From Abditibacteriota bacterium (GTDB lineage: Bacteria > Armatimonadota > UBA5829), in NCBI GenBank assembly GCA_017552965.1, contig JAFZNQ010000052.1, positions 1 to 64,000 on the forward strand: a stretch of 64,000 nucleotides of DNA, given 5' to 3'. The stretch's first letter is position 1; each line of letters starts with the position of its first letter. Shown here piece after piece: positions 1 to 64,000 of the stretch. Made by a program: the position numbers and the translations under genes. The notes beneath the pieces are model-generated. The model worked only from the letters and a program-made list of their open reading frames with translations, did no database searches and was not told where the DNA came from.

Positions 1-327
1 CAGAGTCAGCGAGTAATACCAGTCCTTCTGCAGCCTGCGGGCCTTGTCCACCACGTCGTCTCCCGCCGGGGCAAGATATTCCCGCAGCAGCCGGCTCCAC
101 TCGCCCTCGGTAAAGCGTATGTCGTTGAGGGCCTCTATCTGTCGGCGCAGGTTGTCGATGAGCGCCTGCTCGCTGTCAATGGACAGGTATTCATAGCCCT
201 GCCCCTTGAGGGCGTCTATAAAGGCCTGCTCCAGCTCCGCCTCCGACTGGTATTGCCCGCTCCGGGGGAGCGGGGTGTATGAAGGCACTACCGTGCCCAG
301 CTCTGTGTAGGTGTGGCTCGTGGGCAT
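1..327 (-). CDS. hsdR: Type I restriction endonuclease R subunit, N-terminal part (cut by window edge)
   Basis: The first 109 codons are visible and the gene runs off the left edge. HsdR is the ATP-dependent translocase/endonuclease subunit of type I restriction enzymes. The N-terminus (MPTSHTYTELG, then QYQSEAELEQAFIDALKGQG and LRRQIEALND) resembles the start of HsdR proteins, just before the nuclease domain. The nuclease and helicase motifs lie outside the window, so activity cannot be judged. The ATG at 327 has an AGGAAGA ribosome site about 5 nt upstream. It follows hsdM, two hsdS genes and a DUF4160 gene on the same strand, and this context is the strongest support. Confidence 0.8.
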   Translation of the reverse strand, partial: MPTSHTYTELGTVVPSYTPLPRSGQYQSEAELEQAFIDALKGQGYEYLSIDSEQALIDNLRRQIEALNDIRFTEGEWSRLLREYLAPAGDDVVDKARRLQKDWYYSLTL

Positions 328-350
328 ATGATCTTCCTGTTTTGCTGTTT

Positions 351-725
351 TTATTGAAGCATAGACTTTGTGGTATGCGAACATGCTGTTACCGCTATAT
401 CTTTCCACTTTCCAAGCAGGTTAGCCTTATTGGTCTTTACCCAGTCAATTGCGGTTCCCTGCTGTCGGTATGGTAAATTGCCGGCAATTACTTCAGCGGT
501 CTCTATATTTATGGTCACGGAAAATTCACCATATTTTGCGTGAACATGCGGTATGTTATGATTCTTCTCCCGGGTACGTATCTCGAATATTATTCCGTTA
601 GCTTGACCCATCCTCGCACGGATCTCTGTGATTAGGAATACCGATTCCAGAAAGGAGATTATCTCGTGTGGAATATCCTTTGAGAATTTGATAGTCAGCC
701 ATTCTTTTTCACGGCTGCTATTCAT
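351..725 (-). CDS. DUF4160 family protein inside the restriction operon
   Basis: Small protein of 124 residues. The segment NHNIPHVHAKYGEFSVTINI matches the DUF4160 family signature (histidine-rich PHVHA followed by YGE). Members are often encoded next to a DUF2442 partner and have been suggested to resemble toxin-antitoxin modules; the function is not established. I place the start at ATG 725 rather than 743 because a GAGGAG ribosome site lies about 10 nt upstream of it. The gene overlaps the last bases of the half-size hsdS and ends 23 bp before hsdR, so it is co-transcribed with the restriction genes. I see no DUF2442 partner here. Confidence 0.7.
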   Translation of the reverse strand: MNSSREKEWLTIKFSKDIPHEIISFLESVFLITEIRARMGQANGIIFEIRTREKNHNIPHVHAKYGEFSVTINIETAEVIAGNLPYRQQGTAIDWVKTNKANLLGKWKDIAVTACSHTTKSMLQ

Positions 726-1341
726 TTTTTTTCTTCTCCTCAAATGCCAGGAGCCTGTTGCGGTAAAATTCGTATTGTTTGCGGCGGGCTTCCAGCTCCG
801 CTTCCAGCTCCGCTTCCAGCTCCGCTTCCAGCTCTGTCCAACTATCCAGAATGCTGACGATCTCCTCCTGGACCTCCATAGGTGGCACGGGGACTTTGTA
901 TTGCATTATAATTTTCTTGTCTCCGCGAGGCATCTTTGAACCCTTGGAGTACTGCATGTCGAAGAAAAAGAATTGGTCAGATGACAAGCAGTAATACATA
1001 AACTTCTTGGATAATCTATTGTCTTTTATGTGTATAACAAGGACATCACCGTTTGTTCCGCCTACGCAGTCGGCAAGCCATATCTTTTTCAAATACGGCC
1101 TTATATTCCCTAATAATATATCGCCTTTTGAGAATTTTGTCAGACTTCCGTTGGTAGGAACATAATCAGAAAGAGTCTTGCCTCTTTTATTTTGCAGGAG
1201 GTTATCAACTCCGACATATGTCTCTGCATCTACCTGATTAGCACTAATTCGTTCTTTGCTAAATTCACACACATCCCCCAGCTTCTTGTATTCAACCCCA
1301 TCTGGACAAAGCCTGTCCAAAAGCTCTTTCAGTGTACTCAT
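718..1341 (-). CDS. hsdS: Half-size type I specificity subunit (single target-recognition domain)
   Basis: At 207 residues this is about half a normal HsdS. It has one target-recognition domain (about residues 10-150), then the conserved helical segment EVQEEIVSILDSWTELEAEL and the C-terminal RRKQYEFYRNRLLAFEE. Half-length HsdS proteins can dimerise or exchange domains with the full-length gene, which lies immediately upstream. The spacer contains a perfect 12-bp repeat coding for ELEA/AELE (about residues 168-183). In EcoR124I/II a comparable 4-residue repeat (TAEL) changes the spacing between the recognition half-sites. The start at 1341 has an AGAGG-type ribosome site. It may be a functional second specificity subunit or a recombination reservoir. 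Confidence 0.85.
   Translation of the reverse strand: MSTLKELLDRLCPDGVEYKKLGDVCEFSKERISANQVDAETYVGVDNLLQNKRGKTLSDYVPTNGSLTKFSKGDILLGNIRPYLKKIWLADCVGGTNGDVLVIHIKDNRLSKKFMYYCLSSDQFFFFDMQYSKGSKMPRGDKKIIMQYKVPVPPMEVQEEIVSILDSWTELEAELEAELEAELEARRKQYEFYRNRLLAFEEKKKNE
790..836. repeat. 12-bp tandem repeat in the half hsdS
   Basis: Three perfect copies of TTCCAGCTCCGC (790-801, 802-813, 814-825) and a partial fourth. On the coding strand they encode repeated ELEA tetrapeptides in the spacer helix of the specificity subunit. The unit is a multiple of three, so copy-number change keeps the frame and changes helix length. Confidence 0.9.
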
Positions 1342-1381
1342 AGCTTTGACGCCTCTTTATTACTGGTTGATCCGTATATCA

Positions 1382-2650
1382 TCAGCTTGCCATTTCCTCA
1401 AATGTCAGCAGCCTGTCCCGGTAATATTTGTATTGCCTGCGGCGGGCTTCTATCTCCGCGGGAAGGCCTTCGCTTATACCAAAACAGAGTTTATCAAACC
1501 GGTCTAACAAACTTACAACTCTGCATTGTTCGTCTATTGTCGGCAACGGAACCTTTAAGTTTAGGATTGCTCCGGCCTTAATATATCCTTGGTTTGACGG
1601 GTTCTTTTTTGAATTGAGTTCATGCTTCACCGAACGTGATGTCAAGTAATAGTAGAAATACTTACGATTAACTCTTTCTTCATCAAGACGAACAAGGTAA
1701 ATATTCTGCCCATAAAACATCGTGTCTTCTTCTACAAATGCAGCCTCCCCGATTGTTCCGATCATTGTGATCAGCAAGTCATCTCTTTGAATGCTGCGAT
1801 TAGAAGAAACGTGGTTATAATCAGCTTCAGATATATATTTTACGTTGGTGAAATCTACGTGCCCGTTAATAATATTTTTCGAAGTTATATACGGAATTCC
1901 TGTTTCACGATATTTCGGTGTAGCCGGCATAAGCCAAAACGATTCGCTTATTAATTCACATGCATTTACTATTGGTTTGCCGTCCGGTGAAAGCAGAGAA
2001 TCCCTGTAATACTCATACTGAGTCGTGCGGGCATCCAGCTCCGCTACCAGCTCCGCTTCCAGCTCTGTCCACCTGTCCAGGATCCGCACGATCTCCTCCT
2101 GGACCTCAAGCGGCGGAACGGGGATCTTGTATTGACTTATAACTCGTGCATTCAGATTGTTTATAGTTGAAGAATCTATCTTTTCTCTAATGTATTTTCT
2201 GAATCGTTGGCTAGTAAATACATGAAACAAGAATCGTGGCAAGACATCATCGGCATTTTTTACTCGTATAGTTGCCATAAAAGCACCGAAAACACAAGGG
2301 AGATCATTCTCAATAAAGGCAACTTTTCCGATGTGATTAGTACTTCCGCTTCCAGCGCAAATCAGTATATCATTTGCTTTAAGATATTGCGAATTCTTAA
2401 CTTTGACTGAGGCGCGTACGTATTTCAGTTCGTCAAGATTAAGCATGTTTGATTCGAGGGTTATGTTATTCGCTCGGATTACCGGTATTGCATTCTTAAT
2501 GTCAGCTGTCGTTTCGTCATCTTTTCCGTAACTCAAGCCTCTTATATAATCTCCAATTTCAAGAAATGACTTATACTCCACCCCGTTGGGGCACAGCTCC
2601 AGGAGCAGAGCATCCAGCCGGGCGCCTTTTGACTCTGCCTGCCTATTCAC
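1382..2650 (-). CDS. hsdS: Type I restriction-modification specificity subunit
   Basis: Full-length HsdS of 422 residues with two target-recognition domains (about 25-165 and 225-375). They are separated by the central helix EVQEEIVRILDRWTELEAEL and followed by a second conserved helix ending RRRQYKYYRDRLLTFEE. HsdS binds the bipartite DNA target and holds two HsdM subunits. The likely start is GTG 2650, which overlaps the hsdM stop by 8 bp and has GGGAG a few bases upstream, so translation is probably coupled. Segments of its central and C-terminal helices are repeated in the same orientation in the neighbouring half gene, giving substrates for recombination. Confidence 0.93.
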   Translation of the reverse strand: MNRQAESKGARLDALLLELCPNGVEYKSFLEIGDYIRGLSYGKDDETTADIKNAIPVIRANNITLESNMLNLDELKYVRASVKVKNSQYLKANDILICAGSGSTNHIGKVAFIENDLPCVFGAFMATIRVKNADDVLPRFLFHVFTSQRFRKYIREKIDSSTINNLNARVISQYKIPVPPLEVQEEIVRILDRWTELEAELVAELDARTTQYEYYRDSLLSPDGKPIVNACELISESFWLMPATPKYRETGIPYITSKNIINGHVDFTNVKYISEADYNHVSSNRSIQRDDLLITMIGTIGEAAFVEEDTMFYGQNIYLVRLDEERVNRKYFYYYLTSRSVKHELNSKKNPSNQGYIKAGAILNLKVPLPTIDEQCRVVSLLDRFDKLCFGISEGLPAEIEARRRQYKYYRDRLLTFEEMAS

Positions 2651-4214
2651 CCTCTATCTCCCTGACTATGGCGTCTATCTCTTCCCGCAATTTTTGTGAC
2701 CTGGCGGCGATCTCCGCCAGGCTTGCGTTCAGTGCCTTGATGTCCACCGGCTCGGTGGTGTCCGGCTTTTCCACGTAGTTGCTGACGGACAGATTCCAGT
2801 CGTTTTCTTTTATTGCTTCCGGGTCCACCGTAGAGCACAGGTTTTCCGCCGGCTGCCGGTCCTTGTACAGGCCGTATATGCGGGCTATGTTGTCAGGGGA
2901 GAGCAGATTGCCGTTGGTGACGGGCACGCACTCGGCGGAGGCGTCGATAAAGAGTATGTCCCTGCGCTCCCTGTTCTTTTTCAGCACCATGATGTCCGTG
3001 GCGATCTGAGTGCCGTAAAAGAGCTTGTCCGGCAGCCCGATCACCGCGTCCACGAAGTTTTGCTCCACCAGGTATTTGCGTATGGTCTTCTCAGCGCCGC
3101 CCCGGTACATGATGCCCGGGAAGCAGACGATGGCAGCAGTCCCGTCCTCCGCCAGGGAGTAGAGCATGTGCATCACAAAAGCCAGGTCCGCATAGTTCAC
3201 CGGAGCCAGGGCGCCGGCGGGTGAAAAGCGGGGATCGTCGGCATAGAGAGGATTGGTCTTGCCCTTCCACTTGATGGAATAGGGCGGATTGGACACTATG
3301 GCATCAAAGCCCTCAAAGCCTTCGCCCAGGCGGGTCTTCCAGTCGTAGCAGGGAGTCGCCAGGGTGTCGCCTCTGATGATGTGAAAGTCGGTGAAGTTGA
3401 CCTCGTGGAGGATCATGTTCATGCGGCACAGGTCATAGGTGGTGGGGTTGACCTCCTGTCCGCAAAAGGCGCCTACCTGCACGGCGTCCCCGCTCTGCCC
3501 GCTGCCGGTGAGCTTCAGCAGCAGGGAGCCGGAGCCGCAGGCGGGGTCGTACACGTAGCGCAGCCTGTCCCTGCCGTCAGCGGCCAAGAGAGCCAGCAGC
3601 TTGGACACCTGCTGGGGGGTGAAGTATTCCCCGCCGCTCTTGCCCGCGTTGGAGGCATACATGCCCATCAGAAACTCATAGGCGTCGCCGAAGGCGTCTA
3701 TGTCCCCGGAGCCCAGGTCCATGCCGGCTATCTTTTGCATGATAGTCTGCAGCTTTTCGTTCCGTTCCCGGGCGGAGGTGGCCAGGCTGTTGTTTTGGAG
3801 ATTTACGTTGTCAAACAGGCCCTTGAAGCCTTCCTCGCTGTCCTCCCCTTCGCCGGAGCTTTCTATGTTGCGGAACACGGTGGCCAGGCGCTCGTTCAGC
3901 TGGTCAACGTGAGTGTTTTTCAGCACGTTGTCAAAGAGCTCGCCGGGCAGTATGAAGTAGCCCAGCTCTCTCGCCAGATAGCGTCCGCTCTCGGCTGTGT
4001 CGTCGTCCAGCCGGGCGTAGTCAAAATCGGCGACGCCTGCGGCGCGTTGCGCCTTGTTCACATAGTCGGTAAAAAAGCGGGAAATAAAGCGGTAGAACAT
4101 GAAGCCCAGCACATAGTTCTTGAAATCCCATCCGTCCATGCTGCCCCTTAGCTCGTCGGCAGTGCTCCAGATGGCGTTGTGTATGGCCGTTCTGTCCTGA
4201 GGTGCATCCGTCAT
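2643..4214 (-). CDS. hsdM: Type I restriction-modification N6-adenine methyltransferase subunit
   Basis: HsdM of 523 residues, a normal length. It methylates adenine in the target using S-adenosylmethionine. The N-terminal helical HsdM_N domain is present (WSTADELRGSMDGWDFKNYV). The SAM-binding motif I is DPACGSGSLLLKL and the catalytic motif IV is NPPYSIKW. The C-terminus forms the coiled segment that contacts HsdS. ATG 4214 has GGAG 6 nt upstream. It is the first gene of the operon M-S-half S-DUF4160-R. All catalytic motifs look intact, so methylation is probably active. Confidence 0.96.
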   Translation of the reverse strand: MTDAPQDRTAIHNAIWSTADELRGSMDGWDFKNYVLGFMFYRFISRFFTDYVNKAQRAAGVADFDYARLDDDTAESGRYLARELGYFILPGELFDNVLKNTHVDQLNERLATVFRNIESSGEGEDSEEGFKGLFDNVNLQNNSLATSARERNEKLQTIMQKIAGMDLGSGDIDAFGDAYEFLMGMYASNAGKSGGEYFTPQQVSKLLALLAADGRDRLRYVYDPACGSGSLLLKLTGSGQSGDAVQVGAFCGQEVNPTTYDLCRMNMILHEVNFTDFHIIRGDTLATPCYDWKTRLGEGFEGFDAIVSNPPYSIKWKGKTNPLYADDPRFSPAGALAPVNYADLAFVMHMLYSLAEDGTAAIVCFPGIMYRGGAEKTIRKYLVEQNFVDAVIGLPDKLFYGTQIATDIMVLKKNRERRDILFIDASAECVPVTNGNLLSPDNIARIYGLYKDRQPAENLCSTVDPEAIKENDWNLSVSNYVEKPDTTEPVDIKALNASLAEIAARSQKLREEIDAIVREIEGE

Positions 4215-4245
4215 AGTGCGCTCCTTTGTGTGTAGTGATATATTT

Positions 4246-4251
4246 ATTATA
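4246..4251 (-). promoter_or_regulatory. Probable -10 box of the restriction operon
   Basis: TATAAT on the minus strand (ATTATA on plus), 32 bp upstream of the hsdM start. No good -35 hexamer is visible at 17-18 bp. Confidence 0.4.
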
Positions 4252-4503
4252 TCATATCCCGCCGCTTTTTTCTATGAGGGGGCAAACGAGGGACGATGGC
4301 GCTTTTATTTATATATATTGATTTTATATTGTTTATTTATATGGGGTGTCAATTTTGATTTTGCCCACAGGCTATCCACAGGGCTGCTGGCATAGGGCAA
4401 AAGCCCTCCCCGCCGGGATGACGCGGGGTTGGACACTGTGTCTTTCTCCGTCGCGTGGCCCGGTCCATAAGCCTGAGGCATCGGCGCCCCGGGAAGGGCT
4501 TTG

Positions 4504-4657
4504 TTGTCCCGTTGGGCTTGTCCGTAGCCGTGGCTCGCGTCTTCGTGACAGGGGATCTCGAACCTCACCCCAAAAAATCTGCGATTTTTCGGGGACCCCG
4601 AGGGTGAGGGCTGAGCTGCCCTCACCGCCGAGATGACGTTGTTGTTGAACGGGACGA
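4504..4657. repeat. MITE-like element copy C (terminal inverted repeats)
   Basis: Begins TTGTCCCGTT and ends AACGGGACGA, which is inverted with one mismatch. The left half is similar to two copies near 36 kb. Inside are nested hairpins: CCTCACCC at 4563-4570 pairs with GGGTGAGG at 4602-4609, and within it CCCC plus AAAATC pairs with GATTTT plus GGGG. No transposase is encoded. A non-autonomous element or a structured intergenic repeat are both possible. Confidence 0.6.
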
Positions 4658-4742
4658 CAGAGAGAGCGGATGACGCGGGGGTGCGGTCCGGCCCAAAGGG
4701 GAAAAAAACATTTGCGCAGCATTAAACAGCCCTGAAATAGTG

Positions 4743-4748
4743 TATAAT
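4743..4748 (+). promoter_or_regulatory. Probable -10 box of the LRR gene
   Basis: TATAAT about 50 bp upstream of the LRR start codon; no clear -35 hexamer at the right distance. Confidence 0.4.
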
Positions 4749-4798
4749 AATATGTGATTTTACATGAATTATGACCCGGCAGAATAAGGAGAAGTCAG

Positions 4799-7540
4799 AT
4801 GAGAAAACGTGATAAAGATTTTGAAGTAAAAAATATTGAGGGGGGAAAGCTGTTAACCAGTTACAACGGCACATCAGGCAATCCTGTGATACCCGGCAAT
4901 ATCAATTACATCGGCCAGAGTGCGTTTTCCTACAACAAGACTCTCACCGAGATCACAATCCCCGACAGCGTGACAGAGATCTGTGATAGAGCCTTTTCCT
5001 GGTGCACCTCGCTCACCGAGATCACCATCCCCGACAGCGTGACAATAATCGGTGAAAGAGCCTTTTCCTGGTGCGCCTCGCTCACCGAGATCACCATCCC
5101 CGATAGTGTGACAGAGATCTGTGAAAGCGCTTTTTCCAATTGCGCTTCTCTCAAAAAGGTCACTATTCCTGACAGTGTAGCTTTCATAGGGAATAGCGCC
5201 TTTTCCGAGTGCACTTCTCTCACGGAAATCACCATTCCCGACAGTGTGACAGAGATCGGAGACCGGGCTTTTTCCGGGTGCACATCTCTTTCGGCCATCA
5301 CTATCCCGGATGGCGTGACCGCCATAGGGAAAAACGCTTTTTCCGGGTGCGAGTCGCTCACCGAGATCACCATTCCCGACAGTGCGACAGAGATCGGAGA
5401 GGAGGCCTTTTCCGGTTGCACATCTCTTTCGGTCATCACTATCCCGGATGGCGTGACCACCATAGGGAAAAGCGCCTTTTCCAAGTGCGAGTCGCTCACC
5501 GAGATCGCCATTCCCGACAGTGTGACAGAGATCGGAGAGGAGGCTTTTTTCGGCTGCAATGATTTAATGACCATCAAACTGTCAGACCACACAGTACCGG
5601 GCTGCAACTCCTTCAAGGATGTTCCCGGCTTTGACTTCTCCCTGTTTGTCAGCAGCGGGTGCATAAAGGGATACAACGGAATATGTCCGGAACAACTGAC
5701 TATTCCTTGTGACGTGTACAGCATTGGCAAGAGCGCCTTTTCCGGGTGCGCATCTCTTTCGGCCATCACTATCCCGGATAGCGTGACCACCATAGGGATC
5801 GGCGCCTTTTCCGGGTGCGCCTCACTCACCGGGATCACCATCCCCGACAGTGTGACAAAGATAGGCAGTGATGCTTTTGAAGGCTGCGCCTCACTCACCG
5901 GGATCACCATACCCGGCAGCGTAACTGTCATCGCCCACAGGACTTTTTTGGACTGTCCGTCTCTTAAGGAGGTCAACATCCCTGACGGTGTGAAAGAGAT
6001 AGGCGACAGAGCCTTTTATGGATGCAAATCTCTCGCTGAGATCGATATCCCTGACAGCGTGATCAGGATCGGCGACAGAGTTTTTTCCAGGTGTGAATCG
6101 CTTCACAGGGCCAAACTCCCTTGCGGCATCAAAGGAATTGGCAAGGAAGTCTTTTTATGGTGCCGTTCACTCACCGGGATCGCCATCCCCGACAGTGTGA
6201 CAAAGATCGGCGACTCTGCTTTTTCCGAGTGCAGGGCTCTTAAGGCTATCACTATCCCCGACAAAGTGAAGAAGATCGGAGACGAAGTATTTTCCAACTG
6301 TTGGTCACTCACCGAGATCACCATCCCTGACAGTGTGACAAAGATCGGAGTCTCTGCATTTTCCGAGTGCAGAGCTCTAAAGGCTATCACTATCCCCGAC
6401 AACGCAAAAGAGATCGGAGACAAAGTCTTTTCCAAGTGTTGGTCACTCACCGAGATCACTATCCCCGACAGTGTGACAAAGATCGGCGACTCTGCTTTTT
6501 CCGAGTGCAAGGCTCTAAAGGCTATCACTGTCCCCGACAGCGTAAAAGAGATCGGAGACGGGGCTTTTTACGGCTGCGAATCACTCGCCGGGATCGATAT
6601 TCCCGACAGCTTGACAGAAATCGGCAGCTGGGCTTTTGCCCGGTGCAAGTCCATTCAAAACATCCGACTGCCCGACAGTATGACGGAAATAAAAGGTGGC
6701 ACTTTTTCCGAATGCGAAGCGCTCACGGTGATCTCTATCCCCGACGGTGTGACAGAGATAGGCGGCGGGGCTTTTGAAGGATGCAAGTCACTCACCAGGA
6801 TCGATATTCCGGACGGCATGACAGAGATAGGTGACGAAGCCTTTATGGATTGCGAGTCACTCATAGACATTTCGATCCCTGAAAACACGAATGTGGGCAA
6901 CGGTGTCCTCAGGGGAGTTCCCGGCGCAAAGTTTTCCCTGTCTGTCAGCGATGGGATTTTAGTGTCCTTCAATGGAATATGCCCGAAAAAACTGACGATC
7001 CCTGACAACATAACAGAAATAGACGATTATGCCTTTATGGATTGCGATCGCCTTGAGACTGTCACTATTCCAAAGGGTGTGACCAGCATCGGCGAAGAAG
7101 CATTTGTCAGGTGTAAGTCTCTTTCGGAGATCACAATACCCGACAGCGTGACAGAGATAGGCAGAGCCGCCCTTTGCTACTGCAAGTCCCTGGCCGAGAT
7201 CACCATCCCGGGTAGCGTCACCGAGCTCTGCGAAGCTGTGTTTTCCGGCTGTGAGTCACTTGCCGAGGTCAACATCCCTGACAGCGTGACACGGATCAGA
7301 CCTTTCGCTTTTTGCGATTGCACCTCTCTCACGGAGATCACCATCCCTGACAGTGTCATTGAGATCGAGCACAACGCTTTTCAAGACTGCGAGTCACTGA
7401 GCGAAATCAACATCCCGGATAGTGTGACAAAGATCGGCGAAGAAGCATTTGTCGGGTGTGAGCAGCTCACCATCCGGACCGGCAATCGGATCGCTATACA
7501 GTTTGCAAAGAAAAACGGAATACCTGTCGAGCCGGCGTAA
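4799..7540 (+). CDS. BspA-type leucine-rich-repeat (LRR_5) protein
   Basis: 913 residues built almost entirely of about 33 units of 23 residues with the pattern SLTEITIPDSVTEIGDRAF-xxC. This is the LRR_5/BspA (Treponema pallidum-type) repeat, which forms a solenoid and often mediates adhesion or binding. There are three blocks of about 9, 16 and 6 units. They are separated by two linkers that each contain NGICPxxLTIP (near residues 297 and 728), as if each block restarts with its own cap. The C-terminal cap includes AIQFAKKNGIPVEPA. I see no signal peptide, transmembrane helix or sorting signal, so a surface location is not supported by sequence. ATG 4799 has AAGGAGA upstream. Palindromic repeat DNA flanks both sides. 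Confidence 0.92.
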   Translation: MRKRDKDFEVKNIEGGKLLTSYNGTSGNPVIPGNINYIGQSAFSYNKTLTEITIPDSVTEICDRAFSWCTSLTEITIPDSVTIIGERAFSWCASLTEITIPDSVTEICESAFSNCASLKKVTIPDSVAFIGNSAFSECTSLTEITIPDSVTEIGDRAFSGCTSLSAITIPDGVTAIGKNAFSGCESLTEITIPDSATEIGEEAFSGCTSLSVITIPDGVTTIGKSAFSKCESLTEIAIPDSVTEIGEEAFFGCNDLMTIKLSDHTVPGCNSFKDVPGFDFSLFVSSGCIKGYNGICPEQLTIPCDVYSIGKSAFSGCASLSAITIPDSVTTIGIGAFSGCASLTGITIPDSVTKIGSDAFEGCASLTGITIPGSVTVIAHRTFLDCPSLKEVNIPDGVKEIGDRAFYGCKSLAEIDIPDSVIRIGDRVFSRCESLHRAKLPCGIKGIGKEVFLWCRSLTGIAIPDSVTKIGDSAFSECRALKAITIPDKVKKIGDEVFSNCWSLTEITIPDSVTKIGVSAFSECRALKAITIPDNAKEIGDKVFSKCWSLTEITIPDSVTKIGDSAFSECKALKAITVPDSVKEIGDGAFYGCESLAGIDIPDSLTEIGSWAFARCKSIQNIRLPDSMTEIKGGTFSECEALTVISIPDGVTEIGGGAFEGCKSLTRIDIPDGMTEIGDEAFMDCESLIDISIPENTNVGNGVLRGVPGAKFSLSVSDGILVSFNGICPKKLTIPDNITEIDDYAFMDCDRLETVTIPKGVTSIGEEAFVRCKSLSEITIPDSVTEIGRAALCYCKSLAEITIPGSVTELCEAVFSGCESLAEVNIPDSVTRIRPFAFCDCTSLTEITIPDSVIEIEHNAFQDCESLSEINIPDSVTKIGEEAFVGCEQLTIRTGNRIAIQFAKKNGIPVEPA
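6168..6581 (+). repeat. 138-bp tandem repeats within the LRR gene
   Basis: Three consecutive copies begin at 6168, 6306 and 6444 (each TCACTCACCG). Each codes for a pair of LRR units, one SLTEITIPDSVTKIG type and one ALKAITIPD type. The identity is much higher than between average units, so this is a recent duplication. Confidence 0.85.
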
Positions 7541-7584
7541 AGCAGGCTCCCCGGCCTCTGCGCTTTCACAACTCAAGCACAAAA

Positions 7585-7624
7585 AAAAGACTCCGCAAAG
7601 AATGTACTTTGCGGAGCTGTCTTT
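7585..7624. terminator. Bidirectional-looking terminator after the LRR gene
   Basis: Perfect 10-bp stem CTCCGCAAAG (7591-7600) / CTTTGCGGAG (7607-7616) with a 6-nt loop. An A-run precedes it and a CTTTT tail follows, 45 bp after the LRR stop codon. Confidence 0.75.
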
Positions 7625-7730
7625 TGTCCACAGATTTCCCTTCTCCGTCGCGTGGACCCCCCAACGGCCTGCGGCCGCCGGTGCTACGGAGCGCTTCGGT
7701 ATCCCGCAACAAAGACCCTTCCATCTCTAT

Positions 7731-7760
7731 CCCCACAAAATCTATGCGATTTTGCGGGGG
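7731..7760. repeat. Hairpin element shared with the 4.57 kb locus
   Basis: CCCCACAAAATC pairs with GATTTTGCGGGG around a short loop. The same design (CCCCAAAAAATC / GATTTTTCGGGG) occurs at 4568-4594 on the other side of the LRR gene. Confidence 0.65.
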
Positions 7761-7874
7761 CCCCAGAGAGTGCGCCTCCGGCTTAGCCGGAGTAAGGAAC
7801 GCGGCTGGCGGGCCCTCCGTGGATCTCAAAGCGCCAGTCAACAATACTTTCCTCCCGCCTTTTTTCTGGGTCCT

Positions 7875-7922
7875 CCCATTTGCCTTCTCCGGCTTTGCCG
7901 GAGCAATGTAGAGGCAAATGGG
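7875..7922. repeat. Nested palindrome
   Basis: Outer arms CCCATTTGCC (7875-7884) and GGCAAATGGG (7913-7922) enclose an inner stem CTCCGGC (7887-7893) / GCCGGAG (7897-7903). Confidence 0.8.
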
Positions 7923-7942
7923 CCCCTCCAGAGGTCCCTTCC

Positions 7943-8000
7943 CGGAAATGGCCAAACGCTATGCGTTTGACATATGCCATTTCCGCCGGGATGACGCGGG
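7943..8000. repeat. Nested palindrome, direct-repeat copy 1
   Basis: Outer arms GGAAATGGC (7944-7952) and GCCATTTCC (7976-7984), inner arms AAACGC and GCGTTT, then the tail GCCGGGATGACGCGGG. A nearly identical copy lies 220 bp downstream. Confidence 0.85.
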
Positions 8001-8161
8001 AGGGCTTATTATGTTCTCCGCCTTGTACGGCCCCCCCAACGGCTTTCAGCCGTCGGTGCCCCCGTGGTGCTTCGTTACCCCGCTTATACGGACCCTTCCA
8101 CCTGCCAGCTCCCGCAAGCGGGAGAAAGGAACTGGCAGGCGGACCCTCCGTAGATCCCTGA

Positions 8162-8220
8162 CCGGAAATGGCCAAACGCTACGCGTTTGACATATGCCAT
8201 TTCCGCCGGGATGACGCGGG
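8162..8220. repeat. Nested palindrome, direct-repeat copy 2
   Basis: Same sequence as the copy at 7943-8000 apart from isolated substitutions (for example CTACGC for CTATGC). The outer and inner stems are both preserved. Confidence 0.85.
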
Positions 8221-8251
8221 GTTGAACGGGACGACGAACCAAGGCATAAAA

Positions 8252-8277
8252 AAAAACGCTCCCGGAGGAGCGTTTTT
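8252..8277. terminator. Terminator of the DUF4091 gene
   Basis: Stem ACGCTCC (8256-8262) / GGAGCGT (8267-8273) with a CGGA loop, flanked by an A-run on the left and a T-run on the right, so it can act in both directions. It lies 31 bp past the stop codon of the minus-strand gene. Confidence 0.8.
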
Positions 8278-8307
8278 GATTTGCGCTATTGACGCCGGCA
8301 ATGCGGC

Positions 8308-10770
8308 TTACTTGTTCAGGTCGATGAATTCGCCCAGCTGCTGGCGCACCTTCTCAAAGTCCTCGCCGCTCACCTGCTTGGAGGGCCTGGTGGTCAGTAT
8401 GTTCCGGAATTGCTCCAGTATCAGCTCGCCGTTGCGTATCTCCTTGCTGGAGGCGTTCTTCTTGCGGAGGTTCATGATCACGTCGTTGGCCTTGCGTATA
8501 TACATCAGGTCGGTGATGGCGTCCACGGTGGCCTCCATCCTCATGGTGTCTATGGTCTCAAAGGCGTAGTCGCGGCGCTGGGCCGAGGCCGGCAGGTTGA
8601 GGCCGGGATACACTCTGAAGTCGGCGTTCAGGCCCTGATCCGTCTCCACCGCGGCAAAGGGGTTGGGGAGGAGGGTCCAGTTGTTGTGGGCCGCATACAT
8701 GTACTTGTCGGTGCCTGTGAGATACATGTTCCACAGGGTCTTGCGCACGTCGGACAGGTTGGACTCCAGCACGCTGTCGCAGGCGGAGATGGCGGTGGTC
8801 TTGCCGGCCAGAGCGTCCGTCTTGACGGGATAGGTGTCGCAGGCTATCACGTCGGCGTATTCGGCGTAAACCGCCGCTTCATCCGGGGAGGCAGCTGTCA
8901 GCCACACGCCGATGCCGCTCTGTTTCAGCTCCCGCAGATAGTCGATGTAGGCGGAGCTGTTCACGGCGCTGCCGGGCTTGCACAGGGCCACCAGCCGGCC
9001 CTGCCAGCCGTTGTCCTGTATCATCTTGCCCAGGGTGCGGGCGTATATCTGATACTTGTTCACGTCGGCCAGGTCGTAGGGATAGGGGCTGAGAGCCACC
9101 TGCTTGATGCCCTTGACGTATATGCACTTCAGGGTGCTGGCCAGCACGGTGGAGTCGGCAGACCACTTGCCAAATTCGTTGGCGGTCATCACCAGCCAGG
9201 GCTCGCCCGTGCCTATGTTGATGCAGCCGTTCAGCAGGCGCTTGGACACCATGTCGCCGGCCATCTCGCCCACTATGCGGTAGTAGCCCATGGGGGCGTC
9301 CAGCTTGTAAAGGCCGGTCTCCTCGTCCACCACGGTGTAGCCCGCGTAGTCGGACAGGGAGTGGCCAAAGTCGCTGATGGGCAGCACAAAGTCGGGCTGC
9401 GGGTCTATGCCAAAGCCCCACACCTTGACGGTGAAGGGATAGCTCACCTTCAGCTCGCCTATCTGCAGCTCCACCGAGCAGGGATAGGTGCCGGAGGGAG
9501 CGCTCTCGTCCAGATCGATGGTCATCCACATGGAGCGGGTGTTGCCCGCGGCAATGTTTTCAAATGTCACCCGGTTGGCGCCTTCGGTCAGCATGATGGG
9601 GTCCGCTATGACTGTGGAGTCGTATATCTCCGAATAGGCGGTGGCGGAGATGTCCGCATATTCCACCTTGCCGGCCCTGATATACTGGTCCAGCCTGGGA
9701 GCGTTGACCGTCAGGACTATGTTGGAGGTCTCCTGCCAGGCCGACACTGCGAACTGCAGGCTCTTGCGCTCGCCCTTGGCCATGCCAAAGGAGTAGTTGT
9801 ACTGGTCGGGATACAGGTTTTCCTTGTCCAGATACATCCTGCTGTTGGAGTTGACAAAGCTGCAGCACACGGGCAGCGTGAGGGGCAGCTTCATGTTCAC
9901 CAGCTGGCTGCGGGCGCCCGTGTAATATCTGACTATGGCGTTGGTGGCGTTCAGCTTCTTGGACGCTAGCTCCACGTTGCTGCGGCCTTCCTTGGCCAGC
10001 AGGCTGTCGATGGCCGACGAGGTGGAGGTGATGAGGTCGGATATCTCGGCGGGGAAATTGCCCTTGTATTTCTCCAGCTCCATCATGCGGGAAATGATCC
10101 GGGAGCGGGTCTTGGAAAAGGCGGTGGTGCCTTCGCCGAAATACAGCCTCTCCCAGCGGGTGCCGGTGCCGGAATAATTGTTCATGCTCTGAGGCGCTAT
10201 GTCCCCTCTCCCGCTCTTGCGGAACACCTTGATGAGCCACACGTCGTCGCTCTGGGGCGGGAAGGAGGTCTTGGCGCTCTTGAAGATGCTGCCGGGAATG
10301 GAGCACACGCCGTTCCAGCCGTCCTCCGCCTTCATGATGGTGAGCTCGGGATTGCCGTTGAAGGCCAGGTCCTTGCCGTAGGCGTCATACACCACGCCGT
10401 CGGCGTTGAATATGAGCTTGTAGTAGTTGTCCGGCTCGGCGTTGGACAAAAGGTGTATCTCCAGACGGTCGTCATTGTCCGAATAGGTGTCGGGGGCCGC
10501 AGCCTCGCTCTTCAGGGCGTTCATGGCCGGGTCCTTGACGTCAAAGCCCAGAGCCACGCTGTCCTTGGTGTAGCCTATCTTTATCCTGGTCTGCAGGGCA
10601 GGCGCCACGTCGCCGCCGGCGATATCCGTCAGGGCGTATTCGCCCGCGCCGTTCCATTCGCCGGAAGAGTAGCTGTCCGGCACCACGGAAAGACGGCTGC
10701 CGTACACCTGGGCAAAGCAGCAGGCGCAGCACAAAATGAGCAGCGCCGCCGAAAATAAGGTCTTTTTCAT
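8308..10770 (-). CDS. Secreted DUF4091 protein with N-terminal CBM9-like domain
   Basis: 820 residues. A signal peptide is clear (MKKTLFSAALLILCCACCFA). Next comes a domain of about 180 residues resembling CBM9/DOMON-type carbohydrate-binding folds (IKIGYTKDSVALGFDVKD, DDRLEIHLL). The C-terminal half has the DUF4091 signature (FRVYPGLNLPASAQRRDYAF, then TVDAITDLMY), a family related to GH123-type glycosidases. A role in binding and possibly cleaving a glycan outside the cytoplasm is inferred; no catalytic residues were assigned. I chose ATG 10770, which begins the signal peptide and has GGAG 10 nt upstream, over upstream in-frame starts. It is transcribed alone, after gyrB. Confidence 0.82.
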   Translation of the reverse strand: MKKTLFSAALLILCCACCFAQVYGSRLSVVPDSYSSGEWNGAGEYALTDIAGGDVAPALQTRIKIGYTKDSVALGFDVKDPAMNALKSEAAAPDTYSDNDDRLEIHLLSNAEPDNYYKLIFNADGVVYDAYGKDLAFNGNPELTIMKAEDGWNGVCSIPGSIFKSAKTSFPPQSDDVWLIKVFRKSGRGDIAPQSMNNYSGTGTRWERLYFGEGTTAFSKTRSRIISRMMELEKYKGNFPAEISDLITSTSSAIDSLLAKEGRSNVELASKKLNATNAIVRYYTGARSQLVNMKLPLTLPVCCSFVNSNSRMYLDKENLYPDQYNYSFGMAKGERKSLQFAVSAWQETSNIVLTVNAPRLDQYIRAGKVEYADISATAYSEIYDSTVIADPIMLTEGANRVTFENIAAGNTRSMWMTIDLDESAPSGTYPCSVELQIGELKVSYPFTVKVWGFGIDPQPDFVLPISDFGHSLSDYAGYTVVDEETGLYKLDAPMGYYRIVGEMAGDMVSKRLLNGCINIGTGEPWLVMTANEFGKWSADSTVLASTLKCIYVKGIKQVALSPYPYDLADVNKYQIYARTLGKMIQDNGWQGRLVALCKPGSAVNSSAYIDYLRELKQSGIGVWLTAASPDEAAVYAEYADVIACDTYPVKTDALAGKTTAISACDSVLESNLSDVRKTLWNMYLTGTDKYMYAAHNNWTLLPNPFAAVETDQGLNADFRVYPGLNLPASAQRRDYAFETIDTMRMEATVDAITDLMYIRKANDVIMNLRKKNASSKEIRNGELILEQFRNILTTRPSKQVSGEDFEKVRQQLGEFIDLNK

Positions 10771-10832
10771 TCTGAACATACTCCGTTTGTGTATGCCCCG
10801 CCCCACCGGCGGTCATACGGATCTACATGTAT

Positions 10833-10838
10833 ATTATA
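10833..10838 (-). promoter_or_regulatory. Probable -10 box of the DUF4091 gene
   Basis: TATAAT on the minus strand. The region where a -35 would sit is occupied by the gyrB 3' hairpin (10843-10860). Confidence 0.45.
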
Positions 10839-10842
10839 TCAC

Positions 10843-10860
10843 GGCCCGCAGGCGCGGGCC
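10843..10860 (-). terminator. Hairpin after gyrB
   Basis: Stem GGCCCGC / GCGGGCC with a 4-nt loop, 7 bp after the gyrB stop. There is no U-tract. The hairpin directly adjoins the promoter of the next gene. Confidence 0.55.
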
Positions 10861-10867
10861 ACACTCT

Positions 10868-12919
10868 CTATGCGTGCCAGTCTATGTTTTCGGCTTCGAG
10901 AGCGTGATTTTCGATAAAGCGTTTTCTGGGCTCCACCACGTCGCCCAGCAGCACCGAGAACAGATTGTCTGCCTCGATGGCGTCCTCCATGGTCACCTGG
11001 GCCAGGGCTCTGGTCTCCATGGCCATGGTGGTGGTGGCCAGGTCCTCGGCGTTCATCTCGCCCAGGCCCTTGAAGCGGGTGACTATGAGCTCGCCCTTCT
11101 TGTTCTTGAGGGAGGCGATCATCTCGTCCCGCTGCTCCTCGTTCTTGGCGTAGAGCACGGTGTCGTTGCCCTTCTTGATCTTGTAAAACGGGGGCTGAGC
11201 GATGTAGATGTGGCCCGTCTCCACCACCGGCTTCATGTATCTGAAGAAGAAGGTGAGCAGCAGGGTGCGGATATGGGCTCCGTCCACGTCGGCATCGGTC
11301 ATGATGATGATCCTGTCATATCTCAGCTTGCTGAGATCAAAGGAAGAGGCGGGCGACTTTTTCTTCGAGGCGATGTCCAGGTCGGGCTCCTCGTCGTCCC
11401 CGTTGTTGCCTATGGCTATGCCGGTGCCCAGAGCGGACACCAGGTTCTTGATCTCCTCGTTCTCCAGGGCTCTGTCCATGCGGGCCTTTTCCACGTTCAG
11501 TATCTTGCCCCGCAGAGGCAGCACGGCCTGATATTTCCTGTCGCGGCCCGTCTTGGCGCTGCCGCCTGCCGACTGGCCCTCCACCAGGAACAGCTCGCAC
11601 TTGGAGGCGTCCTTCTCGATGCAGTCGGCCAGCTTGCCGGGCAGGCTGGTGGACTCCATGGCGGAGGAGCGCTTCACTATCTCTGCCGCTCTCCGGGCCG
11701 CTTCCTTGGCGTTGCGGGTGATCATGCATTTTTCGATGATGCGGCGGGCAGCCTGGGGATTCTCTTCCATGAAGATGTTCAGGTTCTCGCCCACGATGGA
11801 GTTGACTATGCCCTCCACCTCGCCGTTGCCCAGCTTGGTCTTGGTCTGGCCCTCAAACTGAGGCTGCTCTATCTTGACGGATATCACGCAGCACAGGCCT
11901 TCCCGCACGTCGTCGCCGGAGAGATTGCTCTCCTTTTCCTTCAAAAAGCCGTTCTTGCGGGCATACTGGTTGATGACTCTGGTGAGGGCTGTCTTGAAGC
12001 CCGACAGATGGGTGCCGCCCTCCTGGGTGTGTATGTTGTTGGCGTAGGTCAGCAGGTCCTCTCTGTAGCTGTCGTTGTACTGGAGGGCCAGCTCCGCCGC
12101 CACGTGCTCTCTCTCGCCGTGGAAATAGACCACCTTGTGCAGGGGCTCCTTGGCCTCGTTGAGATACTCCACAAATTCGGCGATGCCGTTCTGGTAGTGA
12201 TACACCCGCTCCCGCTTGTCCGGGTCGTCGGTCATGTTGTTGATAAAGCGTATACTCAGGCCCTTGTTGAGAAAAGCCAGCTCTCTCAGGCGGGACTTGA
12301 ACAGCTCGGGGTTGTAGGTGTAGTCGCCGAATATCTCTTTGTCGGCGTAAAACTTCACTGTGGTGCCGGTAACGGTGGTGTCCCCTACTACCTTCAGGGG
12401 GCCGGACACGTTCTTGCCTCTCTCAAAGCGCATCCAGTATATCTTACCGTCCTGGCGCACCCACACCTCCAGCCACTCGGACAGAGCGTTGACTGCGGAC
12501 ACACCCACGCCGTGGAGACCGCCGGACACCTTGTAGCCGCCGCCTCCGAACTTGCCGCCGGCGTGCAGCTTGGTCAGCACCAGCTCCACACAGCTGATGC
12601 CGTAGCCCTCCTTGATCTCCACCGGGATGCCGCGCCCGTTGTCCTCCACGGTGACCGTGTTGTCCCGGTCCAGGGTGAGGGTGATCTCGTTGCAGTAGCC
12701 GGCCAAATGCTCGTCGATGGAGTTGTCCACCACCTCGGTAAACAGGTGGTGCAGGCCCCGGCTGGTGGTGTCGCCGATATACATGCCGGGACGCAGGCGA
12801 ACTGCCTCAAGCCCCTCGAGGACCTGTATTTCCCCGGCGCCGTATTCGGCGTCCTCCGGGACGGTGAAGTCTTCGGTCTCAGGTTCGGCAGCAGGACTGG
12901 TGAGCAACTCGTCTGACAT
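10868..12919 (-). CDS. gyrB: DNA gyrase subunit B
   Basis: 683 residues. This is the ATPase and TOPRIM subunit of gyrase, which introduces negative supercoils together with GyrA (not in the window). The GHKL ATPase motifs are intact: EVVDNSIDEHLAGYC, DNGRGIPVE, and the GGGGYKVSGGLHGVG lid. The TOPRIM motifs LVEGQSAGGSAKTGRDR and MTDADVDGAHIRTLLL and the C-terminal RFKGLGEMNAEDL are present. An acidic/basic insert of about 25 residues (DDEEPDLDIASKKKSP) lies between LGTGI and LRYDRIIIMTDADVDG, where most GyrB proteins are shorter. A ParE identity is less likely but not excluded without comparison. The gene has its own promoter at 12971-12999. Confidence 0.95.
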   Translation of the reverse strand: MSDELLTSPAAEPETEDFTVPEDAEYGAGEIQVLEGLEAVRLRPGMYIGDTTSRGLHHLFTEVVDNSIDEHLAGYCNEITLTLDRDNTVTVEDNGRGIPVEIKEGYGISCVELVLTKLHAGGKFGGGGYKVSGGLHGVGVSAVNALSEWLEVWVRQDGKIYWMRFERGKNVSGPLKVVGDTTVTGTTVKFYADKEIFGDYTYNPELFKSRLRELAFLNKGLSIRFINNMTDDPDKRERVYHYQNGIAEFVEYLNEAKEPLHKVVYFHGEREHVAAELALQYNDSYREDLLTYANNIHTQEGGTHLSGFKTALTRVINQYARKNGFLKEKESNLSGDDVREGLCCVISVKIEQPQFEGQTKTKLGNGEVEGIVNSIVGENLNIFMEENPQAARRIIEKCMITRNAKEAARRAAEIVKRSSAMESTSLPGKLADCIEKDASKCELFLVEGQSAGGSAKTGRDRKYQAVLPLRGKILNVEKARMDRALENEEIKNLVSALGTGIAIGNNGDDEEPDLDIASKKKSPASSFDLSKLRYDRIIIMTDADVDGAHIRTLLLTFFFRYMKPVVETGHIYIAQPPFYKIKKGNDTVLYAKNEEQRDEMIASLKNKKGELIVTRFKGLGEMNAEDLATTTMAMETRALAQVTMEDAIEADNLFSVLLGDVVEPRKRFIENHALEAENIDWHA

Positions 12920-12970
12920 TAAATGATCTCCCTAAAAACGGCAAAAGCCTTAATAATATAATACACTTAT

Positions 12971-12999
12971 ATTATATCACAAACGAGGCGGCTATGCAA
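12971..12999 (-). promoter_or_regulatory. gyrB promoter
   Basis: TTGCAT, 17 bp, TATAAT on the minus strand. The bases after the -10 read ATAAGTGT, a sequence also found at two other promoters in the window. Confidence 0.7.
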
Positions 13000-13022
13000 G
13001 CGAGGGCCGCCCCAAAAGCAAA

Positions 13023-13048
13023 TATCCTGCCGCGGGGGCGGCAGGATA
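13023..13048 (-). terminator. Terminator after the thioredoxin-like gene
   Basis: Perfect 11-bp stem TATCCTGCCGC (13023-13033) / GCGGCAGGATA (13038-13048), followed on the minus strand by TTTGCTTTT. Confidence 0.75.
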
Positions 13049-13053
13049 CGGGT

Positions 13054-14607
13054 TCATTTGAACTGGGCCTTCAGGGCCTCCGGCAGCGTCTTGTCCGTGA
13101 GCTTGTCGTCCCCGAACAGGCACTGCTTCATCACCGATTTGTCGTCTATGAGATACACCGTGGGGATGCCCTGCACCACCCATTTGTCTATGACCTTGTT
13201 GATGTCATCCTGGTCCATAAAGTAGATGGGGAACTCCCAGCCCTCGGCCATGAATTCTTCCAGGGCCTTCTCTTCCTCCTGGGCTATGTTGAGGCATATG
13301 GTCACAAAGTTGTACTTGTCCTTGCCGGCCTTGTACACTGCGTCAAACATGGGCAAAAACTTCTTGCTGTCCGGATAGGCCCAAAAGGCCACCACAGTGT
13401 TTTTGGCGGCGGACACGCTGTAAAAGGTGGTGCTGTGGGCCACGTTTTGCAGCACGGGCGACGGCGCCACGGGCTCGTTGTCGGGAGCAGGCGCAGTGTC
13501 CGCGGCGGGCTCCGACGGAGCCTCGGCCGGGCTCTCTTCGGCCCCCTCCCCCGGGTCCAGAGACTTCAGGGCGCTGCGGTCCAGGCTCATGGGGTTGTCC
13601 TTGTCCTGATCTCCCAAGAGAGACGGCAGGGCCGGGAGAGCGTCTTTGTCCTCGGGCTTGGGAGGCGCAGTGGTATAGACGGTCTCCTCCACGTAATACC
13701 TGAGAGGAAAGTCCGCCACCTTCTTGTTCAGGGGGTTCTTGGCCTCCGCCTCCTTCTGAGCCTTTTCCAGCTTTTTCAGCTCCTCGGCCATCTTCTTGGC
13801 CTCGGCGGCGGCGTCAAACAGCTTGTCATCCTTCTTGGGGATGAATACGAACAGGCTGTCCTCCAGGTCCTTGTTCACCGACAGGGCGCTGGTCACAGAG
13901 TCCGACTCCAGCTCAGTCTTCTGGTCGTCGCCGGGCACGGCGTATTTGTAGTGATTGCGCACCATGACGCCGGTGGCTTTGTCTATCCACACCTTTTGGT
14001 CTATGACGGCTTCCTTCAGGGGCTCGGGCCTGATCTTCAGGAGAAACACGTGGCAGTCGTAGTCGCCCACCTTTTCGTCCCCCTCATAATCGGCCTTCAC
14101 CAGCCTCAGGGAATAGTCGTAGCCCGACAGCAGGCCTATGGTGTTCACTCCGGGAGAGCCCTCTGCCAGGGCGGGATAATAATTGTCCTTGTAGTCCGCA
14201 ACCGTGAAGGTCTTGGCTCGGGTCACGTAGGCGGTCACCTTTTTGCCGTCGCAGTAGAGCACCTGGTCCGGGCCCTTCAGCAGCATCTTGTCCGGGCGCT
14301 TGAAATAAAAGGACTGCTCCACCGTGGTGTCCCCGGCCACCTTGCCGTCCATATACACTATATTGCGGGTGGAGGTGGACATGGACAGGGATTTGACGGA
14401 AGCGTATTTTTTCAGGGCGTCTTCAAAGGAGGGCTCCGTGGCCCCCTCGTCCGTCAGCGGCTCTGTGATATCGGGCTCCGGGGCCTTGCGGGCGCTCTTG
14501 CGCTTCTCCGAGACCAGGTATCCCACTATGCCCGCGGCTATGGCCGCCGCCAGTATGCAGCAGAGTATGATGACCAGCCGTTTGTTGTCGGTGAAAAACT
14601 GCTTCAT
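13054..14607 (-). CDS. Membrane-anchored LolA-fold/thioredoxin-like protein lacking CXXC
   Basis: 517 residues. One N-terminal transmembrane anchor (about 10-32) is followed by a domain of about 230 residues typical of the DUF2092/LolA-like outer-membrane lipoprotein family (VEQSFYFKRPDKMLL, KVWIDKATGVMVRNHYKY). A charged coiled segment and a Pro/Ala/Glu-rich linker follow. The C-terminal thioredoxin-like fold (about 390-517) reads VVAFWAYPDSKKFLPMF where redox-active members have WCxxC; both cysteines are missing. The cis-proline region IPTVYLID is kept. It probably acts as a binding or scaffold module in the envelope, which is inference. It is 15 bp downstream of the PHP phosphatase gene and likely co-transcribed. 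Confidence 0.75.
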   Translation of the reverse strand: MKQFFTDNKRLVIILCCILAAAIAAGIVGYLVSEKRKSARKAPEPDITEPLTDEGATEPSFEDALKKYASVKSLSMSTSTRNIVYMDGKVAGDTTVEQSFYFKRPDKMLLKGPDQVLYCDGKKVTAYVTRAKTFTVADYKDNYYPALAEGSPGVNTIGLLSGYDYSLRLVKADYEGDEKVGDYDCHVFLLKIRPEPLKEAVIDQKVWIDKATGVMVRNHYKYAVPGDDQKTELESDSVTSALSVNKDLEDSLFVFIPKKDDKLFDAAAEAKKMAEELKKLEKAQKEAEAKNPLNKKVADFPLRYYVEETVYTTAPPKPEDKDALPALPSLLGDQDKDNPMSLDRSALKSLDPGEGAEESPAEAPSEPAADTAPAPDNEPVAPSPVLQNVAHSTTFYSVSAAKNTVVAFWAYPDSKKFLPMFDAVYKAGKDKYNFVTICLNIAQEEEKALEEFMAEGWEFPIYFMDQDDINKVIDKWVVQGIPTVYLIDDKSVMKQCLFGDDKLTDKTLPEALKAQFK

Positions 14608-14622
14608 GATAGCCTTCCTTTG

Positions 14623-15423
14623 CTAATAGTCCACGTCGCGCAGGATCAGCCTGCCTTCTTCAAAGCCCGCCAGCCTGGTGACGCCCAGCTCCGACAGCAG
14701 CCGCAGGGCGTCGGGAAAGCTTCTGCGTATGTGGGCGGTGTAGTGGGCGTCGGCGTTGACCAGGAGAGGTATCTCCATCTCCGCGGCCTTTCTGATGATG
14801 TCCGGGGCGGGATAGAACTCCCGGGCCGGCTTGTAATAGCCCGCCGTGTTGATCTCCATGGCCTTGCCCGTGTCCCTGATGGCGCAGAGGGCCTCATCTA
14901 TGAGCCCGGACACGTCGGTCTTGCCAAAGCGGCCAAACTTCTTGCACAGGTCCAGATGCCCCATGATGCCCACGCCTTCGGCGCCTGCCAGAGCCACCAC
15001 CTTGCGCCAGTAGCCCTCGGTGACGGCGTCCGCCTCTTCCCGGGACAGGGCCACCCACTTGTCGGCGCATTCGTCTATGGGAAAATCGCCGAAGTAGTGC
15101 ACCGAGCCGATGATATAGTCGGGGGAATATTTGCCCAGAAGAGCCAGTACGTCCTGAAAATTGTCGTCGAAGTAGTCTATCTCCACTCCCCGGCGCACGA
15201 TGATCTTGTCCGCATACAGCTCCCGCAGCTCGGTGAGCTGGGTGAAATAGGCGTCCAGAGCCTCCTTGTCCATGGACCATTCCGGAAACCGTCCGTCCGG
15301 CAGCGGGGAAAAGTGGTCCGACATGCCGACCTCGGTCAGGGAGTGGTTCACTCCCGAGATGATCATTTGCTCGAGAGCGGCGGAGCCGTCCGAAAAAACG
15401 GAATGGTTGTGATAGCTGAACAT
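14623..15423 (-). CDS. PHP-family phosphatase, histidinol-phosphatase type
   Basis: 266 residues with the PHP-domain metal-binding motifs: YHNHSVFSDG at the N-terminus, MSDHFSP near residue 36, RGVEIDYF, GSVHYFG, MGHLDLCKKFG and NADAHYT. The length and HNHS/DxH pattern match histidinol-phosphatase HisK/HisJ (histidine biosynthesis), but no other his genes are here, so the substrate is uncertain. The start lies next to an AAGGAAG ribosome site, and a TTTACA-17-TATCAT promoter lies upstream. It heads a two-gene unit with the thioredoxin-like gene. Confidence 0.8.
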   Translation of the reverse strand: MFSYHNHSVFSDGSAALEQMIISGVNHSLTEVGMSDHFSPLPDGRFPEWSMDKEALDAYFTQLTELRELYADKIIVRRGVEIDYFDDNFQDVLALLGKYSPDYIIGSVHYFGDFPIDECADKWVALSREEADAVTEGYWRKVVALAGAEGVGIMGHLDLCKKFGRFGKTDVSGLIDEALCAIRDTGKAMEINTAGYYKPAREFYPAPDIIRKAAEMEIPLLVNADAHYTAHIRRSFPDALRLLSELGVTRLAGFEEGRLILRDVDY

Positions 15424-15454
15424 AGGGGCTTCCTTTTAGTATTTATCCATTTAT

Positions 15455-15483
15455 ATGATACCCGAAATCCGCCGTTTTGTAAA
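15455..15483 (-). promoter_or_regulatory. Promoter of the PHP gene
   Basis: TTTACA, 17 bp, TATCAT on the minus strand, about 30 bp upstream of the start codon. Confidence 0.5.
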
Positions 15484-15528
15484 GACCGGCCCTGCCCCAA
15501 AAACAGGCCCCGGCGGGGGCCGGGTCAC

Positions 15529-15557
15529 TTGACAAACGGGCCGCAGGCGTATATAAT
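15529..15557 (+). promoter_or_regulatory. secDF promoter, full consensus
   Basis: TTGACA (15529-15534), 17-bp spacer, TATAAT (15552-15557). Both hexamers match the sigma-70-type consensus exactly. Confidence 0.88.
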
Positions 15558-15602
15558 ATTATAGTGATTGCACTTTACGAACAGAGTATGCATGGAGGAG
15601 AT

Positions 15603-18128
15603 ATGTCAAAGTATAACAAGTTAGCATTAGTCATTCTCGTGCTGGTCGTGGCGGCAGCGTGGATCTGCTATACGGCCTTCAGCGGCGCCAGCGACAACAT
15701 CAAGATCAGAAAGGGTCTGGATATCGCCGGCGGTATGAGAGTCGTCCTGCAGGCCGACCAGAAGTCCGCAGACTGGCCCAAGACCGACGTGCAGGCCCAG
15801 CGCGACCTGATGGACAAGGCCACCGCCACCATCGAAAAGAGGATCGGCGGTCTGAAGGGCGTCAGCGAAGGCAAGGCCTTCATACAGGGCGCCGACAAGA
15901 TAGTGGTGGAGATCCCCGGCATCAAGGACTCCGACAAGGCCCTGGACACCATCAGCAACACGGCCCAGCTGGAATTCTATTACCTGAAGGACGTGCAGAG
16001 CGCCTCCAACCCCGGCGGCAGATGGAAGATCTCCGACGGCGGTCAGGATGAATACGTCTTCTCCGACGGCGAGACCGAGATATATTCCGGCGACAAGGAC
16101 CGGATCATGAAGGAAGTGGTGGGCGCCCCCGCCAACAAGCCCATCCTCACAGGCAAGGACCTGATGCCCAACTCCAAGCAGGCCATCAGCAACAAGACCC
16201 AGCCCGTGGTGGAGGTGCAGTTCAACAAGGAAGGCCGCGTGATCTTCAAGGAGTTCACCAAGAAGCACGTAGGCGACACCCTGGCCATCTTCCTCAACAA
16301 GGAGCTGCTCACCGCTCCCACCATCAACGAGCCCATTCTCAACGGCGAGGCCCAGATATCCGGCTTCAAGGATCTGGAGGAAGCCAAGAATCTTGCCAAT
16401 CTCCTCAACAGCGGCGCTCTCCCTATTTCCTTTGAAGTAGGTTCGCAGGAAAGCGTGGACCCCACCATCGGCGGCGACGCCTTCAGCAAGACCGTCAAGG
16501 CGGGCGCTATCGGCCTTCTCGTCGTTATTCTGTTCATGATCTTCATATACAGGCTGCCCGGCTTCATCGCCTCCATCGCCCTGTGTATATATACCATGCT
16601 GGTCATCGCCATATTTGCCGCTCTGGGAGTAACCATGTCCCTGTCCGGCATCGGCGCTCTGATCATATCCATCGGTATGGCGGTGGACGCCAACATCCTC
16701 ATATTTGAGCGTCTGAAGGAAGAGCTGAAGGCGGGCCGGACCCTGTCCTCCGCCATCGACACCGGCTTCAAGAGAGCCTTCACCGCTATCCTGGACTCCA
16801 ACGTGAGTACCTGTATCACCTGTCTGCTGCTGATCCAGTTCGGCAGCCCCGCAGTCCAGAGCTTCGCAGTGACCCTGCTGGTGGGTACTCTGGTATCCAT
16901 GTTCAGCGCCATCACCGTGACCCGCACCCTGCTGCACCTGACGGTGAACTTCGAAGGCCTGCAGAAGCCCGAGCTCTTCTGCGTGTCCGCCGACAAGCCC
17001 AATACCCCCTTCAACTTCGTGTTCGTGGACAACAGGACCGTCTACTACGTCATTTCCGGCGTAGTCATGGCCTGCTGCATCGCCGCCCTTCTGGTCTGGA
17101 AGCTGAACCCCGGCATCGAGTTCAAGCCGGGCACCGAGCTGAAGGTCTCCTTCACTCAGCCCATCGCTTCCGTGCAGGATATCCGGAGCATAGTTGACGG
17201 CCTCTACGAAAAGAACCAGGTCCAGCTGGCCAACGGCTCTAAGACAGCCATCATCAAGGTCACCGGCAAGGACCAGCCCAACATCAGCACCAAGGATCAG
17301 GACGCTCTGGTGGCCGCCCTCAACGACAAGTATGAGGTGGCCAGGACCACCGAAGACGGCAAGCCCATCGCGGACCAGGCCAACTCGGTGAATCCCTCCG
17401 TATCCAAGGAGCTGATCCACAACGCCCTTATAGCCGTGTTCTTTGCGTGTATAGCCATCATCCTCTACCTGGCCATCAGATTTGCCATAGGCGGAGCGCT
17501 GGACGGCGTGAAATACGGCGTGTGCGCCGTCATCGCCCTGATACACGACGCCCTCTTTGTCATGGGCCTCTTTGCCATCCTGGGCAAGTTCCTGGGCTGG
17601 CAGGTCAACAGCCTGTTCGTGACCGCCGTCCTGACGGTCATCGGTGTGTCGGTCAACGACACCATCGTCAGCTTTGACAGGATCAGAGAGAACCTGCGCC
17701 ACAGACTGAAGGGCGAGAACTTCAGCCAACTGGTCAACAGAAGTCTGAACCAGACCCTCACCCGGTCCATCTACACCTCTGTGACCACCCTGCTGACCAT
17801 CACCTCCCTGATCATCTTCGGAGGCCTGATGCTGAGACAGTTCTACTGGACCATATTCGCCGGTCTGACAGTAGGTACCTACTCCTCCATCTTCCTGGCT
17901 TCGCAGCTGGTAGTCAGCTGGTACAACGCCGGCCTTTCCAAGAAGGACAGAGCCCTCAACAGAGTGGTGGTCAAGGACAAGGAAGGCAAGGTGCTGGTGT
18001 CCGCTCCCAGGCAGGAAGAGACCCCCGCAGCCGAGACCGAGGAAGAAGCTGCTCCCGCAGCGGCTCCGGACAAGGCGCCGGCGGCCAAGGCCAAGAAAAA
18101 GACCACAGGCCGCAAGAGAAGATTCTAA
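15603..18128 (+). CDS. secDF: Fused protein translocase subunits SecD and SecF
   Basis: 841 residues joining SecD and SecF, which use the proton or sodium gradient to pull exported proteins across the membrane after SecA/SecYEG. The SecD half has TM1 (about 5-25), the P1 region, and a TM block with IGMAVDANILIFERLKEE. The SecF half starts near residue 475 and carries the matching GVSVNDTIVSFDRIRENL. The C-terminal tail is Ala/Pro/Lys-rich and ends in KKKTTGRKRRF, a basic cytoplasmic extension. ATG 15603 was chosen because GGAGGAG lies just upstream; an earlier in-frame start at 15564 has no ribosome site and sits at the expected transcription start. Confidence 0.96.
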   Translation: MSKYNKLALVILVLVVAAAWICYTAFSGASDNIKIRKGLDIAGGMRVVLQADQKSADWPKTDVQAQRDLMDKATATIEKRIGGLKGVSEGKAFIQGADKIVVEIPGIKDSDKALDTISNTAQLEFYYLKDVQSASNPGGRWKISDGGQDEYVFSDGETEIYSGDKDRIMKEVVGAPANKPILTGKDLMPNSKQAISNKTQPVVEVQFNKEGRVIFKEFTKKHVGDTLAIFLNKELLTAPTINEPILNGEAQISGFKDLEEAKNLANLLNSGALPISFEVGSQESVDPTIGGDAFSKTVKAGAIGLLVVILFMIFIYRLPGFIASIALCIYTMLVIAIFAALGVTMSLSGIGALIISIGMAVDANILIFERLKEELKAGRTLSSAIDTGFKRAFTAILDSNVSTCITCLLLIQFGSPAVQSFAVTLLVGTLVSMFSAITVTRTLLHLTVNFEGLQKPELFCVSADKPNTPFNFVFVDNRTVYYVISGVVMACCIAALLVWKLNPGIEFKPGTELKVSFTQPIASVQDIRSIVDGLYEKNQVQLANGSKTAIIKVTGKDQPNISTKDQDALVAALNDKYEVARTTEDGKPIADQANSVNPSVSKELIHNALIAVFFACIAIILYLAIRFAIGGALDGVKYGVCAVIALIHDALFVMGLFAILGKFLGWQVNSLFVTAVLTVIGVSVNDTIVSFDRIRENLRHRLKGENFSQLVNRSLNQTLTRSIYTSVTTLLTITSLIIFGGLMLRQFYWTIFAGLTVGTYSSIFLASQLVVSWYNAGLSKKDRALNRVVVKDKEGKVLVSAPRQEETPAAETEEEAAPAAAPDKAPAAKAKKKTTGRKRRF

Positions 18129-18138
18129 GCTTTTCGAC

Positions 18139-18170
18139 ACACCCGTCCGCGATGGGCGGGTGTTTGTTTT
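18139..18170 (+). terminator. Terminator between secDF and recJ
   Basis: Stem ACACCCGTCC (18139-18148) / GGGCGGGTGT (18154-18163) with one wobble pair, then TTGTTTT. It ends 6 bp before the recJ start codon, so recJ expression may need read-through. Confidence 0.75.
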
Positions 18171-18175
18171 GAACC

Positions 18176-19882
18176 TTGAGATACAAGCTGAAACCGTTTC
18201 CCGACAGAGAGGCCATAGACCGCCTCGCCGGAGAGGCCTCCGTCAATCCCGTGACCGCCGCCCTGCTGCTGCAGAGAGGCGTGAAGACAGGGGCGGAGGC
18301 CCGGGAGTTCTTTCGCCCCCGGACCGGCGGAGACCCCCTGCTGCTGCCGGACATAGACAAGGCGGCTGCCATACTGGACGAAGCCCTCTCCCGGGGCTGG
18401 GGAGTGATGATATTCGGGGACTACGACGTGGACGGCCAGACAGCCACCGCCATCCTCAGCAAGGCCCTGTCGGGCCTGGGCTTCAGGGTGGGCTTCAGGC
18501 TGCCGGACAGGCTCAACTCCGGCTATGACGTGACCCCCGCCCAGGTCAGGGAGATAGCCGCCGAGGGCTGGCAGGTGCTCCTCACCTGCGACTGCGGCTC
18601 CAGAGCCTCCGAGGCGGTGAAGACCGCCAAAGAGCTGGGCATGAAGGTCATAGTCACGGACCACCACGAGCTGGGCGCCGACGCGGCCGCTCCCCACGCC
18701 CTCATCAACCCCCACCGGCCGGACTCCCGCTACCCCTATGAATTTCTCTGCGGCGCAGGAGTGGCCTACCGCTTCATCCACGGCCTGCTGCTACGCCGGG
18801 GCATTGACCCCAGGGGCTTTCTGCGGAAATACGCGGACCTGGTGTGTCTGGGCACGGTGGCGGACTCGGTGCCCCTCACCGGCGAAAACAGATATCTGGT
18901 GAAAGAGGGCCTGGAATACGTGAAGCAGCCCGTGTCCCGGCGCATAGGCATCAAGACCCTCATAGAGCGGGGCAAGCCGGAGGAGGTCACGGCCAAATAT
19001 CTGTCCTTCTTCGTCATACCCCAGCTGAACTCCGCCAGCCGCATGGGCGAGACGGAAAAGGCCTTCCGCCTGCTCACCGAGACGGACCCGGCCCGGCTGG
19101 AAGAGCAGCTCGCGGACCTCAGCGAGCTGAACAACCGGCGGAAAAAGGAAGAGGAAGAGGGCTACGGCAAGGCCGCTCTGGACGTGTATAAGGGGGGCAT
19201 GGACAAGGACGACGTCATAGTGGTCAAGGGCTCCTGGCTCCACTCCCTGTCCGGCAACATAGCCTCCCGCCTCTGCAAGACCTTCAACCGTCCTGTGATA
19301 GCCATAGGCGAGAGCCGGGAAAACGGCGTGTGCATAGGCAGCGCCCGAAACAACGACATGGTGGACATACTCTCCCTGCTGGAGGACTGCGCCGGCCTGC
19401 TGGAGCGCTACGGGGGCCACAAGGCCGCCGGAGGCATCACGATCCGGGAGGACAACATCCCCGCCTTCAGGAGCAGGATCAACGAGGCCTGCCGCCGCCG
19501 GTATCCGGAGGGGCCCTCCGAAGCGGCGGAAGCGGTGGACCTGCAGATAGGCAGCAGCTGCTTTGCCCCGGGGCGCATCATGCCCCTGTGCGAGGAGCTG
19601 GAGCGGATGGAGCCCTTCGGAGAAGCCAACAGAAGGCCCGTGTTTCTCACGAAAAACGTGCTCGTAGAAGGGGCTGAGGTATTCGGCAAGACCAAAAAGC
19701 ACCTCAGGCTGCGGCTGGGAGAAAAGCCCTGCAGCATAGAGGCTATATTGTGGAACAGAGGAGAAGAGCTGTACTCTTTCAGCAAGGGCATGCGGATAAA
19801 CGTCATCTACTCCCCGGAGCTGCACAGCTTCAGGGAAAAAACGGCCCGCCTCATAGTGACAGACTGGGCGCCCGGGTCCTGA
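18176..19882 (+). CDS. recJ: Single-stranded-DNA exonuclease RecJ
   Basis: 568 residues, the usual RecJ core length. RecJ degrades single-stranded DNA 5' to 3' in recombination and mismatch repair. The DHH-phosphoesterase motifs are present: GDYDVDG (residues 81-87), the DCGS region, TDHHELG, then GTVADSVPL. The DHHA1 nucleic-acid-binding motif GGHKAAGG is near residue 418, followed by the C-terminal OB-type domain. The start must be TTG 18176: the preceding codon region contains an in-frame stop (18170-18172) and the next ATG is inside the conserved domain. No clear ribosome site precedes it, and the secDF terminator lies just upstream, so translation and transcription are probably weak. Confidence 0.93.
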   Translation: MRYKLKPFPDREAIDRLAGEASVNPVTAALLLQRGVKTGAEAREFFRPRTGGDPLLLPDIDKAAAILDEALSRGWGVMIFGDYDVDGQTATAILSKALSGLGFRVGFRLPDRLNSGYDVTPAQVREIAAEGWQVLLTCDCGSRASEAVKTAKELGMKVIVTDHHELGADAAAPHALINPHRPDSRYPYEFLCGAGVAYRFIHGLLLRRGIDPRGFLRKYADLVCLGTVADSVPLTGENRYLVKEGLEYVKQPVSRRIGIKTLIERGKPEEVTAKYLSFFVIPQLNSASRMGETEKAFRLLTETDPARLEEQLADLSELNNRRKKEEEEGYGKAALDVYKGGMDKDDVIVVKGSWLHSLSGNIASRLCKTFNRPVIAIGESRENGVCIGSARNNDMVDILSLLEDCAGLLERYGGHKAAGGITIREDNIPAFRSRINEACRRRYPEGPSEAAEAVDLQIGSSCFAPGRIMPLCEELERMEPFGEANRRPVFLTKNVLVEGAEVFGKTKKHLRLRLGEKPCSIEAILWNRGEELYSFSKGMRINVIYSPELHSFREKTARLIVTDWAPGS

Positions 19883-19918
19883 TACGCAAAACAGCAAACC
19901 CGAGGTTTGCTGCTGCCA

Positions 19919-20006
19919 AGGAGAGAGCGGGATTCGAACCCGCGGTGATCGAAGACCACGACAGTTTTCAAGACTGTTCCTTTAAACCGGACTCAGGCAC
20001 CTCTCC
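19919..20006 (-). tRNA. tRNA-Ser (UGA)
   Basis: Cloverleaf with a long variable arm typical of class II tRNA. The anticodon loop CTTGAAA gives anticodon TGA (serine). The T-loop is GGTTCGAATCC. CCA is not encoded. It is transcribed before no other gene and after tRNA-Pro from the promoter at 20101-20130. Confidence 0.93.
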
Positions 20007-20012
20007 GTCAAA

Positions 20013-20086
20013 TCGGGATGAAAGGATTTGAACCTTCGGCCTCTCAGACCCGAACCGAGCGCTCTGCCAAGCTGAGCTACATCCCG
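20013..20086 (-). tRNA. tRNA-Pro (CGG)
   Basis: 74-nt cloverleaf with acceptor CGGGATG / CATCCCG, D-arm GTAGCTCAGC and T-arm GGTTCAAATCC. The anticodon loop TTCGGGT gives CGG (proline). CCA is not encoded. First gene of a two-tRNA unit, 6 bp before tRNA-Ser. Confidence 0.93.
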
Positions 20087-20100
20087 AAAAAGACACTTAT

Positions 20101-20130
20101 ATTATACAATATCCGGGGGCGTCAGGTCAA
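20101..20130 (-). promoter_or_regulatory. Promoter of the Pro-Ser tRNA unit
   Basis: TTGACC, 18 bp, TATAAT on the minus strand, then ATAAGTGT. The -35 lies in the loop and start of the arm of the hairpin at 20113-20145. Confidence 0.75.
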
Positions 20131-20145
20131 GCCTGACGCCCCCGG
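20113..20145 (-). terminator. Perfect 14-bp hairpin after the UroD-family gene
   Basis: Arms CCGGGGGCGTCAGG (20113-20126) and CCTGACGCCCCCGG (20132-20145) with a 5-nt loop, 12 bp after the stop codon. No U-tract follows; it overlaps the tRNA promoter instead. Confidence 0.7.
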
Positions 20146-20157
20146 CGCCGCTCTTGA

Positions 20158-21201
20158 TCATTTGCGATATACGCCGTAGGTCTTGGCGGTCTCCACCATG
20201 GCTCTGGCAGCCGACAGGTCCAGATTGGCGGGATACTCGCAGCCCGTGGCCAGCACGAAGCCGCCGCCCTTGGCCATGAGGTCTATCTCCTTTTTGGACT
20301 CCTCCACCACTTCTTCATAGGTGGCTGAAGGCAGCCAGGTGGGAGGCACGCAGCCTATGAGGGTGGTCACGTCTCCGTATTTGGCCTTGCACTCCGCCAG
20401 GTCCTTGCAGTCGTCGGGAGCGTGGAGAAAGCTGATGCCCTCCGGCTTCATGGTCTCTATCTGCGCGTCAAAATAGATGCCGTTGCCGCAATTGTGTATC
20501 ATGACCATGCAGCCCTTGTCGTGGACGTGCTTTGCCAGCCGCTCCACGGCCCAGCCCTCAAACTCCATCCACATGCTCTTGCGCATGATGGAAGCGGAGG
20601 AAAAGAGGGTGTCAAACATGATGGCGTGGACGCCTCTCTCTATGAGCATGTCGCAGTATTGTATCAGAGTCTCGGTGATGGCCCCCACAGCGTGCTTCAC
20701 CGCGTCGGGGTCGTCTATGATGTCCATATACATGGACGCCTGGTCCCTCAGCATGCTGGTGATGCCCAGGGGCCCGAACACAAAGGCCACTATGGGATAC
20801 TCCTTGCCCATCTCCCGGCTGAGTATGTCGCACAGGTCCAGATGCACGTTCATCCGGCGGGCCTTCCTCACGTCGATGGGCTCGATCTTGTAGTAGTCCT
20901 CGGTGCAGGTGACCAGCCTCTCGTTCATCACCGGATGGGCTGCCTCCGTCTCGGGATAGTCCAGCTTCTGCCCAAAGTCCTCCGCCTCCACCGACAGGTC
21001 GGTGAGTGTGCATATGATGTCCAGATCCAGCTCCTTGGTCACCGCTATCATAGCGTCGGCGCTCTTGCGGGCGTCGTTGGCAAAATCGTAGTAGGATATG
21101 CCTGTCAGCAGCCTGGAAACGCCGCTGGTGATGGGATATACGGGCACTCTGTCCGGCTCCTGATGGCTCAGGGCAGCGGCCACTCTTTCCAATGAAGTCA
21201 T
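20158..21201 (-). CDS. Uroporphyrinogen decarboxylase-family protein, MtaA-type corrinoid methyltransferase
   Basis: 347 residues of the URO-D fold. The opening MTSLERVAAALSHQEPDRVP is typical of the URO-D/MtaA/CmuA group. A zinc-binding H-x-C (HNCGN, near residue 237) and a later cysteine (ATGCEYP, near 319) fit the methylcobamide methyltransferases MtaA/CmuA rather than haem biosynthesis, where this set is absent. Substrate unknown; no corrinoid protein gene is nearby. It has a GGAGGAA ribosome site. It is a single gene, with a hairpin/tRNA promoter downstream and an unusual inverted repeat upstream. Confidence 0.82.
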   Translation of the reverse strand: MTSLERVAAALSHQEPDRVPVYPITSGVSRLLTGISYYDFANDARKSADAMIAVTKELDLDIICTLTDLSVEAEDFGQKLDYPETEAAHPVMNERLVTCTEDYYKIEPIDVRKARRMNVHLDLCDILSREMGKEYPIVAFVFGPLGITSMLRDQASMYMDIIDDPDAVKHAVGAITETLIQYCDMLIERGVHAIMFDTLFSSASIMRKSMWMEFEGWAVERLAKHVHDKGCMVMIHNCGNGIYFDAQIETMKPEGISFLHAPDDCKDLAECKAKYGDVTTLIGCVPPTWLPSATYEEVVEESKKEIDLMAKGGGFVLATGCEYPANLDLSAARAMVETAKTYGVYRK

Positions 21202-21519
21202 AATGATTCCTCCGGCCGGGTCCGGGACCCGGCGACTCTCTATCTATGGTTGCTATAATAGATAATACTATTTTTACCATAAAAATTATAGCAATTTCGG
21301 CTCCAAAATCGGCCCATTCCCTGAAAAATATTTACAAAAAACCGAGGGGCCTGCGCCCTGCCCGCCGATGACAGGGAAAATGGTTTTGCAATAAACGGCC
21401 GGAGCGGGAGGGGCAATGGTAAAAAAACAGGGATTTTTGTGATATGCGAAGACGGGGCGAGGGCCGCCCGGCTCCCGGGAAAGGGGCCGCCGCAGGGGCG
21501 GAGTGAAGGGAGAGGCGGT
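21202..21519. other. Intergenic region with a promoter-like dyad
   Basis: 318 bp between two minus-strand genes. It holds the inverted repeat TTGCTATAAT (21250-21259) / ATTATAGCAA (21285-21294). I see no gene or RNA in the remainder. Confidence 0.6.
21285..21293 (-). promoter_or_regulatory. Extended -10 promoter of the UroD-family gene
   Basis: TGCTATAAT on the minus strand, an extended -10 (TGn before TATAAT), 84 bp upstream of the start codon. No -35 match. It is one arm of a 10-bp inverted repeat. Confidence 0.45.
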
Positions 21520-22305
21520 CTATTTGCCGAAGAGCCTGCCGAAAAAGGACTTTTTCCCGGGGCTCCAGGGCTCCGGTTCGCCCGGGTCTATGGGCTCGTT
21601 GTTGATGAGCTTCAGCCCGTTTTCCACCAGCAGCCGGTCCGCGGCGGACTTGCGCCAGTGGGCCACCAGATACTCGTAGCCTGCGAACAGGCGGGACTCA
21701 AAATGCTTGCGCCGGTTGTCGGAGGCGGCAAAGGACACCCACCGAAGGGCGAGGAGCCGGTCGGCAAAGTCCTTGACGTCGTTGCCCCTGACGCCCATGA
21801 TGCTGGGGACGTCTATCTCTATGAGGGCGCCCTGCCGGAGATAGCCTTCCAGTATGGAGGGGTCCCGTCTGTAGCGCTTGATGCGCTCGGGAGAGGCTAT
21901 GATGGGCACGAAGCCCCCGGAGAGCAGGGAGTCAAACAAGGGGCCCAGCGTGTCGCAGACGTCGCAGTTCGGGTCGATGAGTATGTATCTGGTGCCGGCC
22001 ATGGTGAGGGGCGCCCCGGACAGGACAGCCTTCGCCAGGTCAAAGACCGGCTTCACCGTATATCCGACGTGGAGGGTCAGCTCGGGAAACTCTATCCCGG
22101 CGTGGGCTTTCAGCTCTTCCAGACGCTCCGCGATGATCTCCAGAGCCCGGCCGGACTCCGTGCTGTCGATGGCCGGCGTGACGAACTGATGCCTCATACC
22201 CATGGAGTATTCCATGCGTATGACGGACAGGGATTCGTCCAGGCTGCCGGGGCCGTCCGGAGTGCCGTGGATGAGATGGGAATGAATGTCTGTAAGCTCT
22301 GCCAT
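21520..22305 (-). CDS. Degenerate CpsB/YwqE-type phosphatase paralog (probable pseudoenzyme)
   Basis: 261 residues, clearly related along its whole length to the CpsB-like gene just upstream, including the KSFFGRLFGK tail. Metal and catalytic positions are changed: TPA instead of TPH, GYTVKP instead of GYELGP, SPERI instead of HPERM, and SDNRR instead of SDNHR. Only DIHSH of the PHP-type metal site remains. It is therefore likely catalytically dead and could bind phosphotyrosine or regulate its neighbour; this is inference. It starts 3 bp after the active copy, last in the export operon, with a weak ribosome site. Confidence 0.8.
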   Translation of the reverse strand: MAELTDIHSHLIHGTPDGPGSLDESLSVIRMEYSMGMRHQFVTPAIDSTESGRALEIIAERLEELKAHAGIEFPELTLHVGYTVKPVFDLAKAVLSGAPLTMAGTRYILIDPNCDVCDTLGPLFDSLLSGGFVPIIASPERIKRYRRDPSILEGYLRQGALIEIDVPSIMGVRGNDVKDFADRLLALRWVSFAASDNRRKHFESRLFAGYEYLVAHWRKSAADRLLVENGLKLINNEPIDPGEPEPWSPGKKSFFGRLFGK

Positions 22306-22308
22306 GCT

Positions 22309-23106
22309 CTATTTTTTACCGAATAACATATGCCAGAAGGACTTTTTGGACTGATGCCACTTCAGGGGCTCTTCGTTCTCTATGAGCCCGTTTTTGATCA
22401 AGGTCAGGCCGTTGTCTATGAGGAGCTTGTCCGCCAGGTCGCTGCTCCAGTGCTTGGATATATACTCGTAGCCCTTGAACATGCGGGACTCGGCGTGGGC
22501 CCTGTGGTTGTCGGAGGCCACAAAGGACACCCAGTTGTGGTCTATGAGCTCCCGGCAAAAGTTCTTGGTCTCGTCGCCGTAGCGGCCCATGAGGCTGGGA
22601 GCGTTGACCTGCAGCAGCACGCCCTTCTCCACGTATTCCTGCAGGATGGAAGGGTCCTTCTTGTAGTAGCCCATTCGTTCGGGATGGGCCAGTATGGGCA
22701 CGTAGCCCGCCATCTGGAGCTGATAGAACATGTCCGACATGTTGTTGCTGTAGCCGCTGAAGAGAGGGCCTATGAGGATGTAGTCCGTGTCCCCCATGGT
22801 CAGCTTTTCCCCTTCGGTCTTCATGGCTCCCAGTATGTCAAAATCCGGGCCCAGCTCATAGCCGAGATACAGGGTCAGCTCGGGACATTCGGCCTTGCAG
22901 GTCTCCTTCAGGTGCTCCAGGAGCTCCTTCATCCGGGGGATGGCCTCCATCTCCGAACGGTCGTTCATATGAGGGGTGCAGAACTGATGCCGCATCCCCA
23001 GGTCATATTCCTCTTTGAGTATTTCCATGGATATGTGCTCATTGCGGGAGCCGTCGTCCACTCCCGGTATGACATGAGCATGCACGTCCACCATGTTGTT
23101 TACCAT
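22309..23106 (-). CDS. CpsB/YwqE-type tyrosine-protein phosphatase
   Basis: 265 residues of the PHP-fold, metal-dependent phosphatases that dephosphorylate BY-kinases in polysaccharide export. The metal-site motifs are intact: DVHAHVIPGVDDGS, CTPHMND, LGYELGPDF, LAHPERMGYY and SDNHRAHAES. An in-frame start at 23154 exists, but it would place a terminator-like hairpin (23126-23149) in the coding region; ATG 23106 has AAGGA 10 nt upstream and begins just before the conserved DVHAH. It follows the kinase gene, matching the wzc-cpsB pairing seen in Gram-positive and some diderm systems. Confidence 0.88.
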   Translation of the reverse strand: MVNNMVDVHAHVIPGVDDGSRNEHISMEILKEEYDLGMRHQFCTPHMNDRSEMEAIPRMKELLEHLKETCKAECPELTLYLGYELGPDFDILGAMKTEGEKLTMGDTDYILIGPLFSGYSNNMSDMFYQLQMAGYVPILAHPERMGYYKKDPSILQEYVEKGVLLQVNAPSLMGRYGDETKNFCRELIDHNWVSFVASDNHRAHAESRMFKGYEYISKHWSSDLADKLLIDNGLTLIKNGLIENEEPLKWHQSKKSFWHMLFGKK

Positions 23107-23121
23107 ATTGTCTGTCCTTGC

Positions 23122-23149
23122 AAAAGGAGCGGCTTTCGCAAGCCGCTCC
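23122..23149 (-). terminator. Attenuator-like hairpin between the kinase and phosphatase genes
   Basis: Perfect 10-bp stem GGAGCGGCTT / AAGCCGCTCC with a TCGC loop, then TTTT on the minus strand. It begins 9 bp after the kinase stop and would reduce transcription of the two phosphatase genes. Confidence 0.7.
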
Positions 23150-23157
23150 CACATCTC

Positions 23158-25338
23158 TTACTTTTTCTTCCGGCTGTCCTCGTCTGTGTAGGAGCTGTAA
23201 GAAGAATAATAGTAATACTTGGAGTAGTAGCCTCTCTTTGTCATAGGCAGCTTGTTCAGCACGTAGCCTACCAAAGGAGCGTTTACCGTCTTCATGGCGT
23301 CCAGAGCAAACTTCAGGCTGTTGCGCTTGGTCTGCTTGCAGGTCACCGTCATGATCATACCGTCCACGTAAGTCGCCACGATCTGCGAGTCCGAAATGAA
23401 GGTACAGGGCGAGGTGTCGTAGATGATGTAGTCGAACATGGTCTTCAGCTTCTCCAGCACCTCGATGTTGGCCTTGCTGGACAGGAACTCTGCGGGGTTG
23501 GGAGGCAGAGGACCGGTGGTCAGCAGGCTCAGGCCCGGGATACCCGACTCTCTGATGGCTTCCTCATAGGTGCAGAGGCCCTTCACCAGATTGGAGTAGC
23601 CGATGTTGTTCTTCAGGCCGAACCAGCGGGCGATGTTGGGCTTTCGCAGGTCGGCGTCCACCAGCAGCACTTTCTTGCCGTCCAGGGCCAATACGATGGC
23701 CAGGTTGACGGATATGGTACTCTTGCCCATCTTGGCGTCGGGGCCGGTGATGGCCAGCACCTTGTCGTTGGACTCATAGTGGGAGAAGAGCACGTTGTTC
23801 CTGAAGATCCTGAAGGGCTCCAGCAGCTGGTCCTTCTTGCTCATACCCAGCTGGGCTCTCTCGCCGGGAGCCAGCTCCACCAGAGGGATGCGGCCCAGAC
23901 AGGGCAGAGTGGTGATCTTGTTGACGGTCTCGTCGTCATGTATGGCGTTGTCCAGATTGTCCACCACGTAGGCGGCCATGAGGCCGAAGATGAGACCCAG
24001 CAGGAAGAAGATAGCTACGTTCTTCCTGACGGAGGGCTCCACGGGGCGGAAGTTGGGGATGGCCTCGCTGAGGATGTAGCCCGAATTCAGGTTGGTCTCG
24101 GCGTTGATGCTCAGAGTGTAGTAGTTCTGAGTCAGCTGGGCCATGGTGTTCTGAAGTATCTTGTATCTTTCGGAGAGCTCCAGGAACTTGTCCATCTTGT
24201 CGGGCAGCACGGCGGCCTCGGCGTCCTTTTTGGAGTCCAGGGCGGTGAGAGTGGCCACTCTCTGGGTGAGCTCGGCAATGCTGGCCACCAGCTTGTTCTT
24301 CTCGGTCTTCAGGCTGGTCTTCACGGGGTTGTCCGCATAGGTGCGGCTGCTCTCCACGTAGCTGTTGCGGGTGTCGGCCAGCTTTTTCTCTTCAAACTTG
24401 ATCTGCTCGTCGATGGCCGTGACCTCGGGGGAATCCGGCTGGAACTTCTGCAGCAGCTCGTTCTTCTGGGTGGTCAGGTTGTCTATACGGGTAAGTATAG
24501 CGGCAGCGGTGGGGTTGGTCTGATTGGCGCTGGTCACTTCCTTTTCGGGCTCAGCCTTGGAGGTGGCCTCCAGCGCCGCCAGAGATGCCTTGGCGCTCTC
24601 CAGCTCTATCTTCGCCTTTTCCAGCTCCGCGTCCACGCCGGAGCGGCGCTCCAGCAGCATGGCTATATCCCTGCCGTCCTCGGGCAGATAGATGCCTGTC
24701 TCCTTCTTGTAGCTGGCCAGCTCTTTTCTCACGCCTATGAGGTCCTTGGAGATGTTGTTCATCTCGTCCTCCACGTGGCTGATGGCCTGCTTGGTGAACT
24801 TGCGCTGCAGCTCTATGTCTCTGGCAAAATACACGTTGGCAATGTTGTTGGCAGTCTTGGCGGCCACTTCCGGATCCAGACACTTCACCTTGATGATGAC
24901 GTAGTCGGCGTCGGTGGCGTTCTCCACGGAAGCCAGGTTGGGAGGACAGGTGAGAGAATTGAAGCCCTTTTGCTTCTCCTCATCCGTCAGCTCCTCAAAG
25001 GCCTGCTTCAGGGTGCCGTAGTCCTTGATGGCTTCGATATTGGCGGACAGGGACTTGCCGCTGGTGAGGGCCTGCAGGTTGGACAGCATGGACAGGTCGT
25101 AGCTGGCGCCTCTGGACGCCTGCTTCATCACCACCTTACAGGAGCTCTCGTATTTGACCGGCTGGCGGCCTACTCTGTAGATACCCAGCACTATGAACGC
25201 TACCAGGAATATGAGGACCACCGGCCACCGTCTCAGGAATATATCCCAAAAGTCCATGAAGACGAATTCGTCGGACTTGGAATCTACTATGATATTGTCT
25301 TTGCCGTATTTTTTCTCGTTTGAGGGTTCGTTGCTCAT
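23158..25338 (-). CDS. Wzz-BY-kinase fusion (polysaccharide co-polymerase tyrosine kinase, Wzc-like)
   Basis: 726 residues. TM1 (WPVVLIFLVAFIVLGIY, about 39-55) and TM2 (VAIFFLLGLIFGLMAAYVV, about 440-460) bracket a large coiled-coil Wzz domain. The cytoplasmic kinase has a Walker A near residue 530 (TGPDAKMGKST), Walker A' VLLVDADLRKP, and a C-terminal tyrosine cluster (YYSKYYYYSSYSSY) for autophosphorylation. Walker A reads PDAKMGKS rather than the common P-x-E-G-KS. It should control chain length and export of a capsule or exopolysaccharide with the Wza-like protein upstream and the phosphatases downstream. It starts 15 bp after the Wza-like gene. Confidence 0.93.
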   Translation of the reverse strand: MSNEPSNEKKYGKDNIIVDSKSDEFVFMDFWDIFLRRWPVVLIFLVAFIVLGIYRVGRQPVKYESSCKVVMKQASRGASYDLSMLSNLQALTSGKSLSANIEAIKDYGTLKQAFEELTDEEKQKGFNSLTCPPNLASVENATDADYVIIKVKCLDPEVAAKTANNIANVYFARDIELQRKFTKQAISHVEDEMNNISKDLIGVRKELASYKKETGIYLPEDGRDIAMLLERRSGVDAELEKAKIELESAKASLAALEATSKAEPEKEVTSANQTNPTAAAILTRIDNLTTQKNELLQKFQPDSPEVTAIDEQIKFEEKKLADTRNSYVESSRTYADNPVKTSLKTEKNKLVASIAELTQRVATLTALDSKKDAEAAVLPDKMDKFLELSERYKILQNTMAQLTQNYYTLSINAETNLNSGYILSEAIPNFRPVEPSVRKNVAIFFLLGLIFGLMAAYVVDNLDNAIHDDETVNKITTLPCLGRIPLVELAPGERAQLGMSKKDQLLEPFRIFRNNVLFSHYESNDKVLAITGPDAKMGKSTISVNLAIVLALDGKKVLLVDADLRKPNIARWFGLKNNIGYSNLVKGLCTYEEAIRESGIPGLSLLTTGPLPPNPAEFLSSKANIEVLEKLKTMFDYIIYDTSPCTFISDSQIVATYVDGMIMTVTCKQTKRNSLKFALDAMKTVNAPLVGYVLNKLPMTKRGYYSKYYYYSSYSSYTDEDSRKKK

Positions 25339-25353
25339 TCTATAGCCCTTCCT

Positions 25354-26511
25354 TTAATCCAGAACGTCATCCACGTCTCTTACAGTCCTGACCACGTTGC
25401 TCAGAGTGCTTATGACCGTCTTCCAATCAATGGCTCTGGTGCAGGGGACGAATACCACGTCGCCCGGACGGACGAAGGGGTTCTGGGTCATATCCTGGAG
25501 CTTGACGTATTTGTTGTAGTTGTACACCTTGGTGTCTTCCTCGGTGCCCTTGGGGCCGATGACGGCTATCTCGTTGTAGCGGGCCATGTTCTCCACGCCG
25601 CCGCCTGCCATGGCTATAGCCTCGGTGAGCCTGTAGGTCTCGCCCGGCTTGATCCTGAAGAAGCCCGGCTTCTTCACCCAGCCCACCACGGTGATGCCCA
25701 GATTGTACTCGGGCACTATGATGGTGGAGTTGTCCGCCAGGACTATGTTCTCCAGGGCGGCGCCTTCGCCGCCGGCAAGCACTGTCTGAGTGAAGTCCGC
25801 TATCTTCAGGGAGCCGTCGGGGGCGTACACCTTGACGTGGGCTATGTCCGCAGTCTCGGCAAAGCCGCCGGCAGCGGCTATGGCGGTGACCAGGTTGCCG
25901 GTCTTGCCGGCCAGTCTCTTGAAGCCCTGGTTCTTCACGGAGCCGATCACGTTGACGTTGACGGCGTTCTCCATATCTATGCGGATGATGTCGCCGTTCT
26001 TCAGCAGATAGTCGCTGGAAAGCACGTCGTCATAGGGGGTCTTATACAACGAGCCGTCCGTGGACTTGACCTCCACAAAGATGTCGCCGGCGCTCTGGAA
26101 CTCGTCCAGCTTTTCCACTGAGGCAGCCCGGGCCACTATCTCGGCCAGGCCCATACCGGTCTTGAAGGTATATACGCCGCTCTTGGAAAAGGGGCCTATG
26201 ACAAATACGTTGTCGTTGGTGGGGGTCTCTATGTTGACGTAGATCTCCGGGTTCTTCAGGCGCTTGGACAGCTTGTCTGTCAGCTCCGCCTTGATCTCCT
26301 CGAGAGTCTTGCCCTTAGCCACGATCTCGCCTGCCATGGGAAAAGAGACGGTGCCGTCGGGAGACACTCTGTAGTTGCCCGAGATATCATCCATTCCCAC
26401 GACCGTGATGCTGAGCACGTCGTCTGCTCCCACGTTGTAGCCAAACAGCATACCCGGGAACAGCAGCAACGCCGCCAGCGCCGCAAAAAGCATTTTGATT
26501 GATTTGTGCAT
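25354..26511 (-). CDS. Polysaccharide export protein (Wza-like, SLBB domains)
   Basis: 385 residues. Signal peptide MHKSIKMLFAALAALLLFPG. The Poly_export domain begins YNVGADDVLSITVVGMDD and contains the usual VSPDGTVSFPMAGEI. Two to three SLBB-type segments follow (NVIGSVKNQGFKRLAGK, VGWVKKPGFFRIKPG), then a motif near the end (PFVRPGDVVFVP). It forms the outer-membrane or periplasmic channel for polysaccharide. There is no lipobox cysteine after the signal, unlike E. coli Wza. ATG 26511 has AGGAGA just upstream. First gene of the operon and directly behind a near-consensus promoter. Confidence 0.92.
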   Translation of the reverse strand: MHKSIKMLFAALAALLLFPGMLFGYNVGADDVLSITVVGMDDISGNYRVSPDGTVSFPMAGEIVAKGKTLEEIKAELTDKLSKRLKNPEIYVNIETPTNDNVFVIGPFSKSGVYTFKTGMGLAEIVARAASVEKLDEFQSAGDIFVEVKSTDGSLYKTPYDDVLSSDYLLKNGDIIRIDMENAVNVNVIGSVKNQGFKRLAGKTGNLVTAIAAAGGFAETADIAHVKVYAPDGSLKIADFTQTVLAGGEGAALENIVLADNSTIIVPEYNLGITVVGWVKKPGFFRIKPGETYRLTEAIAMAGGGVENMARYNEIAVIGPKGTEEDTKVYNYNKYVKLQDMTQNPFVRPGDVVFVPCTRAIDWKTVISTLSNVVRTVRDVDDVLD

Positions 26512-26540
26512 GCCGGTCTCCTGTACCAATATTCAACTTC

Positions 26541-26569
26541 ATTATATAGTAAAACCCGAAAAAAGTCAA
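26541..26569 (-). promoter_or_regulatory. Promoter of the polysaccharide export operon
   Basis: TTGACT, 17 bp, TATAAT on the minus strand, about 30 bp upstream of the start codon. Confidence 0.82.
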
Positions 26570-26622
26570 GCAAAATGGCCCCGCAGCCATTATTTCGGAG
26601 GTCTATTTATCCCCGCAAATTG

Positions 26623-26651
26623 TTGCGCCGGGGCCCGGGATGTGCTATAAT
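26623..26651 (+). promoter_or_regulatory. Promoter of the first pectate-lyase-like gene
   Basis: TTGCGC, 17 bp, TATAAT with an upstream TG (TGCTATAAT, extended -10). Confidence 0.72.
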
Positions 26652-26692
26652 ATGAAAAACAGGGCCGGCGCCCTGCTATTTCAAGGTGAAAA

Positions 26693-27961
26693 ATGACAGC
26701 TATTCTCATTCTTGCGGCCGCTCTTGCGGTCCTGGCCGGAGGCCGGGCGCGAGCCGCCTCCTATGACCCCACGGATTTCGGCGCCGTCGGAGACGGCAGG
26801 ACCGACTGCACCGAGGCTTTTCAGAAGGCTCTGGACGCCGCCGGCGAAGCCAGATACGGCGTGGTGAAGGTGCCTGCGGGCAACTTTCTCTTCAGAGGCA
26901 CCCTCAACCTGCCTACCGGCGTCACTCTGGAGGGCACCCGGACCTCGGTGCCTGCCAGCAACGGCCTGAGGGACAAGGGGCTCCCTCTGCCCACGGACGG
27001 CGGCTCCTGCCTGATGCCCTGCGCCTCCCGGGGCAACGAGGAGGGCGAGCCCTTCCTGACCATAGGCACCAACGGCACCGTGAAGGGCTTCGTGTTCTAC
27101 TATCCCGAGCAGGAGCACGACGAGGTCCCGGCCCCCTACCCCTGGACCGTGGCCATGAGGGGCAAGAACCCCGCCCTGCTGGACTGCGAGCTCCTCAACT
27201 CCTACAACGGCATCGACGCGGCCAAAAACGAGCGGGCCCTGGTGCGCAACATCTCCGGCCAGCCCATCCGCAGAGGCATCTTCACGGACGAGATATACGA
27301 CATAGGCCGGTGGGAAAACATCCACTGGAACCCCTGGTACAGCATGAACACCAAGCTGTGGAAATGGCAGCTGGAAAACGGCGAAGCCTTTATCTTCGGC
27401 CGCAGCGACTGGCACTACGCGGTGAACTGCTTCTGCTACGGCTACAAGATAGGCTACAAGTTCATCAAGACCCCCACGGGCACCTGCAACGGCAACTTCC
27501 TGGGTCTGGGGGCCGACGGCTGCAACGTGTCGGTGTATATAGAGCAGTGCAACCCCATGGGCCTGCTGTTCACCAACGGCGAATTCGTGGCCATGTTCGG
27601 CAAGGACCCGGTGATGGTGAAGGCCAGCGCAGCCAACAAGGGCGGCGTGGCCATGTTTGACAACTGCGCCTTCTGGGGCCCCTGCGACTCCAACGCCCGT
27701 ATCAAGGCGGGCTCCTTCACCTTCAACAACTGCAACTTCGTGGACTATGACTGCCACGACCTGGGGACCCCGTCTCTGGACGTCTCCGGCGGCGACGTGA
27801 TAGTGTCCGGCTGCCGGTTCCAGCACAAGGGGCAGGCGGTCCGGCTCTCCGAGGGCGCCGAGGCCCTGATCTTCAAGGACAACGTGCTGAAGACGGACCG
27901 GGTGATAGCCAATTCCTCCTCCGCTCAGGTCATCGAAAAGGACAACGTCATACTGAAATAA
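26693..27961 (+). CDS. Secreted pectate-lyase-like parallel beta-helix protein 1
   Basis: 422 residues with a signal peptide (MTAILILAAALAVLAGG). The Pectate_lyase_3-type start YDPTDFGAVGDGRTDCTEAF is typical of beta-helix proteins such as pectate lyase, polygalacturonase and phage tailspikes. The body is a right-handed beta-helix with Asn/Gly-rich turns (MRGKNPALLDCELLNSYNGI). The next gene is a close paralog with long identical stretches. Substrate and catalytic residues cannot be named. The ATG has AAGGTG upstream and its own promoter. Confidence 0.8.
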   Translation: MTAILILAAALAVLAGGRARAASYDPTDFGAVGDGRTDCTEAFQKALDAAGEARYGVVKVPAGNFLFRGTLNLPTGVTLEGTRTSVPASNGLRDKGLPLPTDGGSCLMPCASRGNEEGEPFLTIGTNGTVKGFVFYYPEQEHDEVPAPYPWTVAMRGKNPALLDCELLNSYNGIDAAKNERALVRNISGQPIRRGIFTDEIYDIGRWENIHWNPWYSMNTKLWKWQLENGEAFIFGRSDWHYAVNCFCYGYKIGYKFIKTPTGTCNGNFLGLGADGCNVSVYIEQCNPMGLLFTNGEFVAMFGKDPVMVKASAANKGGVAMFDNCAFWGPCDSNARIKAGSFTFNNCNFVDYDCHDLGTPSLDVSGGDVIVSGCRFQHKGQAVRLSEGAEALIFKDNVLKTDRVIANSSSAQVIEKDNVILK

Positions 27962-27963
27962 AA

Positions 27964-28009
27964 CTCCCGGGGGCGTCCGCAAAAATATTTGCCGCGGACG
28001 TCCCCGGAG
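27964..28009 (+). terminator. Hairpin between the two pectate-lyase-like genes
   Basis: A 16-17 bp imperfect stem (27964-27980 / 27994-28009) around a 13-nt AT-rich loop, right after the stop codon. No T-run follows; the promoter of the next gene starts within 15 bp. Confidence 0.6.
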
Positions 28010-28019
28010 GGCTTTGGTA

Positions 28020-28028
28020 TGCTATAAT
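28020..28028 (+). promoter_or_regulatory. Extended -10 promoter of the second pectate-lyase-like gene
   Basis: TGCTATAAT; no -35 match, and the -35 position falls in the arm of the preceding hairpin. Confidence 0.5.
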
Positions 28029-28058
28029 AGAAGCAGAAATACACTCAAGGAGACCATT

Positions 28059-29321
28059 ATGAAGCTGAAAATATTCGCAGCGACTCTCATCCTGGCCCTG
28101 TTTGCGGCAGCCGCCATGGCCGTGGAATTCAACGTGAAGGACTATGGCGCCGTAGGCGACGGCAAGACCGACAACACAGCGGCCTTCCAGAAGGCTCTGG
28201 ACGACGCCGGCAAGGCTCTGTACGGCACTGTGGTGGTGGACAACGGCAACTACCTGTTCAAGGGCCACCTGAAGATGCCCGTAGGCGTGACCCTCAAGGG
28301 CACCCGCGCCTCCGTGCCCGCCAACAACGGCATCCGGGACAAGGGCCTGCCCCTGCCCACCGAAGGCGGCTCCACCCTCATGCCCACCGAAAACAGAGGC
28401 AAGGAGAACGGCGACCCCTTTATCCTGATGGACACCAACTGCACCGTGCAGGGCTTCGTGTTCTACTATCCCGAGCAGGAGACCGAAAAGACTCCGGCCG
28501 CCTATCCCTGGACAGTGGCCATGAGAGGCAAGAACCCCGCTCTGCTGGACTGCGAGCTCCTCAACTCCTACAACGGCATCGACGCCTCCCAGAATGAGCG
28601 CCAGCTGGTGCGCAACATCTCCGGCCAGCCTCTGCGCAGAGGCATCTTCACCGACGAGATCTACGACATCGGCCGCTGGGAAAACATCCACTGGAACCCC
28701 TGGTACAGCATGAAGGGCGACCTGTGGGACTTCCAGCTGACCAAGGGCGAAGGCTTTATCCTGGGCAAGAGCGACTGGCACTACGTGTTCAACACCTTTG
28801 CCTACGGCTACGCCATCGGCTACCGCTTCATTGACAACGGACACGGCACCACCAACGGCCAGCTCATGGGCGCCGCTGCCGACGGCTGCAACACCTCGGT
28901 GCAGGTGGACGCCGCCAGCGGTCTGGGCGTGCTGATCACCAACGGCCAGTTCGTGGCCATGTTCAAGGATGACCCGGTCATGGTGCGCATCAAGGACACC
29001 AACAAGGGCGCCGTCATGTTTCAGAACTGCTCCTTCTGGGGCCCCTGCAAGAGCAACGTGGTCATGGAAGGCGGCGAGCTGACCCTGCAGAACTGCAACT
29101 TCGTCAACTGGGCGGACAACAGCCCCTCCGTGGACCTGAGAGCCGGCAACGCCATCATAGACGCCTGCCGCTTCCAGTCCTCCGGCATCCCCGTTCAGGT
29201 GAGCGGCACCTGCAAGGCCCTCATCTTCTCGGACAACATCATAAAGAGCGGCAAGCGCATCAGAAGCTCCATCAAGACCACCATCAAGGACATCAACAAC
29301 ATCTACGGCCTGGCCAATTAG
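28059..29321 (+). CDS. Secreted pectate-lyase-like parallel beta-helix protein 2
   Basis: 420 residues, signal peptide MKLKIFAATLILALFAAAAMA, then FNVKDYGAVGDGKTDNTAAF. It is a tandem paralog of the upstream gene: large blocks such as TVAMRGKNPALLDCELLNSY, RGIFTDEIYDIGRWENIHWN and SDWHY are identical, while loops and the C-terminus differ. ATG 28059 with AAGGAGA upstream was chosen over an in-frame start at 28014 that lies upstream of the promoter -10. Probably acts outside the cytoplasm on a polysaccharide; substrate unknown. Confidence 0.82.
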   Translation: MKLKIFAATLILALFAAAAMAVEFNVKDYGAVGDGKTDNTAAFQKALDDAGKALYGTVVVDNGNYLFKGHLKMPVGVTLKGTRASVPANNGIRDKGLPLPTEGGSTLMPTENRGKENGDPFILMDTNCTVQGFVFYYPEQETEKTPAAYPWTVAMRGKNPALLDCELLNSYNGIDASQNERQLVRNISGQPLRRGIFTDEIYDIGRWENIHWNPWYSMKGDLWDFQLTKGEGFILGKSDWHYVFNTFAYGYAIGYRFIDNGHGTTNGQLMGAAADGCNTSVQVDAASGLGVLITNGQFVAMFKDDPVMVRIKDTNKGAVMFQNCSFWGPCKSNVVMEGGELTLQNCNFVNWADNSPSVDLRAGNAIIDACRFQSSGIPVQVSGTCKALIFSDNIIKSGKRIRSSIKTTIKDINNIYGLAN

Positions 29322-29337
29322 GGACAGGCGGCAAGGC

Positions 29338-29361
29338 GGGGCCCCCGGGCCCCGTTTTTTT
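29338..29361 (+). terminator. Terminator after the second pectate-lyase-like gene
   Basis: Stem GGGGCCC / GGGCCCC followed by G and seven T residues. Confidence 0.8.
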
Positions 29362-29378
29362 CGTCCGGGAGGCCCCCT

Positions 29379-29407
29379 TTGCCCGGGAACAAGAAGTGTG
29401 CTATAAT
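29379..29407 (+). promoter_or_regulatory. Promoter of the DUF1385 gene
   Basis: TTGCCC, 17 bp, TATAAT in the extended form TGCTATAAT, 32 bp before the start codon. Confidence 0.7.
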
Positions 29408-29438
29408 ATATATAGCAAGTTCACAAGAGGAAGGACCC

Positions 29439-30563
29439 ATGTCGGAAGACGCCAACAAAAAGCCAGCCTACGGCGGACAGGCAGTCATAGAAGGGGTGAT
29501 GATGAGAGGCAGATCTCATTTCGCCATAGCCTGCAGACGCGCAAACGGAGAGATCAGGACCACCCTGGAGCCGGTGCAGAACTATCTGGGAGGCATCGGC
29601 AGCTACCGCACTCCCTTTGTGCGGGGCGTCATCGCCCTCATAGACAGCATGTATCTGGGCATGAAGAGCCTCTTCTGGTCCAGCGATATAGCCATGACGG
29701 ACCAGATGGAGGAGGAAGCCCGGCAGCGGGAAGAGGAGCTGGCAGGCTCCGGCGACCGGGAGCTGTCTCCCAAAGAAGCCAAAAGGAGAGAGCGCCTGCT
29801 CCGGGAGCAGCAAAAGGCCAAGAGCCAGCTGGACAGCGCCCAGGGCAAGGCCAACGGCATCCTCATAGGCGCCTCGGCCTTTGTGGGCATGGCGGTGGCT
29901 GTGGCCCTCTTTATGCTGGTGCCCATATACCTCAGCGGCTTTGTGACCAACACCCTGCTGCGCATACCTTCCGCCAACAAGTGGGCCTTTTCTCTGGTGG
30001 AGGGCTTTTTCAAGCTGCTGATATTCTTTCTCTACGTGTACAGCATCTCCTTTATGCCGGACGTGAGGAGGATATTTTCCTATCACGGAGCGGAGCACAA
30101 GACCATCAACGCCTTCGAGGCCGGGGAGGAGCTGACCCCCGACAGGGTCCGGGGCTACTCCCGCATACACACCCGCTGCGGCACCAGCTTCATACTCATA
30201 GTCATAGCGGTGACCATCATAGTATTTTGCTTCGTCCCCAACGAAAACAAGCTGCTGCGGTTCGCCCTCAAGCTGCTGGCCCTGCCTTTGGTGGCCGGCA
30301 TCTCCTATGAGATCATCAAGCTGTCGGCCAGATTCCCCTGCTCGGTGTTTACACGGGTGTTTTTGTCCCCGGGCCTGCTGATGCAGCGTATCACCACCCG
30401 GGAGCCGGAGGACGCCATGCTGGAGTGCGCCATAGCCTCCCTGAAGCTGGTGGTGGACAAGGACAGGGAAGAAGCCGAAGGAGCCGGCGGGGAGGCAGCA
30501 GCTGACGGCGGCGGCCCGGAAGACGCCCCGGCGGAAGCCGGCAGCGGAGGCGCGGACACATGA
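29439..30563 (+). CDS. DUF1385 family membrane protein (YqhQ-like)
   Basis: 374 residues. The family signatures are present: YGGQAVIEGVMMRG near the start, YHGAEHKTINAFEAGEELT, and RIHTRCGTSFILIV. Four or so transmembrane helices are visible (about 150-180, 190-220, 250-290). Members such as Bacillus YqhQ are membrane proteins of unestablished function with conserved His/Glu/Cys residues that could bind metal. The C-terminal tail is acidic and Ala/Gly-rich. ATG 29439 has an AGAGGAAGGA ribosome site. Its TGA overlaps the ATG of the following membrane protein (ATGA), so the two are translationally coupled. Confidence 0.88.
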   Translation: MSEDANKKPAYGGQAVIEGVMMRGRSHFAIACRRANGEIRTTLEPVQNYLGGIGSYRTPFVRGVIALIDSMYLGMKSLFWSSDIAMTDQMEEEARQREEELAGSGDRELSPKEAKRRERLLREQQKAKSQLDSAQGKANGILIGASAFVGMAVAVALFMLVPIYLSGFVTNTLLRIPSANKWAFSLVEGFFKLLIFFLYVYSISFMPDVRRIFSYHGAEHKTINAFEAGEELTPDRVRGYSRIHTRCGTSFILIVIAVTIIVFCFVPNENKLLRFALKLLALPLVAGISYEIIKLSARFPCSVFTRVFLSPGLLMQRITTREPEDAMLECAIASLKLVVDKDREEAEGAGGEAAADGGGPEDAPAEAGSGGADT

Positions 30564-32806
30564 GACTGCGGCTGCTCCTCCCTATCCTGCTGGCCGTACT
30601 GACGGCCTGCGGAGCCACGGCCGGGGATATGACCTACGTGCTGGTGACCTTCAGAGACACTCCCCTGGGGGTCATCAACGCCGAGAAGACCGGCGATTTT
30701 GCCGAGCTGACAGCCAGATCCGCCACGGGCCTGATGAACAGCCGCACCGCAGGCAGGACCTGCTTTCAGAACGTGGCTGCCACCATCGCCGCCGGCAGGA
30801 GGGTCAGCGTGTATCCGGAGAAGAGCAAGCCGGCCCCCATCGAATACTATCTGAAGACCCCTCCCGTATCCCCTGCTGCCCTGGCGGGCCATCCCTATTT
30901 TTCCAGCGGCTGCATAGCCGAGCAAAACGAACGGCTGCTGGGGGAGGCCGCGGACGGAATGTATCTCAGAGCCACCGGCAGGCCTATCCCTCCGGGAGCC
31001 ATGGTGAACCCGGGAGCGGAACGGCTGGCCCGCACTGAGCAGAGCATAGACCCGGCGGCGCAGCCCGGGCTCCTGGCGGACACGCTGCAGGACGGAGGCG
31101 TGAAGATCGCTCTCTACGGCTGCAGCAGCTTTGACGGCCGCGGGCCATATGCCCGGCTGCCCTACCGGCCCTCCTATCTGCTGGGCTGCGGTTCCGACGG
31201 CCTGGTCACGGGAGAACACAGCGACTGCCTGAGCGCGGACAGACAGGGCCCCCTGGGCCTGACCACCGATTATGACGACATAGTCGCCCGGGTGTCCCGG
31301 GCCCGGGGAACGACCTTTGTGGTGGTGGAGGCCGGAGACCTGCTGCGGCTGACCGCCGAAAAGAGCCTGTACAGCCCCGGCAGATACAAGGTCGCCCTGA
31401 CGAAGACCCGCCGCAGGCTCTACGATTTTTTGGCGGACCTGGACCGGGCTCTGAGGGGATCGGGAAATACCTACAGGGTGTGCGCCCTTTCCCTGGAGCA
31501 GTCGGGCCAGACCGGAGCCCTGCTCCCGGTGCTCATATACGGCTCGGACATCAAATCTGAATGCCTGCTCACCTCCCGGAGCACCAAGCGGCCCGGCATC
31601 ATAGCCTGCGTGGACGTGACTCAGGACGTCTTTTCGTTTTTCGGCATAGACTGCCCCACCGCGGGCTTTGCTCCGGAAGTATGCCCCGGGGACGCGGACA
31701 CCCTGACCAAAGAGGCCAACAGGATGCTGCTGACCTACAGGGCCCGGCCCACGGTGGTGATCATATTCGTGACCCTGACGGGCATATGCGCCCTCAGCCT
31801 GCTCACGTGCCTGATATTTTACCGGCGGCTGCCGGAGCAGATAAGGAGCCTGGTCAAGACCCTCACCATAGCGGTGATGCTCATACCCCTCGGGGTGTTC
31901 GTGTCGCCTGCCCTGAACGTCTATTCCCTGGAGAAGACGGGCCTCTTTTACCTGCTCTTTGCCCTGGCAGGCAGCCTGCTGCTGAGACGGCTGTCCACGG
32001 ACAAGATCATCCTCACGGTGTGCTCCGTCACCTCCCTGGTCATCATGGCCGACACTCTCACGGGCTCCTGGCTCAGCAAGCGGAGCCTGCTGAGCTATGA
32101 CCCCATGGTGGGAGCCAGATTTTACGGCCTGGGCAACGAATACGCGGGGATACTGCTGGCCTGCAGCATGCTGACCATCTATATGCTGTGGCAGCGTTTT
32201 GCCCGGGTCCGGGCCTTTGCGGTGCCGGTGGCTGCGGCGGCCCTGGCGGTGATAATGACCATAGGCCTGCCCGGGGCGGGGACCAATTTCGGAGGCATGG
32301 TGGCGGCCATACTGGGCTTTGCCTGCGCCGGCGTCATGTCCGTGTCCCTGAAGCCCGACCTGAAGACTGTCATAGGAGGCGTCATCTGCGCCCTGGCGCT
32401 GGTGCCCCTGATGATATATCTCAACGTACAGGACCCCCAGAGCCACATAGGCAGGTTTTTCAGCGTGGCCATGCAGGGCGACAGCGCCTTGGTGCTGACC
32501 ACCGTCACCCGCAAGCTGGCCATGAACATCACCCTCATTCAGGCCTCCCGCTGGGTGTGGGTGCTGATCAGCTGTCTGGTGTTTCTCATAGTCATACTCT
32601 TCAACCCCAGAGGCCTCACCCGGCAGCTCTTTGACGGCCGCCGCATACTGAACGCGGGCTTTTGCGGCCTCATCTTCGGCCTCACCGTGGGCTTTGCGGT
32701 GAACGACTCGGGAGTGGTGATGATGGCCACAGGCATCATGTATCTCACCTACGCCCTGGCCCTGCTGCTGCTGAAGACAGCCGAAGAGGAAGCCCCCGGG
32801 GCCTGA
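30560..32806 (+). CDS. Large membrane protein with exported N-terminal domain, unknown function
   Basis: 748 residues. The N-terminus is signal-like (MRLRLLLPILLAVLTACG; the LTAC motif could be a lipobox). An extracytoplasmic domain of about 375 residues follows, then about ten transmembrane helices from residue 395 on. A conserved-looking loop YDPMVGARFYGLGNEYAGIL lies near 510. The N-terminal domain has hints of an alkaline-phosphatase-superfamily fold (TYVLVTFRDTPLG at the start, a later YDDIVARVSR), but I cannot identify catalytic residues. It is coupled to the DUF1385 gene by a 4-bp overlap, so the pair may form one envelope system. I do not recognise it beyond that. Confidence 0.7.
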   Translation: MRLRLLLPILLAVLTACGATAGDMTYVLVTFRDTPLGVINAEKTGDFAELTARSATGLMNSRTAGRTCFQNVAATIAAGRRVSVYPEKSKPAPIEYYLKTPPVSPAALAGHPYFSSGCIAEQNERLLGEAADGMYLRATGRPIPPGAMVNPGAERLARTEQSIDPAAQPGLLADTLQDGGVKIALYGCSSFDGRGPYARLPYRPSYLLGCGSDGLVTGEHSDCLSADRQGPLGLTTDYDDIVARVSRARGTTFVVVEAGDLLRLTAEKSLYSPGRYKVALTKTRRRLYDFLADLDRALRGSGNTYRVCALSLEQSGQTGALLPVLIYGSDIKSECLLTSRSTKRPGIIACVDVTQDVFSFFGIDCPTAGFAPEVCPGDADTLTKEANRMLLTYRARPTVVIIFVTLTGICALSLLTCLIFYRRLPEQIRSLVKTLTIAVMLIPLGVFVSPALNVYSLEKTGLFYLLFALAGSLLLRRLSTDKIILTVCSVTSLVIMADTLTGSWLSKRSLLSYDPMVGARFYGLGNEYAGILLACSMLTIYMLWQRFARVRAFAVPVAAAALAVIMTIGLPGAGTNFGGMVAAILGFACAGVMSVSLKPDLKTVIGGVICALALVPLMIYLNVQDPQSHIGRFFSVAMQGDSALVLTTVTRKLAMNITLIQASRWVWVLISCLVFLIVILFNPRGLTRQLFDGRRILNAGFCGLIFGLTVGFAVNDSGVVMMATGIMYLTYALALLLLKTAEEEAPGA

Positions 32807-32813
32807 CCAACGC

Positions 32814-32851
32814 AAAAAAAGAGCGGAAAGCCGTGCGCTTTCCGCTTTTTT
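32814..32851. terminator. Bidirectional terminator shared by the membrane-protein gene and tRNA-Thr
   Basis: Stem AGCGGAAAGC (32822-32831) / GCTTTCCGCT (32837-32846), with an A-run on one side and a T-run on the other. It serves two convergent transcripts. Confidence 0.82.
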
Positions 32852-32925
32852 GGAGCCCAGAACGAGATTCGAACCCGTGACCTCCTCATTACCAATGAGG
32901 TGCGCTACCACTGCGCCATCTGGGC
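32851..32925 (-). tRNA. tRNA-Thr (GGU)
   Basis: 75 nt including an encoded CCA. Acceptor GCCCAGA, anticodon stem CTCAT / ATGAG, loop TGGTA with anticodon GGT (threonine), T-loop GGTTCGAATC. Third of three tRNAs in the unit. Confidence 0.94.
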
Positions 32926-32953
32926 AAAACAAGGCGCCTGCAGGCGCCTTATA

Positions 32954-33038
32954 TGGTGGAGAGTGTTGGATTTGAACCAACGTAGGCGTTGCCAACAGAT
33001 TTACAGTCTGCCCCCTTTAACCACTCGGGCAACTCTCC
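32954..33038 (-). tRNA. tRNA-Tyr (GUA)
   Basis: 85 nt with a long variable arm and encoded CCA. The anticodon loop CTGTAAA gives GTA (tyrosine). Acceptor GGAGAGT / ACTCTCC. Confidence 0.94.
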
Positions 33039-33045
33039 ATATCAC

Positions 33046-33121
33046 TGGAGCCGACGATGGGACTCGAACCCGCAACCTGAGGTTTACAAAACCCCTGCTC
33101 TGCCAATTGAGCTACATCGGC
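33046..33121 (-). tRNA. tRNA-Thr (UGU)
   Basis: 76 nt with encoded CCA. Acceptor GCCGATG / CGTCGGC (one wobble pair), anticodon loop TTTGTAA giving TGT (threonine), T-arm GGGTTCGAGTCCC. First in the three-tRNA unit, directly after a full-consensus promoter. Confidence 0.94.
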
Positions 33122-33153
33122 AGGTCACAGCCACACCGTGTCTGACAATATAT

Positions 33154-33182
33154 ATTATACCCTATCCGTTTTTTCTTGTCAA
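33154..33182 (-). promoter_or_regulatory. Promoter of the Thr-Tyr-Thr tRNA unit, full consensus
   Basis: TTGACA, 17 bp, TATAAT on the minus strand; both hexamers are exact. Confidence 0.88.
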
Positions 33183-33265
33183 GCGATAAGGAGGGCTTTT
33201 TCAAAATACTTGCCGGGGGCTCCGGGCCGGGCCCGCCGGCGGTGGACTTTTTGGCAGGTTTGATA

Positions 33266-33284
33266 TATAATATATCTGTATAAT
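33266..33284 (+). promoter_or_regulatory. Possible -10 boxes of the aminotransferase gene
   Basis: Two TATAAT boxes (33266-33271 and 33279-33284). The first has a weak TGGACT 17 bp upstream. Confidence 0.4.
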
Positions 33285-33304
33285 CTTGAAAAAGGAGCCC
33301 CGAC

Positions 33305-34477
33305 TTGGAAAGAGCAAAAAGACTTGAGACCATCCCCCCCTATCTCTTCGGTGAGATCTCGCGAATGAAAGCAAAGGCCATCGCAGAAGGCAAGGACCTG
33401 ATCGACCTGGGCATAGGCGACCCCGATCTGCCCACCCCGGCGCCCATCATCGACGCCCTTTGCGAGGCGGCCCGGAACCCTGTGACCCACCGCTACGACG
33501 AGACCGAGGCGGGCTGGCCCGACTTTCTCGCCGCCGTGCAGAGATACTACCGGAGACGCTTTGGCGTGGAAATAGACACCGGCTCCGAGGCTATGCTGCT
33601 CATAGGCTCCAAGGACGGACTGGCCCACGTGGTGTGGGCTATGGTGGACCCGGGCGACGTGGTGCTGTGCCCCGACCCCGGCTACACGGTGGTGAAGGTC
33701 AACTCCATGATGGCAGGCGCCGAGATCTACAGCATGCCCCTGCTGGAGGAGAACGGCTTCCTCCCCGACTTTGACGCCATTCCCGGGGACGTGGCCCGGC
33801 GGGCCAAGCTCATGTATCTCAACTATCCCAACAACCCCACCGGCGCCGTGTGCGACCCGGCCTTCTATCAGAAGGCGGTGGACTTTGCCCGCAAGTATGA
33901 CGTGGCGGTGGTCAGCGACATAGCCTACGCCGAGGTGACCTACGACGGCTACGAGGCCCCCTCCATGCTGCAGTGCGAAGGCGCCAAGGACGTGGTGATA
34001 GAGCTGCACTCCCTGTCCAAGACCTACAACATGACCGGCTGGCGCATAGGCTTTGCCGCCGGCGCCCCCCAGCTCATAGCAGCCCTGAACAAGCTGAAGA
34101 GCAACATGGACTCCAGGCAGTTCCCCGCCATCGATATAGCGGCTGCCTACGCCCTGGACCACGTGACCAACAGTGAGACCCTGGCCGTGTACAAAGAGAG
34201 ACGGGACATACTGGTCAAGGGCCTCAGAGACCTGGGCTGGAACGTGCCCTGCCCCAAGGGCTCCCTCTACGTGTGGGCCCGGGTGCCCGAGGGCTACACC
34301 TCCGCCGACTTTGTCAAAAAGCTGCTGACCGAGGCCGGCGTGCTGGTGATACCCGGCAACGGCTACGGACCTCACGGGGAAGGCTACGTGAGAATGTCCC
34401 TGACGGTGGCGGGCGACGTACACGGCAGCCTGATCAAAGAGTTCATACGACGCATCAAAGCCGCCGGCATATTCTGA
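33305..34477 (+). CDS. dapL: LL-diaminopimelate aminotransferase-type PLP enzyme
   Basis: 390 residues, class I/II aminotransferase. The PLP lysine is K239 in SLSKTYNMTGWRIGF, the substrate-binding NYPNNPTG is near 173, and DPGYTVV near 124. The start (ERAKRLETIPPYLFGEISRMK) and overall pattern match LL-diaminopimelate aminotransferase, which converts tetrahydrodipicolinate to LL-DAP for lysine and peptidoglycan. A related aspartate or other aminotransferase is the alternative; no other dap gene is in the window. The start is TTG 33305 with AAGGAG about 8 nt upstream; no better start exists. Confidence 0.82.
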   Translation: MERAKRLETIPPYLFGEISRMKAKAIAEGKDLIDLGIGDPDLPTPAPIIDALCEAARNPVTHRYDETEAGWPDFLAAVQRYYRRRFGVEIDTGSEAMLLIGSKDGLAHVVWAMVDPGDVVLCPDPGYTVVKVNSMMAGAEIYSMPLLEENGFLPDFDAIPGDVARRAKLMYLNYPNNPTGAVCDPAFYQKAVDFARKYDVAVVSDIAYAEVTYDGYEAPSMLQCEGAKDVVIELHSLSKTYNMTGWRIGFAAGAPQLIAALNKLKSNMDSRQFPAIDIAAAYALDHVTNSETLAVYKERRDILVKGLRDLGWNVPCPKGSLYVWARVPEGYTSADFVKKLLTEAGVLVIPGNGYGPHGEGYVRMSLTVAGDVHGSLIKEFIRRIKAAGIF

Positions 34478-34486
34478 CGAGGACCT

Positions 34487-34516
34487 TATCCCCGGAGGCA
34501 GGCGCCTTCGGGGATA
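34487..34516 (+). terminator. Strong hairpin before the 358-residue protein gene
   Basis: 13-bp stem (one wobble) TATCCCCGGAGGC / GCCTTCGGGGATA around AGGC, 12 bp before the next start codon. No T-run. The only ribosome-site-like bases (GGGGA) are in its right arm. Confidence 0.55.
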
Positions 34517-34527
34517 TATGATACACT

Positions 34528-35604
34528 ATGGCAGACGACATCGAGATCTATCACCACTACGACAAAATAGCCCTGTACACCTATGCCGACGAAACGGCCT
34601 GGGAGTTCTGCTCCACCATGGGCTGCCACCTGGCCGGCACGACGGAGCCCTCCCCGGAAGACTGGCTGAAGGTGATCGGCATTGCAGACGAAGGACTGGA
34701 GAAATACTATGACCACGAGGACCTGGAAGAAGTGCGCATACTGCTGCGGCACGTGGCCCGGGCCGAAAGAGGCTTTTTGCTGAAAAGGCCCGTCCCGGGC
34801 ATGACCGACACCGAGCTCACGGGAGCCCTGGCCGCCGGCGAGACCGGCGAAGAGGAAGTGATGGACGCCCTGGGCAGCGCCTTCGAGCCGGACGTGAATC
34901 TGGACTACTTTCTGCTGCTCACCGACGGCGTATCCGCAGAGGACAAAGACAAGGCCCTGCGGCGGGCCAAAACCTGCGCGAGGCTGGCCAAGTATTACTT
35001 TGGCGAAGACGCCATATACAACGACATCCTCGCCGCCTACGGCACCTGCCTCATATATCTGGGCAACGTCAAAAAGGCCACGGCTATGTTTGACACCATC
35101 TTTGAGGGAGACGAGATGAACCTGAGGAGCATGGTGGCCGTCTGCGACGCTCTGGAAAAGACGGAGCACAGTGAGCTGTACAAAAAGTATATGAGAGAAG
35201 CCATCAATACCGCCATGGCTCTGGAAAACGAGGAGATAGCGGCAGGTCTCATCGACATATTCACCTCCGTATTTCCCGACGAGAACGCCGAAGACTTTTT
35301 CCCCGACGTGCAGACCATGACGGAGATCATGGAAATGCGCTCTCCGGACGTGCAAAAGACCATCTGGAACAACGTGCAGGAGATGCACCCCCGGGATATG
35401 GAACGCCTCATAGAGGAGGAAGGCACGGCGGAGGAGCTGGACAGGCTGTTTGAGCACATCACCTGCCACGTGCGGATATGCTCCATGATCGCCGCCAAAA
35501 CGGAGCCCGTGTACAGCGACTATCTGGAGCTCGCCAAGACAGAGGCCTCCGAGCACAAGCGGCTCCACACCCTGATAGAAAAATACAGGGACCGGCTGAA
35601 GTAA
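34528..35604 (+). CDS. Unrecognised acidic helical protein
   Basis: 358 residues, strongly acidic, predicted mostly alpha-helical with a TPR-like feel in the middle (ILAAYGTCLIYLGNVKKATAMFDTIFEGDEM). No signal peptide or transmembrane segment, so probably cytoplasmic. I do not recognise a family. Codon use and composition match the neighbours, and a good terminator follows, which supports a real gene. It is 50 bp behind the aminotransferase gene with a hairpin between them, and has no ordinary ribosome site. Confidence 0.65.
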   Translation: MADDIEIYHHYDKIALYTYADETAWEFCSTMGCHLAGTTEPSPEDWLKVIGIADEGLEKYYDHEDLEEVRILLRHVARAERGFLLKRPVPGMTDTELTGALAAGETGEEEVMDALGSAFEPDVNLDYFLLLTDGVSAEDKDKALRRAKTCARLAKYYFGEDAIYNDILAAYGTCLIYLGNVKKATAMFDTIFEGDEMNLRSMVAVCDALEKTEHSELYKKYMREAINTAMALENEEIAAGLIDIFTSVFPDENAEDFFPDVQTMTEIMEMRSPDVQKTIWNNVQEMHPRDMERLIEEEGTAEELDRLFEHITCHVRICSMIAAKTEPVYSDYLELAKTEASEHKRLHTLIEKYRDRLK

Positions 35605-35608
35605 GCCC

Positions 35609-35642
35609 TGCGCAGGCAGCAAGCCTGCGCATTCTTTTTTTT
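35609..35642 (+). terminator. Terminator after the 358-residue protein gene
   Basis: Perfect stem TGCGCAGGC (35609-35617) / GCCTGCGCA (35623-35631) followed by TTC and eight T residues. Confidence 0.88.
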
Positions 35643-35875
35643 GTCATCCCCGCGTCTATCCCCGATAGCGCGCGGGCGCGCTGCGGCAAGCGCAGCGCCC
35701 CCGCGTCATCTCGGCGGCCGATCCAGACGTCATCTCGGCGGTTTTCCCCCAGGGAAAACCGGTAATTCGGGGCCCCCACGAATAAAGGTATTCGTGGGGT
35801 GAATAAGATATCCCCTTCAAACTGTCGGAAAGGCCACGGCACAGCATCATATTCACCGCCGGGAGAAAGTCTGTT

Positions 35876-35982
35876 TTGTCCCGTTGGGCCGGTCCGCAGC
35901 CGGGGCTCGCGGTTCTGTTGCAGGGGATTTCTTACCGCCTCTTACAGAGGCGCCGAAATGACGTTGTGTTTGAACGGGACAA
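35876..35982. repeat. MITE-like element copy A
   Basis: 107 bp bounded by TTGTCCCGTT (35876-35885) and its exact inverse AACGGGACAA (35973-35982). Its first 37 bp are identical to copy B. Non-coding. Confidence 0.72.
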
Positions 35983-36042
35983 GAGGCGGCTGGTGGGAGG
36001 GACCGTATCGCGGGGCAGACAAGAGGTGTAGTCGAGCGCTTT

Positions 36043-36159
36043 TTGTCCCGTTGGGCCGGTCCGCAGCCGGGGCTCGCGGTTCTTTCTCAGGGGATCTCTT
36101 ACCGGTGAGGGCTTACGGAGCCCTCACCGCCGGGATGACGTCATTATTGAACGGGACAA
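36043..36159. repeat. MITE-like element copy B
   Basis: 117 bp bounded by the same perfect 10-bp terminal inverted repeats (36043-36052, 36150-36159). The right part contains TGAGGGC / GCCCTCA hairpin arms as in copy C at 4.5 kb. Confidence 0.72.
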
Positions 36160-36203
36160 GAGAGACGCCGGGATGACGTCATTATCGAACGGGACAAGAG
36201 AGG
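36128..36203. repeat. 38-bp tandem duplication of the element's right end
   Basis: Two copies of a unit that starts GCCGGGATGACGTCATTAT and includes AACGGGACAA, with one base difference. It repeats the right terminal repeat at 36188-36197. Confidence 0.8.
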
Positions 36204-36305
36204 CCCGAAATGACGCGTAATGATCGGCGCGCTGCCGGGGCGCATTTGATTTTTGGCGGCATATATGTTATTATTATTTATGCATCTATTTCATTGGGAT
36301 CGGGC

Positions 36306-37232
36306 ATGATAAAAAATACTATACTCGAAGCCATCGGGCGCACGCCCATCATCAGGCTTCAGCACACAGGGGACCCGGACGGGGCCGAGATACTGGTCAA
36401 ATTTGAGGGTCTGAACGTAGGCGGCTCCATCAAGACACGCACGGCTTACGCCATGATATGCGACGCGGAGCGGCGGGGCATCATCGGACCGGACACCGTC
36501 ATCGTGGAGCCCACCTCGGGCAATCAGGGGATCGGTCTGGCTCTGGTGGGCGCTGTCAGAGGCTACAGGGTAAAGATCATCATGCCCGACTCCGTCAGCG
36601 TGGAGCGCCGCAAGCTGGTGGAGCACTACGGCGCCGAGGTGATCCTGGTCCACGACGCGGGGAGCATAGGCGAGTGCATCGACGAATGCGTGCGTCTGGC
36701 CCTGGCCATGCGGGATGAGGACCCCCGGGTGTTCGTGCCCCAGCAATTCGAAAATCCTGCCAACACCGACATCCAGCGCAGTGTCACCGCCCGGGAGATA
36801 CTGGAGGACGTAGGCGGGCCCATCCACGGCTTCTGCTCCGGCATAGGCACCGGCGGCACCATCACGGGCATCGGCGAGGCCCTGAAGGCGGCCAATCCCC
36901 ACATCACCATCTGGGCGGTGGAGCCCGAAAACGCGGCCATCCTCTCCGGAGGCTCCATAGGCACCCACGTGCAGATGGGTATAGGCGACGGCCTCATACC
37001 CCCTATCCTCAACACGTCCATCTATGACGACGTGTGCATCATCAAAGACGAAGAAGCCATCCGCATATCCAAGGAACTGGCCAGCCGGGAAGGCATTCTG
37101 TGCGGCATCAGCAGCGGCACCAACGTGGCCGCCGCCATCAAGCTGGCCCGCCGGCTGGGCAAGGGCAAGACCGTGGTCACGGTGCTGCCCGACACTGCCG
37201 AGCGCTACTTCTCCACTCCCCTCTTCGACTGA
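36306..37232 (+). CDS. cysK: Cysteine synthase family PLP enzyme
   Basis: 308 residues, the normal length. It should make cysteine from O-acetylserine and sulfide. The start MIKNTILEAIGRTPIIRLQH is typical. The PLP lysine is K43 (NVGGSIKTR), the substrate loop is PTSGNQGIGLA (usually SGNTG), and the phosphate-binding loop is GIGTGGTITG. The Gln in the substrate loop and Thr after the lysine (usually KDR) differ from classical CysK, so a related beta-replacing enzyme is possible. ATG 36306 is preceded by a weak GGGATCGGG site. Its last 28 bp overlap the 3' end of the opposite-strand GH172 gene. Confidence 0.88.
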   Translation: MIKNTILEAIGRTPIIRLQHTGDPDGAEILVKFEGLNVGGSIKTRTAYAMICDAERRGIIGPDTVIVEPTSGNQGIGLALVGAVRGYRVKIIMPDSVSVERRKLVEHYGAEVILVHDAGSIGECIDECVRLALAMRDEDPRVFVPQQFENPANTDIQRSVTAREILEDVGGPIHGFCSGIGTGGTITGIGEALKAANPHITIWAVEPENAAILSGGSIGTHVQMGIGDGLIPPILNTSIYDDVCIIKDEEAIRISKELASREGILCGISSGTNVAAAIKLARRLGKGKTVVTVLPDTAERYFSTPLFD

Positions 37233-39493
37233 TACAGGCAGTCTATGCCGCTGTAGTATCCCGCAGAGGCCGGATTTTTCCCTGACACCTCCAGCCTCAG
37301 GCGGACCGTCTCGTCCCGGGGGACCACGGTCCCCAGAGGCACCTCTCTGCGCTCCACTCCCGGAGTATAGCAGTCCTCCTCCTTCAGCAGAGTCCCGTCG
37401 GCGTATATCTTCAATATGCCGTAGTCCGGGGCTGTGGTGAGCCACACTGTCAGGTCAAAGGCCTCCCCCGGCTCCGCCGGCAGCAGATATTCCACCATAT
37501 CGCCGGGCTTCTCCCCTTTCACGAAGAGATGGCCGTCTGCGGACCAATAGGGCCCGAAGCCCTTCATGTCCTGCCACCCGGCCTGAAACGGGCCGTCGCT
37601 GCGCTCGTATGCCAGAGCCTCTCCCTCATGATAGCCCGGGGCGTTTTCCGGTCTGAACCAGTCCAGCACAAAGGGGTCTTCGTCGGCCAGTATGGTCAGG
37701 AAATGCCTGCCCGCCGGCAGCTCCGCATTCTCAAAGGGCTGCACCGTCTCCGGGGTCTTTGCGTCTATCCGGGCCACGTATTTGCCGTCTATGACAGCCC
37801 GGGCCTTCCCCATGATCCGCAGGGTCACTCCCGAGGACAGCCCCGACCGGTAATAGACGGCGAAGCAGGTGGCTCTCACCCCCTCGCTGCGGCTCAGCTC
37901 AAAGGGCCTGCCGTAGTCTCCTATGATCTCGCAGCCCGCCGCGCCTGCGTCCTCCGCCTCTATGACCCCCGGGTCTCCCGGCGCATGGGGCAGCCAGCCG
38001 CCTTCGTGGGCTATGTTCCAGCTGACCCCCGGCTCCGCGTAAAAGCAGGTGACCCCGGCGTATTCGGCGGGCTCCGAGTTGCCGGCTCCCCGCTCTATGT
38101 CAAAGACTATCTCCCGTTCAAAGAACACCGAGTCCCCGGTGTAGAGGCGATACATGCTGCATCTGCCCACGCTCTCCGCCAGATAGGTGCAGCCGTAAAG
38201 GGGCAGCGACCTTTCCTCGCCGCTGTAATACCAGCCGCCTCCAAAGCAGTCCTCCGTGCCGGTGCCGTTGTAAAAGGAGCCGTCCCTGCCGTCTATCCGG
38301 GCTATCTCGTCCCCCTCCAGGCAGGCCAGGCCGCTGCGGCAGTCGGTATAGAGCCCCGTGGATATCAGCCGTCCCCTGCCCTTCACGTTCAGCAGGTCAA
38401 AGGGCTTCTGGTCCTTCGAGGCGGGCTTCCGCCTGTTCCACAGGCCGTAAAAGAGGCCGGCGCCCTCCGGGAAGTCTCTCTGCTCCGTCCATATCTCCAC
38501 GGTGAGCCGGGCCTCCCTGCGGCCCTTGTTGTCCACCGACAGGCTCCACTCCCGGGCAAAGGGCATAGGGGCCCAGCAATAGTACTCTCCATTGTCGCTG
38601 CCGAAAAGCAGGCTCCTGACGCCTCCCCTGCCAAAGCCGTCCAGAAAGAAGTCCCCCATGGGGGCAAACACGGTCTCTATGCCGTCGGTCCGGGTCTTCA
38701 GCCACAGGCTCCTGTAAGAGAGCTCCTCGGCCTCCTCCACCCGGATCTTCAGGCCCGCCACCCTGCCGGGGCCGGCTTCGGCAAATACGTCCGTCACGGC
38801 TCCCGGGGCCGCGGTGACCGTCTTCACCGTCCGGGCCGCCCGGGACAGGCCGCCGGGGCATTCCCCGGGCCGCATAAGCGCCTCCGCCGCCTGCTCCAGC
38901 TCCCGCCTGTAGTCCGGGCTGTCAAAGGTCTCGACCTCTGCGCCGGCGGGATACAGCTGATAATTGAAGTGATAAAAGAAGATGGGCTTCGAGCAGCTGA
39001 TGACGCAGCGCTCCCGGAAAGGGATAGGGGCGCAGGTCACCACGCCGCCCATGGCGGTCTCGCTCAGGCCCTTGATAAAGGGATACACGCTGCCGTCCCC
39101 AAAGGCCCGGTAGTTGGGCGCCGAAATGGCCTTGCGGCCGTCTATCTCTATCTCAAAATCGGCGTCGAGGCCGCTCCACACGGGGAACCAGATACGCTTC
39201 ACGGCCCCGGGCCCCCGCTGGTCAAAGACCACCCAGCGGCCCTTTTCTTCCCTCACTGTGCTGTAGAGGCCGTCAAAGCCGTCGTTGTTGCCGCCGGTGC
39301 GGTCATAGCTGGAAAAGAGGCGGCTCTCGGCGCCGCCCAGCAGAGGCAGCAGCTCCGGGTCCCACAGCTCCCGGGGGCTCCCCGCGGGCGCTCCGGCGGC
39401 AGACAGGGCTGCCGGCAGGACGCAGGCTATGAGCAGCATGAGCAAAAGTCCCGGGAGCAGTCTCCCGGCGGCCGGGCGTCGGTCTTGATACAT
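37205..39493 (-). CDS. Secreted DUF2961 (GH172-type) glycosidase-like protein
   Basis: 762 residues with a signal peptide (hydrophobic core LLPGLLLMLLIACVLPAAL). The DUF2961 signature is present: SYDRTGGNNDGF near residue 60, then GPGAVKRIWFP, and later NGTGTEDCFGGGWYYSGE. DUF2961 proteins are classified as GH172, with known activities on fructofuranose or arabinofuranose linkages; this substrate is unknown. A C-terminal carbohydrate-binding-like beta domain follows (about 600-750). ATG 39493 has AAGGAGG upstream. Its 3' end overlaps cysK tail to tail by 28 bp. It is last in a long minus-strand run but has its own possible -10. Confidence 0.87.
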   Translation of the reverse strand: MYQDRRPAAGRLLPGLLLMLLIACVLPAALSAAGAPAGSPRELWDPELLPLLGGAESRLFSSYDRTGGNNDGFDGLYSTVREEKGRWVVFDQRGPGAVKRIWFPVWSGLDADFEIEIDGRKAISAPNYRAFGDGSVYPFIKGLSETAMGGVVTCAPIPFRERCVISCSKPIFFYHFNYQLYPAGAEVETFDSPDYRRELEQAAEALMRPGECPGGLSRAARTVKTVTAAPGAVTDVFAEAGPGRVAGLKIRVEEAEELSYRSLWLKTRTDGIETVFAPMGDFFLDGFGRGGVRSLLFGSDNGEYYCWAPMPFAREWSLSVDNKGRREARLTVEIWTEQRDFPEGAGLFYGLWNRRKPASKDQKPFDLLNVKGRGRLISTGLYTDCRSGLACLEGDEIARIDGRDGSFYNGTGTEDCFGGGWYYSGEERSLPLYGCTYLAESVGRCSMYRLYTGDSVFFEREIVFDIERGAGNSEPAEYAGVTCFYAEPGVSWNIAHEGGWLPHAPGDPGVIEAEDAGAAGCEIIGDYGRPFELSRSEGVRATCFAVYYRSGLSSGVTLRIMGKARAVIDGKYVARIDAKTPETVQPFENAELPAGRHFLTILADEDPFVLDWFRPENAPGYHEGEALAYERSDGPFQAGWQDMKGFGPYWSADGHLFVKGEKPGDMVEYLLPAEPGEAFDLTVWLTTAPDYGILKIYADGTLLKEEDCYTPGVERREVPLGTVVPRDETVRLRLEVSGKNPASAGYYSGIDCLYQSKRGVEK

Positions 39494-39527
39494 AACAGGT
39501 GTTCCTCCTTGGAGCATATCCGTCTTC

Positions 39528-39533
39528 ATTATA
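39528..39533 (-). promoter_or_regulatory. Probable -10 box of the GH172 gene
   Basis: TATAAT on the minus strand, 35 bp before the start codon; no clear -35. Confidence 0.4.
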
Positions 39534-39565
39534 TCAGTTATGCCGGCCCGGATAGCCGGGGAGGC

Positions 39566-39598
39566 AAAAAAAAGGACGCCGGAAGTCTTCTTCCGGCG
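39566..39598 (-). terminator. Terminator after the NAGPA-like gene
   Basis: Perfect stem CGCCGGAAG (39577-39585) / CTTCCGGCG (39590-39598), then TCC and eight T residues on the minus strand. Confidence 0.85.
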
Positions 39599-39607
39599 CT
39601 CCGGGCG

Positions 39608-41239
39608 TCAAAATACAAAGCTCTGTTCAAAGCTCCCTATGCTGAAGGTGACGCTCCGCTCGCCCTCCGGGGCCTCCCACACAGCGTCAAACACGGAGGC
39701 TCCCATGCTGTCCGTGGTGTGCCTCAGCCGGCCGGTGACTCCGCCCTCCAGCTTCACGAACACGGGGGAATATATCATGGGGTGCCCCGCCTTGTCCAGC
39801 AGTCTGAAATACACCCGGGATATCTTCCGCTCCGGGTCGTAGTAGGACACCTTGCACTCCGCCTTGTCCAGAGGAGCCGCGGACACCTCCACGGGCCAGG
39901 AATACCTGACTCCGTCATACACAAAGCCCACGGTCCCCCGGGAGGACACGGAGCAGGTGCGCAGCATATTGTCCGTCAGGGTGTAGCCTATGCCGCCTCC
40001 GGTGCCCCAGACCAGCCGGTCCGGGTCCGCGTCGTCGGGCAGGGGCAGGCTGTACACCTGATCCGCCCGATACACAGTGCCCGCCAGCCCCGGGTCAAAG
40101 TCTATGGGGGTCCCCCGGTAGTCCGACAGCACGGTGAGGCAGTCCGCCACCGCCCTCTCGGTCCTTTCGGAGGGGGAATTCAGCACCAGACCGAACACGG
40201 ACAGAGCCGTGGAGCCGCCGCCGTCCAGATTCATGGCGTCCCGGGCCCCGGCGGCTATCATCAGCGCCGCCAGCTCGCTCAGGGTGGCTCCCTGAGAATG
40301 CTTTTGCCTGCCGTCCACGGTCATGATGATGAGGGTCTTGCGGTCTGCCGAGAAGCCTACGGCGCTGCGGGGAGCCCTCCCCTTCAGTATGTCCGCCTTG
40401 AAGCCTTCCCGCTCCCCGGTGACGAACACGGCGCCGTTGCGCACCAGCTGAGGGCCGCCGCCCACGGCGTTGACCACTCCGCTCCATTCGTCCGACAGGC
40501 CCAGGGTCAGGGTCACGGTATCCCCGGCGTGGAGAGCCTCGCAGAGCCGGGTCCCCAGCTCGCCTCCGGCGGACAGCACAAAGCAGCCCTTGGGTATGGG
40601 GGTATTCACCGAGGAAGGTCGCACCTCCAGGACCTGCAGACTTCTGCCGCTGACCAGATGCAGGGCGCCGTCCCCGTCCTCGGGCTTCAGCACCGCGTCC
40701 GCCGCCGCGTATTTGCTGCGGGTGGTGGGCCCCATATGGCCGGTGTAGAGTATCCTCTCCCCCTGATTGCGGGCCCTGTCTATGCCGGTGACGTCCAGCC
40801 TCTCCCCGGAGGCGGTGATGATACAGCCGTTGAACTCCGGCACGCCCATATATATTTTGTTTCCGGCGTCAAAGCCTATGACGGTCCGGCCGTAGCCCGG
40901 CTCGCTCAGCAGCTCCCCGTCCCTCAGACACAGGTTCAGGGGGTCTCTGAAGCCGTTCATGATAAAGTAGTCGGCGTTGACGCCCACCACGGCGGAGCCG
41001 GTCATACTGCTGACGCCCTGTCTGCCCGTAGAGGACACGGTCTCGTCCCCCAGAGCCGTCTTCACGTGTATATCCGGGCGGCTCAGGTCCACCCGCACCG
41101 TGTTCACCACCAGGGGGTTTGTCCCGGTGGTCACGGTCTGCTCCAGGGTCACCCCCGGCACTATGGTCTTTTGGGGCCCGGCAAAGGCCGCCGCCGTCAG
41201 AGTGAGCAGCAGGGCCGTCAGGCACAGCATCCTCTTCAT
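39608..41239 (-). CDS. Secreted phosphodiester glycosidase-family (NAGPA) protein
   Basis: 543 residues, signal peptide MKRMLCLTALLLTLTAAAFA. The NAGPA domain (N-acetylglucosamine-1-phosphodiester alpha-N-acetylglucosaminidase family) is clear: VVGVNADYFIMNG, NAVGGGPQLVRNG, RSAVGFSADRKTLIIMTVDG, and AGARDAMNLDGGGSTAL. Members cut sugar-phosphodiester bonds in envelope glycans. The C-terminal region of about 150 residues looks like beta-sandwich domains. ATG 41239 shares ATGA with the tsaB stop, so translation is coupled; upstream in-frame starts lie inside tsaB. Confidence 0.88.
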   Translation of the reverse strand: MKRMLCLTALLLTLTAAAFAGPQKTIVPGVTLEQTVTTGTNPLVVNTVRVDLSRPDIHVKTALGDETVSSTGRQGVSSMTGSAVVGVNADYFIMNGFRDPLNLCLRDGELLSEPGYGRTVIGFDAGNKIYMGVPEFNGCIITASGERLDVTGIDRARNQGERILYTGHMGPTTRSKYAAADAVLKPEDGDGALHLVSGRSLQVLEVRPSSVNTPIPKGCFVLSAGGELGTRLCEALHAGDTVTLTLGLSDEWSGVVNAVGGGPQLVRNGAVFVTGEREGFKADILKGRAPRSAVGFSADRKTLIIMTVDGRQKHSQGATLSELAALMIAAGARDAMNLDGGGSTALSVFGLVLNSPSERTERAVADCLTVLSDYRGTPIDFDPGLAGTVYRADQVYSLPLPDDADPDRLVWGTGGGIGYTLTDNMLRTCSVSSRGTVGFVYDGVRYSWPVEVSAAPLDKAECKVSYYDPERKISRVYFRLLDKAGHPMIYSPVFVKLEGGVTGRLRHTTDSMGASVFDAVWEAPEGERSVTFSIGSFEQSFVF

Positions 41240-41937
41240 TTTGCTTCCCGGGCCTCCTTTCTCAATACGGGGGTGGGCTTTTTGATATACATGGGGACCA
41301 GCAGGGCCGGGTCGTCGCTGTCGCCGGCCTCCAGCCTCTCCAGAGCCAGAGCGTTCACGGACATGCCCCGGACAAAGTCGCACACCTTGTCAGCAAAGCC
41401 TGCCCGGGCCCCCAGGGCCGCCTCTATCTGCTCCCGGTGCTTCCGGCAGCCGGAGCCGACGAACACCACTTCCTCCGGTCTCTCCGCGAGACGGGGCAGC
41501 AGGCCGCCTATGGCTTCTATCCTGTAGTCCTCCTGCTCCCGCAGGCCGCTGTCAAAGAGGCACCAGTACACCTCGTCCGCCCGGGCGTAGATCATGGAGC
41601 ACACCAGAGTCCCCGGCCGCGCATAGCCAACGTTTTTCGCCAGAGCCTTCAGGGTGGGCACTCCCGCCACGGGTATGCCCATGGCAAAGGCCAGGGTCTT
41701 GGCGCAGGTGATGCCTATACGCAGGCCCGTGAAGGACCCGGGGCCCAGGGACACTCCTACGCCTCCTATGTCCCCCATCTCCAGACCGGAGCCGTGGACC
41801 AGCTCCTCTATGCCGGGGGTCAGGCGCCTCAGCAGGCCCATGTTGTGGGCAAAATGGTATTCGGCCAGGACCTCCGGGCCGTCCGACAGGCACACGGAGG
41901 ATATGCCGGCCGAGGATTCTATTCCCAATACTATCAT
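41236..41937 (-). CDS. tsaB: tRNA threonylcarbamoyladenosine biosynthesis protein TsaB
   Basis: 233 residues of the ASKHA fold. TsaB dimerises with TsaD to make the t6A modification on ANN-decoding tRNAs. Signatures: IVLGIESSAGISSVCL at the start, GVSLGPGSFTGLRIGITCAK near 62, and VPTLKALA near 94. It overlaps tsaE by 4 bp (ATGA), forming the usual tsaE-tsaB pair. TsaD and TsaC are not in the window. Confidence 0.94.
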   Translation of the reverse strand: MIVLGIESSAGISSVCLSDGPEVLAEYHFAHNMGLLRRLTPGIEELVHGSGLEMGDIGGVGVSLGPGSFTGLRIGITCAKTLAFAMGIPVAGVPTLKALAKNVGYARPGTLVCSMIYARADEVYWCLFDSGLREQEDYRIEAIGGLLPRLAERPEEVVFVGSGCRKHREQIEAALGARAGFADKVCDFVRGMSVNALALERLEAGDSDDPALLVPMYIKKPTPVLRKEAREAK

Positions 41938-42395
41938 GACTGCAGGTATTCCTCTTTTATAGTGTCAAAAAAGCTCTCCGGGAGATAGTCCGAGGCAAAG
42001 GTGATGCGCCTCTCCTCATCCCCCAGTATCTCAAAGCGAAGGGCTATATGCCCTTCGGGCAGGGCCTCAAAGCGCTCGCTCCACTCCACCGCCGTGACGG
42101 CTTCGGACCGGACGTATTCCTCCAGGCCCAGATCGTCTATATCCTCCTGCCCCTCCAGCCTGTAGAGGTCCGCGTGGCACAGCCTCCTGTCTCCGGAGTG
42201 CTCGTGGATCAGGGTGAAGGTGGGCGAATGGACGTCTTCTCCTATACCCAGGCCCCGGGCCAGCCCCTTGGTAAAGGTGGTCTTGCCGGCTCCCATCCCT
42301 CCGAAATAGAGGATCAGGGTCCCGGGCTCCAGATGCCGGGCAAATATCTCCCCCAGACGCATGCTGTCCGCGGGACTGTGTGTGATCATTTCCAT
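41934..42395 (-). CDS. tsaE: tRNA threonylcarbamoyladenosine biosynthesis ATPase TsaE
   Basis: 153 residues, P-loop ATPase that drives turnover of the TsaBD complex. Walker A is FGGMGAGKTTFTKGLARGLG (about 31-50); the HSPTFTLIHEH segment and the HADLYRLEG strand follow. The start at 42395 overlaps the thiL end by 10 bp; ATG 42389 is an alternative. The C-terminal extension (IKEEYLQS) overlaps the tsaB start. Confidence 0.94.
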   Translation of the reverse strand: MEMITHSPADSMRLGEIFARHLEPGTLILYFGGMGAGKTTFTKGLARGLGIGEDVHSPTFTLIHEHSGDRRLCHADLYRLEGQEDIDDLGLEEYVRSEAVTAVEWSERFEALPEGHIALRFEILGDEERRITFASDYLPESFFDTIKEEYLQS

Positions 42396-43366
42396 GGGCT
42401 CTCTTCCGTAAAATGCTGCCAGCCCTCCGGCAGGCCTCCCGGCCGGCCGGTCAGCTCCGCCTTCGCCGGGCCGGCGGTCATGACGCCCAGCCTGTGGCAG
42501 GGCACTCCATGCTCCTTCATGACGTCTGCTATCCTGCCCCGGTCCTCCGGGGCCGCTGTGACCAGCAGACCGTAATCCTCACCGCCGGCAAGAGCCAGCC
42601 TCAGGGGGTCCTCCCCCGTGTCCCGGCAGTATTCCAGCAGGGGCTCCCACAAGGGGATAAGCTCCTCCTCCAGCCGGGCTCCCAGGCCCGAGGCGGCGCA
42701 GATGGCCCCCAGGTCCTTGGAGATGCCGTCGGAGGCGTCCATCATGGCGTGGGCCAGGTCCGCTATGAGGGGGGAGCACGTCACCGGCTCCGGCAGCAGA
42801 TGCTTTTTCACCGGCTCCGGCCAGCGCTCCAGGGCTGCCTTCCGGCCCAGTCGGGTCAGGGCTCCCAGTCCCGCCGCCGAGGCCCCGGGGGTGCCGCAGT
42901 AGAGTATGTCGTCTCCCTCCCGGGCTCCCGACCGGAACACGGGCCTGCGGGCAGTGCCCGTGACAGTGATGCTGATGACTATGCTGCCCGACCTGACCGT
43001 GTCCCCGCCGCATATGACGGCGCCGCAGGGGCCCAGACAGTCGCTCATGCCTTTGTAGAGCTCCTCCAGAAAGGCCGCGTCCGCCTCCGGCAGTCCCACG
43101 GACACAAAGGCCCAGCGGGGCTCGCCGCCCATGGCGGCCACGTCGCTGACGTTCACCGCGGCAGCCTTCCGGCCCAGCTCCCGGGGAGTAGCGTATTCCA
43201 TCAGGAAATGGGTGCCCTCGCAGAGCATGTCGCAGGTGGTCACCAGAGACAGGCCCCCGGGGCCGGGATATACGGCGCAGTCGTCGCCTATGCCATACAG
43301 GTCTCCCTGCCGGCCTTCCGCGCCGTAGCGGGCCGCTATGCCTATGAGCTCTTCTTCTCTCTGCAT
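42386..43366 (-). CDS. thiL: Thiamine-monophosphate kinase
   Basis: 326 residues. It phosphorylates thiamine monophosphate to the active diphosphate. AIR-synthase-like fold with GIGDDCAVYPG near residue 26, TTCDMLCEGTHFL, AAVNVSDVAAMGG, CGGDTVRSG, and the late MMDASDGISKDLG. ATG 43366 has AAGGAG upstream and lies 25 bp inside the end of the UroD-like gene. It is commonly found before tsaE in bacteria, as here. Confidence 0.93.
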   Translation of the reverse strand: MQREEELIGIAARYGAEGRQGDLYGIGDDCAVYPGPGGLSLVTTCDMLCEGTHFLMEYATPRELGRKAAAVNVSDVAAMGGEPRWAFVSVGLPEADAAFLEELYKGMSDCLGPCGAVICGGDTVRSGSIVISITVTGTARRPVFRSGAREGDDILYCGTPGASAAGLGALTRLGRKAALERWPEPVKKHLLPEPVTCSPLIADLAHAMMDASDGISKDLGAICAASGLGARLEEELIPLWEPLLEYCRDTGEDPLRLALAGGEDYGLLVTAAPEDRGRIADVMKEHGVPCHRLGVMTAGPAKAELTGRPGGLPEGWQHFTEESPWK

Positions 43367-44415
43367 GGTTCTTCTCCTTCGGGCCCGGCGTCATACATGG
43401 CCAGCGCGTTGTCCACCGGGGTGTTGTCCTGCAGCATGTGGGTGGGCGCCAGGGCGTAGCCCCGGCCGTAGGTCCGGACCGTGTCCCGGCATATTTCGCG
43501 GACCTGTGCGGGAGTGGCCTCCGCCAGCATGGCTGTGGAGATGCTCCCGTGAAAGGCCAGCCGCGGAGCAAACCGGTCCCTCAGGTATCGGGGGCTCATG
43601 TCCGCCGCCTCCGGCTGCAGGGTGTCCACCACGTCCACTCCCATATCTATGAATGCTTCGAAGGCCCAGGACGAAGAGCCGCAGCTGTGCATCATCACGG
43701 CTGCTCCCGCCTCCCGGGCCGCGTCTATAAACGGCTGATGTCTGGGCCTGATATGCCTCTCAAACAGCTCCGGGCTTATGAGGGGCGCGTGCTGGGTGCC
43801 CAGGTCCTCTCCGGTCCACAGGCAGTCCAGAGCCCCGCCGGCCGCCGCCAGAGCCCGGCGCAGGTTTTCCAGCTGCGTCTCCAGCCGGCGGTCTATATAG
43901 GTGAGCACCGCCCTGTCGTCGGTGGCCAGGCCTATGAGGGTCTGCTCCATGCCCATGATCATGCCGGTGGCGTTGATGACGTCGGGCATATTCACGTAGC
44001 ACACGTAGTATTCCCCGGCCTGCCGGCAGGCCTCGCCAAAGGCCCGGTAGTCAAAGTCCTCCGGGTCCGGCATGGGCCACCGGAGAGCCGTCTCCGTGTC
44101 CAGACCCGCCAGGGGAAAGTCGCAGTAGTCCATGTAGCCGCCGTATTCGTTGGGTATCCAGCGGCACCTGACCCCGTAGCAGGGGTCCACCAGCCTGCCC
44201 TCTTCTTCCGGGTGGAGCCTGGGGCCCGTGTAGGCCAGGCCCACGGTGCGAAAGTCCACTCCCAGGGCCCTCAAAAGGCCCTCCGTGTCCTCCGGCTCCA
44301 GGCCCAGCCGGGCCTTGAGCCGCCGGTCTATATGGGCGTTGGCCAGATAGTTCCGGGGGACCCGGTCCGCCTCTTCGTAGCCAAAGGTCCTGCGGACCCT
44401 CTCTTTGCTCGTCAT
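43342..44415 (-). CDS. Uroporphyrinogen decarboxylase-family protein, second paralog
   Basis: 357 residues, URO-D fold (MTSKERVRRTFGYEEADRVP at the start; RHQPFIDAAREAGAAVMMHSCG later). It keeps H-x-C (HSCG near residue 243) but has no later cysteine where the MtaA-type paralog at 20158 has one; instead it reads APTHMLQDNTPVDN, a form common in uncharacterised URO-D-like proteins. Haem synthesis is not supported by context. It begins 3 bp after the U-tract of the plsX terminator, with no Shine-Dalgarno site visible. It overlaps thiL by 25 bp. Confidence 0.78.
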   Translation of the reverse strand: MTSKERVRRTFGYEEADRVPRNYLANAHIDRRLKARLGLEPEDTEGLLRALGVDFRTVGLAYTGPRLHPEEEGRLVDPCYGVRCRWIPNEYGGYMDYCDFPLAGLDTETALRWPMPDPEDFDYRAFGEACRQAGEYYVCYVNMPDVINATGMIMGMEQTLIGLATDDRAVLTYIDRRLETQLENLRRALAAAGGALDCLWTGEDLGTQHAPLISPELFERHIRPRHQPFIDAAREAGAAVMMHSCGSSSWAFEAFIDMGVDVVDTLQPEAADMSPRYLRDRFAPRLAFHGSISTAMLAEATPAQVREICRDTVRTYGRGYALAPTHMLQDNTPVDNALAMYDAGPEGEEPCREKKSS

Positions 44416-44418
44416 GAT

Positions 44419-44444
44419 AAAAAAATAGCAGCCACGTTGGCTGC
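44419..44444 (-). terminator. Terminator/attenuator between plsX and the UroD-like gene
   Basis: Stem GCAGCCA (44428-44434) / TGGCTGC (44438-44444) with a 3-nt loop, then TA and seven T residues on the minus strand. Confidence 0.78.
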
Positions 44445-44460
44445 GCTGTATCCCGGTGGC

Positions 44461-45468
44461 CTACTGGGCCGACAGGGTCTCCTTTACCTCGGCGGCGCAC
44501 TCGGATATGGACTGCACCAGCCGGCTCTCCGCCGCCGTCTTGGCCGCCTTCACGGCGTTGCACACCGCCTTGGCGTTGCTGCGGCCGTGGCCTATGATGC
44601 ACACCCCGTTGATACCCAGCAGGGGCGCTCCGCCGTATTCGGTGTAGTCCAGCTTTTTCTTGATGTAGCTCAGGACGGGAGCCATCATGATAAAGGGGAT
44701 GCCGCAGAGGATATTTTTCTTGATGGCGTTCTTGAGGATGGTCTTGAAAAAGGCGCCCATGCCCTCCGCCACCTTAAGGGTGACGTTGCCGGTAAAGCCG
44801 TCGGTCACTATGACGTCGGCATAGTTGTCGCAGATCTGCCGGCCCTCTATGTTGCCTATAAAGTTCAGGGAGCTCTTTTTCAGCAGCTGGTGGGTGGCCT
44901 TGGTGACCTCGTTGCCCTTGCTCTCCTCCTCTCCTATGGACAGGAGGGCCACCTTGGGGCTCCGGAGCTTCAGCACCTTCTGGGCGTATATGCTGCCCAT
45001 ATAGGCAAATTCCACCAGATTCCGGGGGGTGCAGTCCGCCACCGCGCCCAGATCCAGCACGATGGAGGGACCGTCTATGCCGGGGAACACCGAGGATATG
45101 GCCGGCCGGTGGATACCGGGCACCCGGCCTATCTTCAGAGTGGCCACCGACATGGTGGCAGCCGTATTGCCCACGCCTACCATGGCGTCGGCCTCGCCGC
45201 TGCGTACCAGCTCGGCGCAACGGACCAGGGACGCATCCTTTTTGGTGCGGATGGCGTCCACGTGGTCGTCCATCCTGATGACCTCTGTGGCGTTGACAAC
45301 GGAGATGCGGGGGCTGTCGGCGAACCGGGCGGGGATACAGGCCCTGATGGCCTCCTCCTGCCCTACCAGGATGGCGTCCACGTCATAGAGCTCGGTGGCT
45401 CTGCAGACTCCGCGCACTATCTCCCGGGGGGCAAAATCGCCGCCCATGGCATCTACCGCTATCTTCAT
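44461..45468 (-). CDS. plsX: Phosphate acyltransferase PlsX
   Basis: 335 residues. It makes acyl-phosphate from acyl-ACP for phospholipid synthesis. Typical start KIAVDAMGGDFAP, then SGEADAMVGVGNTAA, LDLGAVADCTPRNLVEFAYMG, LLSIGEEESKGN, and VTDGFTGNVTLKVAEG. It follows rpmF by 7 bp, the widely conserved yceD-rpmF-plsX order. A terminator follows; fabH and other fab genes are not next to it here. Confidence 0.96.
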   Translation of the reverse strand: MKIAVDAMGGDFAPREIVRGVCRATELYDVDAILVGQEEAIRACIPARFADSPRISVVNATEVIRMDDHVDAIRTKKDASLVRCAELVRSGEADAMVGVGNTAATMSVATLKIGRVPGIHRPAISSVFPGIDGPSIVLDLGAVADCTPRNLVEFAYMGSIYAQKVLKLRSPKVALLSIGEEESKGNEVTKATHQLLKKSSLNFIGNIEGRQICDNYADVIVTDGFTGNVTLKVAEGMGAFFKTILKNAIKKNILCGIPFIMMAPVLSYIKKKLDYTEYGGAPLLGINGVCIIGHGRSNAKAVCNAVKAAKTAAESRLVQSISECAAEVKETLSAQ

Positions 45469-45475
45469 CCGGTCC

Positions 45476-45676
45476 CTATTCCTCTTCCGCAGCGGCCTTG
45501 GTCTTGATCTTCAGGACCTGTCTGCCGTCATAGTAGCCGCAGGCAGGGCACGCCGTATGAGGCATACAGGCGGCATGGCATCTGGGGCATTCGGTGACTG
45601 TCACGGGAGACAGCTTGTAATGAGTCCTTCTCAGTCTGGTTCTCTGATTTGAGTGTCGTCTTTTAGGTAGTGGCAT
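45476..45676 (-). CDS. rpmF: 50S ribosomal protein L32
   Basis: 66 residues. Start MPLPKRRHSNQRTRLRRTHY is typical of L32, and four cysteines form the zinc ribbon (CPRCHAACMPHTACPACGYY; the last CxxC near 45-48). The C-terminus (KIKTKAAAEEE) is slightly longer than usual. Second gene of the DUF177-rpmF-plsX unit. Confidence 0.96.
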   Translation of the reverse strand: MPLPKRRHSNQRTRLRRTHYKLSPVTVTECPRCHAACMPHTACPACGYYDGRQVLKIKTKAAAEEE

Positions 45677-45697
45677 GTCGTAACTCCAAATATGTGA

Positions 45698-46219
45698 TTA
45701 TTCCGTTTTATCCCTGATCAGCTCGGCGAGGCTGGCAAAGGCCGACCCGCCGTCGTCGCTCTTGCAGGAGCAGGCGCCCAGGTTCAGATTGGCGCCGCAC
45801 GTGGGGCAAAGCCCCTTGCAGTCGGGACTGCACACCCCCCAGGCCGGAGCCTGCAGGATGATGCACTGCCTCAGCAGCTCGCTGAGGTCAAACACGTTGT
45901 CCCTGAAAATGGGGTGGTCACCGTCGTCCAGATACAGCTCGTCGTCGCAGAGCTCTTCTCCGAGAGGGAGCACCTCGTCTATGTCGTCCCCCACGGCTAT
46001 CCTGTAGGGCTCCAGACAGCGGCTGCACACGCAGCTCAGCTCCGTGTCAAAGCGGCCCCGGACGCAGATGGACGACCCGGTGTTGGAAAAGGTGAGCTTT
46101 CCCGTGATCTCCGTATCGCTGACGAGCTCGTCGGACAACTTGCCCAGAGGCTCCTCGCGCAACACGTAGGTATAACGCTTGCCCGAACAAAGAGCTATCT
46201 CATTCAAATCCAGCTTCAC
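45698..46219 (-). CDS. DUF177 family protein (YceD-like)
   Basis: 173 residues. The start is best at GTG 46219 (VKLDLNEIAL), with GGGAGGTG about 5 nt upstream; a longer frame from 46249 would place this ribosome site inside the gene. The DUF177 core is SCVCSRCLEPYRI with the expected paired cysteines. The C-terminus (CKGLCPTCGANLNLGACSC) is a second cysteine pair cluster, and together they likely bind zinc. YceD-like proteins are linked to large-subunit rRNA processing in some bacteria. Promoter at 46256-46284. Confidence 0.88.
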   Translation of the reverse strand: MKLDLNEIALCSGKRYTYVLREEPLGKLSDELVSDTEITGKLTFSNTGSSICVRGRFDTELSCVCSRCLEPYRIAVGDDIDEVLPLGEELCDDELYLDDGDHPIFRDNVFDLSELLRQCIILQAPAWGVCSPDCKGLCPTCGANLNLGACSCKSDDGGSAFASLAELIRDKTE

Positions 46220-46255
46220 AAGACACCTCCCGTCTGAACAAACAGACACTTATAT

Positions 46256-46284
46256 ATTATAACTCAATCTGCAAAAAAAAGCAA
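46256..46284 (-). promoter_or_regulatory. Promoter of the DUF177-rpmF-plsX operon
   Basis: TTGCTT, 17 bp, TATAAT on the minus strand; ATAAGTGT follows shortly after the -10. Confidence 0.65.
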
Positions 46285-46292
46285 GCGCGCCC

Positions 46293-47123
46293 CTACTGCA
46301 GGATCAGGTTGTCTATGAGACGGGCGCTGTCGTATCTCACAGCCGCCAGCAGCACGGACCCCCGGACCCGGGCCGCGGGCTCCAGAGTGTCCTGCTCCCG
46401 CAGGGTCACGTAGTCCACCTTCACCGGCCGGGAGGTCTCTATCTCCCGCAGGCAGACGGCCTCTATCTCCCGGGGGTCGGCGCAGCCGTTCCGGAAGGCT
46501 TCCCGGGCCGCAAAGAGCCCCCGGGATATGGAGAGAGCCCTCTCCCTTTCGTCAGGGGTCAGATAGGCGTTGCGGCTGCTCTTGGCCAGACCGTCAGCCT
46601 CTCTCACCGTGGCGCAGGGAACTATCTCCACCGGCACGTTCAGGTCCCGGACCAGCTTTTTGATGACGCACAGCTGCTGATAGTCCTTCTGTCCGAAGAA
46701 GGCCTTGCGGCACCGGGTCATATTGAAGAGCTTCAGACAGACGGTGGTGACTCCCCGGAAATGGCCGGGCCTCAGGGCCCCTTCCAGTATCTCGGTGACC
46801 CCTTCCGTCGCGGCCCAGGAGGAAAAGCCTTGGGGATACATGTCCCCGGCCGACGGAGCAAAGAGCACGTCCGCTCCCGCCTCCCGGCAGCGCTCCGCGT
46901 CCCTCTCCAGGGTGCGGGGATACCGGTCCAGGTCCTCGCCGGCGCCGAACTGGGTGGGATTGACGAAGTCGCTGACCACCACGAACTGAGTGAATTTGCG
47001 GGCCTTCTCTATGAGGGACAGATGCCCTTCGTGAAGAGCCCCCATGGTAGGGACGAGCCCTATGGCGTCCCGGGTGTTGGCGCACAGGAGCTCCAGGGCC
47101 CCGGGGTCATTTATTATCTGCAT
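46293..47123 (-). CDS. panC: Pantothenate synthetase
   Basis: 276 residues. It joins pantoate and beta-alanine with ATP. Signatures: VPTMGALHEGHLSLIEKAR (near 24-42), FVNPTQFGAGEDLDRYPR, FGQKDYQQL, and the KSSRNAYLTPDER motif. All ATP and substrate motifs look intact. It starts 17 bp inside the end of panB, so the two are coupled. Last gene of the prfA-pfkB-panB-panC unit. PanD is not in the window. Confidence 0.96.
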   Translation of the reverse strand: MQIINDPGALELLCANTRDAIGLVPTMGALHEGHLSLIEKARKFTQFVVVSDFVNPTQFGAGEDLDRYPRTLERDAERCREAGADVLFAPSAGDMYPQGFSSWAATEGVTEILEGALRPGHFRGVTTVCLKLFNMTRCRKAFFGQKDYQQLCVIKKLVRDLNVPVEIVPCATVREADGLAKSSRNAYLTPDERERALSISRGLFAAREAFRNGCADPREIEAVCLREIETSRPVKVDYVTLREQDTLEPAARVRGSVLLAAVRYDSARLIDNLILQ

Positions 47124-47907
47124 CCTTTGCCTCCGGAAAAACGCCTTGCTTGACCTCCCTGTCGTAGGCCGATACGGCGTCCAGTATGATATCTCTGATA
47201 TTAGCGTATTTCTTCACAAACGAGGGCGCCTTGTCATACACGCCCAGCATGTCGTGGACCACCAGCACCTGCCCGTCGCAGCGGGGCCCGGAGCCTATGC
47301 CTATGGTGGGTATGGAGAGCATGTCGGTGATCTCGCCGGCCAGAGCCGGCTCCACCTTTTCCAGCACCACCGCAAAGGCCCCCGCCCGCTCTACGGCCAG
47401 GGCGTCCTTTTTCAGCTGCTCCCGGGACTCCTCCGAGACCCCCTGGGTCACGTAGCCCTGCAGGTTCACAGACTGGGGCCTCAGGCCTATGTGGGCGCAC
47501 ACGGGTATGCCCGCGTCCACTATGGCCCGTATCACTCCGGCCATGGGCTCTCCGCCCTCCAGCTTCACGCCGTTGGCGCCTCCCTCGGAGAGGAAGCGGC
47601 CGGCGTTCCTGACGGCTTCGACGGTCCCCAGGTTGGCCGTGAGAAAAGGCATGTCCCCCAGCACGAAGCTGCGGGCCGCGCCTCTGGACACGGCGGCCGT
47701 GTGCCTCACCATGTCGTCCATGGTCACGGGGCAGGTGGTATCGTAGCCCAGCACCACGTTGCCCAGGCTGTCACCCACCAGTATGATGTCGACCCCCGCC
47801 TCATCCAGCAGGCTGCCCCACATGTAGTCGTAGCCCGTGAGCATGGAGATCTTTTCACCCTGTTTTTTCATCGCCGCAAATCTGCGGACGTTGTTCTTTC
47901 TCAGCAT
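47107..47907 (-). CDS. panB: 3-methyl-2-oxobutanoate hydroxymethyltransferase
   Basis: 266 residues. It makes ketopantoate from ketoisovalerate, the first step to pantothenate. Signatures: ISMLTGYDYMWGSLLDEAG, ILVGDSLGNVVLGYDTT, GGANGVKLEGG, and IPTIGIGSGPRCDGQVLV. ATG 47907 has GGAGG upstream and overlaps the pfkB stop region; an in-frame frame extends further but lies inside pfkB without family similarity. Followed by panC. Confidence 0.96.
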   Translation of the reverse strand: MLRKNNVRRFAAMKKQGEKISMLTGYDYMWGSLLDEAGVDIILVGDSLGNVVLGYDTTCPVTMDDMVRHTAAVSRGAARSFVLGDMPFLTANLGTVEAVRNAGRFLSEGGANGVKLEGGEPMAGVIRAIVDAGIPVCAHIGLRPQSVNLQGYVTQGVSEESREQLKKDALAVERAGAFAVVLEKVEPALAGEITDMLSIPTIGIGSGPRCDGQVLVVHDMLGVYDKAPSFVKKYANIRDIILDAVSAYDREVKQGVFPEAKDADNK

Positions 47908-48815
47908 ATGACACCCTCCACCAGATTGTGTTTTGCCAAAAAGAGCCTGACCTCTTCGAGAGAGGGAGCGCCGGCGGAGCCGCCGAAACGGGTGCACTTG
48001 ATGGCGCTGACCGCCGAGGCGAACACCAGAGCCGCCCTCACGCAGCACCCGGCGCCTATGGCCCGGGCAAAGCCTCCGTGAAACACGTCCCCGGCTGCCG
48101 CCGTGTCCACGGCGGGCACTTGGAAGGCGGGCACCCGTTCGGCCCTGCCCTCATGATAATACACGCAGCCCCGGGCCCCGCAGGTGATCACCGGGACGCA
48201 TCTGTCGTTGGAGCCCGCCATGACCTCCAGAGCCGTCTCTATACGGCCGTCCGGGGCCAGGCTGAGGGCATAATCCTCGCTGACTATGGGATACTCGGTG
48301 TATCTCAGCAGCAGCTCCGCGTTCTCAGGGCTCAGCTTGTAGTCCCCCACCGTGGGGATACCCGCCTCATAGGCTATACGGGCGTAGGCAGCCGCCGCAG
48401 CGGGAAAATGGCTGTCCGTGAGAAACACCTCCGCGTCCTCCACCGCCTCCGGCAGGATCCGCAGGTCCTCCTGCTTCACCGTGTCCCGCTTGCAGTATAT
48501 ATGGCGCTCGGCAGTGTCCTCGTCTATGAGTATCCAGGAAAAATAGCTCTCCCTCCCCGGGACCAGCTCCGCCAGATCCGCGTCCACCCCCTCACTCCGG
48601 AGCATGGACAGTATCTGTCTGCCCGCAGGGTCCTCCCCCAGGGCTCCCGTAAAGCGGACGTCGGCTCCCAGACGGGCCGCGGCCAGCAGCGCGTTGGCCG
48701 TCAGGCCTCCCGGCTGCTCGGTGTAGCGGGATATGACCGCCGACCGGTTGTTGTCGGGGGCGCCCGTCAGGGCTATCCTGTCCAGACAGGCGACGCCAAA
48801 GCCCGCGATCTTCAT
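47901..48815 (-). CDS. PfkB-family carbohydrate kinase
   Basis: 304 residues of the ribokinase/PfkB fold. The N-terminal PGGLTANALLAAARLGA and the C-terminal active-site DTAAAGDVFHGGFARAIG (usually DTTGAGDxF) contain the anion hole and the catalytic Asp. Substrate cannot be told from sequence; candidates are a sugar or sugar acid. It starts at the stop of prfA (TGATG) and its end overlaps panB. Confidence 0.85.
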   Translation of the reverse strand: MKIAGFGVACLDRIALTGAPDNNRSAVISRYTEQPGGLTANALLAAARLGADVRFTGALGEDPAGRQILSMLRSEGVDADLAELVPGRESYFSWILIDEDTAERHIYCKRDTVKQEDLRILPEAVEDAEVFLTDSHFPAAAAAYARIAYEAGIPTVGDYKLSPENAELLLRYTEYPIVSEDYALSLAPDGRIETALEVMAGSNDRCVPVITCGARGCVYYHEGRAERVPAFQVPAVDTAAAGDVFHGGFARAIGAGCCVRAALVFASAVSAIKCTRFGGSAGAPSLEEVRLFLAKHNLVEGVIC

Positions 48816-49882
48816 CAGCTGCCCGACTTCATCTTTTCCGCCTGGTCAAAGGCGATGAGCCGGTCTATCAGGTCGTCCAGATCCCCGTCCATGAACTGGG
48901 GCAGATTGTAGGAGGTGTATTCGATCCTGTGGTCCGTGATCCTGTTCTGGGGATAGTTGTAGGTGCGGCTCTTCTCGCTGCGGTCGCCGCTGCCTATCAT
49001 GGTGCGCCTCTGGGCGTCTATCTCCTCCCGGCGGGCGTTGAGCTCCAGCTCGTAGAGCTTGGCCCTCAGGACAGCTATGGCCCGCTCCCTGTTTTGCAGC
49101 TGGCTGCGCTCGTCCTGACAGGTGACCACTATGCCCGTGGGCTTGTGGGTCAGACGGATGGCCGTCTCGTTTTTCTGCACGTTCTGGCCGCCGGCTCCCG
49201 CGGAGCGGTAGGTGTCTATCTCCACGTCCTCCATGTTGAGCTCCACGTCCACGTCGTCGGCCTCCGGCATCACGGACACCGTGGCGGCGGAGGTGTGTAT
49301 CCTGCCTCCGGACTCCGTGGCGGGCACTCTCTGGACCCGGTGGACGCCTCCCTCGAACTTCAGACGGGAATAGGCCCCCTTGCCCTTGATGTTGAGGGTG
49401 ATATTCTTGTAGCCCCCCACTCCTATGTCTTCCGCGGAGACCAGCTCCGCCTTCCAGCGGCGCCGCTCCGAATAGCGGGTGTACATCCTGAGCAGGTCCC
49501 CGGCAAATATGGCGGCCTCGTCGCCGCCGGTGCCGGCCCGGATCTCCACTATGACGTTCTTGTCATCGTTGGGGTCCTTGGGCACCAGCATCAGCTTCAG
49601 GCATTCCTCCAGCTCCGGCACCCGGGCCTTCAGCTCCCTCAGCTCGTCCTGGCACAGCTGCTTCATGTCTTCGTCCAGCTTCTCCCCCAGCATCTCCTCG
49701 GTGGAGGCTATATCGTCGGTGAGCTTTTTGTACTCCCTGTATTTGACTACTATGTCCTCCAGATCCGCGTGGGCCTTGGCCACCTGCTGATACTTCCGGG
49801 GATCCGAGAATATGGAGGGGTCCGCCATCTGAGCTTCCAGCTCCTCGAACCGCTCCTCTACCTCCTTCAGCTTTGCAAACAC
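48815..49882 (-). CDS. prfA: Peptide chain release factor 1
   Basis: 355 residues. It ends translation at UAA and UAG. The GGQ motif lies in [17 protein letters not shown] near residue 230. The N-terminal coiled region, the [15 protein letters not shown] strand and the C-terminal [18 protein letters not shown] fit RF1. The start is GTG 49882 with GGGAGGTG 5 nt upstream. Heads the unit prfA-pfkB-panB-panC. The usual prmC neighbour is absent here. Confidence 0.95.
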
Positions 49883-49910
49883 TTTCGCACCTCCCGCAGT
49901 CTTTGACAGT

Positions 49911-49937
49911 AAAAAAAAGCGGCTGACGCCGCGTTTT
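49911..49937. terminator. Terminator after rpmE
   Basis: Stem GCGGC (49919-49923) / GCCGC (49928-49932); the plus-strand A-run (U-run on the minus strand) follows. It lies in the short gap before prfA. Confidence 0.65.
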
Positions 49938-49949
49938 ATGTGATAGATA

Positions 49950-50162
49950 CTATTTCTTGTTCATACCGTACTTGGACAGGAACTTCTCTACTCTTCCTTC
50001 GGTATCCACGATCTTCTGCTTGCCGGTAAAGAACGGATGGCAATGGGAGCAGATCTCGACCTTGATCTCGCCGGTACCTATGGTGGAGCGGGTCTCAAAG
50101 GTGTTGCCGCAGGCGCACGTTACAGTTGCTTTTTCATATTTGGGATGAATCTTGTCTTTCAT
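49950..50162 (-). CDS. rpmE: 50S ribosomal protein L31 (zinc-binding type)
   Basis: 70 residues. Start [20 protein letters not shown] and the second pair [16 protein letters not shown] give the four zinc ligands of the C+ form of L31. Single gene with its own promoter (50204-50232) and a terminator after it. Confidence 0.96.
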
Positions 50163-50203
50163 CTGACTACCTTCAGTTATTTAAATTTTCTCACGCAATA
50201 TAC

Positions 50204-50232
50204 ATTATACCACTTTCCCGCAGGCTTTGCAA
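50204..50232 (-). promoter_or_regulatory. rpmE promoter
   Basis: TTGCAA, 17 bp, TATAAT on the minus strand. The -35 overlaps the base of the hairpin after leuD. Confidence 0.7.
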
Positions 50233-50248
50233 GCCCCGGGAGGGGCTT
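50231..50248 (-). terminator. Hairpin at the end of leuD
   Basis: Stem AAGCCCC / GGGGCTT with a GGGA loop; it includes the leuD stop codon, has no U-tract, and runs into the rpmE -35 box. Confidence 0.55.
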
Positions 50249-50750
50249 ATTTTTGCCTTTCCCTGATGAGCTTGCGGGTGTATTCCACCAGCCCGCCGTC
50301 GGCTATGAGCTCTATGGCAAAATCGGGAAAAGGCCGGGCGGTGTAGGTCTTGCCCGTGTCCAGGTCGGTGATCCTGCCGGCGGCCAGATCCACCTCCAGC
50401 CGGTGGCCCTCCCCTATGTCCTTCACGGCCTCGGGGCACTCCATGATGGGCAGGCCTATGTTCAGGGCGTTCCGGTAGAATATCCGGGCAAAGCTGTTGG
50501 CTATGACGCAGCTGATGCCGGCGGCCTTGATGGCTATGGGAGCGTGCTCTCTGGAGCTGCCGCAGCCGAAATTGTCGTCGGCCACGATGAAGTCACCCTC
50601 GGCCACCTTGGCGGTGAAGTCCGCGTCTATGTCCTCCATGCAGTGGGAGGCCAGTTCCTTCGGGTCCGTGGAATTGAGATATCTGGCCGGAATGATCACG
50701 TCCGTGTCCACGTCCGAGCCGAATCTGTGTACTTTTCCTTGCAGCATCAT
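50247..50750 (-). CDS. leuD: 3-isopropylmalate dehydratase small subunit
   Basis: 167 residues, the swivel domain that completes the aconitase-type active site with LeuC. Signatures: [20 protein letters not shown] and the [17 protein letters not shown] loop near residue 58-74. The start at 50750 shares ATGA with the leuC stop. It uses the compact archaeal/homoaconitase-like form (about 165 residues), matching the LeuC type. Confidence 0.95.
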
Positions 50751-52009
50751 TTCACCTCCAGAGGGCTTGCTATCCTGCCCAGCACGGCGGAAGCCGCCGC
50801 TACGGCGGGGCTGGCCAGATACACCTCCGACTCCGTGTGGCCCATGCGGCCCACAAAGTTGCGGTTGGTGGTGCTGACGGCCTTTTCGCCCCTGGCCAGC
50901 ACGCCCATATGGCCTCCGAGACAGGGGCCGCAGGTGGGAGTGCTGACGGCGCAGCCCGCCTCCACGAATATTTCATAGAGACCCTCGCGGATCATCATGA
51001 GCACTATCTCCTGAGTGGCGGGGAGTATGATGCAGCGCACGTCCTTGTGCACCTTTTTCCCCTTCAGCACCGCCGCCGCGGCCCGCATGTCCTCGATCCT
51101 GCCGTTGGTGCAGGAGCCGATGACCGCCTGCTGTATCTCCACGTGGGAGGCTTCGCTGACGGGGCGGGCGTTCTCCGGCAGATGGGGGAAGGACACCTGA
51201 GGCTCCATGTCGGAGCAGTCTATCTCCACCACCTTCGCATACCGGGCGTCGCTGTCGCTCTTGTATATCCGGTGGCTCCGCTTCAGCCTGCCCCGGATGT
51301 ATTCTTCGGTCCGGGCGTCGGGGGCCACTATGCCGTTCTTGGCGCCGGCCTCGATGGCCATGTTGCACATGGTGAACCGGCCCGCCATATCCAGCCCTTC
51401 TATGACCTCCCCCGTGAACTCCATGGAGCTGTAGAGGGCTCCGTCCACGCCTATCTTGCCTATGGTGTAGAGGATCAGGTCCTTGCCGCACACGTATTCC
51501 GGCAGAGACCCGTAATAGACGAATTTGATCTGCTCCGGCACCTTGAACCAGGTCTCACCCACCGCCATGGCGCAGCCCAGGTCGGTGGAGCCCACTCCGG
51601 TGGAAAAGGCTCCCAGAGCCCCGTAGGTGCAGGTGTGGCTGTCGGCGCCTATGACGGCGTCGCCGGGGCCCACCAGACCCTGGTCCGGCAGCAGGGCGTG
51701 CTCTATGCCCGCCCGGCCGGTCTCAAAAAACCAGGGGAGAGAATGCTCCCTGGAAAAGCGGCGGCAGATGTTGACCAGCTCCGCCGACTTGATGTCCTTG
51801 TTGGGGGCGCTGTGGTCCGGAACTATGGCCACCCGCTCCCTGTCAAACACGTCCGCTGCGCCCAGCTTTTCGAACTCACGGATGGCGATGGGCGCGGTGA
51901 TGTCGTTGCCCATGACCAGGTCCAGCCGGGCCTTGATGATCTCGCCGGGCTCCACTCCGGTCTTGCCGGCGTGGTCGGCCAGTATCTTTTCGGTGATGGT
52001 CATACCCAT
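50747..52009 (-). CDS. leuC: 3-isopropylmalate dehydratase large subunit
   Basis: 420 residues, the [4Fe-4S] subunit that isomerises 2-isopropylmalate to 3-isopropylmalate. Signatures: [22 protein letters not shown] near 139, [13 protein letters not shown] near 295, and [13 protein letters not shown] near 354; these supply the cluster cysteines. The start follows leuA by 3 bp, and the three genes form leuA-leuC-leuD. LeuB is not here. Confidence 0.96.
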
Positions 52010-52012
52010 AGG

Positions 52013-53557
52013 TCAGTCCTCCAGCCTGTTTTTCTTGCTCCGGGTGTGGAAGTAGGCCAGCTTGTTGATGGCCTTCAGATAGGCCTTGGCGCTGGCTGTC
52101 AGCAGATCCAGCTCGGAAGCGTTGCCCGTATAGACGGTGCCGTCGGAGCAGCCCAGCTTCACGGTGACTCCCGCAAAGCTGTCCGTGCCGCCGGTGACCG
52201 ACTTCACGGTGTAGTCCTTCAGCTCGTATTCCTCGCTGACCAGAGAGTCTATGGTCTTGAACACGGCGTCGATGGCGCCTATGCCTATGCCGCTCTTCAG
52301 CAGCTCGCTGTCCTCGGTGGACAGCTTCACTGTGGCGGTGGGATAGCCGTTGGTGCCGCTGGTCACGTTCAGATGCTCCAGATCGTATTTGGCCACGTAG
52401 GAGCTGGCTCCCATGCTGGCTATCACGTCCAGATCCTCGTCATAGACCACCTTTTTCTTGTCGGCTATCTCCTTGAACTTCACGAAGGCCATGGCCAGCT
52501 CGTCGTCGGAGAGCTCGTAGCCCATCTCCGTCAGCTTGCTCTTCAGAGCGTGCTTGCCGGAATGCTTGCCCAGTATGAGCTTGTTCTCGGGCAGGCCGAT
52601 GGACTCGGCGTCCATGATCTCGTAGGTGCGCTTGTCCGCCAGCACTCCGTGCTGATGGATGCCCGCCTCGTGGGCAAAGGCGTTGCGGCCCACGATGGCC
52701 TTGTTCACCTGCACCCCCAGACCGGTGATGCTGGTCAGCAGGCGGCTGGAATTGTATATCTCCCGGGTGTTGATGCCCGTGTCCATGTCCCCCAGAGTGG
52801 CCTTTTTGGTCTTGAGGATCATGACTATCTCCTCCAGGGACGCATTGCCGGCTCTCTCGCCTATGCCGTTGACGGTGCACTCAATCTGTCTGGCTCCCGC
52901 CTTCAGGGCGGCTATGGAGTTGGCCACCCCCAGGCCCAGGTCGTTGTGACAGTGCACGGAGAAGATGGCCCGGGAGGCGTTGGACACCCCCTCTATCACC
53001 TGCTTGATGAAGCCGTAGAACTCAAAGGGCTCCGCGTAGCCCACGGTGTCCGGGAGGTTGATGACCACGGCGCCTGCGTCGATGGCCGCCTCCACTACGC
53101 TGATCAGGTAGGGTATATCCGAACGGGAAGCGTCCTCGGCGGAAAATTCCACCCAGTCGCAGTAGCTCTTGGCCCTCTTGACCCCGGCCACCGCCATATC
53201 ATAGACCTCTTCCCGGGTCTTCTTGAGCTTTTTCTCCAGATGAAGGTCGCTGGTGGCCACGAAGGTATGGATGGCAGGCAGCTTGGCATCCCTGACCGCC
53301 TCCCACGCTCTGTCTATGTCCGCAAAGTTAACCCGGCACAGACCGCACACCCGGGACTTGGTGATCTCGCGGCTGATGGCCCTGACAGACTCAAAATCGC
53401 CGTCGGACGAGATGGGAAAGCCTGCTTCGATGATGTCCACTCCCAGCCTTTCCAGCTGCTTGGCCATCCTTATTTTTTCTTCTATGTTCATACTGAAGCC
53501 GGGTGACTGCTCGCCGTCCCTGAGTGTCGTATCAAATATATAGATACGGTCAGACAT
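52013..53557 (-). CDS. leuA: 2-isopropylmalate synthase
   Basis: 514 residues. It condenses acetyl-CoA with ketoisovalerate, the committed step of leucine synthesis. The catalytic domain has DTTLRDGEQSPGFSM (near 9-23), VHCHNDLGLGVANSIAAL, and NGIGERAGNASLEE; the C-terminal regulatory LeuA dimer domain for leucine feedback is present. The last residues continue ITGLGVQVNKAIVGRNAF and the AHEAGIHQHG motif. Has its own promoter; first in leuACD. Confidence 0.96.
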   Translation of the reverse strand: MSDRIYIFDTTLRDGEQSPGFSMNIEEKIRMAKQLERLGVDIIEAGFPISSDGDFESVRAISREITKSRVCGLCRVNFADIDRAWEAVRDAKLPAIHTFVATSDLHLEKKLKKTREEVYDMAVAGVKRAKSYCDWVEFSAEDASRSDIPYLISVVEAAIDAGAVVINLPDTVGYAEPFEFYGFIKQVIEGVSNASRAIFSVHCHNDLGLGVANSIAALKAGARQIECTVNGIGERAGNASLEEIVMILKTKKATLGDMDTGINTREIYNSSRLLTSITGLGVQVNKAIVGRNAFAHEAGIHQHGVLADKRTYEIMDAESIGLPENKLILGKHSGKHALKSKLTEMGYELSDDELAMAFVKFKEIADKKKVVYDEDLDVIASMGASSYVAKYDLEHLNVTSGTNGYPTATVKLSTEDSELLKSGIGIGAIDAVFKTIDSLVSEEYELKDYTVKSVTGGTDSFAGVTVKLGCSDGTVYTGNASELDLLTASAKAYLKAINKLAYFHTRSKKNRLED

Positions 53558-53608
53558 GGTGTAACCTCCTTGAAAAGAATATCATTTCGAGCGTTTTACT
53601 CAAAGAAT

Positions 53609-53638
53609 ATTATACCATATTGCCGCCCGTCTATGCAA
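53609..53638 (-). promoter_or_regulatory. leuACD promoter
   Basis: TTGCAT, 18 bp, TATAAT on the minus strand, about 50 bp upstream of leuA. Confidence 0.65.
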
Positions 53639-53652
53639 GACGGGCCGGCGTG

Positions 53653-53680
53653 AAAACCGCCCGCTCCGGAGAGCGGGCGG
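53653..53680 (-). terminator. Terminator after the alpha-mannosidase gene
   Basis: Perfect stem CCGCCCGCTC (53657-53666) / GAGCGGGCGG (53671-53680) with a TCCG-type loop, then TTTT on the minus strand. Confidence 0.82.
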
Positions 53681-53697
53681 CTGCTGTCGCGCAGGGG

Positions 53698-56610
53698 TCA
53701 GCTCAGCCACACGGACACGTTGCTCCAGGCGCCGAGAGGCACGCAGAGCACTCCGTCCTTCACCGAAGCCGTGTTCTCCGGCTCCGGCTGCTCCAGAGCG
53801 TTGACGGTGACGGCGGAAGCAAAGTCTCCCAGTCCGTCCACCCTCACCCGGGCCACGGAATCCTTGCCCGCCACGTCGTAGAGGCGGACTATGATGCCCT
53901 TGCCGCACTCCGCCTTCTTCACGGCGGACACGTTGGCCTCGGGGGTCTCCAGCTCGGCATAGCTCTTCTCGAGAGGCAGCTCCCCGGTCTGCACGGGCAC
54001 GCTGGTGACGCTCATGGGGTTGTTGAAGTCCTCGCCCTCTCTCACCGCGCACACGGGGCAGAAGGCTCCCCGGCGGAACACCACGGAATACTCTATCTCG
54101 TGGTCGCCCAGATCGGGGGTGGGATCGGGACTGTAGCTGGACCTGAGCAGGGTCAGGCTGATGGTGTCGTCCACGCAGGCGTGGCCGTATTTGCTCTTGT
54201 TCACCAGGGTGACGCCGTATTCGCTGCCTGCGGCGTCCTCGCCTCCCAGGTCAAACCACTTCAGAGCGGGCACCTCCTGGTAGTCCTGCTCCTTGGTCTG
54301 CCAGCCGAAGGGGGTCTCGTAGGTGACGGCGCCGCCGGCAAAGGCGGTGGCAAAATAGGCTCTCAGAGTGGGGATGCCCTTCTCGTGGGCGCCCACCTCC
54401 AGCCATCTGGTCCTCACCCGGAAGTCCACCTTGCGGGAATCCTTGGCCAGGCTGGTCTCCAGGGACACAAAGCTCCTGCCGCACTCAAAGTCCACTCTCA
54501 CGGTGCACCTGTTGGGCCCCTGATGGACTATGGCAAAGGTGCCGTTTTCCAGCAGGGTGCGGCTGATGATGTGGGACAGGGACCAGGCAGCCATGCCGTT
54601 GCTCTGCTCGGTCTGGAGCTCCAGCTCGCCTATGCCTGCCTCTTCCCGGCAGTATTCGTAGCCGGTCTCCTTGTCCACGCAGCTCACCACCGCGCCGCTG
54701 GACTTGCTGACGGTGACTCTGAGATATTTGTTTTCCAGCACTATGTCGGGAGCCACCGAGGGGCTGAAGCCCTGCAGGTCCTGACTGTACACGTCCTTGA
54801 GGGTCACGGCGTCGGGAGTCTCCAGAGGCTCGGGACAGTCGTCCACGGCAAAGACCTTGTAGCCGAGAGCCGGGACGTCTTTGGCCTCAAACAGCAGGGC
54901 GTGATAGTCGTGCATGAAGTAGTTGCCGCTGTCTATGACCTGGGCCTTGACGCGACGGCCCTCGGAGTCTATGACGCAGATATTCGCGGGATCCATCTTC
55001 TTGTTCCAGATCTTGGCCATGATCACTTCGCTGCGCTTCCAGGGCTTGGGGTTGTACACCATGATGGGCTCGGCAGCCTCGCCGTTCAGGCTCAGCATGG
55101 TGGCGCCAAAGCCGTCATAGTTCAGGGTGTTGGTGACCACGGAGCCGCCCACTCTCACCCGGCTGTTGATGATGCCGGTGTCTCCGGAGCCTGCTCCCAT
55201 GCTGTCGCCCACCCTGTCGGCTATGAACCGCTTGGCTATCTCCGAGGTGTCTATGCGCTCCGCCAGGCGCCTCAGGGCCCTGTTCTTCACGGAGCTGGTG
55301 GCGGTCAGCACGTCCTGAAAGCTGCCGTTGGCATAGCTGTAGGTGGCCTTGACGCCGGAGCCCGGGAATATGTCGTGGAAGTGGCTGAAGAGGGTCTTCT
55401 GCCAGGCTTCCTCAAAGAGCCCGAAGGGATACTCCATGCCGCAGGCTGCGCCGCCTATGAGGGCCAGAGTCTCCGCGGAGGGCAGCTCCAGCTCGCTCAC
55501 CCGGTTGGCAAACTTGACGGAAGCCTGGGTGGTGTAGCAGCCCTCGAAGATGTAGTTGATGTCTCCCTCCACCACCGGCAGGTCCAGACTGTCCATCTGG
55601 GCCTCGATGGCCGAGTAGAATTCGTCGGTGGTGCTGAAGCGGACCTTCGGGAATATGGGATAGGTCATGAGCTCCAGTCCCTGTCTGATGTGGCCTCTGG
55701 TGGGGCCTCCGCCGTGGTCGCCCCAGCCGTACATATACATGAAGTCCTTGGCCTTGGTCTCCTTGACGTAGCCGCAGAAGCACTCCCACACCGCGTGGTT
55801 GATGGGACCGTTGTAGCCCCACTGGGGATCGGTCTCCCTGAAGCCCAGCAGCTCGCTGCCGTCCTTGGCCCGCCAGCGGAAGAGCCTGGGACCCTTGTGA
55901 GGGCGCATCCTGTAATATCTGGTCACTCCGCCCTTGGTCATGATGGAGGGCATCTGGGCGCAGTGGCCAAAGGTGTCGGGAGACCAGTCGATCTTCACGT
56001 CCTCCGGGCTCATGCCCAGGTTCTCCGACAGCCACTTGCGGGTGTAGAGCATATGCCGGATGAGGGATTCGCCGGACACGCAGTTCTTCTCTCCCTCCAC
56101 CCAGGTGGAAGCGGTCACTTCCCACTGGCCGCCGGCTATCTTTTCCCTGATGCTTTCCCACAGCTCGGGGAAATAGGTCTTCATGGCCTTGTAGAGAGAC
56201 ACCTGAGACTGGGAAAATTTGGCCTCCGGGAACTCGTCCAGGATGTTGTTCACCGTGTAAAAGGTGTCGTGGGCCGTGTTGGCCGTCTCGGGCCAGGACC
56301 ACATCCAGTTCATATCTATATGGGCGTGGCCCACGCAGTGGACGGTGTATTCCTTGGCCTTCTTCCCTATGGGAGCCAGAGCCTCCTCCACCTTTTTCAC
56401 CGTATCGTCCAGATGGTCGGGGTCTCCCTGCTCCACTGCCTTTACGGCCTCGCTGATATAGGGGGCCCACTCGGCCTCCTTGCCCAGGGCGTCGGCAAAC
56501 CGGACGGCAAAGTCTATCTCGGTGTCTATGCGGTAAAACTTCGCCTCCAGGGCCTCTCTCATGTCCCGGGCCTTCACGTTCAGCCTGTACTTGTCAAGTT
56601 CGAATGCCAT
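53698..56610 (-). CDS. GH38 alpha-mannosidase
   Basis: 970 residues, a usual length for the family. It hydrolyses alpha-mannosides. The zinc-binding GHAHIDMNW is at residues 94-102, and the catalytic nucleophile is D212 in DWSPDTFGHCAQMP. The GH38 N-terminal, helical middle and C-terminal beta domains follow in order. There is no signal peptide, so it acts in the cytoplasm on imported mannosides. It lies 19 bp behind an AraC-family regulator and next to a sugar ABC operon, suggesting a mannoside utilisation unit. Confidence 0.93.
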   Translation of the reverse strand: MAFELDKYRLNVKARDMREALEAKFYRIDTEIDFAVRFADALGKEAEWAPYISEAVKAVEQGDPDHLDDTVKKVEEALAPIGKKAKEYTVHCVGHAHIDMNWMWSWPETANTAHDTFYTVNNILDEFPEAKFSQSQVSLYKAMKTYFPELWESIREKIAGGQWEVTASTWVEGEKNCVSGESLIRHMLYTRKWLSENLGMSPEDVKIDWSPDTFGHCAQMPSIMTKGGVTRYYRMRPHKGPRLFRWRAKDGSELLGFRETDPQWGYNGPINHAVWECFCGYVKETKAKDFMYMYGWGDHGGGPTRGHIRQGLELMTYPIFPKVRFSTTDEFYSAIEAQMDSLDLPVVEGDINYIFEGCYTTQASVKFANRVSELELPSAETLALIGGAACGMEYPFGLFEEAWQKTLFSHFHDIFPGSGVKATYSYANGSFQDVLTATSSVKNRALRRLAERIDTSEIAKRFIADRVGDSMGAGSGDTGIINSRVRVGGSVVTNTLNYDGFGATMLSLNGEAAEPIMVYNPKPWKRSEVIMAKIWNKKMDPANICVIDSEGRRVKAQVIDSGNYFMHDYHALLFEAKDVPALGYKVFAVDDCPEPLETPDAVTLKDVYSQDLQGFSPSVAPDIVLENKYLRVTVSKSSGAVVSCVDKETGYEYCREEAGIGELELQTEQSNGMAAWSLSHIISRTLLENGTFAIVHQGPNRCTVRVDFECGRSFVSLETSLAKDSRKVDFRVRTRWLEVGAHEKGIPTLRAYFATAFAGGAVTYETPFGWQTKEQDYQEVPALKWFDLGGEDAAGSEYGVTLVNKSKYGHACVDDTISLTLLRSSYSPDPTPDLGDHEIEYSVVFRRGAFCPVCAVREGEDFNNPMSVTSVPVQTGELPLEKSYAELETPEANVSAVKKAECGKGIIVRLYDVAGKDSVARVRVDGLGDFASAVTVNALEQPEPENTASVKDGVLCVPLGAWSNVSVWLS

Positions 56611-56629
56611 TATTTATCTCCTAACAATA

Positions 56630-57859
56630 TTATAATTCGTCTGCATAGCGCTCAAAGGCGTCGTTCCCCAGCTGGTCCTGCTGCTCCTTGTGCTTCATGC
56701 GGCGGAACTGGCCGGGGGTCTGTTTGGTGAACCGGAGGAACACCTTGGTAAAATAGCTCTGGTCGTTGAAGCCGGACTCGTGAGCCACGTCCACCAGAGA
56801 CATATCCGTGTAGAGCAGCAGCTCCTTGGCCTTGTCTATCCTGAACTTGGACACTACCTCCGTAAAGGACATGTCAAAGGTCTGCCGTATGACCCGGGAA
56901 AAATGAGAAGGGCTCAGGCAGGCCACCTCAGCCACATCTTCCCGGAGCATATTTTCCTTCAGGTGTTCCTTCATATATTTGATGGCTTCGGCCAGCTGCA
57001 TGTTGTTGGGATACATCCTGCTGTAGAGCAGAGTCTGGATGCACAGGTCCAGGACCCCCGCTATCCAGTCGTACATATCCGTCTCTTCCTCCAGCGCGGC
57101 CAGCTCCGTAAAGGCGTTGTAGCCCCTGCTGATGATGACCTCGCTGCTCCCGCCTGCCTCCACGGTGGTGCGGGCTATGGCCATGGCCAGCTCCAGCAGC
57201 ACCGTCTTCAGCAGCTCCAGCCTGCCTCCGGCCATCTTGCACATGGAGCCCACCATCTCATTGAGGATCTCCAGGGCTGCATCCGGCTCCACCCTCTTGA
57301 CGCAGGACAGCAGGGCCGGCTCCTTCACCAGATAAAAATCTCTCAGGGATTTGTAGTTGAAGCCCTTGGAGGACTCGGGGGCTGCGTTCTTGATAGCTTC
57401 GAATTCGGCGTGCTTTTTGTTCCGCTCCAGCAGGGCTTCGTTGGCCAGATTCATCCCGCACACCAGATCCCTCAGGCTCCACATGGCTTCGTCTATGACC
57501 TCAGGAGCCACAGTCCGGGAATCTATGTCCGAGTCGTATTCCACCACTACGCCCCCCAGCAGCCTGCCGTTGAACATCAGGGGCACGGCGTATATCATGA
57601 TGGCGGGCCGCCGCGCGGACTGTCTGCCGCAGCAGCCTCCCCGCTTCACCGCCGCAGCGATGGCTTCCCTGCGGTCCTGGCGCAGCTCGCCGCCGAACCT
57701 GCTGTCTCCGAATACGTCGACGCCGTCGGCGTCCGAGAGCAGGGTCTTCAGATGCCACTGCCGGGCAAAGCTTTGCGAAAGCAGCTGATAGGCAAAAAAA
57801 TAGTCCTTCAGCTCCACACACTGAACTGCTTCCGTAGTAATGATTTCATTGATATCCAC
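56630..57859 (-). CDS. AraC-family transcriptional regulator with N-terminal sensor domain
   Basis: 409 residues. The C-terminus (about 300-395) holds two helix-turn-helix motifs of the AraC type (LREDVAEVACLSPSHFSRVI and LVDVAHESGFNDQSYFTKVF, then TPGQFRR). The N-terminal part (about 1-150), with a GGCCGRQSARRPAIMIYAVP segment and a DLVCGMNLANEAL helix, resembles PocR/GAF-type ligand sensors. It probably controls the mannosidase gene that follows 19 bp downstream and perhaps the nearby ABC operon. Confidence 0.87.
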   Translation of the reverse strand: MDINEIITTEAVQCVELKDYFFAYQLLSQSFARQWHLKTLLSDADGVDVFGDSRFGGELRQDRREAIAAAVKRGGCCGRQSARRPAIMIYAVPLMFNGRLLGGVVVEYDSDIDSRTVAPEVIDEAMWSLRDLVCGMNLANEALLERNKKHAEFEAIKNAAPESSKGFNYKSLRDFYLVKEPALLSCVKRVEPDAALEILNEMVGSMCKMAGGRLELLKTVLLELAMAIARTTVEAGGSSEVIISRGYNAFTELAALEEETDMYDWIAGVLDLCIQTLLYSRMYPNNMQLAEAIKYMKEHLKENMLREDVAEVACLSPSHFSRVIRQTFDMSFTEVVSKFRIDKAKELLLYTDMSLVDVAHESGFNDQSYFTKVFLRFTKQTPGQFRRMKHKEQQDQLGNDAFERYADEL

Positions 57860-57894
57860 AATCGATCTCCTTGTAGTCAGCTATATCTTTACTC

Positions 57895-57900
57895 ATTATA
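57895..57900 (-). promoter_or_regulatory. Probable -10 box of the AraC regulator-mannosidase unit
   Basis: TATAAT on the minus strand, 36 bp upstream of the regulator; no clear -35. Confidence 0.4.
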
Positions 57901-58054
57901 TCATACTTTTGGATGAAATAAAACCGTTTTGCAGATTATTTTTTATTTTTCATTTTTCCGGGCCCCTCCCCTTTTGAACCTCCGGGCGGCGAAAGGCAAG
58001 CCTCTCCCGGCCAAAGCGAACAAAAAGGCACTCTCCGCCCTCCGTCCGGGCAAT

Positions 58055-58085
58055 AAAAAAAAGCAGACCCCGGAAAGGGGTCTGC
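58055..58085 (-). terminator. Terminator of the sugar ABC operon
   Basis: Perfect 9-bp stem GCAGACCCC (58063-58071) / GGGGTCTGC (58077-58085), followed by a run of T residues on the minus strand. Confidence 0.85.
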
Positions 58086-58098
58086 GGACTGTCGGGCG

Positions 58099-59592
58099 TC
58101 AGCCCTTGATGCCCGTGAGGGTGATACCCTCGATGAAGTGCTTCTGGGCAAAGAAGAATATGATGAGCACCGGCAGTATCACCAGCACCGAGGCAGCCAT
58201 CAGCATGCCGTATTCGATGCCTGCCTCGCCCATAAAGAGCTGAAGGCCGTAGGCCAGGGTCATCTTTTCGGGCGAATTGATGTAGATCAGAGCGCCCATG
58301 AAGTTGTTCCAGGAGCCCATGAAGGTCATGATGGCCAGAGCGGCCAGAGCCGGCTTCACCAGAGGCATCAGGATCAGGACAAAGGTCTTGAAATAGCCTG
58401 CGCCGTCCAGTCTGGCGGCCTCCTCCAGGTCTCTGGGGATGCTCATGAAGAACTGGCGCATCAGGAACACCGCGAAGGCGGAGCCGAAGAAGGAAGGCAC
58501 CCACAGAGGATTGAGGGTGTCCACCCAGCCCAGGTATTTGAATATCATAAACACCGGGATCATGGTCACGGCGCCGGGCAGCATCATGGTAGCCAGCAGC
58601 AGGGCAAAGATGATGTCCTTGCCGGGCCATCTGAGCCTCGCGAAGGAATAGGCCACCAGGGAGCAGGAAAACAGGGTGCCGATGATGGAGAGCAGCGTCA
58701 CGTAGACGGTGTTCAGCAGATATACCAGACCCTTCTTGGTGCTCTTGGGCAGGAAGTCCAGAGCGTCGGGGTAGTTTTCCCACTTCAGACCGGGCTTGGA
58801 CACCTTGGTCAGGGCGGCGGTCTCGGTGATGTAGCTCTTGCCGCCGCCGGCAGCCGTCACCTTGACGGTGCCGTCCTCAAAGCCTTCCAGCTCATAGACG
58901 GTCTCGCCGGTCTCGTTGACGGTCCACACGGGGCACTTTTTGCCCTCAAACTCCACGGAGATCTGACGCTTGGGTATCCACTCCGGAGGGAACTTCATGA
59001 TCTGGTCGCTTTCCTTGAAGGAGGTACCCAGCAGCCAGACAAAGGGAGCCAGAAATATGACGGAGCCGGTGATCAGGATGACGGTGGCGCCGGAGAGGCT
59101 CATGAACTTGCGCCGGGCGCTCCTCTTCTTGAACACGTTTTCCGCGTGGCGGTAGCCCGTCAGATACACCGCAAAGACTGTGATGAACATCAGCAGGCAG
59201 GCCAGGAAGAACCGGAGGGACTTCACAGCCCCCACCCCGTCGGGCTCCGCCGCCTGCCCTATGGGCAGCACGCAGGGCGCCAGACAGGCAGCGGCCATGA
59301 GGAAGAGGGAGCCCGCCAGATTGGCGCGGCCGCCTCTGGCCAGAAAGCCCGCGGCGCACACCAGAGCCAGCGCCATGGCGCACCAGTCCGCCGCTACGGC
59401 GCTGCGGAACACCAGCCGGCCCAGTATCAGAGCCACGGCCAGATACACTATGAACGCGCCGGCTTCCTTCCAGAAGCGCCCTTCCTTGAAGGACTCCTGA
59501 CATATGGTGATGAAGTAGGTCACCGCGGCGTAGCCCAGAGCGGCGCCCACTATCCAGAAGACAGGCATCAGGTTGGTCAGTGTACGTATCAT
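58099..59592 (-). CDS. Sugar ABC transporter permease, MalG-like, with N-terminal and loop extensions
   Basis: 497 residues, whereas MalG-type permeases have about 280. The last 330 residues contain the permease core with the EAA loop (EEAARLDGAGYFKTFVLILMPLVKPAL) that contacts the ATPase. About 160 residues with five extra transmembrane helices precede it. A beta-rich insert of about 60 residues (near 205-270, containing CPVWTVNETGETVYEL) interrupts the first periplasmic loop. It starts on the stop of the fused binding-protein/permease gene (TAATG), so the two are coupled. No ATPase gene is in the window; a shared MsmK-type ATPase is likely. Confidence 0.88.
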   Translation of the reverse strand: MIRTLTNLMPVFWIVGAALGYAAVTYFITICQESFKEGRFWKEAGAFIVYLAVALILGRLVFRSAVAADWCAMALALVCAAGFLARGGRANLAGSLFLMAAACLAPCVLPIGQAAEPDGVGAVKSLRFFLACLLMFITVFAVYLTGYRHAENVFKKRSARRKFMSLSGATVILITGSVIFLAPFVWLLGTSFKESDQIMKFPPEWIPKRQISVEFEGKKCPVWTVNETGETVYELEGFEDGTVKVTAAGGGKSYITETAALTKVSKPGLKWENYPDALDFLPKSTKKGLVYLLNTVYVTLLSIIGTLFSCSLVAYSFARLRWPGKDIIFALLLATMMLPGAVTMIPVFMIFKYLGWVDTLNPLWVPSFFGSAFAVFLMRQFFMSIPRDLEEAARLDGAGYFKTFVLILMPLVKPALAALAIMTFMGSWNNFMGALIYINSPEKMTLAYGLQLFMGEAGIEYGMLMAASVLVILPVLIIFFFAQKHFIEGITLTGIKG

Positions 59593-61982
59593 TATCTCTC
59601 ACCGCCTTCGTAATAAACCCATTTGTTGGCCAGCTTCAGCTGTATGATGGTCAGTATAAACACTATGAGGAACAATATCCAGGCCACAGCGGAGGCGTAT
59701 CCCATGCGGAACTCGCCGAAGGCGCGGTTGAACAGATAGAGCACCGGCACCAGGGTGGCCTCCACGGGACCGCCGCTGGTCATGATATACTGAGCTTCGA
59801 AGCTCTGCAGCACGCCGATGATGCCCATGATCAGATTGAAGAATATGTAGGGGGTGATCATGGGGATGGTCACCTTCCAGAACTTGACCCAGCTGTTGGC
59901 GCCGTCGATCTCCGCCGCCTCATACAGGGCTCTGTTGATGCCCTGCAGTCCGGCCAGCCAGAGGATCATGCCGCCGCCGGCGCCCCACAGACCCATGAGG
60001 ATGAGGGCGGGCTTGGCGGTCTTTTCGGCTGCCAGCCAGGCGGGAGGCTCTATGTTGAACCATTGGGTCAGAGAGGCCTTCCAGGCCACGTTGATCAGAC
60101 CGTACTCGGGATTCAGGATCCAGGTCCACAGGATGGCGGTGGCCACGATGGGCATGATGGAGGGCAGGTAGTAGATGGTCCTGTACCAGGTCATACCCTT
60201 GATGTCCATGTTCAGCAGGAGGGCGATACACAGGCTGGTGGCCATGCCCAGAGGCAGTCCGAATACAGCCAGATAGAAGGCGTTGTATATGGACTTGCTC
60301 ATGTAGTACCATTCCTCGGGGCCGAAGATCTCCTTGTAGTTCAGCACGCCTACCCAGCGGGCGGGGTGCAGCACGTCATAGTTGCAGAAGGAAAAGACGA
60401 AGGACATGATGATGGGCACCAGAGTGAACACCAGGAAGCCGAACATCCAGGGAGACGCGCAGATGACGGCGGCTCCGAACTCCTGCTTGGCTATGCGGGA
60501 CAGGCGCTGCTTGCGGACGTTGATATAGCATATGACCGCCAGCACCAGACAGGCTATAAGCCCTATGGCGATAGGTATGTTCCAATTCAGCAGAGGATAG
60601 TCGTTCTGATGGAAGAACTTGTCCAGGGCTCCCTGCACGTTGCGGTCCGCCTCCTTGACGGCTTCCGCGGGAGTGGCCATGCCGTACACGGCCTGCTGAA
60701 AAGCCCGGTCATGCTCGTTCCAGAGCCTCTGGCTGATCATAGTGGTGGGGCGATAGTAAGAGAAGTCCAGCGCCTCCATGCCCAGCAGCATGGGATCCCG
60801 GAATTTCCGCTCTATATTGGCGGTGTATTTGGCCACCATGGCCTCGTTGACCTTGCGGTTGCACTGGAACCAGGGCACGAAGGGCCTGTTGCGCTCCAGA
60901 TTGTATTTCTTCTGCTCCCGCATGGTCAGGTCCACGCCCTCCATGCTGGTCATCCACTTCATGAATTCCCAGGCCATATCCCTGTGCTTGCTGCCCCGGG
61001 GCATCACGTAGGCAAAGCCGCCGGTCCAGGTGACCCAGGTCTGAGTCTCGTTTTTGAAGTCCCCGGTGTGATTGTATCTGTCGTCGGGGATGGGAGGCAG
61101 ACAGGCTCCCAGCTCCATTTCGGGGTGCCATCTGGCTATGTTGCCCACCAGACCCACGCAGTCGATGCGCATGGCTATCTTGCCGGTCATGAAGGGGTCG
61201 AACTCCATGCCGGTGAAGCCGGACACGAAGCTGTTGAGCTTTTCGATGCCGTCATAGCGGTTGTAGAAGTTCACCATCCACTCCAGGGCCTTCAGGCTCT
61301 TGGGGTTGTCTATGGTGCACTCCTTCAGGTCCTCGCTCATGAACTTGCCGCCCATCATCCAGCTGTAGAGATAGAACCAGGCGTTGCCGTAGTTGGGTAT
61401 GAAGCCGATGGAGTCATAGCCCGTCTTGTTGCGCTTGGTCAGCTTGTCGGAATATTCCTGCAGCTCGCTCCAGGTCCTGGGGGGCCTCTCCGGATCCAGA
61501 CCGGCTTCCCTGAACATCTTCTTGTTGTAGAACATGAGCCTGGAGTCGATGTCGGTGGGCACTCCGTAGGCCTTGCCGTCATACTTTACCTCGTCCCAGG
61601 CAGCAGGATAGAATTCCTCCGGCCGGACGCCGCCTTCCTTGTCCCTGTCTCTCTCGATCAGGTCGTCGATAGGCTGCAGAGTGTCTCTCGAGGCCCAGTC
61701 CGCAATGGTGAACCGGTCCTGATAGACCACGTCGGGAGGAGCATCGCCCACGATGGCGGTCAGCAGCTTCTGGGGATTCATGCCTCCCGCGCCCATGGAG
61801 AGCATCTCCACGGTCACGCCGGGATGCCGTTCCTCAAATACCTTGACGGCAGCCTCCCAGCCCTTTGACCTGTCCACCACCAGCGGACCCCATACCCGGA
61901 GCTTGTAGTTCTCCGCGTAAGAGGCGCCTGCCGACAGCAACACGGCTAAAAGGATCACAACAAACAACGCTTTTATTTTCAT
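59592..61982 (-). CDS. Fused solute-binding protein and sugar ABC permease (MalF-like)
   Basis: 796 residues. Residues 1-24 are a signal peptide (MKIKALFVVILLAVLLSAGA). Residues about 25-440 form a type 1 sugar-binding protein (KLRVWGPLVVDRSKGWEAAVKVF, GDAPPDVVYQD). One transmembrane helix near 465 leads to a complete MalF-type permease (about 500-796) with the EAA loop ALYEAAEIDGANSWVKFWKV. The binding protein is thus tethered to its own channel subunit. Probably imports an oligosaccharide; substrate unknown. First gene of a two-gene operon with a TTGACA/TATAAT promoter. Confidence 0.92.
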   Translation of the reverse strand: MKIKALFVVILLAVLLSAGASYAENYKLRVWGPLVVDRSKGWEAAVKVFEERHPGVTVEMLSMGAGGMNPQKLLTAIVGDAPPDVVYQDRFTIADWASRDTLQPIDDLIERDRDKEGGVRPEEFYPAAWDEVKYDGKAYGVPTDIDSRLMFYNKKMFREAGLDPERPPRTWSELQEYSDKLTKRNKTGYDSIGFIPNYGNAWFYLYSWMMGGKFMSEDLKECTIDNPKSLKALEWMVNFYNRYDGIEKLNSFVSGFTGMEFDPFMTGKIAMRIDCVGLVGNIARWHPEMELGACLPPIPDDRYNHTGDFKNETQTWVTWTGGFAYVMPRGSKHRDMAWEFMKWMTSMEGVDLTMREQKKYNLERNRPFVPWFQCNRKVNEAMVAKYTANIERKFRDPMLLGMEALDFSYYRPTTMISQRLWNEHDRAFQQAVYGMATPAEAVKEADRNVQGALDKFFHQNDYPLLNWNIPIAIGLIACLVLAVICYINVRKQRLSRIAKQEFGAAVICASPWMFGFLVFTLVPIIMSFVFSFCNYDVLHPARWVGVLNYKEIFGPEEWYYMSKSIYNAFYLAVFGLPLGMATSLCIALLLNMDIKGMTWYRTIYYLPSIMPIVATAILWTWILNPEYGLINVAWKASLTQWFNIEPPAWLAAEKTAKPALILMGLWGAGGGMILWLAGLQGINRALYEAAEIDGANSWVKFWKVTIPMITPYIFFNLIMGIIGVLQSFEAQYIMTSGGPVEATLVPVLYLFNRAFGEFRMGYASAVAWILFLIVFILTIIQLKLANKWVYYEGGER

Positions 61983-62049
61983 AAGCGGCCTCCACTATTA
62001 TTTCGGCGCGTCACAGGGACGCGGCAAGGCAAAAATATATGCCAATTAC

Positions 62050-62079
62050 ATTATAAATACAATATGAGGGCTTTGTCAA
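62050..62079 (-). promoter_or_regulatory. Promoter of the sugar ABC operon
   Basis: TTGACA, 18 bp, TATAAT on the minus strand. The -35 directly follows the hairpin at the murJ end. Confidence 0.82.
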
Positions 62080-62080
62080 G

Positions 62081-62110
62081 AAAGACAGGGCCTCAGTCCC
62101 CGCTGTCTTT
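62081..62110 (-). terminator. Hairpin around the murJ stop codon
   Basis: Arms AAAGACAG (62081-62088) and CTGTCTTT (62103-62110) with the murJ stop codon in the loop. It ends one base before the -35 of the next promoter on the same strand. Confidence 0.6.
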
Positions 62111-64000
62111 CCCGTCCGGGGCGGGCTCTCCGCCGCCGGACCCCTGCCCGTCCTCCTCCGGAGCCCCGCCGGCTCCCGGAGCGGCCTCCTCCGCCGGGGC
62201 GGAGGCCTTTTTCCGTCTGAACATGCGGGTGACGTTGGCTATGATCTCATCCATCTCCCGGATGCCCAGCCGCTTCAGCACCAGATAATAGGCGCCGAGA
62301 CACACCAGCATGGCCACCAGCAGCGTCAGGCCGCTGGTCAGGTTGCCCTCTATCCTCATGAGGGGCCTGGGCTTCACGTAGGAAGGCAGATCCCGGATAA
62401 GGGCGTCTCTCTTTTGCTTTTGTCCGGCTTTGGACTCGTGGCCTCTGCCGGTGATATAGTCGTTCATGCACTCCATGATGTCCCGCGGCAGGGTGGAGGT
62501 GGCCTCGGACAGGTCCAGCAGCCTCTCGGTCCTGGCCTTCAGGGTGACGCTCATGGCGCCTCTCACAGCCTTCGCTGCCTCGGACTTGCCCGTGAGGATC
62601 TCCCGGGAGAGCTTTTCCGTGCTGATCACGTCCCGGGAGAGATACAGACCGTCGGGAGAAGACAGGGACCTCTGAGAGGCCTCCCTGCCTATTATCAGCC
62701 GGGCCAGCAGGGTGCCGGAGCTCCTGTATTCCCGCAGGGAATCGGAGAACACCGTGTCAAAAAACCGCCTGTTGTCAAAGACGTCGCCCTTCTTCATGGC
62801 GTCGGCCTCCATGAGCCGGTTGATGCAGTCCGTCAGCCCCTCGTCCACGCTTCTTTTGGTGGACACGTACAGCCTGTACCGGCTGGTCTCGAGAAACACG
62901 TCCCCGGGGATGCAGGCCTTGTAGGGCTCGTATTTGGGGTCGTGGGTCCTCTGGAGAAAGACCGCCAGCCTCTGAGGGTTCCTGATGTCCCCGTCCACCA
63001 GCTTCCAGGTCCCCAGCAGGGCGTAGCCCGCATACCTGACGCCGAAGCACAGGACCGCCAGCGCGCAGGTCCCCACCAGGACCCTTTTCACCGTGTAGAT
63101 GATCCGGCCGCCGTCGATGCCGCCTATCTTTTTGCGCAGCCAGCAGGTCAGGATGGTAAAGTGGATGATGATGCCCACGGTGGTGGCGAGAGCCAGACCG
63201 CCGCAGCCCAGCAGCTTGATGAATATGAAGTTGAGAGGGATGAATATGACTGTGGTGATGGTGCCTATGATCACGGGGCTCACCGTGTCCTGTATGGCAA
63301 AGAAGCCTCTGGACACTATGGCCTGACCGGCCCAGGCAAAGATGCCTATGGAATAAAACACGAAGCAGAGGGCCGTGATGGGCACGTCGGCGGCTGTGAA
63401 GGACCGCCACATATACACCGTGCGGACTATGGGGTCGGCCATGATCATCATGAAGGCGGTGACGGGTATGTTTTCTATGAGAATGGTGGAGAGGCCGTAG
63501 CCCACTCCGCTCCGCAGGTTGTCCCACTCCTTTTTGGCCGCATAGGCGGACAGGGCGGGGAGGATGGCCGTGCCCGTGGCCTGGGCAAAGATGCCTATGG
63601 GCACCTGCATGAGCCTGTTGGCGTAGTTCAGGGCGGCGGGAGCCACCTCGCTGACCCAGCTGGCAAACCATTTGTTGATGATCACGTCTATCTGGGGCAG
63701 GCTCAGGCCGAAGATCACAGGTATGGCCAGTATGGCCACCCTCACCACTCCGGGATGATTGAGCTTCAGGGAAAAGTGATACTCAAAGCCTTCCTTTTTC
63801 AGGGTGTACCAGGTATAGACTATGTTGCCGGCAAAGGAGCCCAGCAGGGTGCCTACGGCCAGTCCCTTGACCCCTATGAACCGCCCCAGGAGCAGGGCTC
63901 CCAGGATGATGCCCAGATTGTATATGATGGGACACATGCTCCGGGCGTCAAAGTTCTTGCGGGCCTCCAGAGTGCCCATCATGAGACCGCCCACGAAGAA
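62093..64000 (-). CDS. murJ: Lipid II flippase MurJ/MviN family, with large insertion (N-terminus outside window)
   Basis: 635 residues are visible and the frame stays open to the window edge, so the N-terminal helices are missing. MurJ flips lipid II across the membrane for peptidoglycan synthesis. The visible MATE-like helices include VRVAILAIPVIFGLSLPQID and NYANRLMQVPIGIFAQATG, typical of MviN. About 225 residues that are not membrane-like (62345-63020) lie between the penultimate and last helices; known MurJ proteins have a short loop there. The C-terminal tail is Pro/Gly/Glu/Ala-rich (AEEAAPGAGGAPEEDGQGSG). It ends just before the ABC operon promoter. Confidence 0.9.
   Translation of the reverse strand, partial: FFVGGLMMGTLEARKNFDARSMCPIIYNLGIILGALLLGRFIGVKGLAVGTLLGSFAGNIVYTWYTLKKEGFEYHFSLKLNHPGVVRVAILAIPVIFGLSLPQIDVIINKWFASWVSEVAPAALNYANRLMQVPIGIFAQATGTAILPALSAYAAKKEWDNLRSGVGYGLSTILIENIPVTAFMMIMADPIVRTVYMWRSFTAADVPITALCFVFYSIGIFAWAGQAIVSRGFFAIQDTVSPVIIGTITTVIFIPLNFIFIKLLGCGGLALATTVGIIIHFTILTCWLRKKIGGIDGGRIIYTVKRVLVGTCALAVLCFGVRYAGYALLGTWKLVDGDIRNPQRLAVFLQRTHDPKYEPYKACIPGDVFLETSRYRLYVSTKRSVDEGLTDCINRLMEADAMKKGDVFDNRRFFDTVFSDSLREYRSSGTLLARLIIGREASQRSLSSPDGLYLSRDVISTEKLSREILTGKSEAAKAVRGAMSVTLKARTERLLDLSEATSTLPRDIMECMNDYITGRGHESKAGQKQKRDALIRDLPSYVKPRPLMRIEGNLTSGLTLLVAMLVCLGAYYLVLKRLGIREMDEIIANVTRMFRRKKASAPAEEAAPGAGGAPEEDGQGSGGGEPAPDGKDSGD

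Follow-up and report, generated by a model that had tools for sequence, protein, structure and literature searches.

In E. coli the sugar-binding protein is a separate molecule present in excess over the permease, a large P2 loop is part of MalF, and MalG has neither a P1 insert nor extra N-terminal helices. Receptors are far more abundant than transporters in standard sugar importers; the E. coli maltose receptor exceeds its transporter 30-50-fold according to PMC9045158, where internal terminators between the genes for the solute-binding protein (SBP) and the permease are described as keeping the receptor in excess. Among transporters of other substrates, GlnPQ is described as a homodimer with several receptors per transporter (PMC8025302) and OpuA as using two SBDs (PMC11065425). 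For sugars, Licht et al. 2019 (Res Microbiol 170:1-12) reported, as described in PMC7756565 and PMC9045158, a transporter for maltose and maltodextrin in which MalF is fused to one MalE domain; PMC7756565, citing that study, describes MalE fused to MalF as transport-competent. The fused receptor-MalF architecture is already known for sugar importers, namely from Bdellovibrio.

The window considered here is a stretch of 64,000 nucleotides from an Abditibacteriota bacterium of the rumen (Armatimonadota, UBA5829; GenBank assembly GCA_017552965.1, contig JAFZNQ010000052.1, positions 1 to 64,000). It contains a locus that very probably encodes a CUT1-type importer in which the receptor is permanently part of MalF, accompanied by a MalG-type partner and served by a shared ATPase encoded elsewhere. 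Our search of the literature on fused ABC transporters in Armatimonadetes/Armatimonadota found nothing relevant.

Domain architecture of the fused protein

The fused gene and its parts are as follows:
59592..61982, minus strand: fused solute-binding protein/MalF-type permease, 796 aa (ORF, Pfam, homologues)
61908..61982, minus strand: signal peptide, residues 1-25, with a SPase I-like end (...SYA, then EN; hydropathy and sequence)
60618..61907, minus strand: type 1 sugar-binding domain, residues 26-455 (SBP_bac_1/SBP_bac_8, PDB match, model)
60483..60617, minus strand: linker and extra membrane helix TM0, residues 456-500 (alignment, hydropathy)
60522-60578, minus strand: TM0 itself, residues 469-487, followed by a basic cytoplasmic segment (hydropathy)
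59595..60482, minus strand: MalF-type permease domain, residues 501-796 (BPD_transp_1, helix positions)
59862..59921, minus strand: EAA loop of the MalF half, EAAEIDGANSWVKFWKVTIP (sequence, invariant alignment columns)

The reading frame runs from ATG to TAA with zero internal stops. Pfam assigns SBP_bac_1 to residues 39-349 (1e-41), with SBP_bac_8 also matched in the binding domain, and BPD_transp_1 to residues 587-784 (3.4e-14), while the NCBIfam families nearest to the permease half are UgpA, GlcT and MalF, all below their equivalog cut-offs. The hydropathy profile reveals a signal peptide (residues 3-21), a lone helix between the domains (469-487) and the permease helices thereafter. ORF, Pfam and hydropathy thus agree with the earlier note on this DNA, which had described one chain with signal peptide, sugar-binding protein, linker helix and MalF-like permease with an EAA loop. 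The signal peptide has no lipobox Cys, which is present in some relatives. In the predicted model of the chain the binding domain reaches a pLDDT of ~90 over most of its length, and the permease is weaker.

The segment between the two domains is 56-58 residues long in 19/19 aligned homologues and has a conserved VQ..LDK-like start; all 19 also possess a hydrophobic stretch followed by 3-6 Lys/Arg, corresponding to TM0 and its basic tail. Following the positive-inside rule used for membrane topology, this arrangement would place the binding domain outside and restore the N-inside start of the MalF half. The first and second permease helices are separated by ~38 residues, a spacing that indicates that the large P2 loop seen in E. 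coli MalF is absent. In the EAA loop of this half E688, A689, D693 and G694 are conserved.

The MalG-type partner

Downstream of the fused gene we found the second permease:
58099..59592, minus strand: partner MalG-type permease, 497 aa (ORF, Pfam, NCBIfam)
59143..59592, minus strand: about five extra N-terminal hydrophobic segments, residues 1-150 (hydropathy)
58768..58980, minus strand: expanded beta-rich periplasmic P1 loop, residues ~205-275 (hydropathy, loop measurement, model)
58363..58425, minus strand: EAA loop, E390...D396 G397... (sequence, invariant residues)

The start codon of the partner (ATG) shares one base with the stop codon that ends the fused gene (TAATG). The protein matches BPD_transp_1 and is nearest to MalG/UgpE in NCBIfam, below the equivalog cut-offs; residues 1-150 have no Pfam match above the cut-off. 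The predicted model shows eight short strands in the P1 insert (208-267, pLDDT ~80), for which we detected no significant match among Pfam and PDB sequences. The mean pLDDT of the partner is 60 overall, and Foldseek retrieved folds of the MalG/MalF type, the model being too weak to place the insert.

Among the partners whose P1 ends could both be located by a simple motif search, which failed for some proteins, the P1 stretch spans ~96-111 residues in most family partners and ~158 in family f16, compared with ~24-62 residues in ordinary MalGs. Long P1 loops are also present in the partners of two distant fusions (L124, L129), and in the partner of L143, an unfused permease located next to the fused gene in genome G019. 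Some related fused systems have no insert. Hence tethering does not need the insert and, as the unfused pair of L143 carries it, the insert is not strictly tied to fusion.

Phyletic distribution of the fusion

Matches to the fused protein at E<=1e-120 were found in 170 of the 291 genomes of the phylum, including 132 of the 194 good genomes, and in 91 of 156 genera. There is usually one match per genome, and nearly all of those listed span the whole query without a stop, the exceptions being G019 (one in-frame TAG), G167 (one TGA) and G020 (in two pieces). Fusions with 44-58% identity are spread over many families in a set of 61 relatives, and direct ORF calls confirmed more than 40 fused loci within the phylum. 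Fusions were counted from full-span matches without stops or from direct ORF calls; the length of the open frame as sole criterion was rejected, as it may take in the neighboring gene by reading through a stop codon (L131 and L132 proved to be unfused).

The Riflebacteria fusions proved to be single ORFs, 762-775 aa long. Fused sugar importers are common in two of the phyla sampled. In the unfused relatives extracted from other phyla the halves are on separate ORFs and, where the pair is complete, they are usually adjacent genes, SBP followed by MalF. No full-span, stop-free match was listed for 299 Bacillota and 198 Actinomycetota genomes, in searches that took the top few candidates per genome under strict E-value limits, which rarer or more distant fusions could escape.

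The earlier note had recommended a search for the same domain order in sugar importers, and this order is indeed found throughout the phylum, in Riflebacteria and in the published MalE-MalF of Bdellovibrio. Its view of tethering as limited to groups such as amino-acid importers was therefore incomplete.

Origin of the fusion

In a tree built from 77 rows of the MalF half, the fusions of the window's type form one clade of 19 rows (support 100/98), the sister of which is a set of unfused permeases (joining branch 98/92). Apart from this clade lie the Riflebacteria group and two further groups of fusions from the phylum, one of which includes a second fusion from the same genome (C101). A single origin of all sampled fusions, Riflebacteria included, was rejected by the AU test (p=0.005), while one clade of fusions within the window's phylum was not (p-AU 0.096). 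These analyses support at least two origins of the fusion and suggest three or four. As the SBP gene commonly lies directly before malF in unfused relatives, a fusion in which a stop was lost and TM0 gained is plausible, and the fused gene presumably arose from neighboring SBP and malF genes.

Genomic neighborhood and the ATPase

The surroundings of the pair contain the following elements:
62050..62079, minus strand: promoter-like site TTGACA-18-TATAAT, 12/12, 67 bases before the start codon (consensus match only)
58063..58085, minus strand: terminator-like hairpin of 9 pairs with 8 T, directly after the partner gene (consensus match only)
56630..57859, minus strand: AraC-type regulator, downstream of the terminator-like site (ORF, NCBIfam)
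53698..56610, minus strand: 970-aa homologue of GH38-type alpha-mannosidases, downstream of the AraC-type regulator (weak NCBIfam match)

The promoter-like and terminator-like sites bracket exactly the fused gene and its partner, which therefore look like a transcription unit of their own, and the AraC-type regulator and the GH38 gene are probably transcribed separately. Neither this arrangement nor the unusual MalG partner had been remarked on in the earlier note. The 970-aa ORF matches the NCBIfam mannosylglycerate hydrolase family far below the cut-off, and we take it to be a putative member of GH38. Across 15 loci of the phylum, the conserved neighborhood consists of the fused gene (15/15) and the MalG-type partner (12/15); beyond these, one other family is found in 3/15 loci and none in more.

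The separate MsmK-type ATPase that had been anticipated for this system has a good candidate, since the genome contains a single TOBE_2 ATPase (C9:128863, 369 aa, MalK/MsmK-type), encoded on another contig. Its motifs are intact (Walker A GPSGCGKT, LSGGQ), and in the stretch read we found no permease genes beside it. Most relatives with a TOBE_2 match also have one or two. The genome has four SBP matches, two of them fused and two adjoining permease genes.

Putative substrate

By both sequence (phmmer) and fold search the nearest solved binding domain is CpMnBP1, with mannotriose or mannobiose (PDB 4r9f/4r9g); in fold, the binding domain resembles proteins that bind oligosaccharides. The GH38-type gene lies two genes downstream of the fused pair, beyond the terminator-like site; a GH38 match was found beside no other sampled family member except in the sister genome, and a GH38-like ORF adjoins the best Actinomycetota relative (L168), which is unfused. 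A conserved catabolic operon that would name one substrate was sought and not found: the neighbors differ between loci, with a GH38 gene here, GH127 in L141 and unrelated genes elsewhere. These weak clues point to a mannoside as a possible substrate, which we rate as somewhat less likely than not.

Proposed mechanism and alternative explanations

The locus and the genome provide the features of a CUT1 system: an SBP_bac_1 domain, MalF- and MalG-type permeases with EAA loops, and a TOBE ATPase. In the mechanism that we propose, the signal peptide would export the binding domain, TM0 would cross the membrane from outside to inside, leaving the MalF half in its normal N-inside topology, and this half would pair with the MalG-type partner, so that each transporter would have exactly one receptor. 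The fixed 1:1 ratio put forward in the earlier note follows from the single chain, and the other SBPs of the genome are fused or lie beside their own permeases. Once closed on the sugar, the tethered domain would dock at the mouth formed by MalF and MalG, and a dimer of the shared MalK/MsmK-type ATPase would open the inward path by hydrolysing ATP. As the large P2 loop is missing from MalF, the conserved beta-rich P1 insert of the partner probably guides or holds the tethered domain, a role at which we can only guess from a poor model of the partner. The fusion would trade a large free receptor pool for a high local concentration.

Fused ORFs can come from a miscalled stop, and in close unfused relatives both genes are adjacent and in the same order, which could speak for two separate genes joined by a sequencing or assembly error. 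We nevertheless consider such an error practically ruled out. The missed stop near 60600 that the note had named as the sign of an artefact is not present in the fused ORF; a full-length fusion with 95% identity occurs in an independent Abditibacteriota MAG from yak rumen, the closest named genome; and homologous fusions are present in numerous families of the phylum, some of them in genomes assembled as a single contig (G047, G077, G234). Between the window and the 95% relative, the changes at codon positions 1, 2 and 3 number 11, 5 and 122 in the binding domain, 4, 5 and 17 in the linker with TM0, and 15, 2 and 109 in the permease; synonymous changes predominate in both domains, the linker substitutions are of the coding type, and TM0 is conserved.

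The same comparison reveals lower conservation of the linker and TM0 (nonsynonymous changes in 7/45 codons vs 8/430 in the binding domain), as might be expected if the chain were cut between the binding domain and TM0 after export, releasing the binding protein to work in an importer of the ordinary kind. We regard this as improbable: the VQ..LDK segment and TM0 are kept, at nearly constant length, in all the aligned homologues, no obvious cleavage motif is seen, and TM0 would have no evident function after a cut. Still less probable is that the fused protein is chiefly a sensor or receptor for sugar and not a transporter. Such a role would fit the separation of the pair from catabolic genes by the promoter-like and terminator-like sites and the adjoining AraC-type regulator, but not the invariant Glu, Asp and Gly residues in the EAA loops of both permease subunits, nor the presence of a MalK-type ATPase with intact motifs.

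Within the reading as a tethered importer, the system may, though we find it rather doubtful, represent a phylum-specific class in which a TM0-tethered receptor is combined with a P1 beta domain and extra helices of MalG that replace the P2 loop of MalF as a clamp. If so, the P1 domain and the extra helices would keep the tethered receptor docked or primed, and the importer would be of high affinity and low capacity, with one receptor per channel. A whole phylum with the 1:1 tethered form, possibly fixed more than once, offers a natural series for studying the purpose of the free receptor pool, and also how a receptor serves the channel to which it is joined when MalF lacks the P2 loop. Counts of free sugar-binding proteins based on domains only would include tethered ones.

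Comparison with known systems

The MalE-MalF protein of Bdellovibrio is likewise a MalF-type sugar importer with one binding domain fused to MalF. Our fold search retrieved a MalE domain from Bdellovibrio bacteriovorus (PDB 6ffl), which we take to belong to the 2019 study of Licht and co-workers; it matches the fused protein over part of the domain (phmmer 7.1e-7) and in fold, with 18% identity, the comparison being confined to this MalE domain. The rows of the tree do not include the Bdellovibrio protein. CpMnBP1, the mannan-binding protein of Caldanaerobius, binds mannan oligosaccharides and is a separate protein, with 25% identity to the fused binding domain.

In the E. coli MalEFGK2 and UgpBAEC systems the binding protein, the two permeases and the TOBE-type ATPase belong to the same CUT1 families, whereas here the receptor is tethered, the large P2 loop is absent, and MalG possesses an insert and extra helices. 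In OpuA and GlnPQ the receptor is likewise covalently tethered to the permease, but the substrate families are different, and instead of a homodimer with at least two receptors, the distinct MalF and MalG subunits here would form a heterodimer bearing a single receptor, which lies N-terminally on the MalF subunit. Importers of the MsmK/MsiK type likewise have permease genes without an ATPase gene of their own and one shared MalK-type ATPase, but their binding protein is normally a separate (lipo)protein. Compared with these systems, what is new here is the lineage, the phylum-wide conservation, the more than one origin of the fusion, the extended MalG with its insert and extra helices, and the MalF without the P2 loop.

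Genomic surroundings of the fused gene

The gene encoding the fused binding protein and permease, with a GC3 of 0.84, is overlapped by a long antisense open frame and lies beside a gene for MurJ.

59580-61868 (+): open frame of 762 aa, antisense to the fused gene
62093-63994 (-): MurJ lipid II flippase gene, incomplete at the window end; counterpart in the sister genome, L137:11605-13851

The 762-aa frame is most likely a by-product of the GC-rich third codon positions. The MurJ proteins encoded in the window and in L137 possess a long C-terminal extension; in the 748-residue protein of the sister genome the Pfam match to MurJ spans residues 32-467, and the residues beyond it have no Pfam match.

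Variation among fused homologs

In a crude motif search of the N-termini, many fused homologs proved to retain a lipobox-like cysteine. No such residue occurs in the window protein or in its sister, both of which carry a signal of the SPase I-like type. The lipid anchor may be dispensable once the receptor is tethered.

In the single-contig genome G019 (L143, G019:C1:2180718-2185270), the fused gene carries an in-frame TAG inside the binding domain, and is adjoined by a divergent unfused MalF-MalG pair. The MalG of this pair bears the long loop, and the pair is not accompanied by an SBP match. An unfused MalF-type match likewise adjoins the fused gene of G025 (G025:C173), and a further main-family copy (G167:C146:13617-16013) contains one in-frame TGA.

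Distant relatives

The window's genome encodes a second SBP-permease fusion of at least 746 aa (contig G000:C101; loci L008 and L004), a distant relative of the window protein, whose MalG partner is devoid of the long loop. In Riflebacteria, the phylum of Candidatus Ozemobacter, we found separate SBP-MalF fusions of 762-775 aa (L161-L164), and the MalG insert is absent from these systems. In the best relative from Actinomycetota (L168, genome G660), SBP, MalF and MalG are encoded by unfused genes, directly followed by a GH38-like ORF.
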